The notes beneath the pieces were generated by a model. That model was not told the DNA's origin, did not search any database, and saw only the letters and a list, made by a program, of their open reading frames with translations. Positions 1 through 64,000 of a stretch of DNA of 64,000 nucleotides are shown in pieces. The position numbers and the translations under genes were made by a program. The stretch's first letter is position 1; each line of letters starts with the position of its first letter. The DNA comes from Tanypteryx hageni (lineage: Eukaryota; Arthropoda; Insecta; Odonata; Petaluridae), in assembly GCA_028673005.1 (NCBI GenBank), contig CM054115.1:5501501-5565500 (forward strand), in the 5' to 3' direction.

Positions 1-1616
1 TGTTTCGAAAAAAATTGAAAGCTGGCGGACTCATTGACGATGTTTTGCAAAACAGTACAACAACTGAAACAGAAAAATGGCGAAGCATTTTGAGAGTCAT
101 TTTAGATGCTATAATGTTTTGTGCCAAGAGGTTAGAGGTTTAAATGAACAAATTGGGAGTGATAATGCAGGGATATTTTTAAATTTAACTGAACTCATAA
201 GTCATTATAATCATAATCTAAAGCAACATATTTCTTGTCACAAAGCACATTGTGTTAATTATTTGTCCAACAGAGTACAAAATGAGTTTATTTCACTCTT
301 GGGTAAACATGTTCATACTGAAATCATTTCTCGAATTAAACAGGCAAAATATTATTCTATTCTTTTTGGTTGTACGCCAGACATGTCCCATCATGAACAA
401 ATGTGTCAAATAATAAGGTATGTGCATATTGATGATAATCACAACATATCAATAGAGGAAAGTTTCATTGGTTTTATTAAAACAAAAGAAAAAACAGGAA
501 GCGGTTTAGCCACAGAAATTTTAAATAAATTAAAAGATGACTGAATCGATATTAACAACGCCTGTGGCCAGGGATATGACAGTGGAGCAAACATGTCCGG
601 CAAATACAAGGGAGTGCAAGCAATTATTACTGAAAGAAATAATTTTGCAATTTATGTTCCCTGCTCGGCTCATAACCTTAATTTGGCAAGCATGCATGCC
701 TCATGCATTACCCCGATAATGACGACTTTTTATGGAACTGTACAGGCCCTGTATAAATTTTTCTCCAGCTCAACCAGAAAGTGGGATAAATTAATGTCAG
801 TTTTAAAAATAACTCTTAAGGGTCACACCGATACGCGTTGGACATCTAGAATAGCAGCAATCAAAGCTCCATTTTCTCAGATTGAAGAATTAGACCAAGT
901 TCTAAAAGAGATGGCAGAAGAAACTTCTTCAGAACTTGATCGACAAGAAATTAATAACATTCTCACTAAAATTGATTATAATTTTTTATGTACTTTATCT
1001 ATTTGAGATACAATTTTAACTCAAGCAGATTAAAGACATTCAGTCAAAAAATATAACTGTAACTAAAGCTTCCCAATTGTTGAAAGGACTGCTGTTATGT
1101 GTAAAAGAAATGAGAGAATGTGAATTTGACTACATTTTTGAAGGATGTGCCGATATGGCTAAACGCATAAATATAACAACAGAATTAAAAAACAAAGAAA
1201 AAGAGGAGCGGAAATGTTACAACTTTACAAAGCCCGCGATGAGAGAATTGATTTCTCCGCTAAAAAGGCATATCAAATAGAAATAAATGACGCTTTAGAT
1301 ACACTCATATGTCAGCTAACCTGGAAGTACGAAAACTTGAACGATATAGCCACAGGCCTCAATTTTCTCTCTGGTGAAAAAATTGAATCTATGACTGTCG
1401 TCGAATTACAAAAAGCAGCTGCCGATCTCGCATTAAAGTACGACAAAGATTTAAATGCTGTAGAAATTTCGTCGGAAGCTGAAATTGATTAAAAACTATT
1501 TACGGTCAACATTAAGCCAAGAAAGATTATCTGATATGGCCATTTTATCAACTGAGAGGACCATATGTAATCAAATAAATTTCGACAAAATTACTGACGA
1601 CTTTTCGTCACTCTAA
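1..1616 (+). pseudogene. DUF4371 hAT transposase pseudogene
   Basis: Frame-shifting pieces at 1-76, 77-544, 593-1006, 1077-1280, 1214-1492 and 1497-1616 together follow a ZMYM1-like transposase. The order is the DUF4371 core (NEFISLL, YYSILFGCTPD, a GQGYDSGANMSG-like segment across 564-605, then a CSAHNLNL motif near 660), a DTRW segment near 830, and a C-terminal hAT dimerisation tail (LSQERLSDMAILSTE near 1520). At least four frameshifts or stops make it inactive. It matches the better preserved transposase at 21093-23607 in domain order but is clearly a different copy. Confidence 0.8.
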
Positions 1617-1908
1617 GCTCACAAAATAAAATTGTAATCTGTATATATAAAAGCTGTGTGTCTGTCTGTAATATATTATTGTAATTGTAAAATATACAAT
1701 ACTATACTATAAATAAATCTGTTATATATTTATAATCACTTTAAACAGTTTTTATTTTATTTTTTGTCATCCTTTTATTTTCATTAAAACGTGTACCAGA
1801 AATGTATTTTAAATAAGTCATATTTTTTAAATTAATTTAAAAAAATATTTTAGAGGGTGCAATTTTTCATTCTTGCCTCAGGTACTAAAATGGCTCGGCA
1901 CGGCCCTG
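1..1908 (+). mobile_element. hAT element (ZMYM1/DUF4371 type), 3' part; left end off-window
   Basis: The right terminus is recognisable at about 1877-1908, where the sequence ends CTCGGCACGGCCCTG, a hAT-type terminal inverted repeat (its complement starts CAGGG). The next eight bases (1909-1916, GGTATGTT) would be the target-site duplication, but the left copy lies outside the window, so this cannot be checked. The interior is a broken DUF4371/hAT-dimerisation transposase followed by about 290 bp of AT-rich 3' sequence. Confidence 0.75.
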
Positions 1909-3104
1909 GGTATGTTAGTTTAGGCCACTTGATCCTCAATGTGAAGCATGCTTTAAATGGTAATGAATGGTTTGCTACATAGTCAGCTAACAGAAGGGGG
2001 CATTAATGAGTGACACTGTTCCAATGACCATTAATGCAGATGTTGAGGGGTTTGTTGGTGAACCACATACAGATGAGAAGCTAAATTACATTTACATTAC
2101 AATTACATTTTTTGAGGTGCAGATTGGGATGAGATAAGGTAGGTTACTTGGCTTACAGGGTTTTGAAAGAGAGAGAGGTTTGGATTATGGAACAAGGAAG
2201 TGCCATGGTCTTTCATAAGGTGGAACCCCGTGGAGAGTGGTGGTGGATTTATAGGGAATTTCTTGCATCACAACAAGCCCCCAAGGTTCTTGGTTCAGCC
2301 AAAAGATATCATGGGAGGCTTGGGGAAGATTATAAGGGTGGTGGGTGATGGTAATCCACCTCTGCGAGGGATCTGCCCTCACCTTGGGAGAATGCAGAAA
2401 CTCCAGATTTCTCTCCCCGGCATCACAGAGAAAAACAACGAGGAGCGGTCAAGACCATACCCTCCGTACAGGCGCACCTGAACAGCATTTTTGGGGACTA
2501 CGGAATGAGAGAGTGCAGATAAGAGAGAGCGAGTTGAACAAGGGCAGCGGTGACGAGATGAGAGGCATCCTGTGACTATTCATTCCAGCCAGCTTCTGAT
2601 CATTATTTGTATAATTTACATTCCTCTAAATGGTTGCCCTATTTTGTATTATTCTTGTTATATCAATATATTTCTTAATATTCTGCTCAATATGTTATTA
2701 TTAGCTCATCTTACTATTTCTAAGCAAGCACCAGTTTGCCTAAAAGGATTGATTTGTTTCTATAGTTTTGTGAGGTATCTTTGAGAATTATGGGAGAGGA
2801 GCAAAATGAGACAAATCGTTTCATATAAATATGCATTTTAAAATTAGTTTAAATTAAGATAAGAACTCTCAGAACATGAAGTTCTATAGCTGAAAGAATG
2901 ATGTTTATATTTTTAAAAACAGAATTCAAATCCATGCTGAATGAGAGCAAATAATTTTTTTCATTAAAAAAGGACTATTTCACAGTTTATAAAAATGGAA
3001 AATATCAACTGCCAAGGCAATGAGTCTACTGCCTTTAAATGGGAAACAAACATACCATATAACACTGAAAGGAAGATGACTTTGAATTTAAATGACCACA
3101 ATAA
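1909..3104. other. No gene recognised; AT-rich repeat-like spacer
   Basis: Contains a purine-rich stretch at 2100-2570 with short overlapping open frames that resemble no family I know and show no splice structure. The rest is AT-rich spacer. Confidence 0.4.
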
Positions 3105-3465
3105 ATAAACAGCACAGTATACATTGTACAGACTTTCTCACATACGTATATACGTTTGGTCTCACTACACTCTTTGCCCCGAAATTAACTCTGTGTGCAT
3201 GATAATTCACTGCCAATGATTTTAATAATGTATAGCAACAGAATCAAAGCGACTGACACCATCAACCTCTCATATCTATCAACTCTTACTAATAAGTATG
3301 TGGCATTAAAATAAAAGTACAGAATTTTAGACTAGGGAATCTCCAGGTTCCCCCTCCCTTTGATGCATGCACTGAGCATCTTATACAGAAATAATGCCAC
3401 TGGACGATATATAATAATATTTTTGGGACATATGGCTTAGTTAGTATTATTTGTGACATCAGACT
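3105..3465 (+). repeat. Degraded relic of a Polinton terminal repeat
   Basis: Two blocks match the Polinton terminal repeat in the same order and orientation as the left copy. Bases 3107-3160 (AATAAACAGCACAGTATACA, then TTTCTCACATACG and ACGTTTGGTC) match 46550-46602. Bases 3420-3465 (GGGACATATGGCTTAGTTAG, then TATTTGTGACATCAG) match 46692-46736. The sequence between the blocks is diverged or replaced. No Polinton genes are visible nearby, so this looks like a solo or decayed end of an older element. Confidence 0.65.
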
Positions 3466-3689
3466 GTATGATTGAATGGATTTTAATCAAAATCCTTATA
3501 GCCATTTTTGGGTATATCGAATTTTGTTTCAAAATATCCAAGAATAAAGTACCCTAATTGTTGCACAATATTGTTCATCACATTATATTTCCTCCCGGCA
3601 GCACAATTGTTAGTTTCTTCTGCTCAGCATAATTCAGTAAATATTGAAAGTGATAAGTGAGGTATATGTAGCTTTTGAGTGCAATGAGC

Positions 3690-5210
3690 ATGTATTATGT
3701 GATTTGCCAGAAGCATTTAATACTGTGTGCCATAGAAAACTTATTCTTAAATTGTGTGTGTGTATTTTTGGCTAATCAACCTCTTGGATTATTATAGCCA
3801 TAACTCCTTCCACACTGACCACAATCACAAGGGAGGAGGGAAACCTGGTGCTGGCATTAGCCTACTCTTAACAAAGAACAACAGGGGGCCAATGGCTTAA
3901 CATCCCTTCCAAGGATGGAATGCTAAATTTGCGCGATCTCCTCAAACCACACAAACAGGGGGTCGGGCAACCTTAGAAAAATCCTACTTGTGCAGGATTC
4001 ATGCCTGCTGCCTTTTCAAGCAGCAGGCAAGTAGCAGCCAGCAACCTAACCACTACACCACCGGCACCCCCATTCTTAAATTGTATGACTATGCTGTCAG
4101 AGGAAACCCTCTGAAACTTTTAGATTCCTATCTACAGAATAGGTCCCAAGTTATTGTAATTAATAAAAAACATTCATGGAAAGAAAAAATTAAACATGGC
4201 ATTCCTCAGGGGTCTGTATTAGGGCCTTTTCTCTTCTAAGTGTATGTTAATGACTGTGGAAAATATGGAAACTGTACAAAGAAATAAAAATTTAAATTCT
4301 TAGATAGTCTAATGAGAGATTCCCTAGAGGATATTAAGAATTGGTTTTCCACTAACAAGTTAATTATTAACCCAGACAAAAATCAATCTCTTATGTTTTC
4401 TATGGCTCCAGAAGAAGGCTTGAAAAGACAAGAATCAGTCAAATATTTGGGGATTGTTCTAGACCCTACTATGAGTTGGTCCATTCAAATAAATTATTTG
4501 AGAATGAAATTAAGTAGAGAAATTTCCATCATAAGAAAACTTGCTTATATGGTATCACATGAAGTTATTAGATCAGCATACTTTGGTCTATTTAATTCTG
4601 TCATGGCCTATGGAATTATTCTTTGATGAAATTTAGCTAACACACTAACAATATTTAAGATGCAAAAGAAAGTAGTCAGGAATATGCCCAAAGTCAATGA
4701 CAGGCACTGCTGTTGAGAGTTATTTAAATCAGGAAACATATTATGGATGCCATGTCATTATGTGCACTTGTGAAATGCATGTAAAATATCTTTGTGAGCA
4801 TAAGAAACATTTTGAGGTGCACAGCTACCTTACCAGAGGGAATATTGATATTTCTCCCCATGGATTAGGAAAACAGGAAAAAGTTTTAAAGTTATGGCTA
4901 TCAAAATTTACATTCGTCTACCTAGTGACATTAAGGCATTGAGCTATCTAAAATTTGAAGCTAAATTGAAGGAGTTTCTTAGAACAAATAACTATTACAG
5001 TGTTGAAGAGTTTCTCGATGTAGTTTTCTTTTCTGATTGTTTTATTACTGTGCCAATTGTACTCATATTCCTATTGCATTTTGTGTAACTATATATATAT
5101 ATATGTGTATATATTTGTATATTTTCTACTTTGTACAACTTGAAAAGGTTATGATTACGAATGTAATTATCTGTCGATAATAAATGATATGATATGAAAT
5201 GATATGACAT
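3690..5210 (+). mobile_element. 5'-truncated CR1/Jockey-like LINE fragment (RT pseudogene)
   Basis: Broken reverse transcriptase in several frames. An EAFNTVCHRKLI segment near 3708 corresponds to the first catalytic block, HGIPQGSVLGPFLF near 4195-4238 to block 4, and then come a thumb (YLGIVLDPTMSW, about 4444-4480) and a C-terminal domain ending NNYYSVEEFLD near 5020. The YADD segment is not intact. A SINE at 3756-4071 splits the RT. The 3' end is AT-rich with ATATG and ATGAT microsatellite runs at 5085-5210. Confidence 0.75.
3756..4071 (-). mobile_element. tRNA-derived SINE with 13-bp target-site duplication
   Basis: A 316-bp insertion interrupts the RT pseudogene and is flanked by perfect 13-bp direct repeats ATTCTTAAATTGT (3743-3755 and 4072-4084). 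Read on the minus strand it starts with a tRNA-like head: a pol III A-box-like TGGTGTAGTGGTTAGG near 4060-4045 and a B-box-like GCATGAATCC about 45-60 bases further in. Its minus-strand 3' end is a (CA)n-type tail at 3756-3767. The duplication, head and tail identify a SINE. I do not know the family name. Confidence 0.8.
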
Positions 5211-6559
5211 AATGCACCACCATTAGCTTAAAATTTCTATCAAAACTTTATCTCATACCTTGTGATAAGTTTCCTTTTACAGAGGTGCCTTTCTTCTTTA
5301 CACGACCTGTCATTTTTGTCCTAAGATTTGGAGTAACTTATTTAAAACTGCTCAAAATAATAACTAGTCCCCACTTCATATTAAAACTTAGCAAAGTATG
5401 CACTAATTGCATACTCTAATAGATGCTATAATCTTTAATTTGCAGATGTACTTGTCATCAGCCCCTGGTGCACCATTTGAAGAATAACAGATATGTTTAA
5501 ATTGTAACAAGATGCATAAAATGCCAGCAATATTAGTGTAGCCATTTTCAATGCTGTATGTTTAAAACTTACTACCTAGCTGATTAAAAGTTCTGATCTA
5601 GGTTTGTCAACACTCCCCTTCTACCTATGAGTATATATGAGGTGGAAAGCCACTCATTTTTCACATTAGGAACTTCAAGCATATGACTAAATGTTTTGTA
5701 TAAATAAATTAAATGTAACATATTGTGTATGTATAAATAAATGCATTTTCATGAGCATAGAATCAACGTCGGAGTGTTCTGTGTGGCATTTTAAACTTTT
5801 ACTCGATTTTAAGATGATCCCTTATCTTTTTGTCAAAATTTTTGGGAAAAATCTCGTCTTCCTTTCTGGTTAATATGGTATTATGTATTATATAGCACTG
5901 ATATAATACTTTTCAAGAGAACTTATAGACTATATTATGAGGCTAACGATGATGCAAACAATACCACATAAGTCATATATTTACATTAGAAATGAGCTAA
6001 TTCCTAGTGTTGATGAAAATAGAATAAAAATAAAATGCCAAAAATTTACATTAAATAATTTATATTTAATGTTTAAAAATTTTTCTTATAATCATTCATT
6101 CATTTATTTATAAAAATACTACAAAAGTTGACTTAGCCCGCCATTGGTCACGCTGTATTTTGTGATGCTGTTGGATGTGGGTGAGGGCCAGATGATTGTT
6201 CCATTCTTGCGGTAGAAATAATTATTTGTTATATCATTTAAGCATTATCTTCCACAATTTCATATACTTAATAAATTCATAAGTAAAAATATAAATAAAA
6301 GAAGCATTAATATATTTTTCATTAAGATTATATTAATTTTCAATAATAACATAAAATATTCTAATACACAATTCTCAAAAATAAAACACTAGAGAAAAAT
6401 GCGGAAATTGCTATAAAAGTAAAATAAAGCTAAAAATTTAATTGTACAATTTCAGTATGGTGAGGAGACTGGTAAATAACAAATATAACACTCTTGAAGG
6501 AATGCGGGTGAGTTAGCACTATCTTCTAAATCACATGCATCCCATTTTTGCTACCCATT
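5211..6559. other. No gene recognised; AT-rich
   Basis: AT-rich sequence with short homopolymer tracts. No exon, RT or transposase motif was found on either strand. It lies 3' of DRC1 exon 4, so it may be DRC1 intron. Confidence 0.4.
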
Positions 6560-7210
6560 AACCAACAAGATGAACCAAATGGAAATTATGATGCCTACTT
6601 TCCTTCTTAAATTAAATGTGGTGCAGCAATTACTTATATTGGCTTTAATAGCTTTAAAATCTCTGTGGATGAGTTGCTCTTTGAGTTCTTAAATTTCATA
6701 ACATAGCATTATAAAATATTACAAATATATTCAAACAGAAAACTAAATAAATCATGCATATTTTTGTGGCAAAATAATGCATGTATGTATAATACTAGAC
6801 TACTGAATCATAATGAGTGATAAAAACTGCAAAATCGCCAGTATTTATGCAAAATTCTAAGAAATACAATCGATAAGCAAAATTCTACGATAAAAATTAG
6901 AATCTTCATTCCTTTCCTCAGAGAATAGTACAAAACTTGCTCCAATATTACAATTCTAAGATATTTTAATATGCAAGAGAAAATTATCATGCACAATGGA
7001 TTTCAGATTTCCCATGTAAATCAAATGGGAAGGATAGATCCTGGAATCAAACCCGGGACTTTCAATCTTCGCAACAAAAACTATCCTCAGGGGCTCGACC
7101 CCAGTAGCAAGAGATTTCCACCAAGTGTCATTAAAATTGGTCTATTCAAAAGTTAATAGGGGGCAGACAAACAGACAGAAACAATGATGAAACTATAAGC
7201 CTATTTATGA
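6560..7210 (-). repeat. Dispersed repeat, copy A (inverted relative to 9670-10370)
   Basis: About 650 bp are similar in opposite orientation to 9670-10370. Best conserved is 6820-7130 against 9745-10065, which is nearly identical; the outer parts are diverged. Read on the minus strand it contains GGTTTGATTCCAGG, close to a pol III B box, so a SINE-like or composite origin is possible. A third, poorer copy is at about 35995-36110. The short open frames inside are the same chance frame seen in each copy. Confidence 0.7.
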
Positions 7211-7480
7211 TCTGGAAAGTAGGTTAAATATCTGGGATAGCATGTGATGTAAAGTCGAAAGTTGTAACTTGTACAGAAAAAAAATGATAGCATGTTTATT
7301 CTTGAGGTGAGGAATTCGCTTACCACGCGACCAATGGCAGGTTAAAAGCAGTTACTGATAATTTATTGCTTGAAATAACAATGTAAAATTAAAGAAAGTT
7401 AGGAATTATCCAAATTAGCAGATGCATGTTTCAAGTAAAATTAAAAAATATCTTGATCAGTCTTTTCATAAATAAATTAC
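7211..7480. other. DRC1 intron sequence 3' of exon 4
   Basis: AT-rich sequence following the splice donor of DRC1 exon 4 on the minus strand. No further DRC1 exon was recognised to the left, so the rest of the gene lies outside the window. Confidence 0.5.
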
Positions 7481-7674
7481 CTCAAGAAGACTCAGCTCCA
7501 ACTTGTAAGCCCTTCTCATTGCATTAACTTGGGAGTCAATTCGCTCAGCACATAATGCAATGTCTTCTGCTTGTTTTTTAAGGTCACTTGTGTAGCAATT
7601 ATCAGCACGAGACAGTTCTCCATTGAGAGCATTAATAAGAGAATTTTTGTCCTCCACCAAATTTTCACATCTAG
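7481..7674 (-). CDS. DRC1: DRC1 (dynein regulatory complex subunit 1), exon 4
   Basis: A 194-nt minus-strand exon. It begins after a pyrimidine-rich acceptor ending CAG (7677-7675) and ends before donor GTAATT at 7480. It encodes a charged coiled coil (RCENLVEDKNSLINAL, SDLKKQAEDI, MRRAYKLELSLLE) that matches the DRC1/CCDC164 family, the nexin-dynein regulatory complex scaffold of motile axonemes. The first two bases complete a codon begun by the last base of exon 3, so the phase agrees. The rest of the protein is expected off-window to the left. Confidence 0.85.
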
Positions 7675-7786
7675 CTGTATAAGAACACAATTTCAGAATC
7701 AAATTATCTATGTCCAATTAAGAGAAAACATAATAATTGACATTTTCTATCTTATTTAATAATACAATATCAGAACATAATACAAC

Positions 7787-7991
7787 CTTTTTGTTTCAGA
7801 ATATCTTCATGAAGATTAAGAACATCATGGTTTGAAGCAATGCCACCCCAACAGTTTGCAATTGCTCTAAATTGTTTCAGTCCACTTTCAGCTTCTTTCT
7901 CCAATTTCTCCCTCTGCAATTTGCTTACCTTTAGTTCCTCTGCATGGCGCTTTTTTTCCCGAGCATCATTAGCAACACGAACATTGGTAAC
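7787..7991 (-). CDS. DRC1: DRC1 exon 3
   Basis: A 205-nt minus-strand exon after an acceptor ending TAG (7994-7992). It starts in phase 0 at VTNVRVANDAREKKRHAEE and ends with one extra base before a GTTGTA donor at 7786. The VTNVRVA.DARE block is a hallmark of DRC1. The rest is coiled coil (KLQREKLEKEAESGLKQF, then a CWGGIASNHDVLNLHEDIL segment). Exon 2 ends in phase 0 and so joins this exon directly, although it lies 30.4 kb away at 38.4 kb. Confidence 0.88.
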
Positions 7992-8239
7992 CTATTAGTT
8001 AGAATCATTATTTGTTATAAAAGTAATCATAGAATAAGCAAATTACCAGAAAATTAAAAATAAAGTGAATCCTCGACTTAACATTTCTCTGGGGGAATAA
8101 TATTTTGTACTTTTTGTAGTCAGGATAAACACTAATTAGGAATTTTATACTACTACAGCAGGTAGCTGATAAATTTATTACAGCAAAATTGTTTTATATC
8201 ACATTCTGAATGTATGTATTAATATATTAAAAAATTTTA

Positions 8240-8500
8240 ACAAAGGACAGTAATCACTCATAATAGTGGACCTAATTGTTCTAAATGGGTTAATATTGAT
8301 AGAGGAGTTCCCCATGGCTCCATACTGGGCCCCTTTCTCTTCTTAGTACATATAAATTAATGATCTATCCATTAATGTCAATACGGATGTTATACTATAT
8401 TCCGACACTACTGCTTTAATTACAGAAAAAACTTTGAAGAGCTACATAACTCAGTTGAAGCCACAATAAGACAGATGGAAAAATGCTTGCATTTTCTCCT
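8240..8500 (+). mobile_element. LINE RT fragment
   Basis: A short broken reverse transcriptase piece. Segments resembling RGVPHGSILGPF (near 8300-8335), YINDLS and a Y-S-D-T variant of the catalytic YADD box (near 8400) can be read across two frames. It is truncated at both ends and adjoins the remains of the old BED/DUF659 hAT at its right. Confidence 0.6.
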
Positions 8501-8624
8501 ATTTTAATTTTCTGTTTGGCTGTAAAGGTTGCCAAGACAACATGTATACCTTTTACATATTTTATTAATCTTTTTGCTTTATGATGTATAACATTAATAA
8601 GAGTGAGTTTCATTACATCTCCAG

Positions 8625-10915
8625 CAGAGGCATAACTTCAGTTCAGAGGCCCCAAGGTAAATGATTAAAACGAGAGCCCCATAACAAAATTGAATAAAAA
8701 TAAATACATATAATATTAATTTTTATTTAACATTTTAAATACATAATCACAAAATATACTATATCCGAATTGCATATTAATTTATATTGTGCATACACAA
8801 TACACAAAAAATATTTCTTTAATTAATAATATCAATAAAGTAAAAGAATTTACATTTTTTTATATTGAAAACAGGAATTATATTTTTGCATTATACTAAA
8901 AAATTAAAAATAATTTTATTTATATTCTAGATATTACTTAAAATTTAAATCACCCTTCTTGATTTTATGCTAGCAAATTCTTTGATTACTGCATCCAAAT
9001 TTGATATTTTTTTAGAATTTGAGCTTTCTAGTGAAAATTGCTAGATTTTTTTCTTTTTGTCGCCATACAACTATGAAGGTAATTTTTAATTAATTTCATC
9101 TTTGAAAAACTTCTTTCATTGGATACTACCGAAATAGGAAGTCAAATAAATTATAAGTGCTGTGCAAATGTTGCAATAATCAAATGCTAGCCCTCATTTA
9201 TTAATCAAAATTTCCAAAAATTCTTTAACATCCTTGCACTTGTTTTATTCTATCCACATATTTGAATTTGTTGTTAGTGATATTACATCGTATTTTAAAC
9301 TTTGAGTAAAAAAATTTTTATATTTATCGTGAAATATTTTTGAGTGCTCACAAATTTCAGATGCGCTTAACATTAAAAGCTTCTTTGGTCTGAGAAAACT
9401 GAAAAAATGTCTTAGTTCTATTGTTTTCTTGGACTGTTTGTGATATAACCAACTCAAAAGTTTTACAAAAAATACTAATTTTAAAATTTTGTTTCTAATG
9501 AATTGTTCCTCAACACTAGGTTCATCAAAGAATTCTTTCTAATTTGAATTTGTTTTGTTTTAAACTATATTGATATATCATATTTTATAGCCATTCGATT
9601 TTTTTCATTTTTAAATCCAACAAAATCATTTCTTAGAGACAAAAGTGCTTTGGTGCAATTTAGGACTACTTTCCGGAATGGAAATAGACATAGTTTTGTC
9701 ATTGTGCCTGTATGTCCATCTCCCCTATTAACTTTTCAACAAATAGACTGCTTTTCATGAAACTTGGTGGAAATCTCTTGCTACTGGGGTCGAGCCCCTG
9801 AGGATAGTTTTTGTTGCGAAGATTGAAAGTCCCGGGTTTGATTCCAGGATCTATCCTTCCCATTTGATTTACATGGGAAATCTGAAATCCATTGTGCATG
9901 ATAATTTTCTCTTGCATATTAAAATATCTTAGAATTGTAATATTGGAGCAAGTTTTGTACTATTCTCTGAGGAAAGGAATGAAGATTCTAATTTTTATCG
10001 TAGAATTTTGCTTATCGATTGTATTTCTTAGAATTTTGCATAAATACTGGCAATTTTGCAGTTTTTATCACTGATTATGAGAGTGTTGCCATAGCAATAA
10101 CTATAGTTGGACTCGAGATTCGGTATATTGTAATATGTACACGCATTATTTTTGTCACACAAATATGCGTGATCAATTTAATATTCCGTTTGAATGTATT
10201 TGTAGTATTTTATAATGCTAAATTATGAAATTTGGGAACACAAAGAGCTACATATCTGTGATGACCTTTAAAGCTATTAAAGTCAATATAAGTATTAAAT
10301 AAATGATAAAATGGAAAGTAGGCATCATAAGTTCTGTTTGGATCATCTTGTTCAATTGCTGTTAGGACCATCACTAACTTTGTCTCCTTCTTTTGTAGAA
10401 TTAAACTAATGACAACCGAACTCATGTCACTTAAAATCAAATCATGTCAAGTACTGTACTGAATTTGATATTAGAATTGAATTCGATATATAATATTAGC
10501 ATTATTTTCTCAGAGCTGAGTTCAGAACTGATTGCGGTAACTGAAGCAAGTGTCATATCAAACATCCTTAACATTACTAATATTGTTACATTACAAGAAT
10601 TAAAATGTAATCAATGTAAATTCTTGAAATTAAAGAGCAGCACAAAAGCCGACGAATCATTTGGAGGCATGTGCATTCGATACGAGATGAATATTTTGAT
10701 ATTGCAACTTCAACTGTTGCCGCACCGAATATTTCTTAGAATTAGGAACTAAGCAACATTCTTGCAGCGAGAAAATAATTTTTCCATTGAATTTTATATT
10801 CAATGGGCAAATTATTGAAAAATTTTAGTGGCTATTCTATGTGGGAGGGGAAATATTTAATTATTTTTTTGGGGTCGAGGTCCCAAGGCAATGCCTTGCC
10901 ATAGTTCCACCTCTG
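8625..10915. mobile_element. hAT-like element with 8-bp target-site duplication ATCTCCAG
   Basis: Flanked by ATCTCCAG at 8617-8624 and 10916-10923. The ends are inverted repeats: the left starts CAGAGGCATAACTT and the right, complemented, starts CAGAGGTGGAACTATGG. The interior holds poorly preserved minus-strand coding remnants at about 9000-9660 (a stretch around 9245-9457 looks like decayed hAT/DUF4371 transposase, but I am not sure) and dispersed-repeat copy B (9670-10370). It sits inside the old BED/DUF659 hAT. Confidence 0.75.
9670..10370 (+). repeat. Dispersed repeat, copy B (inverted partner of 6560-7210)
   Basis: Nearly identical in its core to copy A on the opposite strand, including the B-box-like GGTTTGATTCCAGG at about 9835-9848. 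This copy lies within the hAT at 8625-10915, whereas copy A lies on the other side of DRC1 exons 3 and 4. The pair is therefore two insertions in opposite orientation rather than the ends of one element. Confidence 0.7.
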
Positions 10916-11689
10916 ATCTCCAGACAACAAATTTAGTCCATGAGCAGCACAATCCAATGTGTTAATATGATGATATTTTCCAATGACAATTCTCCATGCA
11001 GCTTTCATATTACAGTAGAAGCTATATTATCTGGCTACCTTGGGGAATGTGGATAGCCGGTTAGTAGAAATAGCCGGTTTGGCATTTTCCGATTTTGATG
11101 TCAAAAATTTAGAAATAACCAACAAAATAAGACCTAGGTTCACTATCATACTCCCCAAATAGCTGTTACAGTGACAGACAACATGGCTATGCATAAGGGT
11201 TGCCTTTTCTATTTTAAATGTTCCTTGAATAGTTACATGTGCATATTTACACATTTTTATTTCAAACACTGTGAATAACAAAAGACTGTTGAAAAGTTTT
11301 GAATGTTCAGGAAGTTCGATTGTGAACCTGTTTTATTAAGTTCAATTATTTTATATAATTGTTTATTTTCCTATCATAACAGTGATAAAAACAAAAGATA
11401 GCAAATACATATGTATTAGAAGGGCATGGTTCTTTGATTACATATTGATGAAAATTGTATTTCTTTCCTGCAATTACAATTCCTTCAATTACAATACAAT
11501 ACAAGAAGAAATTGCTAAAAAAGAAGAATGTAAACAAAGAGATAAATGGAAATAGGTGAATGATAGCATCTACTGCTATTAACCTAACTAAAGGAAACAA
11601 TACATAGCATTATTACAAAGTTTATTCTAATAACATTTAAAACTTAATTCAATTTTACCTACTCTGTGACTACCATGGCCTCAAAATCG

Positions 11690-12165
11690 GAAAGATTAAT
11701 CATCATCAATGCTCAGAACATCCAATGTAGATGTGGAGGGTTTTGGTGAAACATCACTAGCTTCAATAAGAACTGCAGAAGATTTTTGCAAAAATCTTGT
11801 TTCACTGAAGGCACAAAAATATGGTGAAACCAATATTAAAAAATTTCTTTGTCCATCCAAGCATTTGATTGTGCAAAATAATGAACAGGTAAATGGACAA
11901 CTCCCTTTAGTGCTCTGGGTTTCTTAGATTTTCCAACTACCAAAATTAAACTCTGTGTAACCATGACGCATTACCACAGACAATAACAGTCAATCGATCC
12001 TTGTTTTGTTCAAATCCCTCAGCACAAGTTTCATTTACACTAGCTAGCATTGATGTAGGCAAACATCGCAAAAACAATCGGGATTCATCAGCATTGTAGA
12101 TTTTGTTGGGGGTTATTTTATGATCAATTATTAGTTTTCTACTACACACACATACCTCAGAAGTT
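11690..12165 (-). pseudogene. Tigger/pogo (jerky-like) DDE transposase, C-terminal part
   Basis: Minus-strand reading contains KIYNADESRLFLRCLP (the NADES/DE catalytic region), [12 protein letters not shown], and after a frameshift near 11940 [14 protein letters not shown] and NAWMDKEIF, typical of DDE_1 transposases. It ends in an acidic tail near 11695. The N-terminal HTH regions are missing, probably lost when the LINE inserted at about 12.27 kb. Confidence 0.8.
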
Positions 12166-12292
12166 ATACTTTAATCACACTACAAAGTCCCGTTGATGCT
12201 CAATGGGTAATTCCAGTCATATGACACAAATTTCATTAATTCAGACTCCTGAGCCTTGATATCGTATAATAATAATAATAATAGTTTATTGG

Positions 12293-14547
12293 GAGAAAAT
12301 GGATTGTGAGAAAGAGGAAAGGGGAGAAGGTAACTAGAGTAAAGTGGAAAGATTGCAAGAGCAAATGAATATGTGGGAAAATGAAAATGTGCTAAAAGAA
12401 AGGCTAATGGCCGAAGAGAATGAATGAAAGGAGGAAATGAGAGAAGAGAATGTGGAGAAGGCTTGGAACAGATTGAAAGGTATCATCTTGCAGTGTGCTA
12501 CTAAGGTGTGTGGAACTGCAGTTGTTGGAAGAATGAGAGGTGAAGCATGGTGGAATGAGAGAGTTAAAGTGGGTGTGAATGAGAAAAAGGAGGCATATGT
12601 GAGAATGATTGCTGCTAGGAATGAAAATGAGCGAAAGGCACTGTATGAAATGTATAAAGAGAAAAGGAGAGCTGCAAAAAATATTGTGAAAGAGAGTAAA
12701 GAACAATTGCGGATGAATGAAGCTGAGAAAATGCAGAATGATTTTGAGGGGAATAAGTTGTTCTGGAAATGGATAAAGAGAGCAATGCAAGGAGTGAGTA
12801 AGGGTGTGAGCGAAATTCAAGGAAAGAATGGTGATATGGTGTGGAATGAGAGTGATATAAAGGAGTGTTGGAAAAAGTAATTTGAAGAGTTGTATGGAAA
12901 TGTTGTGAATAGGTCTAAAAATCCGAGTGAATCTGTTGGAGTGAATATTAATGAATATGAGGGGATTAGTAAGAACAAGGTAGTCAAAGCAGTAAATATG
13001 TTGAAAAATGGAAAAGCTGCAGGTGTGGATGGCATAACGGGAGAGATGTTGAAGTATGGAGGAGATTTGCTTATGTGTTGGATGTGTGATCTGTGCAATC
13101 TGTGAGTTCGAGAGTGCCTGCTGAATGGAAGGATGGTGTAATTGTACCGTTCTACAAGGGTAAGGGAGATAGGACTGAATGTAAGAATTATAGAGCGATT
13201 AGTTTGCTGAGTATACCTGGAAAGGTATATGGGAAAGTTTTGATTGAAAGAGTACAAAAGGTAACTATGGATAAAATGTGGGGAGTGCAATGTGGCTTCA
13301 TGCCTGGAAGGAGTTGCACCGACCAAATATTTGCCCTACAGCAAGTGGTTGAGAAGTGCATGGATGTAAGAAAGAAAGTGTACTGTACATTTGTTGATCT
13401 AGAGAAAGCATATGACAGAGTGAATCGTAATGAATTGTGGAATGTTCTGAGCGAGTATGGAGTGAATGGTTGGTTGCTGAATGCTATAAAGGTAGTGTAT
13501 CCTGGAAGTAGGGCATGTGTAAGGGTAAATGGCATGATGAGTGATTGGTTTAGAGTTGAGCAAGGTTTACGACAAGGATGTGTCATGTCCCCTTGGTTAT
13601 TTAATGTGTTCATGGATAAATGTGTGAGACAGGCATGTGTGGATATGGTGGGTGTTAAGGTTGGTGGAGAGAATGTTCGTGTACTTTTGTATGCTGATGA
13701 TGCTGTGTTAATGGCTGAGAACCCAGGAGAATTGCAGAGAATGTTAGATAGCCTGCATGATACGACTGTGAGAATGGACTTAAGGATAAACTTGGCCAAA
13801 ACCAAGGTAGTTGTGTTCGATCGGGAGAATGACGTGAACGACATCCAATTTAGCATAAATGGTGGAACGATTGAGGTAGTGGATGAATTTGTATACCTTG
13901 GTAGAATGTTCAGTAAAAATGGTCGAGTAGATGGGGAAATCAAAAGGAGAGTGAATGCTGGTAGAAAGGTGGCAGGGAGTGTGTGGTTGATTGCAAAGAA
14001 TGAATGGTTGTCAAAAGAAGCGAAAATGTCTGTATACAAGAGTGTTTTAATGCCTACCTTGCTGTATGGCAGTGAAACATGGGTGTGTCAGGAGAAGCAT
14101 AAAAGTAGTTTGAATGCGGTTGGGATGGGATACATGAGAAGAGTTTGTGAAAAATCTAGGAGGGACAAAGTAAGGAATAATTGGGTGATGAACGAATGTG
14201 GTATAAAAGCTAGTGTGACAGATTTGTATGAGAGAGGTCTGCTGAGGTGGTTCGGACATATAGAAAGAATGGAGGAGAGTAGAATCACCAAGCAAATATA
14301 TGAAGGAAGAGTGAATGGTGAGAGAGGGAGAGGCAGATCGCACAAGACTTGGTTGGATGTGGCTAGTGAGACTCTGAGAAAAAGGGACGTGAAAAGTACG
14401 AGGAATAAAAGGAAATGTGTGACTCAGTGTATGAGTGTAAGTGAAGCAAAAGAAGTGTGCAAGGATAGAAGTGTGTGGAGGAAGGTGATGGGTTGGTAAT
14501 TGGCAGACGTATGGCACGGCTTACCCCACAAGGGAAAGCATCAAGGT
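12293..14547 (+). mobile_element. RTE-like LINE, purine-rich sense strand, nearly intact RT
   Basis: A strongly GA-rich plus strand contrasts with the flanking AT-rich DNA. It ends with a short (TTG)n tail at 14548-14562. TTTATTGG occurs at both junctions (near 12281 and 14562), compatible with a target-site duplication inside the tail of the minus-strand LINE. Coding content is described under 12437-14499. The 5' limit is uncertain. Confidence 0.7.
12437..14499 (+). pseudogene. RTE-like reverse transcriptase, two lesions
   Basis: The open frame from 12437 stops at 12880 (TAA) and resumes in the same frame to 13105. A frameshift near 13093 then leads into a long uninterrupted 468-aa frame to 14499. 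The RT blocks are clear: KNYRAISLLSIPGK, GFMPGRSCTDQIF, FVDLEKAYDRVNR, GLRQGCVMSPWLFNVF, LLYADDAVLMAE and FVYLGRMFS. The C-terminus has RWFGHIERMEESR and RGRGRSHKTWLD, typical of RTE-type LINEs. Only two lesions make it one of the youngest LINE copies here. Long antisense open frames on the minus strand result from its purine bias and are not genes. Confidence 0.8.
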
Positions 14548-15434
14548 ATGTTGTTGTTGTTGTTTATTGGTCTAGAGATAAAAAACATGATATAGGACAA
14601 GTCAGTAAAAGGCACACAAGAGAAAATTGGTACAAATTATACATACACATACAGATAAAATAGCAAGATAAAGTTACAAGCACATAAAATAATAAAATTT
14701 AAAGTGAGATACAGATGAATATCAAGCATCATTAAAGAAATCATCAATACTATAGTAATGCTTACTGAGCAGAAAGGCTTTAAGTTTGTTTCTAAAATTT
14801 GACAAGCTCATGGACATTTTCAGTTCCTGCGGGAGTTTGTTGTATAACCAAAGTCTCATTGTTCTTGAGCCAAGTGAGGCTGTTTTTGTATGAATATAGG
14901 GAATGTGGAGATCATTTAGACCATGTGTGCAATAACTGTGTATGTTGGAGTTTTTTTCAAAGTTATGTAAGTTCCTTCTCATGTAAAGTATGAGTAAATA
15001 TACACATGGCAGTGGCAGTATATTCAATTTTCTAAAGATGGGGCAACAGGAGGCATTTTATGGTTCATTAGCAATGAGACGCATCGCTTTCTTTTGAATT
15101 TTAAAAATATTACTTGCAAGTGGGGAAGAACCCCAGAAAAAGAATACTGTAAACATTATGGGAGTAGAAATATCCATAATATAAGGACAAGTCCATCAGT
15201 GGAGACTGTGAATCGAATACACCTTATAAGGAAGCAATTAGAACTCAACTTACTGGATAGTTTGTTGATATGAGTATCTCATCTTAAATGAGTATCAAGA
15301 TAGATACCGAGAAATTTTGTGCAGTTAACTTGAGGGATTGGTTTACAATTCACATAAGCTAATGGGTCTTTACATGGCTTGTTTTTGTTTTCAAAGTGTA
15401 TCACCTGAGATTTATCAATATTTAATGTTAGAAA

Positions 15435-15728
15435 GACAGGATTACAAATGTGGAAGTGCTAAGAAGAGTGGAAGAGGAAAGGAGTTTGATGGACACGATA
15501 GTGACTAGGAAAAAGAAATGGATAGGACATGTTTTGGGAAGAGAGGGATTACTGAAGGATGTTATCGAAGGAACGGTGGAGGGAAGAAAGAAAAGAGGAA
15601 GAAGAAGAATTAAAATGTTGGATATTCTAAGGGAGGGAGGAGGGTATGGGGAGATGAAGAGAAGGGCACAGAATAGAGAAAGGTGGAGGAGGAGCACCTG
15701 AATCTGCAGATATGCAGAACACTATTTA
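15435..15728 (+). mobile_element. 5'-truncated RTE-like 3' fragment with 13-bp target-site duplication
   Basis: A 294-bp purine-rich insertion in the minus-strand CR1-like RT, flanked by TTAATGTTAGAAA (15422-15434 and 15729-15741). It encodes a C-terminal RTE tail (KKKWIGHVLGREGLLKDV, then RGRRRIKMLD and RRAQNRERWRR). It differs from the 12.3-14.5 kb element, so it is a second family or subfamily. Confidence 0.8.
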
Positions 15729-18650
15729 TTAATGTTAGAAAATTATTCTGACAGCAATCGGTTACATTTTGCATAACTATTTTACTACTGTTTAACAGGC
15801 TATCAAAATTATGGGCTGAAAGTAAGACGTTAGTGTCATCAGCATATAACATTGGTTTCACACCATTGATTTTGTAGAAATTGTATGGTAGATCGTTAAT
15901 GTGATATAAGAAAAGTACAGGACCAAGGATTGACCGTTGCAGAACACCTTTGGAAACTGATTTTCCAGAAGAAGTGTATTTCATACCATTATAGTTAATA
16001 ACGACATGCTGTACCCTGTTATGCAAATTGGACTTAATCCAGTTTTTAGGCATGCCGCTTATTCCATACCTATCAAGTTTGTTCAACAGTAATCTATGAT
16101 TAACATTGTCAAAAGTTTTGGAGAAATCAAAAAGCATTGCAACAGATTACATTTTGTTGTCTAGAGCAGCAAGTATAGTATTGATTGTTTCATAGGAGGC
16201 AGTTGTCGTTGACTTGTTTTGCCGGAAGCCATTTTGGCAGGGAGCTAAAAGTTTGAAAGATTCGAGATAAGAAATTAAACATTTGTAAAACACTTTTTCA
16301 AAACTTTTTATCAACTGACTTTGCATTGAAACAGGTTGATAAGAGTTTATATCTTGAGCACTTCCTTTTTCTTATATAATGGGACAACTTTAGACTTTTT
16401 AAGTATTGAAGGAAAAACCCCTAACTGCAGAGAATCATTTATAAGAAACAGAAGAGGTCCTTTGAGTGATTTGAAACAGTGAGAAATAAGAAAATTGGGT
16501 ATTTCATTAATACCAGAACTAAATTTTGCACCTAAATTATATATGATATGTTTAAGTTAAGTTTCAAGGCAAGGTGTGAGATAAAAAGACTTAGAAAAGT
16601 TTGGAATATTTAGATAATATGCTGGATCTGAAGGTTGTGGACATGAGTAGATGAGTAAAATGATCATTAAAAGTAGAAGCTAATAGAGATAAGTCAGAAA
16701 TAATGGTACCTGAGTGATCCTCAATTTTAAGTGAGGAGTTGTTTGAACTGTGAAGTTTAGAGTTGTTAATAATTTTCCAGATTTCTTGATATTTATTTTT
16801 GGAGTTAAGTAGTCGTTGGTTATTATATGACCTTTTTGTGGTATTAAGTAGATGGCAGTAATGTCTTTTTAAGGTATTGTAATCAGCTTTTAGTACATTG
16901 TTAACACTAGATTTACAAAAGATGGCTAAATCCTTGAGGTATGAAGAGAGCAATTGAATTTTGTTAGTGACCCAGGTTTTGTTTCTGCTTCTTTTAATGA
17001 CTTTCTTTTTTACCACTGGAAAAGTAATATTAAAAAAATAGAGAAATTTGTTATAAAAAAGGCTGAATCTGTTGTCAAAGTCACCTGCAGAGTATAAATC
17101 AAGCAATTCTTCAGCTTCAAGTATAGATGAGAAATGAGCAATATTGGACTCAGAGAAGGATCTGTAATGATATGTAAGTGCTTGGGACACAGACTGAATA
17201 TAAAAAGAGGATAAGATGGTGAGGTGGTCTGAGATGTCTGACTTAATTACTGTAGTAATTATCTGATTGGAATCAAAATTAGAGATTATATTATCAAGAA
17301 GTGATTTTGAGTAATTAGTAACTCATGTAGGCTCAAATGTGTTAATGGAAAGATTAAAAGAGTTTATAAGATTAGAAAAGTCCATGCTGTTATTGTTGTT
17401 ACATAATAAGTTACAGTTGAAATCACCTGTAATAATTAGGCATGGGTGTTGGGTAGAATTATGAATAAGATCTAGAAGACTACCAAATTTTTCGATGAAG
17501 AGCTGAAAATTACCAACAGGTGAGCGATAAAGGCTGATAATCATTACTGAGACATCATTAATTAGTACACTTGCAAGAGCACACTCAAAGTTACGATCCT
17601 CAATAAGGTGTTTAAAATGGATATCTGGAGTATCTAATACTAAATTATCTTTAATTAGAAACAAAACTCCACCATTTTTTAGTTTAGAATGACAAAATAT
17701 GTCCACAACACTATAACCTGGAAGATTAAGGGCAATGCACTCATCAGTGCCAATGCTCACAAATACAAAAAATATCAGGTTTATAGGAGTCAGTAAGGAT
17801 TTCAAGTTCTAGCAACTTATTTCTGATACACTGAACATTGCAATGGAGTACCGATAGACGGTGCTCATTTTTAAGCGAATTTGAATACAAAGAAGAACTG
17901 TTGTTTGAGATTTGCATGGACGCTGCCCTTGCATGGTCTAGTCATTTAACTTTTGGTTTTGTGGCCCCAGTTTGGCCACGGATGACCATCCCTGAGTTAC
18001 CCTTGATTGGATTTCCGAGAGTAGAAGGCTTCTCATGCTCTATGTGAATCGGCTGAACGTTGGACTGCAATTCGCACTGTAGCGACCATTGTGGCTTGAT
18101 TCTTGAGTTGTAGTCACTAATAAGAGAGGGACTCTGCTTAGGAAAGAAAAACTTTCTCACACAAGCACCTGTAGGCCAGTTTTCACTTTTATTAGGCTCA
18201 CTTAGTAGTGAAATGTTGACACCGACTTTAAATGCTGCACTAGTGGTGCTCCTGGTTTGTATTTTTTCACAAGTGAAGCCATTATTATTAAATTTACTGG
18301 TAAGGTAGCTAAGAATAACCTTGCAAGACGTGTTTATGCTAACTCTGCCCAAATAGAGCCAAGCCTTCCTCGGAACAGCTTCAAAACTATTTGGGTCAGA
18401 GCTAGAACAAAAAACTGAGGCACTTTTCTGTTTAAGGTGCTTTTTATAAACAATGGGGGTAAAACCATCATCTTCAGTGATATTCAAAGTATTCACATTT
18501 GGGGCAGGGGAATGCATACTGGGAGGGTTGTAAATGTGACAATCTGCCACAGAAATGGTTGGGGTAGGATGATTAATTGGTGGCACTACCTTTGCACCAT
18601 CTAGATCTGGGGTGGATTCATGACTAACACGGTTGACCATGTGGCATGAT

Positions 18651-18927
18651 TTGATAGTTTTTTGGCTGTTGACTTGATTTAATTTGATTGTAATGTAATG
18701 TAATTCTAATAATTTGAGAAGTTTTAAGTGAAAGATGCAATATTACATAAATATAATTCATATAAAAATTCATAAAGAATTAAGAAATAAATAGCTGAAG
18801 CAGAGCAAAAAGCTGTGCTATCCGGCTATTTAGCCAGATAGCACAGCTTTTACATTGCATTTGTGAAAAGTCTGGTTTCTAAAGCATGCCGGTTTCTTGA
18901 GCGCCGGATAACACAACTTCTACTGTA
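18651..18927. other. Tigger right end and remaining spacer
   Basis: AT-rich spacer between the 5' end of the CR1-like LINE and the Tigger terminus. It contains a hairpin-prone GCTGTGCTATCCGGCTATTT / AGCCAGATAGCACAGC pair at 18812-18848, then the terminal repeat to 18925. Confidence 0.5.
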
Positions 18928-20224
18928 CTAGTATTGTCAGTAATTACAGCCCTCACTTTTTCATTTCCAACTTTGTCTATGACTTCAGTTATGCTCTTGG
19001 TTATATATTCTGCAGTATAGCAGTTCTCCCCAGTCTCCACAGATTTGTAAAACACTGGAATTGGAGTAGCAGTAATATAATTAACTATGCTTTCTCACTG
19101 TACCTTAGACCATCCATCTTTTAGTACTGTTACTGAGTGTGCTTTATTGATGTGTTCTTTTATAGTGAGTTGAACATTCAAATATTCAGCTTCAAGTAGA
19201 CAATTTGAAAGAGCATTTCAGGATGGTAGCTTGTATGCTGGGCATATCTCCTTAATAAATTCTTGCCAGTAAAAATTATTCTGCAAGAGAAAGTGTGCAA
19301 TTGGATGCATACAAAGCCCTTGAAAATCATTCATTTTCACTGGAAGTGATGCTGTCTAACGTAAGTATGATTTAATCATACTTTGAGCTTGATTAAACTT
19401 TCTTTTGGGTGCTAAAGAAGTTTTCTCCATTGCTTTCATTGACATAGGTGTTCTGCTAGTAGATGCTGATGGCTTAGAACAAGGGCCCGGGAGAGGGGGG
19501 GGCAGCCGGTCCAAATAACCGGGCCCGGGCTGAAGGGGGGCCCGCGCTCAGGAAAAAGTCCTCTGAGAATTTGAATCATCGCTTAACGTTTCTTAACCAA
19601 GTTTCAAAAGTATTATTTTTAACGACCTTGCTTTTTCAGCAACGTTTCTTAATTTTCTACATTGTCGTTTGAGAATGACATAATCATTACATTGTGGTCC
19701 TTCGTCCAGCTCTCATCTCGGTGTAGTGGTGTCTCCTTTGCTTTATTTCACGAAGAGAAGATTGAGAAGGAAAGTTTCTTCCCCGGCCGTAACGGGTGTA
19801 GAGATTTTCATCCCATTCAGTATCTGCAAATTGAATCTTTATTTCAAAGGTAAGACGATACTTTTTAACTCATAAAGTTATTGATATAGACTGTATTGCA
19901 AGATTTATTGAAAAATTGGGAAAGAAATTGAATACCTACTAATAACTTTTAAAGTTTTGTACTTCTTATTTCGTGCTACATACACCAGGATATATTATTA
20001 TGGGTGGGAGATCTATGGCATAATTTTGGCTTATACTTTAATTTAGTTATCAGCAAGCATTATGTTTTGTTAAACGATGAAAGGATTCTAGTCTATAGTA
20101 TAATTTATACAGTTATGTTTTGCATGTTAAAGTTAATGTTTGCTAGCATCTGTCCAATAATGAACAACATTTAATATTATATTTTTTAATATAAAGTTTG
20201 AACTAACTTAATCAAAGTAGTAAA

Positions 20225-20480
20225 TTACAGTTTTTTGGAATATCCACAGATGCTAGCAATCAGAAAACTGATAAGGTTTTTCCTTTAGTTGTTCAATATT
20301 TTTGTAATAAAAAAGGAATTCAGATAAAGATACTAAAAATTGAATCCTTAACTAACGAAACCTCCGACAGCATTGTCAATTTTATTGTTAGAACATTCTG
20401 TGAGTACGGCATAGATACAAAAAATGCGTTGCTTATGGTGCAGATAACGGTCACGATGAATAGTGTGGGGACTCTCAGCA
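20225..20480 (+). pseudogene. Relic of a different hAT (ZBED-like) transposase
   Basis: The open segment FGISTDASNQKTDKVFPL, VVQYFCNKKGIQIKIL, NETSDSIVNFIV resembles the catalytic region of the hAT at 41489-41850 (there IGIQTDASNHGAVKLFPI). It is unrelated in reading order to the DUF4371 transposase downstream. The piece is short and ends in a frameshift. Confidence 0.55.
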
Positions 20481-21092
20481 TGTTACTCTCGTAAATACGA
20501 AAGGTTACAGAAATATAAGATTGTAAACAAATAATATATATGAAATAAGGAAGAAACTAAATTTTCTTACAGTTAAAATTAAAAAAATGGCTGGCTATAG
20601 TCGCGCCCCTCACATCATTTGTCACACCCCCTAGTTTGTGCACTCCTGCTTTACAGGACTATTTGTCTTCCCAGGCTTCCTTATACCCAGGAGGTGATTA
20701 TATGTGTTCCAAAATAGTGTCCTGGGTTCGATTCCAAAAGTCTCAAACATTTTCCATTTGAAAGCATGTGAAATTCCTTTCTCCCACTTGCAGACTTTAT
20801 TTATGTTCCTGACATGATTCTGATCTAATGGATAAAAACTTTAATTTCTTGCACTTATTATAAAACTGGTTAAAACTTATGAATGTATCCCATCACTTTA
20901 ATTAAAAAGTTTATGTAACGTAGGAAAAAATATGATTTCCATACTACTTCCTTAGATTTATTTATTTAAATTAATATTTAAATGTAAATGTATATATGTG
21001 TATTTGTATATTAATGTAAAGTTTATCATATTTTTTATTGTGATAGTAGTATTTTACCAATCCGGTATATTTTATTTTATTATAGTTTACCC

Positions 21093-23607
21093 ATGTCTGG
21101 AATTTATCAACACAAATCTGGAGCACAGAAAAGGAGAGACAAAAAATCAAGAGAGATTAATATAAAGAAGTATACCAGAACCCTATTTGAGGTTGGAATA
21201 GTGAAAAATATTGACAATTCAGAGATCCATGAGGAGTGTTTAAGTGAATCCTTACCATCAACTTCTAGTACGTCAGATAGAAGCTACATGATCGAAGATA
21301 AGGAGAAAAAAATCGAAAATGAAAAAGAAGAAAAGAAAGATGAAATGGCATTAGATCAAACGCCTGTATCACATCTGGATGTTGGGAAACTTTCTGAAAA
21401 TATTTCCACGCATGAAATTGAAGACTTTGTTAGAATTGGACCTAAATCACAATCTGATAATATCCCACCTGATTGTAGAGGTCAGGCATTTCCAATGTCT
21501 GTTTTCCAAACAAAAAAACCTAATGGTGAATTTAAAACCGAGACTGGTTAGTTTATAGTCATCATAAATGTGCATTATTTTGTTTCCAGTGTAAACGGAT
21601 CACTCATGCTTCCAGTATTTCTTCTTTAGCTACATCTGGGTATAAGGAAGAATCTACATGGAAAAAGCTATATAGTCGCCTCCCTGAACACGAAAATAGC
21701 ACTTATCATAAAAAGTGATATCTAGAATGGCGTCAAATGGAAGCACGTCTGAAAGGCAAATCATGCATTACTGATATAATAGTGAAGAACTTTCAGTCAG
21801 AGACAGAAAAATGGAAAGTACTGCTGAAGAAAATCCTTGATGTCACTATTACACTAGCAGAAAGAGGACTTGCCTTCCAGGGTGAATCAAACAGAATAGG
21901 TGATGTTCATAATGGTAATTTTTTGGGGGTAATCGAGCTTTTGTCTCGTTATGATCTAAGTCTAAATGAACACGTATCTAAGGTACATGAAGCTCAGAAA
22001 AAAGGGAAACGTCTTCAAGCTCACTATTTGAGCTATTCATCACAAAATGAATTTATTCATCTATGTGCTCAGAAGGTGAAGTCATTCATCTTAAATGAAT
22101 GCAAAACTTCCAAATATTATTCAATACTTGTTGACTCCACCACAGATGCATGTCACATGGAACAAAGCACCTTTATCTTGAGGTATTTGTGTTTCGAATT
22201 GGGCGAATACAAAATTCAAGAGAGGTTCCATGGATTTATTGACGACAATGGGAAGACTGGTGAGGAAATCGCGGCCATGATACTGAAGTTTCTTAGTGAT
22301 AATGAGATCAAGTTCGAGGACTGTAGAGGACAAGGCTACGATAACGCTAGTAACATGTCTGGTCCTTACAAAGGATTTCAGAGTTATCTCAGAAGAATTA
22401 ATCGTCTGTGCATTTATTCCCCTTGTGGATGCCATTCCCTTAATTTATGTGGTGTCTACTCTGCTTCTTGTTGCAATGAGGTGGAAACCTTTTTTGGAAT
22501 GGTACAAACTGTATATATTCTTTGCTCTTCTAGTCCAAAAAGATGGGAAATTCTTAAAAGGCATATTGGTGAGTCTCTCCATGGTATATCAGGAACACGG
22601 TGGACTGGCAGAGTTTCCAGTGTCAGGCCATTTGCGCGTAAATTACCAGGAATTTGCGACACCCTAAAGGAAATCTCGAAGCTAAGCAATTTGGCATTCA
22701 AGGCCAAAATGGAGGTGACTGGTGCCCTAGATTATGTATCATCTTTTGAATGTGTTCTGATGGCTGCCTTTTGGATTAAAGTTTTAAATTTAATAGATCA
22801 AAGGAATCAAGTGATACAAGCTCGGAATTGTACAATAGACTTAGAGGTTAGAAATTTAGAGGACTTAAAGACAGATTTAATTACACTGAGAAGTGGTCTT
22901 TAGTTTATAAGGAAGCAAAAATGGTCGCAACTAACATGGGCATTGATCCTATTCTTCCAGAAGATCCTTATAGTAAAAGAGAAATAATTGTTGATGAGAG
23001 TAAGGACGACATTGAAGAAGAAGGTGAGGATGCTATAACTGGAAAGATTTTTAGGGAAGAAGTATTTTGCAAGGTTCTAGACAAAATTACAGACGGTATA
23101 AGTCATCGCTACAAGGCTACATTTAATATATACCACAAGTTTGGATTTTTATGTTCATATCTTGATAAAACTGACGAAATGATAGCAAATGACTGCAAGC
23201 AATTTTCTGCAGAGCATAAAGTTGATGTCTCTGGAGAAATGTTGTTAGACGAACTTTTGCATCTAAAGACGATTCACAAGGCTAACTTGAGTGATGAGTC
23301 ACTGCCTCCTCTTTCTCTTCTGAATGCCATAATAAAGCTTAAGGTGGAAGATTTGTTTCCTAATGTTTGCATTGCTTTGCATATATTTCTGGCACTTCCA
23401 GTTACAATACGGTCAGCAGAGAGATCTTTTAGCAAACTTAAGTTAATTAAGAATCGTTTAATTGTAAGAAGTACAATGTACCAAGAGAGACTAGTTGATT
23501 TGTCAATTTTAAGCATCGAAAGTGAACTGACAAGAAGTATAAATTTTGACGATGTAATTGATTCATATGCTTCTATGAAAGCTAGGAAATGCAAATTGCC
23601 TAAATAA
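21093..23607 (+). pseudogene. hAT transposase, TTF zinc finger + DUF4371 + hAT dimerisation
   Basis: Nearly complete ZMYM1-like transposase. It has an acidic N-terminal region (21093-21551), a TTF-type zinc finger (LVYSHHKCALFCFQCKRI, about 21555-21720), DUF4371 (21737-22903, with NEFIHLCA, YYSILVDSTTDACH, CRGQGYDNASNMSG and CHSLNLCG) and a C-terminal dimerisation domain (22921-23607, with LPVTIRSAERSFSKLKLI and LSILSIE). Lesions: a frameshift at about 21540, an in-frame TGA at 21717-21719, and a frameshift at about 22890. It is otherwise open, so it is a fairly young inactive copy. Confidence 0.88.
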
Positions 23608-23649
23608 AAACCCATGAGTTCACAAAATATAGTATTGTTTAATATGTGT

Positions 23650-24000
23650 ATACTTTTAATGTCACTTCGTCAATTTCATGCTTATTTATATTCTATAAAT
23701 TCTTATTAAATGTCTCCATAAAACCATTTCAATTTTTAATATTTGTATTAATTTTAATGTCATTTCCTCAATTTCATATTCATCTATGTTCTTTAAATTC
23801 TTATTAAATGTCCCCATAAAACTATTTTATTTTTTAATTCTTGTATTACTTTTAATGTTATTTCCTCAATTTCATGCTCATTTATATTCTTTAAATTCTT
23901 ATTAAATGTATTCACGAAGCCATATTACTGTTTAATAATTTCATTGCTGTTAAGGTCACTTCGTCAATTTCATGGCTATTTATATTGTTAAACATTAAAT
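23650..24000. repeat. Four imperfect ~100-bp tandem repeats in the hAT 3' region
   Basis: The motif TCAATTTCATG with TATTTATATTCT and TTCTTATTAAATGT recurs with a period of about 97-101 bases starting near 23665, 23766, 23865 and 23962. It lies between the transposase stop and the right terminus. Confidence 0.7.
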
Positions 24001-24689
24001 AAATGCAATTAATTACATAAAATTTACTGCTGTATTTGTTCATTTGCTGAGAAAAAATACTGCACTTAATATTCTCTCATATATAGTTAAAAATTGTACT
24101 TTATTAAAGTTGAGGAATGGGGCCCGGCATAAACATGATTATGGCGAGGGAACGTGGTGGTAAGGGGCCCGGGAGCAGGAGAAGCACCAGGGCCCAGGAT
24201 TTCTCTCCCGGGCCCTGCTTAGAACTGATGATATTGCTAGTATTAGGCTGATTTGTAACTATTTGTAAATCAGATGAATCATCAGCACCAGCTTCATTAA
24301 TTTCCTTCTCTTTATTTTCAATTGTTACTTCATTCTGACGCAATATTTTCACATACATAGGGCACTTTTTGCAATGTAACACATCTTTGTTGCATTTGGG
24401 AAATTGTATCTAGTTTAACAATAATGGCAGATTGCTATCTTTTTCCTGTTTAATCCCTGATACTCTGTTGAAAAATGTTTTCACACTGATGGTGATGGTA
24501 TGGTGAACCATTTTGAAGGAAAACCAACCCAACCCGATGGAGAGTGCAAATGTGAATGTGGAAGAAAAACCAACCTAAACCAACCCAACCCGATCGTGCC
24601 CCTTCAAGTTATAAATTTCTTTATAAGTTTACTCCAGATTAGCTAATTCATTTAAATCTCCTCCAACCTCCGGGATGGATTTGAATTAA

Positions 24690-25037
24690 ATGTCCTCTGC
24701 ACTTGAGGAGTTAAAGATTAAAGGGTTTATATTCTTAGTGGTTATTGAATGGAGATTACCCTATAACACCAAAAGGAAACCTACTATTTCAATGCTCTAC
24801 CAATGGATCAATGCATCATGGCAACAGATAAATACAGAAGTAATTGTGAGTGCATTTAAGAAGTGCTGCTTATCCAGTGCCATGGATGGAAGTGAAGATG
24901 ATATTTTGTGGGAATCTAAGGACAAAGTTCGGAGTGATAAAGATAGTGAGGGCAATGATAAAGAGAGCATAGAGGATGATGAGGACTGGTGTAGTATAAA
25001 GACCTATGATATTCAAGAAAATTATGGGACCCAATAA
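24690..25037 (+). pseudogene. Tigger/pogo transposase C-terminal fragment
   Basis: SMLYQWINASWQQI, VSAFKKCCLSSAMDGSEDD and ILWE are the conserved C-terminal segment of jerky/Tigger DDE transposases, followed by an acidic tail. It has no partner exons. At 25085 a terminus-like TACAGTAAACTCTCGATAA reads rightwards, but I could not find a matching inverted end. Confidence 0.7.
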
Positions 25038-25089
25038 AAATTGTTGCTAGTTTTGTGGAATTTTTTATTTTTGCAGGAATTGTATGTAC

Positions 25090-26156
25090 AGTAAACTCTC
25101 GATAATCCGGCACCCATTGATCTGGCACTCTCGTTATTAAGGCACTTTTTTGTAACAACATTGCGAAGTTCCGCATTTCACCGCAAGATGGAAATGCTGT
25201 TGCGTTGGATGAGAACTGAGGGCATTGAACCAAGTTTGAAGTACACAGGCCATGTAGTAAATTTCTTTAACGTAATGAAAAAATTAAACTAATAGCTTAA
25301 AATTTGTGTTTACATTTAACTAATTGTTGAGAACCACAGCATAGAGGACTATAGTAGGGAGCATGAACGAAGGCGGGTGTCGACTGGATGCACAGGTCAG
25401 GAATGTCACGTGGTTTCTCCCACTCCTTCACTTGGCCAATCAGCGTCAGTCAGTTATAGCGGCTTTTGGGTGCGGTTCTTACATTTGCGGCGTGATTTTC
25501 ATGTTTTATGATTGAGATTTAAATAGTACTGTCTTCTGGTGTTCTAAAATGGAGGGCGAAGGAAGTAAATGCAATCAAGCAAGAGAAATCATATATAAAG
25601 TATATAAGTACTCACGAAGAGGGGAATTAGATTTATTACAATAAGGAGCATCCACGAAAAGTGTAATGTTTGATTGGTATTATCCACCCAATTTTGTTAG
25701 TTAGTTAGTGGCTGGACTCCGACGAGAGCAGACATGCTTTCACTTTTGCTCCTGCTGCTTCGCTCCTACCTGCTGTATCCCGTACTATAGCTGCCTTTGG
25801 CTCACCATTAGTTTTTAAGAGTAGCTGTAGCGATAAGTACAACCTTTAGTTATTTAGAGTTATTGTATTATTCTAATATTATTGTGTTCTTAGATTATTA
25901 TTACTTCATTTTAATTACAAACTTAACGTAAATTTCCATAGTCTACCCTTACCATTTAAGTTTGCATCCTTAGAAGTGAATTTCCCAATAGTGCAGCCTC
26001 CTTATCTCTAATTGTAAGTGCTCCCTATTTAGTTTATTTTAGTTTATTTTTAACCTATTTTACTTTATTTTTAGTCTACTTCCTCATTGCCAAATTGAAA
26101 CCGATACTTTCATATTGAAAGCAAATTCTTAAATAACTAAGCTTATTGAAGGCAAA

Positions 26157-26187
<31 letters not shown>

Positions 26188-26780
26188 TCAACCTTCGCCA
26201 TATATCTAGTATACTCCTGTTTACTGCCTTTCATGATATAAAAACATTTTTTACTTGTTTCATTTCCTTCTTAATTTTATAAATCGTCTTTACTTTAAAC
26301 TGTATAATACCACATTTGTCAGTGTATATATGCTCAACCTTTACTAACGCCTACTTTTAGAAAAAGTTATTTTGGTTAATCTTACTATATAATATCATTT
26401 TCTTCTCGTAGATGTAAATTTTAGTGTTAATTCAAAGCAAAGGTTTCAGCACTCTCCTTTCACTTCCTTTTAGCCTAGTTGACCTTGACTTATAGCGTGC
26501 ACATTGAAAAACCCTTAGTTGTTTGTCTCCCGTCAAGTATGACCCCTACTGCGTGGCTAGCCGAGCTTAGGACTCTTATCGCCAAATTCTTTCTCTTCTT
26601 TGTTTACTAAAAGTCAACATTTATCTTGCCTCAGACCAAGTAACCTATTCCACTTTCGCACAATAGAATGACCCGATTCGCTTTCTTTTATATAAAGAGT
26701 AACTTTCCTATCCTAGTGCTTCTATTTCCTCTTTAGTCCTCAAGTACGCACATTAAGTAAATTCAATTAACTTAGTTAGG
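25090..26780. other. Spacer with an HTH-transposase remnant; probable LINE 5' UTR
   Basis: Bases 25549-25690 can be read as a short MEGEGSKCNQAREIIYKVY helix-turn-helix-like start followed by a stop, like the N-terminus of a DDE transposase (low confidence). The rest to 26780 is AT-rich without motifs and may include the 5' UTR of the CR1 element that begins coding at 26782. Confidence 0.4.
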
Positions 26781-26781
26781 T

Positions 26782-28821
26782 ATGGCTTCCTATAGGTCTT
26801 CCGTTGCTCTTTTCAAAAGCTCTGTTGAATGTGAGCTGCTCCAAGCACGCATCACAGAACTCGAGAGGATTGTGGCGAAGCTCCTCTCTAAGGTTAGGGA
26901 GTTGGATGCTGCTCCGAAAGGGGGTGAAGATGCAGGGACCTCCGAGTCCCCTTGCCATACCAAGGTGGTACCTCGAGCTAGCTCAAGAGCGAAGGCTGGC
27001 TGGGTCGTTGAAGAGAGAGCCGTAGGCGACACTAACCCGGAAAGGTTGGCTTCATCTTCCGAGCCCGACGGGTGAAAGGTGGCTACCAAAGGTCGCGGGA
27101 GAATGGGGCGGCCATGGCGGGGACACGAGAAGGTGGAAGCTGACTCTATCCCCGTCAAAAACAGATTCGAAGCGCTATCGGAGGATGGTACAACGAATTC
27201 TGTGGCCGCATCCACTCCCCCCGACTCGAGGGATGCCGCACCTAGGGGAGGTCGGGTTGGGAGGGGGGAATCTTAGTGCTAGGTAGCTGGAACGTCCGGC
27301 GTTTAGTGGCACCATTGAGGGAAAGGTCCTGCCGGGATGGAGATGAGTGGGTGTTCTCCTGGTGTATTCCAGGCGGAACAGTGCCACAGGTGACGAAGGC
27401 GGTTCGGGCAGCGACAAGTGGCATGGGATGCTCCAAGCTACGGATAGTGGCGCATGTTGGCACCAATGACACAGAGGATCGGGGTTCTGAGGAGATATTG
27501 GATTCCTTCGGGGATCTGTGCTCTGAGGTTCACCGACTCCGACGGGTCATGGGTATCGACATGCACCTGACCATATGCAGCATGGTGCCGTGGACCAACC
27601 AGGGTTCGATGGTTTGGAGCTAAGTGATCGGCTTGAATCGGAGACTCCGGAAGTTTTGCGAGAGCATGGGAGTAGATTTCGTGGAACTTGGGCTGGTTCT
27701 CAAATCGTGTAGGATGCCCCTGAACCAATAGGGAGTTCACTATTCTGCCTTGGCAGCCCAGAAGGCAGGTGGTAGAATCTACGAGCATTGTAGAGCTTTT
27801 TTAGATTAGAGAGTAGGCCAGTGCGTAGGTCAATTTCGGGGTCATCAAATAACTGCACTAATTATCAGAATAACTTTATTAACTCGGATAGTAGGTCAAT
27901 ACCTAGGTCAACGTTGGGACTCAATAAACTCTGCGCTAACAACAGCAATGAAACGCCGCTCTTAGAAGTCGCACCATCCATAACACAGAAAAAATTCAGA
28001 AGCGACTCATTAACAATTTCAAATATAAACTGCCGTAGTATCAGGAATAAGACAGCAGAATTTCAGAATTTATAAGAGGAAACTGAGGCAGATGTAGTGA
28101 TAGGCACAGAGAGCTGGCTAACTTCGGATATACACGACCGAGAAATGTTCCCCTTAAGATATAATATTCACAGACGAGATAGGGTAAATAGGAACGGAGG
28201 TGGAGTTTTTATAGGGGTGAAGGACACGCTTATCAGTTTGCCAATTGAGTTTATGGAAAACAGAATAGAAAGCATTTGGTGTACAATCAGCAGGGGGGGT
28301 TAGAAAACATCCACGCATGTGCATGCTATAGGCCGCCAGGTGCAGACGCAGAAGAAATTTATGAGCTAGAGGCCCAAATCAACTCAATACACATGACAAA
28401 TAGCAAAAGTCTTACTATAGTAGGGGGAGACTTCAATCTACCCTCGATAAATTGGCGCAGTTGCAGCTTCACACCACCCGGTAGAAATCGTGAGTCATGC
28501 GAAGCACTAATAGACATCTTCAATAAACATTCCCTTATTCAGGTAGTCAGAGAACCAACAAGAGAGGACAATATATTAGACTTCATAGCAATTAATATCC
28601 CTGAACATGTTTCTGAAGTAGTTATTGAAGAAGGAATCAGCGATCACCGAGTAGTTCGAGTTCTCTTGAACATAACATTCGTAAAGTATCGCAAGCCTAA
28701 GCGAAAAGTGTACATATTTAAAAATGCTAACTTTGCAGACTTTAAAGAGAAAATTATTAAAGATTACGCAACTTTCAGCAAATTAGCAAGCACGAAGAAC
28801 CTGATGATGCTACGATTGTAG
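26782..28821 (+). mobile_element. CR1-clade LINE with coiled-coil/SGNH-esterase ORF1 and APE endonuclease; RT missing
   Basis: ORF1 opens at 26782 with a leucine/charge heptad region (LLQARITELERIVAKLLSKV). After frameshifts comes an esterase-like domain: LRIVAHVGTNDTEDRG (27430-27480) and GVHYSALAAQKAGGRIYEHC (27730-27790) resemble SGNH blocks III and V of CR1 ORF1. ORF2 runs from about 27985 and contains the APE endonuclease: NINCRSIRNK, IGTESWLTSD, GGGVFIG, ACYRPPG, VGGDFNLPSINWR and EGISDHRVV. It ends at 28821 before any RT block. Three or more frameshifts are present. It is GC-richer than its surroundings. Confidence 0.75.
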
Positions 28822-29149
28822 TGAAACCGGTCGTGTTTAAATTAAAATTTTGTGGAAATACCAAGTTCTTCTTTTTTCAATATGAGTAAATTCCACCAAG
28901 TTGAGCCTGACCTCCTCAATGATATTTAATTGTAAGACCTTGTATGCCAAAGTGAAACTATAAGTACATTTTTTTAAACACTAAAAATGGCAAACTGTTA
29001 TTTGAATCTGAGGACATGAGGAATGGATAGAAAAAGTATATTGAAGAGTTACATGCAAAAGATTTGAAGCCAGAATCTACTGAGATAGAGAAGGGAGGAA
29101 GACGTGCACTGTGACAGTGTTGGCCTGGGAATATAAATAATAGAATGAA

Positions 29150-29810
29150 TGTCAAATTATTGAAATCAGCTTAATTTCACATCCAGCTAAAATTATTCTC
29201 AGGATTTTGAATGGGAGGCTAGAAGCAAAAGCAAACAATTATATAGGTGTAGAGCAATTCAGGTTTCAGAAAGATTGTAGCACTAGAGATGCCATAGCGG
29301 TGATGAGGACTTTGGTAGAAAGAAACATTGAATACAACCAGGAGGTATTCATGTGCATTGTAGATTTCGAAAGGCCTTTGATAGAATTTTATGGCCAAAG
29401 CTAATGGAAGTGTTGAGGAAAATAAGTATAGCTTGGAAAGAGAGGTGATTAATCAGAAATCGGTATGTGACTGCTCAGGTAAGTGTATCAGAGAGAGAAT
29501 CACATTTGGCAACACTGGAAAGGGGGGTGAGAAAGGGCTGCCCACTCTCACCAGCATTGTTTAATACTTATGCTGAAGAAATAATAAGAGGAATGGGAAG
29601 ATGTAAAAACTGGTAAAAATAGGAGGGAGCCTACTTAAGTCAGATTAGCAAATGACAAAGCATAACCATTATATGGGTGTGAGACATGAACAATGAGAAA
29701 AGATGTGAGCAGATTAGAGGAATTTGATATTTGGGTATGGCAAAGAGTACAGAAAATTAGTTGGATTGAGAGATAAATAAGAAAGTTTTGAATAGAGTAG
29801 GGAAAGAGAG
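29150..29810 (+). mobile_element. RTE-like RT fragment
   Basis: Broken frames give ILRILNGRLEAKANNYIGVE, FRFQKDCSTRDAIAVM, EVFMCIVDFE and GVRKGCPLSPALFNTYAEEI, which are RT blocks 1-4 of a different LINE type from the CR1 upstream. No YADD box remains. Confidence 0.65.
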
Positions 29811-29828
29811 GACCTTTTTATCCTATTC

Positions 29829-30150
29829 ATGAATGACCTTCCCAATTATCTTTCCAGAAGTAAAACTATTTTATATGCTGATGATACTTCTAGTCTAATA
29901 ACAGCAGAGAATTTACCAGACCTACTTGAATATGCTAACCTAACAATAAAGGAAATGTATGAGTGGTGTGGCAATAACAACCTTGTAAACAGTAACAAAA
30001 CAATATACCTTATAATCCATACTAAAAAATCTTCTCTTTGTAATGCTTCTCTTCATTATAATACTCTAGTATAAATCACTTGTCTTCTGTTAAGTTTCTT
30101 GGTCTCCATAATACCCTAGTATGGTGTATAAACACACACATTATTCATGG
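29829..30150 (+). mobile_element. CR1/Jockey-like RT fragment
   Basis: MNDLPNYLSRSKTILYADDT followed by a thumb-like region. It shares the YADDT catalytic box with the CR1-like families here. It ends near 30120 before the Tigger at 30410. Confidence 0.65.
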
Positions 30151-30869
30151 TTTTTTAGGAACTTTGATGAAATTTGTTGGTGCCTATTATCTATAAGGTA
30201 GACATTTTTAAGAGAGAAAATCATTACTCAAAACAACAACAACTTCTTAGGTGAAATGAATTTTGTGACTTCTATTTAATACACTTCCACAACTTTAATT
30301 ACTTTAAAGCAATTACACAAAACCTGCAACCTGGGCTGTTATATTACATGAAGATTACCCAAAAGTCCCTTTTTGCCACAATCCAATTCTTCGTATCAAA
30401 TGCATTGTACAGTAAAACCTCGTTATTTCGAAGTTCAAGGGACCACAAAAATACGACTTCGAATTATCCGGGTTCGAAAGAAATGAACTTTTAAAAAAAT
30501 TGAATTTCTTACGATCCGCTACTTGGACAGTAAAATCGCAGTAGTCTTATCTATCTGTTCTGCTACAAAACATATTGACCTTACAAGTTCATCCACACAG
30601 CAAACTTATGAACAGAGCTGAACTGATCACTTAATTCATGATTCACGAACACCACTGCATGTGAAAAATAGGATCGAGTGAAAATCCCAATTTTCCCAGT
30701 GTGTATTTCAAGTTATTCTTTTACGCCACGTTTCAGAACAAGGCTTTCAACCATGCATGCTCAGCCTAAAGATTACGAAAATGCATGCTAAAAAGATTGG
30801 GAAAATGCTTGCGTGAAATATTGTCTAGATAATAGATAGGAATCATCACATAGTAGTTTTGATGGCCTG

Positions 30870-31760
30870 TTAAATAATGGTAAGTTGGTTGTTCAGTTTT
30901 TGAATAATTGGTGTCAAAATAACTTTCTAACCCTCAATGTTGACAAATCACAGCTGATTTATTTTTCGTATGCAAATAAACCTTATAAAATGCTTTCTGC
31001 TGATATTAATGAGAAAGCTATTCCCCAGGCGGAAAGAACAGATTTCTTGGGAGTCTGTATTGATTCTCATATTTCGTGGGAAGTTCATATTCGTAAATTA
31101 GCTAGTAAGCTTAGTTCTATCTGCTTCCTTATAAGGGCTATTAGATCCAATGTGTCTGATGATGTCCTTTCAACTTTATAATATGGTGAGTTTTACTCAC
31201 ATTTAGTATATATATACTTTTTTGGGGCTCTTCCCCGCATGCTGTCTCTATATTTAGGATTCAAAAAAGGGTTTCTCGGCTGATTGCTCATGCACCTTAT
31301 GATGCTCCATGCCGACCTATTTTTAAAAAATTAAATATTTTACCATTAACATGCATATACATTATGATAGCTCTGATTCATACTAGAATGAAATTAAATG
31401 AATATGAGGAAAATTCGATTATTCACAGCTATAATACTAGACAGCATAGTGATTTACATGTTCCCTATGTTCATACTCAAGCAACTGCTCTTGGCCCTAA
31501 AGTGATGGGATTGCATTTATACAATCACCTCCCTCATGAACTGAAAATCATCAGAGAAATTTCTGCTTTCATGCATAAATTAAAGATTTTCCTGCAAAAT
31601 ATACTTTATTATAGCCTCAGTGACTATATGAAGGATCCATTATCTGTGCAATAATATGCTGATTGCAATTTTACTATGTACTGTCTTTTTTGTTTTCTTT
31701 TCTTGTCCTATATCAATGTATTTTGATCTTTGTGACCGATGAATTATTATTATTATTTAC
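30870..31760 (+). mobile_element. CR1/Jockey-like LINE 3' fragment
   Basis: WCQNNFLTLNVDKSQLIYFS and RTDFLGVCIDSHISWEVHI are the RT thumb, followed by a C-terminal domain (31364-31654, IIHSYNTRQHSDLHVPYVHT, ILYYSLSDYM). At least two frameshifts occur near 31185-31360. The 3' tail is (ATT)n at 31743-31756. Confidence 0.7.
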
Positions 31761-32399
31761 GATCTAATATGATTAGGAGTCTGACAGACTCCACCTCACC
31801 ATTAGTGTTATTTTTAGTGGTTTATCCCATGTGGCTATCATGATTCGTTTTCTAAAATTTCTGACTAGATAGAAGGTTGAAATTTGATAGAAATATTTAG
31901 GTCACGTATTAAAAACCGATGAAAAGATTTTTATTTCAAAAAGGCAACGGTTTGACTCCCGGACGAGTTCTTTTTCGCTTTTGATTGAAATAAAAAATCA
32001 TTACGTGTTACACCCAAGGCTCTAACGGGCATGCTAGTAAATATTATAGGGCATGATAATGAAAAATCACATTATAAGAATTACGCACGGCATAGAGGCA
32101 GCAGATCTCTGGAAGGACCAAAAGAGGGAAGAAGAGGCGCACAAAGGGTGTGGGGAGTTGAGGAAGGGATGAAGGTGCGGGTCGAAGGAGGTCTGAGGAA
32201 GGGATATTAGAAGCAATGGGTCAGCTGAAAAACAGTCGGTAGGACTATGGGGGCAGATGTCCACTTTAGAGTGGGTATGATGGGAGATCCACAAAACTAG
32301 GGACAACAGATGGAGGAGATAAAAGACTTTTTTCTTGGAATGAATATGGTTTGCAAGAAGAGACATACATCCAACCACCACCTGTGGGTGTCCTTTTCT

Positions 32400-33117
32400 G
32401 GCCCGATTATAATTATTATTATACACAACTGCTACAAAGATAATAAAAAACTTGAACGCTACGATTTTATGAAAAATTTCAGATTCAGTCTGGTGAAACC
32501 TCATATGGAACGGAGATTCAACAATCCAAAAGTTGGTGCGGATGTCCGTCGTGGAATAGCACAAATTCTGAAAATTGAAGAACCTATCTGTGAAGAAAAT
32601 ACTTTTGAAAAAATAAAGTACTGTTACCTGTGCCCTTCTAGACTTCACAGGAAAACCAAATATTAGTGTTGTGAAAGCAAAAAACCAATATGTCTACAAT
32701 GTGCTAGAAAAATTTGTAATGTGTGCTGAAAAAATTGATTAGTTTGACCTATTGTCAGTTTTTTTCCTGTACACTTAAAATCAGTGTTGCTTTATATTCT
32801 TGGTTTGCTGGTTCAATAGATAACTAACTGTAAGTTAATATGTATTATTTTTTCTTTTCATATTGTGAAAATATTAATAATATTTTAATTCAATGCACTA
32901 AATGACCTTTTCCATTAAATGTTGGATTTTTATTTTGTTTGAAACAATTATTTGAATTCTGCAATTTATAAATATTTACAATGAATAAAAAACAATGTAA
33001 TTAACAATATTTTTTATTTACGTCCAAACTTAACGATATAATGATTTATGAAATTGTAAATCTGACAGACTCCACCTCACCAATAGTGTGAACATTTTTC
33101 ACCTCACCAGTTAAGGG
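32400..33117 (+). mobile_element. piggyBac-like transposase C-terminal fragment and terminus
   Basis: The frame at 32400-32730 reads IIIIIIHNCYKDNKKLERYDF, then LKIEEPICEEN and a cysteine-rich tail (YCYLCPSRLHRKTKY, CCESKKPICLQCARKICNVC) like the C-terminal zinc domain of piggyBac transposases. The right end would be ...CCAGTTAAGGG at 33117 followed by TTAA (33118-33121), the piggyBac target site. The left end is not found; TCTGACAGACTCCACCTCAC occurs at both 31777 and 33061. It is interrupted and inactive. Confidence 0.55.
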
Positions 33118-34632
33118 TTAAGGAAAGGGAAAACTAAAAAGTCAAACCTAAGCATGATGTATTTTATGGACGATCTCATAAGAAATGCTCTTAACCTGCA
33201 TATTGGGTACGCAGGAAGAAAACTTCGTATGCAGTCGTACTGGGTACACTGCGGAGATAGCTAGTTTCTCTATTTTTTGAAACAATAAATTTTCTTAAAT
33301 CTGAAAAACCTTGATATATTTCAAAAGAGTAGCCTTGGACCATTCTAATTTTTGTTTAATTCTGCAATTTTTGCTGTTTTCTTTTTACTTATATTATACG
33401 TCAAATTTTGATTGAATTTTCGCATAGTTATGCAAATTGTGGGTTCTAAAAACCCCTATTCAATACTGAGGCTAACCAAACTTCTGCACAAAAGCTGTGT
33501 GGTGGAAGGGATGCAGGCACTGTTTATCTATTTTGTGACATCTCTCACTCTTGAGATAAATATTTTTTCTTATACGTCAACACTTGAGAGCTATATGGAA
33601 AGGGAGGAGGAATGGTCTTTGGTTCTGGACTAGTGCTTGGTTCAGCATTTCTTGAGAACAATATAATAAGAGTGAGAGAGAGAAACACATCTGCCATTAA
33701 TGCACAAACAAGCCCATTCTACAATATTTACAATGCTATCTCTTGACCGAAAGCATGGTTAGAGCACATGGGAAGCGCTTGGATCGCACAAAAAATATTC
33801 TCTTGCCGCTCTGAGGGAAACATTTACGCTGCATGGAGGCAGCTATTGTTTGTTATTTTTCCATTGTTACTTTTGTTTAATTTCTAAGAGATTAAAAGAG
33901 TCAAACTTATCATGGCGTCAACCAATAGAAAAACGCAAGCGATACCTGGTGATGTATAGCGGATGAAAATCTTACTTGAAAATGATTTGGAAGAAAGTCT
34001 CAATTCAGAGAGTGATAGTGAGAATAACATTGAAGATAGTGCTCAAATTACTAAGGTAAAAACCTATATTTTTTGGCATTTTTTTGTTGAGCAGGCAAAT
34101 ACGAAACCTCATTTCTCCTGTCCCTGCGTGCTTCTAGCATCTTTGTTTGTCCTTATTTGAAGTTTTTTTCCAAAAAACTTACAGGGAAGAGGTAGAGATC
34201 TACGATAAAGCAGTATACGTGAAGTAATTCGAGAACCTGGAATAAAGGAGGTCAAGTGAAGCAAGGATATAAGATGATTCCTCTATTTCTATCATCTACG
34301 ATTTTATTCCACGTTGACTATTAAATACGTAAAAAGAAGTTACCTGTTTGGGGGACAAGGTACCGATATTTAATTTGCAATAAATGGAGAACAAAAACAC
34401 GATGCCTTTGTCATGTGCGTGCACGAACTTTCCACTTAAAGGTTTCAAATTAAACGAAATGTTCATGAGTGACTGCAGCAGATCATGACTTCGAATTTCA
34501 TTGTAGACGTATTTCGAATAATCCCTATTAAATGTATGCAAAATCCTATGATGTTGGCCAGAGACTGCTCCTAGCTTCGAATTACATGCTATTTCGAATT
34601 ATTCGGGATCGAAATAACAAGGTTTTACTGTA

Positions 34633-35994
34633 TTATGCGATTTCGCTACATCATCAACAAATGATTTACTTTATCAGCAAATGATTTTCAGTTGAAAAAG
34701 AAGAATGCCCATATTCAAAATCAATTCCTGCATTACATGGAAAGAGGGAAAAATAAATTTTCATTCTTTTAGCCGTTCTGAAGTTCAAGTTTCCGATCAT
34801 TATGATTAGTTTTATCGATTTTCAAATGTAAATCAAAACTACGCTGCACCCACCCCAAGCATTATCCAAATGGAAGAAAAAAGCAGTCCTGAATTCAACC
34901 ACAGATGATTAAATATACGTTTATCTGACTGAGTTTACATATCAAATTCGATTATCATAGCTACCACAGAAGTGGGGGTATAAGGTTAATGTTATAAACA
35001 TACAGAAATAATGAGTTTAATTATAAAGCTATTTAAATATTTTATTAATGAAAAAAAATTATACTTCAAAACCATCAAATCCCTCAGATTGTTTCAGGAA
35101 TAAAAATCAACATTATTGAGGGCATCAACAAATGAATCCAGTAACTCTCTTTCAGAAGGAATTTTTTGTTTTCGTCAAATGATGAATTGTTCTCTCTCTC
35201 TAGTTTCGCTGGCAGAACACAATATCCTTGAGGGCAAGTTGTGGCCCGCGGATTTTAGATTACCCACCATTGCTTTAAAGGAATTAATTTTATGGAATCG
35301 CTCCTTAATTGATGCCATGCATTATGATTGCGCGTTATACATGAGAATTCAGAGACTTTTTGAGCATGAACTCAGTATGTTGTGTGCATTATGCATGAGT
35401 GTGAGGGTTAGACTGGTCTGTACATATCAATGCATTAATAAAACAAGAAGTCCAAACCAGGACTAATACTTGTCTTGCTTTGTGGAAAGAAGGTGTATTG
35501 CTGTTAGTACCCGAGTAAGAATTTTTGTCTCATTTCGTTGAAAATGTTGTTATCACATCATTTCGAACATTATTTACAAAACAAAAACTCCAAACCAGGA
35601 CTAATGCAGGCTGGTTTCCCAAAGTTGACGTCCCAAATTGATTACTTATGTATATTGACAGGAAATGTTTCAGTATGTGTTAGTCATTCCAAAGAATTCT
35701 CATTCCATAAATACCATCTATAATTCATAGTTTATCAATGATATGGAAAAATTGGTAAACAAATTAATAGAGCATTATCAGGTTTAAAATTGGTACTAAA
35801 AGTCATGTCAAAATCTCTTTCTGACATTATATTTTGCATGTATTTTTTTAAATAAACGAATTTAATAAAGGATACTGATTATACGCTAATATGTATGGAT
35901 CAACTGTCCATTGCTGAAAGGTAGTTGAGTGGAAAAGAAAATAACCCATTTGTTCACTCATGTATGCCCAAGTTGAGTTCAGTAATAATCGTCT
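34633..35994. other. DRC1 intron 2 spacer, no gene recognised
   Basis: AT-rich. Open frames at 35116-35466 and 35538-35723 show no family resemblance. AACTCCAAACCAGGACTAAT occurs twice (35447 and 35587, slightly varied), a short local duplication. Confidence 0.4.
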
Positions 35995-36110
35995 CCATGG
36001 CAACAATCCAATAAAATGCAATTTAAAGTGCAAAAAACACTGTTTTAGTAGAAAATTTAAGAAAATACAATCAATTATCAAAATTCTGTGATAAAAATTA
36101 GAATCTACAT
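35995..36110 (+). repeat. Third, diverged copy of the dispersed repeat seen at 6.6 and 9.7 kb
   Basis: GAAAATACAATCAATTATCA and GTGATAAAAATTAGAATC match the conserved core of copies A and B with scattered changes. Only about 110 bp are recognisable. Confidence 0.55.
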
Positions 36111-36274
36111 TATTTTCTGATGGATTTTAGACTTCCTCTGTGAAGCAAACAAGATTGGAAAGGTGTACTCCATGTCAGAGTACACAGAGCTTATAAATGC
36201 AGTCTTTGAGATTTCACAATGTTCTCAATACTTTTTGCTCAGATGAGTATTTAACCAGAAGCAAGCAAGGTAGT

Positions 36275-36830
36275 TTTGTAAAATATATGTAGGTCTTCAT
36301 TTTAACCAAAATTGGAATTGTTTGACCCATTTTAGCAAAACTCCTTAATACCAAATTTCATCACAATAGGTCAAGCGGTTCCTAAGTTGAAACAAAGGAA
36401 TATTGTAAACTACATGAAGGTCTTCATGTAAAGTGGTATTCATTGTTGTCCGATTTTAACCAAAATTGGAATCGGTTGACCAATTTCAGCAAAACTCCCC
36501 AAATACCAAATTTCATCAAAATACGTTCAGTGGTTCCCGAGCTGAAATGAACATTTTAAACTACATGTAGGTCTGTGTCAAGTGGTCATAATTGTTGTCC
36601 GATTTTAACCAAAATTGGAATCGGTTGACCAATTTCAGCAAAACTACCCAATACCAAATTTCACCAAAATACGTCCAGTGGTTCCCAAGTTGAAATGAAC
36701 ATTTTAAACTACATGTAGGTCTGTGTTAAGTGGTCGTAATTGTTGTCCGATTTTAACCAAAATTGGAATCGGTTGACCAATTTCAGCAAAACTCCCCAAA
36801 TACCAAATTTCATCAAAACATGCTAACATG
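36275..36830. repeat. Four tandem copies of a ~150-bp satellite unit
   Basis: CGATTTTAACCAAAATTGGA recurs at 36450, 36600 and 36748 with a diverged first copy at about 36297, giving a period of 148-153 bp. Each unit also carries GACCAATTTCAGCAAAACT, ATACCAAATTTCA and AACATTTTAAACTACATG. Copies 2-4 are more alike than copy 1. Confidence 0.85.
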
Positions 36831-37245
36831 TTCTGGGGTAATTCAAGTTTAGTCAACAAAGTTTTCTCTGTTCAGAAAGAGTCAGTCAAAGCAATATTCA
36901 GAGTAACTACTCATACACATGGAGGGTCAGGGCAGGGGTAACAACCCCTAGAGAAAATGTTTTACAATATTCATAAAAAACCTCTGCCTTAGGGGTGGGT
37001 TGGGGGTTAAAACTAATTTCATTTTTGATATCAGCAGGGGCCAAAACCCATGACCTTAACTTTTCTCTCACGAATTCCAAAAATATTTTTTTCACCAAAA
37101 TTAACATGGGAGGCCCATAAGCCTCCATGACAAAAATTGATTTCACCTCCGAAATTGGCAACGGGTGTGCAAAGTGTCATTGACCTATGATCACCCCTTG
37201 ATGTGTAAATTCAAAAAAACTTTTACACATCATCCGTGGGACACT
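36831..37245. other. Repeat-like spacer, no gene
   Basis: Contains a minus-strand open frame of 84 codons without recognisable motifs. No splice structure was seen. Confidence 0.35.
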
Positions 37246-37249
37246 CGTA

Positions 37250-37735
37250 TATTATTATTATTTATAGGTCCAGGTCTACTACAGACATAGGCCATGTCAG
37301 AGAGAATACATACATAAAATCACAGATACACACAATAAATTAAGAAACAAGTTACAGTACAATTAATTTCCATTAAGGTATATAGCCACTGAGTAATATA
37401 AATTATTCAATAAATACTTTTTAAATTTAGTTTTAAGCTGATTTATATTATTTATGGATTTTATGTCAGTAGGTAATTTATTATATATTAGGGTTACTGT
37501 ATGATATGGACTTTTATCAGATATTTTTAGATTATATCTTACATGATATATGTTTAGATTATGGCGAGTAGAATAGCAATGTTCTTGTCTATTAAGACTG
37601 AAAAGATGGGAATGGGTTTTGCAGATATTGCTGCTTCGAGAACCAGTATGCATGGGAGAGGGAGAATACTGTGTTTTAAAATATGGTTTACATGTGGATA
37701 ACAAACTACCTAGGGAATTCAAAGAAATTTTCTCC
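37250..37735 (-). mobile_element. 5'-truncated LINE, C-terminal domain only
   Basis: Minus-strand 119-codon frame: SNICKTHSHLFSLNRQ, CYSTRHNLNIYHVRYNL, YNKLPTDIKS, then NNLYYSVAIYL. This is the same type of CR1/Jockey-like C-terminal domain as at 14722-15027 and 31364-31654. It ends in an (AAT)n tail at 37262-37250. Confidence 0.7.
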
Positions 37736-38411
37736 CCAAATGTATTAATGAATTTCTAGGTATGTAATTTTAAATATTTGCTGGTTTATTCTGTGAAGGG
37801 TAATCATATCCAATTTCCCCCATTTGTTTTTACCACCATATTATTTTATATTTTACTCTAAATTTTTATTATATACTTTACTTTTTTATTTATAATTTTT
37901 TCATGAACGTGCTGCGTGTATTCTATTTGTATTGTATTTGGACATATTCCATTCCAATTGCATTGACCTCAACAGAATAAAAAAGGATGTTAGGAAATAG
38001 ACAAACAGACATAAAGAGGAAAGGTATATTAGATGAATTAAAAGAAGAAATTTAATTAATAATTAATTTAATAATTTGGATTGCAAAGATTGAGTTGAGT
38101 GTGCCTACTCACTGGGAGGTAGAATAATGAATGAGTGATCATTACAAAGCCAGTTGTTGTAAAATAATTATAAAATTTTCAGTCTCTCAGACAAAAGCTT
38201 AGGAAACAATCTCCCTCAATGACAGGATTAGTAATCCTGGATTAAATGATGTTAACTAATTACTATGCTCATGTTAAATATAGATTTTTCGTTTTACGGG
38301 TGCTAACTTAAATAAAATCACGGCCCAATAACAAATGTAATATGGAAACCCAAACACTTCATTTGCCTGGTGAGGGGTAAATAAAAATGTGTAAAAAATA
38401 TTAAACGTTAC
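37736..38411. other. Start of DRC1 intron 2
   Basis: AT-rich intron sequence following the exon 2 donor GTAACG at 38411. No other feature seen. Confidence 0.5.
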
Positions 38412-38532
38412 CAATTCTTGTCCCTCCCTCAGCAATTTATTTAACAATTCCTCGCTCTTACTTATTTGAGCATCTACAGGAGTATTCTGTATGTCGTGAG
38501 TTTGTTCACCTTCTTGAACTCTGGCTTTGGGC
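38412..38532 (-). CDS. DRC1: DRC1 exon 2
   Basis: A 121-nt minus-strand exon between acceptor TTTTAG (ending 38533) and donor GTAACG (38411). Its first base completes the lysine codon left open by exon 1. The next 40 codons encode KARVQEGEQTHDIQ, SKSEELLNKLLREGQEL and end in phase 0. That suits exon 3 (VTNVRVA...) at 7991, since in the DRC1 family this coiled-coil segment is directly followed by the VTNVRVA block. Intron 1 (38533-38665) is only 133 bp, against about 30.4 kb for intron 2. Confidence 0.85.
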
Positions 38533-38665
38533 CTAAAAGCAAAATTTAAAGAAATAGACATATGTTTACCAATCCAATCTTATAAAATTTTTATCTGAGT
38601 ATAATATTCAATGCATAAACTGGATACTAAACAAGATATAAGTACAAGAAAATCTGAAATCTTAC

Positions 38666-38805
38666 TTTCTGAAGGCATCTAATCTGCGTTGAATGCGTAA
38701 TCTCCGTGCTATTATTCTTTCATCCGGATCATTAGTTTTAAGATGCTCATTATCTGTAGGATTCTTAGATTCATCAATGACATAGATATCCATTTCGTCT
38801 TTCAT
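38666..38805 (-). CDS. DRC1: DRC1 exon 1 (start codon)
   Basis: ATG at 38805-38803 on the minus strand begins MKDEMDIYVIDESKNPTDN, followed by the DPDERIIARRLRIQRRLDAF block that is characteristic of the DRC1 N-terminus. A second in-frame ATG four codons on is also possible. The exon ends two bases into a lysine codon before donor GTAAGA (38665). DRC1 anchors the nexin-dynein regulatory complex on axonemal doublets; in insects this implies expression mainly in sperm and ciliated sensory cells. Confidence 0.88.
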
Positions 38806-39415
38806 TTTGGATGTAGAAAAACTTCCGAGTTGATAGCGATAAATTTAAAATTGTTGACAACTTATACTCATGTAAACAAGGACGGAAATCATAAACGAAA
38901 TATTGACCTATCAGTAGTTCGAATATTATCACAACACGAAGAAGCCTATTACGAAGACTAAGATTAATTCATTCAATTAGTTATATTCCCGTATGTTTCA
39001 GAAATCAGTAACGTCCTTAGCAGCAGCGATAGTATCTATCAACAAACTTATCTAGTTAAGGTCTTGGCGAGAACCTGGAGTTTTATATTACACCTTCTTT
39101 TTACTACCCTTGTAATACTATATCAATTGCAATTTAGCATTCTGTATGAATCTCACCAAAAGGACTTCCTATATGAAATATTTGTAATGCGCATTAAGAA
39201 ACTATATTATCTCAACAATACAAAATACCGAACGCCATAGCAACGAAGTAAAAAATAGTTTAAGAAGGCTAGCAAAACATCTGCACATCTGCCAACAAAA
39301 TAACAATGTTGTAAACTAATGACAATAAGCAGCACATTTGCAAACAAAGTTTTAATTACTTTAGAAACATTTAGAAATGTTACATTCCTTGAACATAACA
39401 ATTCTATAACAGCAG
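38806..39415. other. DRC1 5' flank / promoter region
   Basis: No TATA box at a convincing distance. No neighbouring divergent gene was recognised. Confidence 0.35.
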
Positions 39416-40479
39416 TATCCATCTAGGGTTACCAGACGTCCGGTTTTTCCCGGATATGTCCTCTTTTTAAGGACGTCCGGGCGGGATTTTGATTACTGTC
39501 CGGAATTTTGCAGACAAGAAAAATAATGTCCAAAATTTATTTTAATCAGCTGGATTCATTCTAATGATACGAACATTGTGGTAAAATCACTAATAGATGT
39601 CAGCACTGCAGAGCGAATAATTCAATACATGAAAATACGTTTACATTCGCTGGAAGTAGCGGAAAAGTTGTAATAAACCAAAAATATGTAAGGAAACAAG
39701 GATCGATAGACGCATGGTGACAGTGACATGCAAATTATATGATGGAAGTAATTAAATTTTTTGAGAAATACTGAAGTTTTCCTTCTGCGCCATTCAAGAA
39801 AAATTACCATAATAATCTTTTTAGTTTTCAAACAATCGTCCAGTTATAAGGATTAGCCTTATATAGCGGGCCCAACAAGTAGGATTTCTATGAGAACTAC
39901 GTTTCTATTATCACAAAGTCATTTGAATCAAGTGCGAACATTATTGGCTCTGTTGCAACCTGTACGCCAGAATCTGGGGCATCGTCCTACTGAGTGGTAC
40001 TTCACAATATTTCTCTTACCGTATTTAGGTATGTATTGCATTCTTTGTTTTTCAAATAATTGTCCTTTGGAAAAACACCATGAAACAACATTCTTTTACT
40101 GTAATCAGTTTTTCTTTCCTGCAGTCAATATATATGTCTGTAATCATTATTCTGAAATATCCTTTTTATTTGGTCGGAAGTTTTCTTTGATTGCGGTCAG
40201 TATTTGAGTATTTTCCTATGGATTCTGCCATTTTGTATTTATATCTATGTTTTACTGACAGGTACATTTCATGTCGTCGCATCCTTAGTTTTCTATTAAT
40301 ATTTAGAAGTGTACATCTTTTCACCGGTTGAAACAAAAAATAAAGGTGCTATTTTAAAAAATTCTGAGTTAACTAATAATAAGAAACTATATTGAATATT
40401 TAAATTTTTAAACTTAAATGTAGATTTATTAACTTTGTAAATATTTCTTAAATTTCAGAATAATATTCTATCCCAAATT

Positions 40480-42990
40480 TAGTAGTGAATTGCAAAGAAA
40501 ATTCCCTGCATTTACACCTGGAAAGAGTCCGTGGGAAGCTAAATGCACTATATGTAGTTCTGAAATATCCATTGCCAACTTTTCATTCATTTCATTTATT
40601 TTTCATCCAAAGACATATATACATATGTATAGGATAAGTCACAAAAATAAGAACATAGATACATAAGTCACAGAAATTAATGCATGCATAAATGACAGTA
40701 AACAAATGTTTGTTTTGTTTTTTTTAACAATTTAAGAATTCAGCAATAGAGTAATAACATTTTTCTACAAGAAATTTTTTTAATGCTCTTCTAAATGATG
40801 ACACATTAGTCAAATCTTTTAAACACGTTGGAAGTTTATTATAAAATCCACATCCCACATGAATTGGCCCATTTTCAAAATTTTTAAATTATGATACTCT
40901 AAATTTATTTTGAGTCTTCCTCTTGTATTGTAGTTATGGATATCTTTATTTTGTTTAATGTCTAATATTCCATTATTCTCTTTTAAGAACATAATGGTGT
41001 AAAAGATGTACATCGAGGGGAGTGTTAAAAGTTTAAGCTTCTTAAAATGTTCCCTACAACTTTCTCTTTGTTTAGCCCGAACTAAAATTCTAATTGCCCA
41101 CTTCTGCAATCTAAAGAGTCTAGTAGCAAAGTGTGAATGTCCCCATACTGTTATGCCATATTTTATTCTGCTACATATATAAGTATGATATACCAGAATA
41201 GCAGTTTCTTGGTTAGCTATACCAATCAGTCTCCTCATTATGTAACAACCTGTAGGCACTTTTTTACAAACTGACTGGATATGTGATTCCCAATTAAGAG
41301 TATCATTAATATATATTCCAAGGAACTTCATGGTTTCAGATCTTTTCATCAAACCATTCATAAATTTAAGTCGAAGACTAAATATAGATTTTTTCTGAGG
41401 TGGATGAAATTGGAGGAATGTAGATTTGCTGTTGTTAATCATAACACTATTGTTTATGCACCAGTCTTCCATTGTATTAATGGAAAATAGTCAATAACAT
41501 TAGTTGTACTTGTACAAAAACAGAAGCAATAGTAAATTCAGTATTAGCTCCACATTCAATCATAAAGTTCTTAGGGAAAATTTCTGATAATAATATTAAA
41601 TACATAGGTATTCAAACAGATGCAAGTAATCATGGTGCAGTAAAATTGTTTCCAATTTGTATTCAATACTTTGATTATAAGAATGGAGGAATTCAAATTA
41701 AATTACTAGATTTAAAAAGTGCACCAAACGAACAGTCGACCACGATATCAAATATCATACTGGAAGTGTTGAATGAACATGGAATTGCATCAAAATGTGT
41801 CTTTTACAGGTGATAACTGTAACACCAATTTTGGTGGTCGAATGAAAGTAACTGGGAACAATGTTTTTTCCAAGTTGAAAAATGGTCTTACATCTTCCTT
41901 AATTGGTGTTGGTTGTCCTGCTCATGTCTTGAATAAAAGTGTTCATTGTGGAATGAATACTCTTCCATTTGATATAGAATCTATTGTTTTAAAAATATAT
42001 AATTACTTTTCTTGTTATACAGTAAGGACTGAGGAATTAAAAGAATTTTGTGAAATTAAGGACATTGAATATAAGGAACTTCTCTACCACAGCAAAACAA
42101 GGTGGCTTACTTTATTTCCAGCCATTCATCGGGTGCTTCAATTATATGAGCCTTTAAAATCTTATTTTTTAAGAGAAAATAGTACCCCAGTGATTCTCGC
42201 CAAATATTTTTAGGATGATTTTGGAGAATGTTATTTATGGGCAGTACATTCCCTTATGTCAACCTTCCATAGTAACATCAAAGAAATAGAAAAGGAACAC
42301 AATTCTGTTTTAGAAGTAATAGATATTTAAGAGAAGTGCTGTTTTCTAATACAAGAAAGAATTGAAAATAAATTTATTCCATTAAAAGTAAGGGAAATTT
42401 TAAACAAAGCAAGGGGTAGGGGATTAAAAGTTGAATCTGAACAGTTTCTTTGCAATATAAATGTCTTTTATGAGACTATTTCAAAATATTTGGAATCGTG
42501 GATAAAACCTTTCGATGACTTTTCCGTTTTTAAATGGATGCATTTAAAAAAAGGTTTGAGTTGGGACAACATTTTGCCCTCATTAACTTATTTGAAACAA
42601 AAGGGTGTTGATATTGATGATTCAAAATTTTTTGATCAATGGTGCAATTTAAAATCTTTCATTGAAAGTAATGATAGTTTCCGTAATGATACTGAAAGAA
42701 TGGCTCATAAAAAATGGAGTTACTTTTTTAATGAATGTCAAAATGTTGAATTATTTTCAGAATTGTTAAAGGCTTCAATGTTCTTTTTTTGCTTTAGCAG
42801 GACATAATGCTAATGTTGAGCATATATTTTCATTCATCAGTGCACAGTGGGCAAAGGAAAGAAATTGACTGAATGTAGATTCAGTGAAAGGGATACTATT
42901 AACGCAACATAATTTTAAAAAATTCAGTTGTGAGCAGTTCCATAAATATCTTTTGACAAAGCCAGATCTTCTAAGTTTAATTGGAAAGTC
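40480..42990 (+). pseudogene. BED-type hAT transposase pseudogene split by a LINE
   Basis: The N-terminal BED-like zinc segment FPAFTPGKSPWEAKCTIC is at 40502-40555. After the LINE insertion it resumes at 41489 with IVNSVLAPHSIIKFLGK, IGIQTDASNHGAVKLFPI and, after a frameshift, TGDNCNTNFGG, VGCPAHVLNKSV and HSKTRWLTLFPA (41773-42213). The C-terminal region is at 42490-42990, where VEHIFSFISAQWAKERN resembles the hAT dimerisation motif. Multiple stops are present. Confidence 0.75.
40575..41485 (-). mobile_element. LINE RT/C-terminal fragment nested in the hAT
   Basis: An intact 217-codon minus-strand frame (41472-40819) runs from the RT thumb (MEDWCINNSVMINNSKSTFL, MKFLGIYINDTLNWESHI) through a zinc-like/C-terminal domain (CREHFKKLKLL, IHNYNTRGRLKINL). 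It is 5'-truncated before the YADD box. A TC/AAAT-rich 3' tail is at 40575-40620. Confidence 0.75.
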
Positions 42991-43271
42991 CGATAAATAT
43001 AATAAAATTAAAATGATATAAAATTTTTATTAACTCTGTACCTATAATATAATTTTTTTATTCTATATTTTAAAAGCGTGTTCATTATCTATATTTTCAT
43101 TGTTCTACTAAATGACTTTCTGTAAACTGTAATTTACCAACATTAAAATAATGTATCATATATATGTGAAAACCATCCTCTTTTTTGGACAAAATGTCCT
43201 ACTTTTGTCCTGCATTTTCATCACCTTTGTCCTACATTAATCTCAAAAGATCTGGTAACCCTATATCCATC

Positions 43272-44058
43272 CAGACATCTGTGAAGTTTCAACGTCTGTT
43301 AAATAATGTCTGTATCTCTGTATATTATTCCTTGTCTATATGTCTGTGAAGTTATATACGACAAATACGATATCGAGATATAAAAGAAGCATCTAATGTT
43401 TTTTTCCAACCTTACAGAATTTAACTTAAAAACTTATAAACCTTGTTAAAAAACTACAATTACACTAATGTAGTTGTATGGAATAGATGCTGTGGCAGAG
43501 AGAAAAGAAACTTATGGCTTCCTTGGTATGGTAATTCAACAATTTTAATGTAAATTATGGGAAATATAGATTCAAATACTTAAAAAAACTGGGTAATTTA
43601 AAGTATATCATAATTTATCATAATCAGTTATTGGACATATTATGATGCAGATGCATAGGAAAATAATAAATGGTACTTTTATCCCTATTCCTCATCAACC
43701 AAGAGCTGAAAATGGATCGTAATATTAGGTAACTGTAGAGTGTTGAATATTCGTAATGAAAGGTAATACCCAGCAGACTGTTTATGAGTGTCACTATTGT
43801 GTTCAGTTGTCAAACTGTTGTTTTAACATAACCTATAAGTTATCACCAACATCGACTAAGTTAATTATATTTAGGGAACAGCTATCGAATTAAGCGTCAC
43901 ATTTGCCCAATGCGATGTTCAATCTTCTTTTGTTGTTTTCTACTATTAAATTATTAATTATTATTATTAAATTTTTAATTGCACATCACAGTATTGTTGT
44001 TTATTTCATATTCTTTATATTTTCGCAATTTGAAGAGATTTTAATGAATCGTTTCTGA
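43272..44058. other. AT-rich spacer between hAT and possible exon
   Basis: Host-like unique sequence. No gene recognised; short ATT repeats at 43948-43970. Confidence 0.35.
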
Positions 44059-44145
44059 ATGGAGAGAATAGAAGAAGAATTGGCTGAATATCTGCGGAAA
44101 TTGAGGAATATGATGTGTATTCCAGATATTGGTGCAGAAAAATGG
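44059..44145 (+). CDS. Possible 5' coding exon of an unknown host gene
   Basis: ATG followed by 29 codons of helical, charged sequence (RIEEELAEYLRKLRNMM, PDIGAEKW), ending at a good donor (TGG|GTAATT at 44146). The reading frame and splice site look real. The downstream intron contains the Jockey and Polinton insertions, and no continuation was found within the window. It could be chance. I do not recognise the protein. Confidence 0.3.
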
Positions 44146-44164
44146 GTAATTTTCCATTTGACCC

Positions 44165-46330
44165 CCCACTCCAGTTTATCTCCTTTTTCATTCTCCTGGT
44201 TTTGTTATCCGAGCTTCCACTACCGGTCTTCGCTACCTCGAGGCAACGGCAGATCTTCTTCGCTCTGCTAGATGAATGCTCCACGTGATCTCCAGCTACC
44301 AGTCTCCTAGCCGAGGTCCTCCTTCAAGAAGATCTCTAAGTTGTTTTCTGCTCAGGATATCCCAATCTCTGTGGTAGAGACCTGAACAGCAAACACGTCA
44401 GCTGGAACTCCACTGTCGAGAATCTCCGGGGGTCTATCCTCAGGTGATGGGCGGATACTGCACGAGTTGGCGTCGTGGGACCAGTCCATCTGACCCGCTA
44501 CCACCACACAGGCTCCAACAATGTCTTGGACGTCTTTCTGCATCGCAGTCTCTCCTGCTCACTCCACGTCTCCACCATTTCGTGCCTCTCGAGCGATTCT
44601 TGGCACCCGCCCGCGCCTTCTCCCCCAGGACGATTTTCTGAACTTCCAGCAAGCGGACTGGGAACTATTCCGTCGCCAACTGACGAACATGCTGCCTGAG
44701 GAGCTACCGCAACTGAACACCCCGGAAGAGGTAGACGACTGCGTCATTCATCTCACCTCTTGTGCGGAGGAAGAGGCGGAGAAGTCGGTGCCCAGGCGTA
44801 CCTGCAGACCACCAAACTACTTGGAGATACCTGCGCGAATCAAGGCTGAGATTTGCGAGAAGAATCGCATCCGGAGGAGATTGCAGATGAAGCGGCGAAT
44901 GGTGCAGATGCAGCATTCCATCAACGACGCGACCGGGACTTTCGGCAATGAGATGTGGGATAAGAAGCTCTCCTCCCTCAACACCGAGGATGGATCCATC
45001 TGGAGGATGGCCCGTGCACTTCGGGTAGACCCGATGTCGAACCCTTCCCTCCCCACAGTCATTCGGGAATTGGTTGGCCTTCCTCTTCCCCATCTGTATG
45101 AAGATTGGGCACTTCCCCACGCCCCGGAAAGTTGCAAGGATTCTCTGCATCCCGAAGGGGAAGGCGTCGAGGAACCCAGCGCAGTACCGTCCATTCTCAC
45201 TTCTGGACGGCCCAGTCAAGCTGTTCGAGCTCATCATCATGCCGCATCTTCTGCGTCACCTGAAGGCAATTTGGTTTCCATGCGGAGTTTGCCGCTATTC
45301 ACCAGCTGGTGAGAGTGTGCAACTTCGTCACTGACACCTTCAACAAGGGGCATCACGTCGCGGGAGCTTTCTTCGACGTGACCAAAGCTTTCGACTGCAT
45401 GTGGCATTAAGGACTCCTGCAGAAGATGACATGCTTCATCTTCCCGGGATGGATCGTCCTACTCATTGGGTGCTACCTCCACGACCGCACATTCCGTGTC
45501 GCGTGGCATCAGGCTACATCGAAGATGAAGAAGATCAGCGCCGGGGTTCCACAGGGGTCGGTCCTGGACCCGACGCTGTACAACATCTTCACGGCGGACG
45601 TCCCGGTCGACCTTGGGTGGAACACTATACTTTCGCTGTATGCAGATGATGCGGCCCTCCTGTGCCGGTCGTCTCAGAAGAAGGAGAAGGCAGCTGAGTA
45701 TCTTCAGCGGGCCTCGGACATCTTTCTCGCCCAGTTTGAGAAATGAAAGCTCCAGGTGAACCCCCGGAAGACTCAGACAATCCTGTTCTCCACCAGAAAG
45801 TCTCCAGACCAGGGCGGCATCCTCATCGGCGCCGAAGAAGTGGAGTGGATGGAAGAGATCATCTACCTGGGGGTGCCCATCGACCGGAAGCTTTGATTCC
45901 AAAAACACGCTACGCAGGTCGCCCATCGCGCCCTCGGAACGAAGATTCGCCTTGCACCGCTTCTCCGTAGCCGTCACATCAGCATCAAGAGGAAGCTCCA
46001 CCTCTATCGCGCTAGTCTTTCCCTGCCTTGCTTATGCCTCTCCGGCTTAGAGTGGCAGACTTTGCGCCGTCGGCCAGCATCGGCTAGGAGTTGCCGAACG
46101 CGCCTGCCTCCGATCCATCGTGGGGCGTTCCTAGGGTCAGCGCAATTCTGACATCTACGCAACGCTTAACTTCGTCCCCGTCCCCGACATGCTTCAAGAT
46201 CGTGTGAGGCGATTCTTCGCCTTGACGCTGCTCAAACGCGCCGAAATTCTTCGGAGTGTTGCCGACTCGCGCCCCTTGCCATGGGATAGGCACAAGCGCC
46301 CTCGTTCATGACCGGAGAAATAAAAATTTT
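44165..46330 (+). mobile_element. Jockey-clade LINE, 5'-truncated, several frameshifts
   Basis: GC-rich against an AT-rich background. The order on the plus strand is endonuclease C-terminus (DLNSKHVSWNSTVENLRGSI, 44380-44450), linker (44521-45050, DGSIWRMARALRVDP), and RT blocks in shifting frames: FFDVTKAFDCMWH (45372-45410), SAGVPQGSVLDPTLYNIFT (45538-45595), LSLYADDAALLC (45635-45670), LGVPIDRKL (45870-45895). A C-terminus reading PWDRHKRPRS ends at TGA 46308-46310. A short 3' UTR with AATAAA abuts the Polinton. The final ~150 bp reappear inverted at 63838-64000. Confidence 0.8.
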
Positions 46331-46335
46331 TATTT
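46173..46335 (+). repeat. Jockey 3' end as part of an extended inverted repeat (left arm)
   Basis: Every base from 46173 to 46335 is mirrored on the opposite strand at 63838-64000, continuing the Polinton inverted repeat outward without a break. The junction contains the 18-bp perfect palindrome AAATAAAAATTTTTATTT (46318-46335), also present at 63838-63855. The mirror continues to the window edge. Confidence 0.9.
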
Positions 46336-47723
46336 AGTTTTCTTAATTATTAATCATTACATTTTCCAATATTTCGACTAAATATACTATTCAAACTACT
46401 CGGTAATGATTTTTTACAATACTACTCTTTTGTAAAGAAATTAAAAATAATAACTAAATGTGTACCTATAATAAATCTCTTAACTTATTTAATTTTATAA
46501 TGGCGGATGGAATCAAAAATAAGTTACGACTTTCTGGGTGTGAATATAAAATAAACGGCGCAATATACATTGCACAAAATTTCTCATGTACGTTTGGTCG
46601 ACTGTGTACGTTTATAAAAGAAAAACGCTTATAAATCCAAGTTAACCGTAGTTTAATGTATATTTCAATGTCACTGGTCAATATTTAGTAATTTTTTGAG
46701 ACATGTGGCTTAGTAAGTATTATTTGTGACATCAGCCTAGTAGGAATAAAAAGCGGCTTTTGGGACAACCTTGACCATGAATTGGCGAATACGTGTGTGA
46801 ACTGACCTATACGTGGACTGTGTTGAGTTCTGCGTAAGTCATTGACCTTGTCGTAGGTCTGGTTGGGTCATTGGCCTGGTAGTGTGTATGATGTAGGTGG
46901 GATTTTGTTAAAAAGCGGGGATTGGGACAACCTAGTCTGTGAATTGGCGAATATTGAATTGGCGAATACGTGTGTGAGCTGACCGTGTTGAGTTCTGCGT
47001 AAGTCCTTGTCGTAGGTCATTGGTCTGGTTGTGTGTATGATTCAGGTGTGATTCTGTGTGTGATTAGCGATGATGTTGTGGAATGATGTGATATTGTGTA
47101 AGGTAATGTTATTGGTTTTGCGTTAGTGTGGTCATTGGCCTGGTTGTGTGTATGATTCAGGTGTGATTCTGCGTGTGTTTTGTAATGATGTTGTGGAATG
47201 ATGTGATATTGTGTAAGGTAATGGTACTGGTTTTGCGTTATTGTTGATATTCGCATGGAAGTTGAATGACCCTTTCCCTTCTGCGTCATTCGTTGACCCT
47301 AATTTTCGCAATGTTTACATGTTTGAGGTGTGTATGTGTAAAGATGTGATTTTGCAGAGTCATTGACCTAGTGGTAGGTCTGTTTCGGTCATTGCGTGTT
47401 TTTATATTCGAATGGGGGTGATATTGTGTAAGGTAATGGTATTGGTTTTGCGTTATTGTTGATATTCGCAATGTTTACCTGTTCGGTATGAGTTAGTGCG
47501 ATATGGTGTAGCCAAGTGAAAGTTGAATGACCCTTTCGCTTCTGCGCCAGTCGTTGACCCGTGGAGGGGATAGGGCCTTCCAATATTTACATCTGCGTGT
47601 GTTTTGGTTTCTCCTCAGCGCGTGTCTTCGGTCGGTCGTTTACCCTTCTAAGCAGGTTTTGGACGAGCTAAGTAGGTCACCAACTTTTAGGTAAAGAAAA
47701 ACCGGTTCTGAGTGGGGTGGGGA
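46336..47723 (+). repeat. Polinton left terminal inverted repeat (1388 bp)
   Basis: Complementary to 62335-63837 with few mismatches. The outer ~400 bp are unique AT-rich sequence. The inner part has GAATTGGCGAATACGTGTG repeats (about 46783, 46936 and 46964) and a minisatellite of ~115-bp units with GTCATTGGCCTGGTTGTGTG and GATTCAGGTGTGATTCTG (about 47015-47245). This arm carries one unit fewer than the right arm. Open frames inside are by-products of the repeats. Confidence 0.93.
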
Positions 47724-47771
47724 CGGTTGAAATGATTCAAAATGAAACAACATCGAGTAGGCAGATCATGT

Positions 47772-47984
47772 TTATTGTCGTTCCCTCTCATACCATTCTT
47801 CCATTTTTTGTAATTCGTGACATGTAGTCGTCATATCTTCCATATCATGCGGATGATACAATTCAATGTAATCAATAGGTATAAATTTCAGATCTGGTCT
47901 ATTGACCCACTTCCAATTATGTTCATGATAGGTCCGAATAACTGACCCAACTTTATGTATAATTGCAAGTTGTTTTAAGTCCAT
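47772..47984 (-). CDS. Small Polinton protein of unknown function (70 aa)
   Basis: A 70-codon frame, ATG at 47984, rich in His/Tyr/Met (YHEHNWKWVNRPDL, IDYIELYHPHDMEDM, LQKMEEWYERE). An AATAAA signal overlaps the stop codon (minus strand), as in compact viral genes. It lies between the terminal repeat and a diverged subterminal repeat, in a stretch with no right-arm counterpart, so it is an arm-specific accessory gene or a chance frame. I do not recognise it. Confidence 0.45.
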   Translation of the reverse strand: MDLKQLAIIHKVGSVIRTYHEHNWKWVNRPDLKFIPIDYIELYHPHDMEDMTTTCHELQKMEEWYERERQ

Positions 47985-48345
47985 AACTGAAATGTAATTG
48001 TTTTCAAATCAATAATTTCTTTTATTTATAATATACTAATAATATCAAATATTAATTATATCCATTACCTTTGGAGAGCGTTTTGATGCGTAGAAGATTT
48101 ATGTGCACCTCTGTCCTCTATCGAATCTCAGATCTAAATGATTCAACGTATGAGAAACTCTCTCGAGGAATCAGCAGGTCTTAACTTGTCGAAGGTTGAT
48201 TGGGAGGTGAAATAAAATGGATAAGGATAGGTTATTGACCTCTACGGTCGGGATGGGTTTTATCAAGTAAATAAAACATGATAAAATTTAAAAAATCGAT
48301 TTATTTTTTTATTCAATCAATATCATCTTGACAAAAAATGCATTC
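47985..48345. other. Spacer containing left subterminal inverted repeat
   Basis: Includes 48215-48304, which on the minus strand resembles 62135-62232 on the plus strand (see repeat entry). It also serves as the 3' UTR of the BIR gene. Confidence 0.6.
48215..48304 (-). repeat. Left subterminal inverted repeat (diverged)
   Basis: Minus-strand ATCGATTTTTTAAATTTTAT, GTTTTATTTACTTGATAAAA and CCGACCGTAG match 62135-62195 (TCGATTTTTAACTTTTC, GTTTTATTTACTTGATAAAA, CTGACCGTAG), with a weaker match (CCTATCCTTA) beyond. On both arms it directly follows the stop codon of the innermost arm gene. Confidence 0.75.
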
Positions 48346-49077
48346 TTAATCAGTTTCATCACAACATGAAAAACCAAACATGATAAAATTGCGTTTTTCT
48401 CTTCTGTGATCATCTAGTGGTACATCACCTTCACGCCACTGTGTCATCCGCAATCCGCAGTAAACACATTGAACTGTATCGTATGTTCCGCAGCAGTACA
48501 CCATTCCGGCTTCGGCGAGATTCTCAGGAGACACCGATGTATTCTTCCATTCCTTGAATGTCTTTATGCGTGCACTTCTTTCCAATAAATTAATGTCACT
48601 TAAATTGAGACGACACCATTCAGCGAGAGAAAATGCCCGACTGTGGGAGCAAATATCTGGCATATCTATTCGAAAATGGTAAATACACTCAGTACCAATT
48701 CTCTTATTCAGCTTCTCTAGTGCAGGGCAGTCGAAGTCATCTAAGTTATAGACATTTTTAATTTGCGAATGGATGGCCTTTCTTAGAAATTTACACTTTT
48801 CCACTCCTTTAGTAAAGATGTAATCGAATGGCCTTGTATATTCCTTCAATATGTATTCTGCCATATCATATTCCACATCGCCAATATGCTCATCTATAGC
48901 ATGATACTCTTGCGTGGTCCATACATTGACGCTATTTGAATGATTTTCCAACTTAGGCGTTTTAAAAATCCAATGTTGACTTGCAAAGGTGTTTAATGAG
49001 ATTATGGATAATTCTCGCAACAAAAAACGTCCCGATGCATCTTTGTCAAGATTGAAGTCAACAATAGCTGAATTCAT
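48346..49077 (-). CDS. BIR (IAP-repeat) domain protein of the Polinton
   Basis: 243 aa. Residues 1-155 form a domain with VDFNLDKDASGRFLLREL, a HWIF strand and FDYIFTKGVEKCKFL; this looks like a recurrent Polinton/insect transposon domain, perhaps nuclease-like (inference). Residues about 163-243 fit a baculoviral IAP repeat: a leading SARIKTFKEW, LAEAGMVYCCGTYDTVQCVY, C-x2-C zinc ligands, then W-x4-DVPLDDH with the zinc-ligand histidine. The fourth ligand, normally a Cys seven residues after that His, is Phe here (one base from Cys). BIR proteins bind caspases or IAP antagonists and block apoptosis. No RING domain follows. It is the last gene of the capsid block. Confidence 0.8.
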   Translation of the reverse strand: MNSAIVDFNLDKDASGRFLLRELSIISLNTFASQHWIFKTPKLENHSNSVNVWTTQEYHAIDEHIGDVEYDMAEYILKEYTRPFDYIFTKGVEKCKFLRKAIHSQIKNVYNLDDFDCPALEKLNKRIGTECIYHFRIDMPDICSHSRAFSLAEWCRLNLSDINLLERSARIKTFKEWKNTSVSPENLAEAGMVYCCGTYDTVQCVYCGLRMTQWREGDVPLDDHRREKRNFIMFGFSCCDETD

Positions 49078-49144
49078 GTTTGCTACTGATGGTGGAAAGT
49101 ATCATCGCACTATATTTATCATCCTGCAAATTTCACTGAGCCAG

Positions 49145-50323
49145 TCAGCGGATCATACCAAAATGACTCATCACTAAGCAATGAGCGCTAGTTCTAGATA
49201 GGAAATTTGTTTCTGATTCGAAGTCTACTCTAACGTCTACAGCACCTGAAGTGATTGATTCATCTTGCTTCGAACAATCAATGACTACGATAGGTGCGAT
49301 ATTAACGAATTGATCACGTGACAACAAAGGTTTTGGTTCATTTCCATAATATGATTTCTGAAATTTTGCGTACATATTGTGAAGCTCAGCTATCTGCCCC
49401 TTGCTAAAATTTAAATCTAATACATCGTAGGGGAAACTTTTATTATTGAGAAAAACTTGAATGCCTCTTAAATTACAGTGGTCGAAAACACTGCTATCCC
49501 GCTGTACAATATTATTCCGTGATGTTTGAAATGCGAATATAACATAACGAGGTTTACCAAACTGAGAGGTTGTCTTTACGACCCAAGTCTGTTTTTCACT
49601 TCTCGGTAATTCTGGGTAGGATGAAAGTTTCCAGCGTCGATACGTTATCTGAATAGGTTTATTTTGATCAATACGTTTGAGTAAAAGTAATTTCTGCTTA
49701 TCGGATACTGTAACATATGGAATTCTCCAACAAATCTTATCAATTGTAATTTTAGCTTTCACATTATTGGAAGATACGTAGCAGTTATCATCAGTGCGTG
49801 CTCTGATTAAAATGAGTTCATGATTTCCGTTGATAAAAATCTTATCATTATCTTCCATTAACCCAAACATTGTATTCAGCGGGATGCAAACGTTAAAATT
49901 CCCATCTTCCAATACCTCGCTCGACTTTCCGGGGATTACCCATCCTGCATTTAGTAATCCTTTCGATGTACTATCTGTTAGTGAAACATAACCCTTGAGA
50001 GTGCAGGTAACTCCTGGATTTCTCACGCTGTCTATTTCAGCACCATTTAAACAATAACGAGCCTCAGAAAAAAGATGATAAAAAGCATTATTTACAAGCG
50101 TGGTGGTTGATGCTATACCGGATCCATCTTTATTAGTAATATGACCTTCTATATAGATGTGACTTTGACTTGGAAGAATAAAATCAGATTGATTTTGAAC
50201 TACCATGCGAATTTCATCATTGTAATCGAACTTTGATTGTGTGTAAGGATGATGAGTATGGTACTCGATGGAAGTTATTGATTCATCATAACGCGCACTG
50301 GAGTCTATATTTAAAATATCCAT
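49145..50323 (-). CDS. Major capsid protein, double-jelly-roll
   Basis: 392 aa, intact. It matches the double-jelly-roll capsid family of arthropod Polintons: an N-terminal MDILNIDSSARYDESI, SQSHIYIEGHITNKDGS, YCLNGAEIDSVRNPG, TLKGYVSLTDSTSKGLLNAG, KITIDKICWRIPYVTVSD and a C-terminal jelly roll with GIQVFLNNKSFPYD and YGNEPKPLLSRDQF. Trimers would form the pseudo-hexagonal capsomers. It starts 13 bp inside the end of the 49-aa upstream gene, the tight overlap of a polycistronic late block. No lesion was seen. Confidence 0.85.
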   Translation of the reverse strand: MDILNIDSSARYDESITSIEYHTHHPYTQSKFDYNDEIRMVVQNQSDFILPSQSHIYIEGHITNKDGSGIASTTTLVNNAFYHLFSEARYCLNGAEIDSVRNPGVTCTLKGYVSLTDSTSKGLLNAGWVIPGKSSEVLEDGNFNVCIPLNTMFGLMEDNDKIFINGNHELILIRARTDDNCYVSSNNVKAKITIDKICWRIPYVTVSDKQKLLLLKRIDQNKPIQITYRRWKLSSYPELPRSEKQTWVVKTTSQFGKPRYVIFAFQTSRNNIVQRDSSVFDHCNLRGIQVFLNNKSFPYDVLDLNFSKGQIAELHNMYAKFQKSYYGNEPKPLLSRDQFVNIAPIVVIDCSKQDESITSGAVDVRVDFESETNFLSRTSAHCLVMSHFGMIR

Positions 50324-50460
50324 TTCGGATGCAGACGGAACCCGAGAGATTCTAGAAACTGTATGTTATTAGATGATAACGGTTTAGCAGTACGTGGTGT
50401 ACTAATCCATCTCATCGCCGCACCGCGATTATAAGGATTTCGGGTAAAATCAAGACCCAT
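50311..50460 (-). CDS. Conserved-looking 49-aa Polinton protein
   Basis: ATG at 50460 overlaps the stop codon of the penton gene (50450-50452), and the frame ends 13 bp inside the major capsid gene. The protein is basic (MGLDFTRNPYNRGAAMRWI, NNIQFLESLGFRLHPKW). Its position filling the whole gap between two capsid genes with overlaps at both ends argues that it is translated. The function is unknown; a small structural or cement role is a guess from context. Confidence 0.6.
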   Translation of the reverse strand: MGLDFTRNPYNRGAAMRWISTPRTAKPLSSNNIQFLESLGFRLHPKWIF

Positions 50461-51133
50461 TTTCCTTTAAATGTAATCTAATTGTAATAGTTTCGTTGCG
50501 GAAGTCTACTGGATTTCCGTTTTGATCTAACAATCTGAGAGTGATGTTGTTTATCGTTCTGGTATTCACAGGCAAATAAATTATCTCACTAGGTCTTTCT
50601 ATTATTTTATACCCCGGTGGAACTTCAGGAAAAAACTGATGTAATATATGCACATTCTCACCGTTTTTATACGAACCTTCTACAATGTTACATTCGATAA
50701 GAATGTCATTTACGTGAAAAACGTCTACAATATTGTCTGATATGTGTCTTACTTTTGCTTCCAATTTTCTCTTCGCAAATCCGAGAAGTGATGCTATCGA
50801 ACCATGTTCAGTAAAATCCACCTCAAAGTTACAAGTCAATGCTGAACGTAAAGTATTATTATTTGCTTCGATCTTTATTGCATCTTTTCCTAAAACACTT
50901 TGTAAATATTCGTTTAAATCATCAATTTCATATGTTCCTGTTGGTATTACCACAGAATTTCCGCTTCCATAGTGGAAGATATTGTTCCCATCGAACACGT
51001 TAGGTATTGTATAATAAGTTTCTAAACTCACACATCCTATGCTATAATTTTTATCAGCATCCAAGGCGATCTCGGGAAAATAATCAGCATTAAGAGTGGA
51101 TGTTTTACCCGTAAACGTTAACGTCCAAGACAT
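50450..51133 (-). CDS. Penton (minor capsid, single jelly-roll)
   Basis: 227 aa, intact. It resembles the Polinton minor capsid/penton family: GCVSLETYYTIPNV, PTGTYEIDDLNEYLQ, SIASLLGFAKRKLEA, VNDILIECNIVEGSYKNGEN, FFPEVPPGYKIIERPSE and a final strand set DQNGNPVDFRNETITIRLHL. Pentamers would close the capsid vertices. The ATG follows the stop of the protease fusion gene by two bases and its own stop overlaps the next ATG, so the block is probably one transcript. Confidence 0.85.
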   Translation of the reverse strand: MSWTLTFTGKTSTLNADYFPEIALDADKNYSIGCVSLETYYTIPNVFDGNNIFHYGSGNSVVIPTGTYEIDDLNEYLQSVLGKDAIKIEANNNTLRSALTCNFEVDFTEHGSIASLLGFAKRKLEAKVRHISDNIVDVFHVNDILIECNIVEGSYKNGENVHILHQFFPEVPPGYKIIERPSEIIYLPVNTRTINNITLRLLDQNGNPVDFRNETITIRLHLKENGS

Positions 51134-51135
51134 GA

Positions 51136-52281
51136 CTAATTACAATTCCAGATGTTTGCATCTTTATTCAAAAATTTTAAACATAAATGACCGCAATTTA
51201 CAGCTTTTGTTTTCTGATATCTATCTCTGTTATAATGAATCGTGCTATTTTTAAAATAATTTAGGAGTTCTGTAGGTGGTGGAAGATTTCCAAAACTGTC
51301 AAAGTAATCAACATGTTTGCCCGTTTTTCTGTAACACACCCAATGTGTTCCCGCCCCATCAGAGTCATCCAAATTTACAATACCACTCTCATTAGACCAC
51401 GGCGATCGTAAAGGCAGACCGTCTCTCATAAATACGCCTCGAAAATTTGGAATATTTAACTTCTTAACATAGTGAATTAGATCAAAATTGGAGAGCGCTC
51501 TCTTAGGTAACCTACTTAAAAGTTTTTTTTTATTCGGTGGTGAAATGTATAAGCCTAATCCCTTCTTATATGGTTTCATATAGAGCCCTTTCCCACGCAA
51601 CGCTATTGCTTCCATTCTAGCATTATGTCTTTTCGATTCTTCCAATCTCTTTTTTGCGGCATTTGCCTCAGAAGCAGCTTTTATTATACCTGATGCACCA
51701 CCTGCCAAACCACCTAATGCTGACAACCCTGCAAATAAAGGTATTAGTGGGATAATTCCTCCAGTCTTTGGAATTGGTATAACTCTAGGCGTAGTATATT
51801 TACTCCTTTTCTTTTTCACATCCCTTCGAATAACATTAAGTGTTAATTTAGCAGCCTGATTGAGGTTTTTATTTTTCAAGTTTTTCATTGCTACTCGAGC
51901 TCTCCGCATGATATTTCTAAAACAGTTAGACTTTCTAGTTCCACTACCCACCTTCACTTTTGCTTTCATTATATTCGTAACTATACCTGCAGATATCTTT
52001 TCACCTAAACTCGCGTCTTTTGATTTTACACGTTGCCAAGCCTTTTCGGCTAGTTCGAGGTCGGCTTTATGGCTATCAGATATATCTTTAGATTTAGAGT
52101 ATGCTATGTCGTGTTGTTTACAATAAGCATCTAGTGGATTTATACCTTGATCTCCTCTTGCAAGACGTTGTTTTAATTTCGTCCCTGGACCACAGAATTG
52201 GTACCCTGGTAAATGAAGCTCAAATGGTAACTTATTAATGACACTATTCACCAGTCCTTTTCCAGATGCGTACCGACTCAT
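51136..52281 (-). CDS. Fusion: phospholipase A2-like domain + membrane-active linker + adenain-type protease
   Basis: 381 aa, intact. Residues about 22-90 carry a parvovirus-VP1-type PLA2: the calcium loop YQFCGPGT and the catalytic LDAYCKQHDIAYS (His-Asp), followed by a KADLELAEKAW helix. Residues about 100-170 are very basic. Residues about 175-205 are a hydrophobic Gly/Ala segment (PLIPLFAGLSALGGLAGGAS), as in membrane-lytic capsid proteins. Residues about 265-381 are an adenain-like cysteine protease with His in GTHWVCY, Asp in YFDSFG, Gln in YQKTKAV and Cys in NCGHLCLKF. Expected roles are virion maturation by proteolysis and membrane penetration by the PLA2. It is the first gene of the minus-strand capsid block, 65 bp from the divergent ATPase gene. 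Confidence 0.85.
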   Translation of the reverse strand: MSRYASGKGLVNSVINKLPFELHLPGYQFCGPGTKLKQRLARGDQGINPLDAYCKQHDIAYSKSKDISDSHKADLELAEKAWQRVKSKDASLGEKISAGIVTNIMKAKVKVGSGTRKSNCFRNIMRRARVAMKNLKNKNLNQAAKLTLNVIRRDVKKKRSKYTTPRVIPIPKTGGIIPLIPLFAGLSALGGLAGGASGIIKAASEANAAKKRLEESKRHNARMEAIALRGKGLYMKPYKKGLGLYISPPNKKKLLSRLPKRALSNFDLIHYVKKLNIPNFRGVFMRDGLPLRSPWSNESGIVNLDDSDGAGTHWVCYRKTGKHVDYFDSFGNLPPPTELLNYFKNSTIHYNRDRYQKTKAVNCGHLCLKFLNKDANIWNCN

Positions 52282-52346
52282 ACTAATGTGGTAGAAAGTT
52301 TGTTTTGCTATTTATTTAAACTCACGGTGGAAAGAATATCATTATA
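52282..52346. promoter_or_regulatory. Divergent promoter between protease and ATPase genes
   Basis: Only 65 bp separate two divergent start codons, so both promoters must overlap here or lie inside the coding regions. The AT-rich CTATTTATTTAAAC at 52308-52321 is the best TATA-like candidate and can be read on either strand. Confidence 0.45.
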
Positions 52347-53042
52347 ATGGAGGTAGAGGAACAGTGCGAAAAGCTCCCGATAGGTACATTCTCGTTTGAT
52401 GAATGTAAACCGCGCGAGAGGCATGGTCCCTTGCTTCCTGAAAGTATCCGCTGCATTGTTTGCGGTCCATCTAATTCTGGTAAAACAAATGTAGTAATTA
52501 ATCTTCTCACAGAGACAAATGGGCTAAAGTATGAAAACGTGTATTTATACAGTAAGTCGTTGAATCAACCAAAATATTTATTTCTGCAAAATATTCTTTC
52601 CTTAGTTCCTGAAATTGGACACTTCTTTTTCAAAGACAACAAAGGAGTTGTAAATATAGATGATGTAAGACCGCACTCTGTATTTATATTTGATGACATT
52701 TCTTGTGAAAAGCAAGATAATATGAGAATATATTTTAGCAGTGGTCGGCACAAGATGGTTGATTGTTTTTATCTTGCTCAGACTTATTCAAAAGTTCCGA
52801 AGCAATTGATACGGGATAATGTAAATTTGATTATACTTTTTAAGCAGGATGAATTAAATCTCAAGCATATTTATGATGATCATGTAAATACGGATATGAC
52901 CTTTGCGCAATTTAAGAACATATGCATGGAGTGTTGGAGGGATAAATATGGCTTTATGGTAATAGATAAAGAATGTGATATTAATAAGGGACACTATAGA
53001 AAAATGTTTGATTCTTTTATAAAACCACACAACATTTCATAG
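52347..53042 (+). CDS. FtsK/HerA-type genome-packaging ATPase
   Basis: 231 aa, intact. Walker A GPSNSGKTNVVINLL lies at residues about 36-50, Walker B SVFIFDDISCEKQDN at about 112-126, and a sensor-like FYLAQTYSKVPKQLIRDNVN at about 140-160. The size and motif spacing match the A32-like packaging ATPases of Polintons and related large DNA viruses. It would pump the element's DNA into preformed capsids. It is the first gene of the plus-strand cluster; the next start codon is 35 bp downstream. Confidence 0.88.
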   Translation: MEVEEQCEKLPIGTFSFDECKPRERHGPLLPESIRCIVCGPSNSGKTNVVINLLTETNGLKYENVYLYSKSLNQPKYLFLQNILSLVPEIGHFFFKDNKGVVNIDDVRPHSVFIFDDISCEKQDNMRIYFSSGRHKMVDCFYLAQTYSKVPKQLIRDNVNLIILFKQDELNLKHIYDDHVNTDMTFAQFKNICMECWRDKYGFMVIDKECDINKGHYRKMFDSFIKPHNIS

Positions 53043-53076
53043 GTTCATTCAGTGTTTACAGGGTAATTAAACCGAT

Positions 53077-53820
53077 ATGTTTCAAGATAAAAGAAAGAGA
53101 AAAGCTGACGAGGATCTGACTCGTGAAATCATTAAAAGAAGTGATAATATCCGAGAGAAATACAATAATTTAAAAAGAGCGCAGAGATCAGAACAAGATT
53201 TTTTATCACAGTAATTTAAACCAATTGTTGATCCTTTAAATGACCTCGTGCGACAAACCAAATCTCAAAATATCTCCAAACCTACTGTAAATAAACAGTC
53301 CGATGAAAAATCTCCAGACAAAACTCTTTTTAGTAATTACATTAAATTGGTTATGAGCAATGGTAAGAGATTAGATCGTACTTTTGGAGTCAGATATAGC
53401 GGAACTGATTGGTTTATTGGAGATTCACCTGTTGAAATGGATGATGAAAACCTCATCGTGAGAGATAAGACTTATGTTGAGACACCGGGACTGCTTGAGC
53501 TTTTATTTATGACGAAACCAAAAATGGATGAAGTTAAGCCTAAGGATATGGAAAATTATCGTCAAATATTAATAGATACCAATGCTCATAAACGAGGATA
53601 TAATAGTCGGGAGAAGATAAACAGTAATCGAGGATCTAAGTACGTAAAAATTATATCTAAATTGTTCCCCAATTCTACAGCAGGCCGAGGGATGGATGTT
53701 TCACAACCTATCATTGAGTATTGGGATGACCCGAATGAACTTGTGGATAGACTTAAATTAATTCTTTCATCTAAGGTTCGGGGCATTCAGGTCACGACAA
53801 TGAAATCGTCGCCATCATAG
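53077..53820 (+). pseudogene. Recurrent Polinton protein of unknown function (DUF8207-like), one premature stop
   Basis: The frame from ATG 53077 has a Lys/Arg/Glu-rich N-terminus (MFQDKRKRKADEDLTREI). It hits TAA at 53212-53214 after 45 codons and continues open in the same frame to 53820: FKPIVDPLNDLVRQTKSQ, FGVRYSGTDWFIGDSPVEMD, YVETPGLLELLFMTKPKMD, NRGSKYVKIISKLF, WDDPNELVDRLKLILSSK. I recognise this layout as a protein regularly encoded in arthropod Polintons next to the ATPase; the DUF8207 label is from memory. The single stop within otherwise intact coding sequence indicates a recent mutation or a sequence error. A GTG at 53248 could restart only a truncated form. Confidence 0.75.
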
Positions 53821-53886
53821 AAGAGCTTAGAGATAGCGATATCATTATATAAGATATGATAGCGATTTTACTTTCGCAGTAAAATA

Positions 53887-54645
53887 ATGCCTGTGGATAA
53901 GTTTGGACGTTCTTTGAGGAGAAGAAGGAGGATGGATTCGTATGACATGCTAGGAAATCGTCTAACAAATTTAGCTTCTCCTATAGACACCAATGATGCT
54001 GTCACAAAAGGATATTTGAGAGATAACACACTTTCATTGACTGAACATCAAATAAATGCTGACAATCGTCGCATATCTAATATAGGCAAATCTCTTCAAC
54101 CTAGAGATGCTGTCTCAAAAGAGTACGTGGACTTTCGAATACCAGGAGCGACGAGACATTATATTTCAGCAGGTGGACGAAGAATCGTAAGTGCGAAAGA
54201 ACCAATAGATGAGGGTGATGTAGTAAATAAACGTTTTTTGCTTCAAAATGCTATAACAATAGCAAAAGACACTACGAGTGCAAAGAAAACCCGAATAACG
54301 GATTTGAATGATCCTCAGGATGAATATGATGCAGTTAATTATAAGACCTTGCTTACAAAATTACAGAATGCTGTTATTATGGATAGCGGTGTGATAGATG
54401 TGAAAAGTCATCGAATAACAAACGTATCAAACCCTCAAGATGAAAGTGACGCTGTTAATTTTAAGACTTTGCTTGAAAGCTCAACAGTTCATCTAAATCA
54501 TGTTGCAAATAACACTATCACGCTAAATAAGAATAAATTTGATGCACGCGGACATGCTCTGACTAATGTGAGAGATCCTGTGGAAGAAACAGACGTTGTC
54601 AATTTGGGTTATTTGAGGAGATTGCTTTTAAAACGTCAGTATTAA
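53887..54645 (+). CDS. Fibre-like repeat protein (phage tail-fibre-type repeats)
   Basis: 252 aa, intact. A basic N-terminus (FGRSLRRRRRMDSYDM) is followed by six degenerate repeats of about 35-42 residues with the pattern R-[IL]-x-N-[VLI]-x-[DN]-P-x(2-3)-x-DAV-[NT]-x-x-[YFT]-L. Examples: RLTNLASPIDTNDAVTKGYL, RITDLNDPQDEYDAVNYKT, RITNVSNPQDESDAVNFKT, ALTNVRDPVEETDVVNLGYL. Such repeats build trimeric shafts in phage tail fibres. Its place beside packaging genes suggests a virion spike for attachment (inference). No globular receptor-binding knob is evident: the protein ends right after the last repeat (LLLKRQY). Confidence 0.75.
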   Translation: MPVDKFGRSLRRRRRMDSYDMLGNRLTNLASPIDTNDAVTKGYLRDNTLSLTEHQINADNRRISNIGKSLQPRDAVSKEYVDFRIPGATRHYISAGGRRIVSAKEPIDEGDVVNKRFLLQNAITIAKDTTSAKKTRITDLNDPQDEYDAVNYKTLLTKLQNAVIMDSGVIDVKSHRITNVSNPQDESDAVNFKTLLESSTVHLNHVANNTITLNKNKFDARGHALTNVRDPVEETDVVNLGYLRRLLLKRQY

Positions 54646-54694
54646 TAGAGGAACATTTCAACGCTCACGGAATAATTATGCAGTCAACCTAGAC

Positions 54695-55627
54695 GTGAAG
54701 ATGGATATCAGACGTGGAATTGTCAATGAACTTCACAAACCAGCGAGGAAGAATTATGAACGAAGAAAAGTTCTGATAAAAGGTTTGGACGACTTATGGC
54801 AAGCTGATTTGGTAGAAATGCTTTCTTATTCAAGTGAAAATCGTGGATACAAATACCTATTAACCATGATAGATGCCTTATCAAAATACGCTTGGGCTGT
54901 TCCTGTGAAACGAAAAACCTCAGAAGATGTCTCGCGGGCTGTGAAGATGATTATCAAACAAAGGAAACCGAGAAATATTCAAACTGATCAAGGGAAAGAG
55001 TTTTACAACAATAAATTCATTGGTTTGATGAAAAAACATGGAATTAACCATTACAGCACATTTAGCACAATGAAAGCTTCAATAGTAGAACGATGGAACC
55101 GTACTCTTAAAACTGAAATGTGGAAACGATTTAGTTTACAAGGTAACCACAAATGGTTAGCAAAATTACCTATTTTAGTTCAAGAGTATAATAATAGGGT
55201 ACATATAACGATCAAGATGAAACCTGCTGATGTCACTAAGGAGAATGAAAAGGATATATTATCAAGAATTTATCAAAGGAAAATAAGAAAAAGCGCTAAA
55301 AAGGTCAAATTTAGTGAAGGGGAAAATGTACGCATATCAAAAAGCAAGGCAATATTTGAAAAAGGTTTTACACCTTCTTGGTCTACAGAGATATTTGTCA
55401 TAGTTGAAGTAAAAAATACGGTTCCACCAACTTATATTCTCAGAGACCAAAATAATCAACCTATTAAAGGCGGCTTTTATCAAGAGGAATTGCAGAAAAC
55501 AAAGTTCCAGGATGTTTACTTAGTGGAAAAGATTTTGAAGAGACGTGGTAATAAGGCGTACGTTAAATGGTTGGGATTCGACAATTGTTATAACACATGG
55601 GAAGATGTAAATCAAATGTTGAAATAA
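54695..55627 (+). CDS. Retroviral-type integrase with C-terminal chromodomain
   Basis: 310 aa. The rve core has catalytic Asp in WQADLVEML, Asp in IQTDQGKEFYNN and Glu in KASIVERWNRTLK (33 residues between the last two by my count). An SH3-like region follows (FSEGENVRISKSKAIFEKGF, PTYILRDQNNQPIKGGF). Residues about 275-310 are a chromodomain (VYLVEKILKRRGNKAYVKWL, NTWEDV), expected to guide insertion to modified histones. There is no N-terminal HHCC zinc finger. ATG 54695 is chosen because an earlier in-frame stop lies close upstream. It is the last plus-strand gene, followed by AATAAA at 55624. Confidence 0.9.
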   Translation: MKMDIRRGIVNELHKPARKNYERRKVLIKGLDDLWQADLVEMLSYSSENRGYKYLLTMIDALSKYAWAVPVKRKTSEDVSRAVKMIIKQRKPRNIQTDQGKEFYNNKFIGLMKKHGINHYSTFSTMKASIVERWNRTLKTEMWKRFSLQGNHKWLAKLPILVQEYNNRVHITIKMKPADVTKENEKDILSRIYQRKIRKSAKKVKFSEGENVRISKSKAIFEKGFTPSWSTEIFVIVEVKNTVPPTYILRDQNNQPIKGGFYQEELQKTKFQDVYLVEKILKRRGNKAYVKWLGFDNCYNTWEDVNQMLK

Positions 55628-55711
55628 ATGAAAGATTTATGTTTCATATTCAATTGTTTTTATTCAAATTTAGGAAATAATTTTCCATCACCAATAGAAT
55701 AAAGCGCAATT

Positions 55712-55927
55712 CAATTGCGCACAAATTTCACATAAAAAGTACAGAAATATCAATACTAAAAACTAAATAGAAAAAAATGATTTCAATTGCGCACACATTT
55801 CACATAAAAAGTACAGAAATAACAATACTAAAAACTAAATAGAAAAAAATATTTCAATTGCGCGCACATTTCACTTAAAAAGTACAGAAATATCAATACT
55901 AAAAACTAAATAGAAAAAAAAATGATT
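55712..55927. repeat. Three tandem ~72-bp repeats between convergent integrase and polB genes
   Basis: Units start at CAATTGCGC (55712, 55784, 55855) and share ACATTTCAC, AAAAGTACAGAAATA and TACTAAAAACTAAATAG. They occupy the whole convergent gap, with polyadenylation-type A-rich sequence on both strands. A role as bidirectional terminator is plausible from position only. Confidence 0.88.
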
Positions 55928-55928
55928 T

Positions 55929-58900
55929 TCATTCGTCATTCGAAGTTAAGTAATGACCATGAGCTAATGTATTGATTCCATCACATAAAATGTACCTCTT
56001 GTCATCAAAAGGTGATAACGATAGTTTGTTCACTTTTACAGAATATAACTCATGTTTTTTAGATCTTATCTGTCTAAATGATGTCATTTTTTCTTTACTT
56101 TCTTTCAAACAGTCCAAATAATCTTTGAATTTTATTTTATTGTTAACGGCGCATTTTTTAACGCCTTTGGCACGCTTTTTTTCCTCACCGTCGATGATAA
56201 TGGAATACATCTTTGCTCTCAATCCTACAAATTCAGAGATTGATTTTGCACAGGCTTCATCTTTAAATTTACCCAACACTTTCTTATTTGCCAAAGAATA
56301 ACATTTGTGATCAGTTGGATAGTCTGAAGTATCAAAGAAAGAAATATTTTTTATCAAGTCTTCATAAAAATCATCCGTTTTTACCTCGTAAATAAATGAA
56401 TCTGTATCCATATACAACAATTTTAGATTTTCTTTATCATACATGGACTTCATTACGTTGTAATGAAAATCATACATTAAAATTTTAGATAAATCTAAAA
56501 TTGCCATTCCTACATAAATGGGTTTATCAAAACCAATTTTTTCTTTCGCCATATGTACTGCGACCAGATTTTCCGAATATATGGTTCGATCTAGAAAATT
56601 ACTTTTTGCTATTACTTTTTGCAATCTTTTCATGTCACAGATCAATTCAATATTTATTCTTTTACGTACGTTCTCCATAGATTTCCCAAAAACTGAATTG
56701 TTCATTAATTTAAAGAATTCCTTTTCGAAATCGTTAGTAGCCAATTTCCGCTTCTCAGTATTATTTATTATATATGACTCAAGCCAATTAGATTGTTGAA
56801 ATTCTATTATTCTATTAATATTTTTTAATTTTAACCCTAGCTGTAATGCTTGTTTCAACAGAGAAATGTGAATTACATAGCGTTTCTTATTGAATAATGT
56901 TGTTAGAAGTTTTTTCTGATCTGAACCTGGCGGGTTATCATTTTCAGGTAGAAGGGGAAATTCGTTATGCTGATCGTGAAGGTAACTTGGGTATTCCAAA
57001 TCTACATCTAACAAATACCCTACGGTGCCTTCATCATCAATCTCTTCAATGTCTCCTATATCTTTTGGATCGACCCATCTAAATCCCGAATAAGGCATTT
57101 TTTTACACATACTATACCCATACAAGTTATTTGCGTCTATATATGCTATATATGAACTTTCTTCTCTAGGATTATATTCATTCATGTACTTATTGTTTGC
57201 TTTCGAATATCGTTTAACACATTGAGCCAAACCTCCCCTGATTCCACGTTCTGTCATAATAATCATATCGTAATCAGTCAGTAGACCTAATTTTACTTTA
57301 CTATGTTTGAGGGCGGCTTCCCAAGCAAGTCCGGGGGATGTGAAATAGTAACTAGGATCCAAACCATATGATTGCAAACATTCACTGCGGAAATTCTCAA
57401 ATACATCGACGAGTCCCACAACGTCACCCGTCAGATATATATCGCTGTACTCCCCTAAGTTTTTAACATTGAAAGTCTCCCACACTTTTTAGCATGCTCA
57501 TAGTCAGAAATAGAAAGCTCAGTTTCATTTAATTTATTTACAAAAGAATCCATCGGAGGAAGAAATGGCAATTCTAATTTTTCAAAACAATCGATGAAAT
57601 CATATGGAAAAACACCTTTCTTTGTAATTAATTTAAATTGTTCATTATGAAAGTGTTTTGATGTCTCTACGAATTTTGACGCTGGGAGAATTGACATTAA
57701 ATACTCTAAGCTATAGGGCATAAATCTATATGTATCCACAAATCTTAACTGTATGTTCCCAATATACTTTATAAAGCTAATATATCGCTCCTCTGTATTG
57801 GGAATCACTCCTATCCTCCCTGGAATATTTCCCAGTTCTTTTATAATAAAATGTGAATCATATCTACTCAAATTGTGTATGTACACAGGAATGAAATTCG
57901 GATTCTTAAAATTTAAATTACATATTCGATGAGCAGCTCCTCTAAACTCCCTACTCAAATGAAAATGATCTTTAACTTTATAATTTTTGCTATTTTCTTC
58001 AATTTTTCCTCCGCAAATATGACAATCAGCACAGTTTTTGTAATTTTCTTCTTGTATTGACGTTAATTCTATCATTCCAATTTTCCTTGCATAAATATCT
58101 GAAATTTTGTTTGCTAGATAAGCTAAGTACTCTACTAATTTATATGCTGCATCTACTCCTCGATATATGTATGGTTTCTGTGGAATAATATCTGCCGCAA
58201 AAGATGATTTAACATAAACGCAAAAGCTCATTGCTTCATGTTTCTGATATGAAGACGTGTGGGAACTTGTCGGATCTCCAGGACAACCTTGAATGGGTAG
58301 TAATATTGATTCGATATCAGCATAAATTACAAAGGGAACTCGAAGTTTGTTTTGATAATTTTTAAATTCTATATGCGGTACTTTACCATCTTTAATTTCA
58401 GGCAGAACAATTCTTGTTGGATGATTAAATTTACGTAATTCTAAATGATTTCTTAATCGAATTTCACGGTCAATACCTGTGTAGTAATTAAAACATCGTT
58501 TACAAATCGATATTGAACGTTTACTTTTAATAAGTTGACGGGAAATTAGTCTATTGAAGTTCTTTATCCAAACATAGTGAATTTCTTTGCCCTCAGTCAA
58601 TAGCAACAGATCGCGATGATCCACTAATTCTTCATCAACAACTTTCAACGGATACACATTAGAGTCATTATCAATACCGAATACGTTGATGCTAATGTTA
58701 TTTCGACGTTCAAATAATTTTATCTGATTCAAAGGTGTGGGAAAATTTATACAGTCAAAATCGTAAGAATGAGTTATATTTCTGTAGGAACTTACTCTCT
58801 CAGGATGGTGAATGGTAACTAATTTTCCAAGAATAGAATATCGAAAACAATTATTGTCTAAATTTTGCACATTTACACATGCTCTAGTTGATGCTATGAA

Positions 58901-59448
58901 ATTTGGTAGATTAATATATTTTCTTCCTCTTAAAGGTTTAAACACGTTAATTCTAAGTAATATGTGAACAATTTCATTTAACATCCACCCACTTTTTTTT
59001 GTTCCACTCTCTTCCATCTCACATGTGATTTTTTTTAGGGCTGAATCTACCATCTCACCTACATTTGAATCCATATAAAGAGCTATATTTCTAGTTTTGA
59101 AAGCTCGCTTCTGTTCTTCACCAGCAATATTGACGAAGTTACATTCTAAAAATATGTTAAATTTTAATGTTTTATCTACTATTAAATTTTTTCTAATTTT
59201 ATCAACCAAATATATTCTTTTATTTTCTAGAAATGTTTCTACACTCTTATAATCCTTAATATTACTAAATTTATAGGTTCTCAAAGAACCATTAAATGCT
59301 ACTTCTACTTCGTCTTCTTCAACTCTTCTTTTTTATCGCCGATCACCGACGTGTCTCTTTCACTTTCTAAATCATTACCCACGATCGGACTGTTTGTATA
59401 ACTGTCTAAATATTCACTCAATTTTCTTTTTTTCCAGTGTTTTTCCAT
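55929..59448 (-). pseudogene. Protein-primed family B DNA polymerase, two single-base frameshifts
   Basis: From ATG 59448 a short frame (MEKHWKKRKLSEYL...) runs 40-odd codons. The main frames are 59284-57455 and 57485-55929. Exonuclease motifs: YADIES (Exo I), HNLSRYDSHFI (Exo II), and DYEHA at the first/second frame junction. A zinc-knuckle-like CHICGG...C region is at about residue 415 of the first large frame. Polymerase motifs: DANNLYGYSM (A), NNSVFGKSMENV (B) and LYMDTDSF (C). Both breaks lie in A runs of the coding strand (59334-59329 and 57487-57483) and each is consistent with loss of one A. Protein-primed PolB copies the element from its terminal repeats. Confidence 0.9.
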
Positions 59449-59450
59449 CG

Positions 59451-59753
59451 TTACACTATTGTCACATCATGAACATTCCCAAGTTTTCCCTTATATATTA
59501 AATTATGTTTTTCTTCCCCAATATTATATTCTTCTAGCTCTTTTGAGGAGAACTGACTAGGGTCGAATCTCTTCGGCAGGAAAACTTTCCAAGACTCACC
59601 GCTCCTTTCAATGTATGCTCTTAGTGTCGGATCGTATTTGGCGTCAACCACATCAAATCTCAAAATCCGGTATTCGACGTGCTTTTCGAGCTCACCAATT
59701 GGTTTGTAGGCTATTATTTGCGATTGATCGTTCAATTTTTTCATGAATGCCAT
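59451..59753 (-). CDS. Small leader protein upstream of polB (100 aa)
   Basis: 100 aa, with ATG at 59753 chosen because it directly follows a strong 3' splice site. Segments: MKKLNDQSQIIAYKPI, VEYRILRFDVVDAKYDPTLR, ESWKVFLPKRFDPSQF. Small proteins of this type with an LPKRF segment recur next to polB in insect Polintons, and a beta-rich OB-like ssDNA-binding role is a guess. The stop is two bases before the polB ATG, so the two are probably translated from one transcript. Confidence 0.65.
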   Translation of the reverse strand: MAFMKKLNDQSQIIAYKPIGELEKHVEYRILRFDVVDAKYDPTLRAYIERSGESWKVFLPKRFDPSQFSSKELEEYNIGEEKHNLIYKGKLGNVHDVTIV

Positions 59754-59867
59754 CTGAAAAGACAAAAGAAAAAGAACAAAGAATTGTTTTTGTCCACAAT
59801 AACCTCACTGGAGTTAAAATTACCATTAATTCATACATCATTAAATAATTTATCAGTAGGTACTTAC
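59754..59867 (-). other. Probable 5'-UTR intron of the polB leader transcript
   Basis: A donor GTAAGT at 59867-59862 and an acceptor of pyrimidine-rich TCTTTTGTCTTTTCAG ending at 59754 give a 114-bp intron. The acceptor AG is immediately followed by the ATG. Removal would place the start codon close behind the short 5' exon (about 59868-60003). No in-frame coding joins across it, so it is a leader intron. Confidence 0.65.
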
Positions 59868-60028
59868 TTTTTATATTGAAACGCTTCTGAACTGTTGAGT
59901 AATCTACAACTGACAACTGTATCTTCACTCGAATGAAAATAAAACGTTGTTTTACATCAGCGCGGAAAAAGACGAGTGTCTTCGAAGGTTGAGCTTTGAT
60001 TTCTGCTAGATTTCTACCATTTCCTTCG

Positions 60029-60043
60029 ATATATATATATAAT
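60029..60043 (-). promoter_or_regulatory. TATA box of the polB leader transcript
   Basis: TATTATATATATATATCG read on the minus strand about 290 bp before the leader ATG. With an initiation site about 30 bp downstream (near 60000) it gives a leader exon of roughly 130 nt ending at the GTAAGT donor. Confidence 0.55.
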
Positions 60044-60059
60044 ACCCCACGCTCCCGGT

Positions 60060-60540
60060 GACGTAATAGAAAACTCATTGCCATGGGTTTCTAAATTGGG
60101 AAATAAAAATTTAACTTCGGTTTCTAAAGCCTCATACCGGGTTTCATAATACTTTCACTTTTACCTCGGGCTACGTAATAGAAAACTCGTTCCCATGGGT
60201 TTTTAAATTGGGATATAAAAATTTAAAAATTTGTGACGTGATAAATTATCATCTATCACAAGTCCTCCATCCATGGTTCTAATACGATATTCTTGACGGT
60301 TACGTAATAGAAAACTCGTTCCCATGGGTTTCTAAATTGGGAAATAAAAATTTGACTTCGGTTTTAAAAGCCTCTTACCGGGTTTCATAATACTTTCACT
60401 TTCACCTCGGAAGAGTGTGAGTTTGACTCCTTTTTTATGTTAACGAAATTCCGCTTAGAATGTCTCCTGATTTGAGATGTAATAAATTTGGGAAATAAAA
60501 ATTTAGCTTCGGTTTCAAAAGCCTCGTACCAAGTTTCATG
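60060..60540. repeat. Direct repeats upstream of polB (four imperfect copies)
   Basis: The block TAATAGAAAACTCGTTCCCA, TGGGTTTCTAAATTGGGAAA, TAAAAATTT plus GACTTCGGTTT and CCGGGTTTCATAATACTTTC occurs at about 60063-60172, 60175-60220 (partial), 60304-60408 and 60488-60538 (partial). Spacing is irregular (110-185 bp). Only a promoter region lies here, so these are candidates for regulatory or replication elements. Confidence 0.8.
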
Positions 60541-60600
60541 GAAATAAAACACATGTTTGAGATAATCAGTTTATTTATTTATTTAAAAAAAGTACAGCAA

Positions 60601-60837
60601 CTACTTCCAGAATTCAATATGATTATCCCTTTTAATCGTTTTAAAATATTCATCGTCTTCTCTCCACCAGCAGAATTCTTCAATCGCTTGATTTCTCACG
60701 TCTTCAATCATATCCTCTCCATCGTCTGCTTTAATATCAGTACTGTTCGTTCTTCCACTTTTCACATTCACCACGGTGTTGGCTCGATTTTTCAACTCCT
60801 GTTGCGCCTCACAATGTGCTCGTCTTATCTTATCCAT
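60601..60837 (-). CDS. Small acidic Polinton protein of unknown function (78 aa)
   Basis: 78 aa: MDKIRRAHCEAQQELKNRAN, then ADDGEDMIEDVRNQAIEEF and CWWREDDEYFKTIKRDNH. The upstream open frame has no earlier ATG. A TATA-like TTATATATATCG lies about 80 bp upstream (60921-60912). It may be a regulatory or inhibitory mini-protein, but nothing identifies it. Confidence 0.55.
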   Translation of the reverse strand: MDKIRRAHCEAQQELKNRANTVVNVKSGRTNSTDIKADDGEDMIEDVRNQAIEEFCWWREDDEYFKTIKRDNHIEFWK

Positions 60838-60911
60838 ATCTTCCTTGAATTTGAGTTCTTCAGCAAAGCTTTACTCTAAAGTGAGTCTTGATTTGATATT
60901 ACCTCGATATA

Positions 60912-60921
60912 TATAACACAT
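60912..60921 (-). promoter_or_regulatory. TATA-like box for the 78-aa gene
   Basis: TATATATA on the minus strand 75-85 bp before the ATG at 60837; spacing allows a start site near 60885. Confidence 0.4.
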
Positions 60922-60959
60922 CCCAAATTGTATGAATTATGTCAAGCACATCGATGGTT

Positions 60960-61265
60960 TTTGTTTATTTTCTATGACGATTCCAATCAATTTTTAAATT
61001 GTTTTTGTACATAATTTATGATAGTGAATTTTCTATGACGAGTCCAAATAAATTAATTTATAATTCGTTTATGCATATTCATTTTGTTTCCGAAAGTATA
61101 TTTTCTATGATGGATCACAAAATATTTTTTGTTAATCGAAATCTTTCTGTCTCTAGCGGAGTTCTCCCAATTCGTTTCTGCACATTCATTCTGTGCGTTT
61201 CCGAAAGAATACTTTCTATGATAGGTCCTAAATAATTAATTTTTAATCTAAATCTTTCTCTGTCT
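60960..61265. repeat. ~108-bp tandem duplication overlapping the 3' end of the PPP1R15-like gene
   Basis: TTTCCGAAAG with TTTCTATGAT recurs at about 61198-61226 and 61090-61116 (period about 108-110). Further decayed TTTCTATGACGA copies are at about 61030 and 60972. CGTTTCTGCACATTCATTC (61171) is echoed at 61066. The duplication puts a second, shorter copy of the protein's C-terminal segment (RFRLTKNIL) just before the stop. Confidence 0.75.
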
Positions 61266-61426
61266 CTAGCAATGGTCTCCCAGTAACATTTTCTTGCTTC
61301 TCTGCTAGCAAACGAATATACATACAAAACTTTCACGCTTATATTATCTCCAAATCTTACAGATTTCTCGGATACTATTGGCTCTCTCTTCTCCTCATGA
61401 ATCGAGGTCAGCTTCTGTGAATCCAT
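61115..61426 (-). CDS. PPP1R15 (GADD34)-like PP1-recruiting protein
   Basis: About 103 aa, ATG at 61426. Residues 21-25 (KSVRF) are a protein phosphatase 1 docking RVxF motif, followed by a hydrophobic strand (SVKVLYVYSF) and at residues 48-62 YWETIARDRERFRLK. The combination RVxF - hydrophobic - W-x2-[LI]-ARDR-x-RF at this spacing is the conserved core of PPP1R15 proteins, which bring PP1 to phospho-eIF2alpha and restore translation during stress; some large DNA viruses carry equivalents. It has no transmembrane or PEST region, only the core. The last ~15 residues come from a 108-bp tandem duplication. It is divergent from the 61538 gene. Assignment is from motif recognition only. Confidence 0.72.
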   Translation of the reverse strand: MDSQKLTSIHEEKREPIVSEKSVRFGDNISVKVLYVYSFASREARKCYWETIARDRERFRLKINYLGPIIESILSETHRMNVQKRIGRTPLETERFRLTKNIL

Positions 61427-61443
61427 TTCTTTTTTTTGTCGGA

Positions 61444-61450
61444 TATAAAT
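61444..61450 (+). promoter_or_regulatory. TATA box of the 61538 gene (may also serve the divergent gene)
   Basis: GGATATAAATGG, about 90 bp before ATG 61538. On the minus strand the same site reads TTTATATCC about 20 bp before the PPP1R15-like ATG at 61426, so it could direct both genes. Confidence 0.5.
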
Positions 61451-61537
61451 GGACTCGTCAAGCGACCACGATGGTACTGCGCTAACGGCTGGTGTGTGGT
61501 AAACTACTACCGTGTCTAGAGATATACCGAGACAACC

Positions 61538-62101
61538 ATGAGTGGAAAATACGCAATATTGCTTACAGCCGTTAAGATTACAACTCAGGGTGACGAGAAG
61601 TGTACCTCTCAGATATTAAGTGAAACTCACGAAATTCAAAATTTAGATTATTTACGTCTCCGCAGCTATGATTTCACTTTAGCAACATTGGAATTACCAG
61701 GTGAATATTTGTTGCAGCTTTCCCTTGGAACTCGTGCGTCTTTTGAAGATGTGTTGACAGAAGATAATCTCTCTGATGTGACAGAAGACATTTTAAGTTT
61801 CGTGTTAATCATAGAAAGGAAGATATGTGGCAATGTTTTACCACCTCTTCTTATGCAGTGTGAAGATGGTAAAAAGTCTTCATCAAAGTGTAAAATAAAT
61901 GAACATATTGACGTGATAATAACATTAAGACTCATACAATTATTGGATAATGGTTTCAGAAAAGAACTTATCGAAGCAAAGAAAGACGATTTGGGGAAAA
62001 GTGGACTGGTGAAGTCGTTATTAAAAGAGGCCATAACCAATGAAGCGACATGGAGGTTATTTAATAATAAATATAGAATGAGTATGGAGCAATGTTTGTA
62101 A
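61538..62101 (+). CDS. Polinton right-arm protein of unknown function (187 aa)
   Basis: 187 aa, intact. MSGKYAILLTAVKITTQGDE, YLRLRSYDFTLATLELPGEY, TEDNLSDVTEDILSFVLIIE and a helical C-terminus (DVIITLRLIQLLDNGFRKEL, KSLLKEAITNEATWRLFNNK). No signal peptide, membrane segment or zinc motif. It starts behind a TATA box and ends with an AATAAA signal (62130). It faces outward towards the right terminal repeat like the BIR gene on the other arm, and shares that gene's 3' flank. I do not recognise the family. Confidence 0.65.
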   Translation: MSGKYAILLTAVKITTQGDEKCTSQILSETHEIQNLDYLRLRSYDFTLATLELPGEYLLQLSLGTRASFEDVLTEDNLSDVTEDILSFVLIIERKICGNVLPPLLMQCEDGKKSSSKCKINEHIDVIITLRLIQLLDNGFRKELIEAKKDDLGKSGLVKSLLKEAITNEATWRLFNNKYRMSMEQCL

Positions 62102-62134
62102 AAAACTAACTTTGTATATTATTTTTGTTAAATA

Positions 62135-62232
62135 AATCGATTTTTAACTTTTCTCGTGTTTTATTTACTTGATAAAACCTGCCCTGACCGTAGGTTTTTA
62201 AAACAACCAGAGGCCAATATCCTATCCTTAAC
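62135..62232 (+). repeat. Right subterminal inverted repeat (diverged)
   Basis: Plus-strand partner of 48215-48304. It begins in the 3' UTR of the 61538 gene. Confidence 0.75.
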
Positions 62233-62334
62233 CACCACCCAGGTATTAAACATAACTTTCTCTTCCGACACGCTGGAGCAACCGCAGGTCTTTTAATTTC
62301 CCTTTCTTAATTTGAGGTCCCAATCCTTCTCCCC
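62233..62334. other. Spacer to right terminal repeat
   Basis: About 100 bp of pyrimidine-rich unique sequence. The corresponding left spacer is about 490 bp and holds the 70-aa frame. Confidence 0.5.
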
Positions 62335-63837
62335 TCCCCACCCCACTCAGAACCGGTTTTTCTTTACCTAAAAGTTGGTGACCTACTTAGCTCGTCCAAA
62401 ACCTGCTTAGAAGGGTAAACGACCGACCGAAGACACGCGCTGAGGAGAAACCAAAACACACGCAGATGTAAATATTGGAAGGCCCTATCCCCTCCACGGG
62501 TCAACGACTGGCGCAGAAGCGAAAGGGTCATTCAACTTTCACTTGGCTACACCATATCGCACTAACTCATACCGAACAGGTAAACATTGCGAATATCAAC
62601 AATAACGCAAAACCAATACCATTACCTTACACAATATCACCCCCATTCGAATATAAAAACACGCAATGACCGAAACAGACCTACCACTAGGTCAATGACT
62701 CTGCAAAATCACATCTTTACACATACACACCTCAAACATGTAAACATTGCGAAAATTAGGGTCAACGAATGACGCAGAAGGGAAAGGGTCATTCAACTTC
62801 CATGCGAATATCAACAATAACGCAAAACCAGTACCATTACCTTACACAATATCACATCATTCCACAACATCATTACAAAACACACGCAGAATCACACCTG
62901 AATCATACACACAACCAGGCCAATGACCACACTAACGAAAAACCAATAACATTACCTTACACAATATCACATCATTCCACAACATCATCGCTAATCACAC
63001 ACAGAATCACACCTTAATCATACACACAACCAGGCCAATGACCACACTTACGCAAAACCAATACCATTACCTTACAAAATATAACATCATTTCACAACAT
63101 CATCGCTAAACACACACAGAATCACACCTGAATCATACACACAACCAGACCAATGACCTACGACAAGGACTTACGCAGAACTCAACACGGTCAGCTCACA
63201 CACGTATTCGCCAATTCAATATTCGCCAATTCACAGACTAGGTTGTCCCAATCCCCGCTTTTTAACAAAATCCCACCTACATCATACACACTACCAGGCC
63301 AATGACCCAACCAGACCTACGACAAGGTCAATGACTTACGCAGAACTCAACACAGTCCACGTATAGGTCAGTTCACACACGTATTCGCCAATTCATGGTC
63401 AAGGTTGTCCCAAAAGCCGCTTTTTATTCCTACTAGGCTGATGTCACAAATAATACTTACTAAGCCACATGTCTCAAAAAATTACTAAATATTGACCAGT
63501 GACATTGAAATATACATTAAACTACGGTTAACTTGGATTTATAAGCGTTTTTCTTTTATAAACGTACACAGTCGACCAAACGTACATGAGAAATTTTGTG
63601 CAATGTATATTGCGCCGTTTATTTTATATTCACACCCAGAAAGTCGTAACTTATTTTTGATTCCATCCGCCATTATAAAATTAAATAAGTTAAGAGATTT
63701 ATTATAGGTACACATTTAGTTATTATTTTTAATTTCTTTACAAAAGAGTAGTATTGTAAAAAATCATTACCGAGTAGTTTGAATAGTATATTTAGTCGAA
63801 ATATTGGAAAATGTAATGATTAATAATTAAGAAAACT
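62335..63837 (-). repeat. Polinton right terminal inverted repeat (1503 bp)
   Basis: Complement of 46336-47723. It contains three 115-bp minisatellite units starting at AATCACACCT (62890, 63005, 63120), one more than the left arm. This accounts exactly for the length difference. Confidence 0.93.
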
Positions 63838-64000
63838 AAATAAAAATTTTTATTTCTCCGGTCATGAACGAGGGCGCTTGTGCCTATCCCATGGCAAGGG
63901 GCGCGAGTCGGCAACACTCCGAAGAATTTCGGCGCGTTTGAGCAGCGTCAAGGCGAAGAATCGCCTCACACGATCTTGAAGCATGTCGGGGACGGGGACG
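63838..64000 (-). repeat. Inverted copy of the Jockey 3' end (right arm of extended inverted repeat)
   Basis: The minus strand from 64000 to 63838 reads as the C-terminal codons, stop and 3' UTR of the Jockey element exactly as at 46173-46335. It is cut by the window edge. Confidence 0.9.

Follow-up and report, generated by a model that had tools for sequence, protein, structure and literature searches.

A Polinton of about 17.9 kb in the genome of the odonate Tanypteryx hageni carries an intronless gene for a protein of 103 residues that, as profile and PDB comparisons confirm at the level of sequence, is homologous to PPP1R15 (GADD34/CReP), the resemblance going beyond chance. We read it, with a probability of about 0.8, as an accessory gene of the Polinton whose product, a minimal PPP1R15 core, would recruit PP1 to dephosphorylate eIF2alpha during particle making. 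This is in essence what a first-pass annotation of the window (the whole 64,000-nucleotide stretch of DNA that was analysed) had proposed, and overall its interpretation is supported. The gene and its immediate surroundings are as follows:

61115..61426, minus strand: PPP1R15-like gene, intronless, 103 aa, ATG to TGA, assigned by phmmer and PPP1R15 profile scores
61352..61366, minus strand: KSVRF, RVxF-type PP1-docking motif, residues 21-25; V23 and F25 align with human V556 and F558
61238..61294, minus strand: R45, W49 and the RDRERFRLKI helix, residues 45-63, equivalent to human R578, W582, R591, F592 and I596
61172..61192, minus strand: residues 79-85, with R79 and R85 equivalent to human R612 and R618 (alignment; passages of PMC8500838 and PMC10743859)
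61055..61171, minus strand: degenerate second copy of the W...RDR segment in tandem, 111 nt from repeat to repeat, reading NWENSARDRK out of the gene's frame
61427..61537, no strand: 111-bp interval between two diverging genes, defined by its position between the frames
61538..62101, plus strand: neighbouring diverging ORF, 187 aa, without Pfam match

A phmmer search of the PDB with the 103-residue protein gave PPP1R15A chains as its two best hits, 7nzm_C (E=1.2e-4, aligned without gaps over the 73 residues 21-93) and 4xpn_B (E=0.0016); two unrelated chains came next (E 0.12 and 0.16), ahead of a PPP1R15B chain (0.25). Against Pfam PF10488 the frame scored 18.2 bits (E=0.0021); the curated cut-off, 26.1, is reached neither by it nor by the terminal exon of the host's own PPP1R15, at 20.5 bits. 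A profile of 44 PPP1R15-like sequences placed the frame first among the 1054 six-frame window frames, with 77.7 bits (E=4.5e-23); this profile contains no Polinton rows and is not fully independent, because 41 of its 44 members were retrieved with an alignment in which Polinton rows were present. A strict profile, made from the host PPP1R15, the Ladona, Hetaerina and human sequences and again free of Polinton rows, also ranked the frame first of 1054, with 53.5 bits (E=1.1e-15). The best shuffled sequences reached 13.9 bits with the 44-sequence profile and 13.1 bits with the strict one (20000 shuffles made per profile, of which 19262 and 18028, respectively, were scored). In the reverse direction, a profile of seven Polinton pieces only returned 7 distinct PDB sequences at E<=10 (best 8.5e-10), and all 7 are PPP1R15A, PPP1R15B or DP71L of African swine fever virus (ASFV). 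The protein search with the 103-residue frame as sole query returned no relative, and the one with the family alignment returned 45 proteins, 41 of them with PF10488 annotated; some of the short ones may be viral. The profile match that the annotation had asked for is significant.

Both motifs on which the annotation was built are where it placed them: residues 21-25 read KSVRF and residues 48-59 read YWETIARDRERF. Its claim that order and spacing follow the PPP1R15 core also holds for most positions, with the alignment to 7nzm_C running without a gap. In human GADD34 numbering (window residue + 533), V556, F558, V564, R578, W582, E583, A586, R587, D588, R589, R591, F592, I596, R612 and R618 are all kept at identical spacing, and H565 is changed to K, R594 to L (L61) and R595 to K (K62); human K555 is S in the window protein, which has its K one residue earlier. 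Thus V31 of the phi-phi strand and the Arg-pocket residue R45 stand at identical distances, with K instead of H in the second phi position, and in the helix for actin and eIF2alpha W49, R58, F59 and I63 are kept. According to passages of PMC8500838, F592, R595 and R612 contact actin in the GADD34 complex, and R591 and R594 contact eIF2alpha. In PPP1R15B, mutation of R658, W662, F672 or I676 attenuated the response to actin (a passage of PMC4394352); these four correspond by spacing to R45, W49, F59 and I63, and all four are kept. The ColabFold single-chain model has helices at 48-73 and 76-86, with pLDDT 84-93 in the block of residues 51-80; outside this block confidence is lower, and over the whole model it is weak (mean pLDDT 69.9, pTM 0.33). 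Foldseek with this model gave no meaningful match (best E 6.3).

The protein owes its tail and its stop to the broken-down duplicate of the W...RDR segment; of the two copies, the first remains intact. The frame of the tandem copy, 61056-61235 (minus strand), ranks third of 1054 with the 44-sequence profile (8.2 bits) and second with the strict one (10.7 bits). An intact first copy beside a broken-down duplicate is a further sign of selection on the gene. At the other end, the start codon lies in GAAATGG, with a purine at -3 and G at +4. The 187-residue neighbour is 75-77% identical in the older copies L025, L026 and L029, and the 111-bp interval that separates it from the PPP1R15-like gene is, judging from its position, perhaps a promoter region shared by both diverging genes.

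That the gene belongs to a Polinton, as the annotation had it, is well founded: it sits between the terminal inverted repeats (TIRs) of an element whose capsid, ATPase and integrase genes all score above their Pfam cut-offs.

46139..47731, plus strand: left TIR, starting with AG
48346..49077, minus strand: BIR-domain protein (PF00653, 57.2 bits, above cut-off)
49145..50323, minus strand: double-jelly-roll major capsid protein (PF21738, 342.5 bits, above cut-off)
51136..52281, minus strand: protein with a phospholipase A2-like domain (PF08398, 46.1 bits, above cut-off)
52347..53042, plus strand: packaging ATPase, pox A32-like (PF04665, 26.6 bits, above cut-off)
54701..55627, plus strand: retrovirus-like integrase (PF00665, 59.9 bits, above cut-off) with a chromodomain-like tail (PF00385, 19.4 bits, below cut-off)
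55929..59074, minus strand: two frames of a putative polymerase, with related frames in two other Polinton families
62327..64000, minus strand: right TIR, ending with CT 34 bp past the window (64034), as read from L048

The outer 534 bp of the TIRs are 100% identical and the inner arms 98-99% complementary. A 6-bp target-site duplication was not seen in the one copy checked, that of the window, the flanks of which differ; later rearrangement may be the cause. From their motifs, we take the two frames at 55929..59074 to be a protein-primed DNA polymerase B, a name that searches of Pfam, PHROGs and the PDB did not supply, and the C-terminal part of the 51136..52281 frame is presumably an adenain-like protease. 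Two stretches of a further ORF, 53887-54645 (plus strand), match the N-terminal domain of the phage T7 tail fibre (PF03906, 71.5 bits), and its product is perhaps a fibre protein.

The gene is not peculiar to this copy. The genome (G000, 1.68 Gb) contains at least 152 matches to it, among which at least 73 listed copies are 100% identical over the 103 residues and some others have stops in the gene. Capsid-gene copies number at least 105, and for 88 of these 105 a PPP1R15-like match is listed no more than 25 kb away, usually at the 11-12 kb seen in the window; the other 17 have none listed within that distance. The pairing drew on 129 of the 152 matches, without the weak ones and the later fragments, and all these counts are lower bounds. 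Capsid-gene copies also occur in tandem, with a spacing of 5.74 kb, at G000:C4:198095716-198108357 and C827:7004-13905, with no listed PPP1R15-like match within 25 kb.

The core occurs, moreover, in three divergent Polinton families, that of the window (F1) and two others (F2 and F3), so that the presence in related Polintons which the annotation had proposed to look for is seen both within and beyond F1. Four copies of F2 were found (L022, L023, L024 and L049), all of them decayed; relative to F1, their putative polymerase segments are 41-60% identical and their PPP1R15 core 51-58%. Frames with repeats of the form VNWxxISxxQxLSExFI adjoin the PPP1R15-like gene in F2 (L022:4669-5019, minus strand; L024:3760-4110, plus strand), the L024 frame having no Pfam match. 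In F3 (L045 and others), the putative polymerase segments are 49-55% identical and the integrase 38-40%. The F3 protein (L045:1790-2356) has the PPP1R15 core first and then a domain shared with the BIR protein of the window, matching its N-terminal half with 36% identity over 107 columns (blastp E=2e-20). This core scores 27.1 bits on PF10488 when cut to 56 aa (cut-off 26.1) and 24.4 bits uncut. A search of the genome with the F3 protein gave 1513 first-look candidates, of which 150 were scored, and 16 of the 150 scored rows begin at query residue 1 or 3, reaching into the core. The shared domain, which has a KGxEKCxFL motif and is without confident Pfam match, is fused to BIR in F1 and to PPP1R15 in F3. 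Another F3 Polinton (L050:2054-3622, plus strand) carries frames with matrixin (PF00413) and hemopexin (PF00045) domains, that is, a matrix-metalloproteinase-like gene.

The pattern of substitutions suggests purifying selection on the PPP1R15-like gene. Nei-Gojobori omega lies between 0.24 and 0.37 in six of seven gene pairs: F1/L026 (codons 1-28, 0.24; 29-84, 0.24; 29-95, 0.37), F1/L027 (0.37), F1/F2 (0.24) and, within F3, L045/L058 (0.28), L045/L060 (0.26) and L058/L060 (0.24). The seventh, F1/L029, gave 0.24 for codons 1-28 and 1.11 for codons 57-95, the latter a short comparison. When the same changes were placed at random in simulations of six pairs, five had uncorrected neutral P values from 0 of 5000 to 0.041 (F1/F2, 0 of 5000; F1/L026, 0.008; L045/L060, 0.009; L045/L058, 0.039; F1/L027, 0.041), and L045/L062 was not significant (P=0.105); pairs within F1 and within F3 are not independent, because they share sequences. 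Diversity among the F1 copies is left out of this argument for selection, since the 32 that were compared had been retrieved according to score.

By analogy with PPP1R15, the protein would act as follows. KSVRF and the strand after it, together with R45, would dock onto the catalytic subunit of PP1. The helix W49-K62, with R79, would serve both to bind G-actin and to offer R58 to the N-terminal domain of eIF2alpha; PP1 would then take the phosphate off Ser51. Translation would thereby continue even if particle production sets off a stress kinase, be it PERK, GCN2 or another. The homology points to PP1 docking and substrate presentation as the most likely activities of the Polinton protein; these, like expression of the gene, dephosphorylation of eIF2alpha and a benefit to the element, are inferred.

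Where the gene came from is a separate matter. The host has its own PPP1R15, a separate intron-bearing gene with its core exon at G000:C2:231585723-231585911 (L021); three exons, joined by eye, give about 619 aa counted from the chosen ATG, and VRF follows immediately on an intron. Its C-terminus retrieved two proteins, from Ladona fulva (72%) and Hetaerina americana (PPP1R15, 68%), and in a tree of the core it joins Hetaerina with support 97/86. The Polinton proteins are not placed inside this odonate clade in the short-core tree, and the term host-derived, which the annotation had used, is thus valid in a broad sense only. The AU test rejected neither of two constraints: F1 and F2 grouped with the odonates (p-AU 0.20), or the seven Polinton rows grouped with one another (p-AU 0.35). 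With a core this short, the tree cannot point to a donor. The gene could also have been taken, with the same function, from another insect DNA virus of the granulovirus type instead of an insect genome, an origin we consider rather unlikely. It would fit the existence of PPP1R15 in insect viruses (coGV-gp036 in a passage of PMC4394352) and the position outside odonate PPP1R15, itself without strong placement, whereas the constraint of F1 and F2 with odonates was tolerated and scans of IMG/VR, in which few insect viruses are expected, found no viral relative with F1, two hit proteins (P0033 and P0025), F3 or P0037 as query. Nor did the capsid protein of F1 or one of its putative polymerase frames find a relative there; the F3 putative polymerase frame found one distant contig (L063), on which the PPP1R15 profile matched nothing at E<=0.5.

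Less probable still is a PP1 recruiter descended from PPP1R15 that has turned to another substrate, or that sequesters PP1 or actin, acting for example on the phosphorylation of capsid or polymerase. The L at the R594 position, an eIF2alpha contact in GADD34, would agree with this, as would the K that F3 has at the position of R612 and its strand, shorter by five residues. Nevertheless, the host PPP1R15 also lacks R at the R594 position (it has C), the helix facing actin and eIF2alpha is among the best-conserved parts across the families, and the F3 spacing is that of human R15B in the alignment (15 residues from the motif F to the pocket Arg, against 20 in F1, F2 and R15A). A recent retrocopy of the host PPP1R15, landed by chance in one Polinton as a passenger, is very improbable: the Polinton gene is indeed intronless and the host core exon, as read from the sequence, begins at VRF after an intron, but we set this account aside in view of an identity to the host core of 38% only, a different N-terminus, the presence of the gene in three divergent families and P values below 0.05 in five of the six simulated pairs. 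Finally, that a random frame should resemble two short motifs by chance, as the single-sequence PF10488 score below cut-off might suggest, has a negligible probability and is ruled out by profile scores far above the shuffles and by PDB matches of PPP1R15 type only.

Returning to the reading of the gene as a Polinton accessory that counters translational shut-off, the three families suggest a wider arrangement, which we put forward tentatively, at somewhat less than even odds: odonate Polintons may have a common carrier domain with interchangeable host-response modules, BIR in F1 and PPP1R15 in F3, with PPP1R15 standing alone in F1 and F2. The BIR module would then be of an anti-apoptotic type and the PPP1R15 module of an anti-shut-off type, a division that we hold just as tentatively. 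Insects are not known to have PKR. Were the modules real, odonate Polintons would face translational shut-off based on eIF2alpha, as a real viral phase would lead one to expect, and insects would still use the eIF2alpha arm against DNA viruses. It has long been debated whether Polintons are transposons or viruses with an infectious phase. A maintained anti-shut-off gene is what would be expected of a particle maker in cells that resist it, and one small protein thus offers a concrete test; phosphorylation of eIF2alpha would be a likely insect response to Polintons.

Viral PPP1R15 proteins are already established, and our limited search of the open-licence literature found no paper on PPP1R15/GADD34 in Polintons. 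The Polinton protein shares with PPP1R15A/GADD34 and PPP1R15B/CReP the core of about 70 aa, with the RVxF motif, hydrophobic strand, Arg, Trp and RDRxRF helix, and differs from them in lacking the long N-terminal region, in being intronless, in residing on a mobile element and, for the window protein, in having K for R595 and L for R594. The host PPP1R15 has a core of the same type, but is a protein of about 619 aa with an intron before VRF, a 3-residue insertion in the strand and 38% identity to F1 over the core. HSV-1 gamma34.5 (named as a viral PPP1R15 protein in a passage of PMC10807198) and the granulovirus protein coGV-gp036 resemble the Polinton protein as viral PPP1R15 proteins, a likeness by description only, and belong to different virus classes. 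ASFV DP71L, whose short form in the passage of PMC10807198 that describes it is a viral PPP1R15 protein of 70-72 aa with a KxVRF motif, is likewise a minimal viral core, and a chain of it (9nb9_B) matches the Polinton-only profile with E=2.6e-6; DP71L belongs to a free virus of pigs and ticks, whereas the Polinton is integrated, in many copies, in an insect genome.
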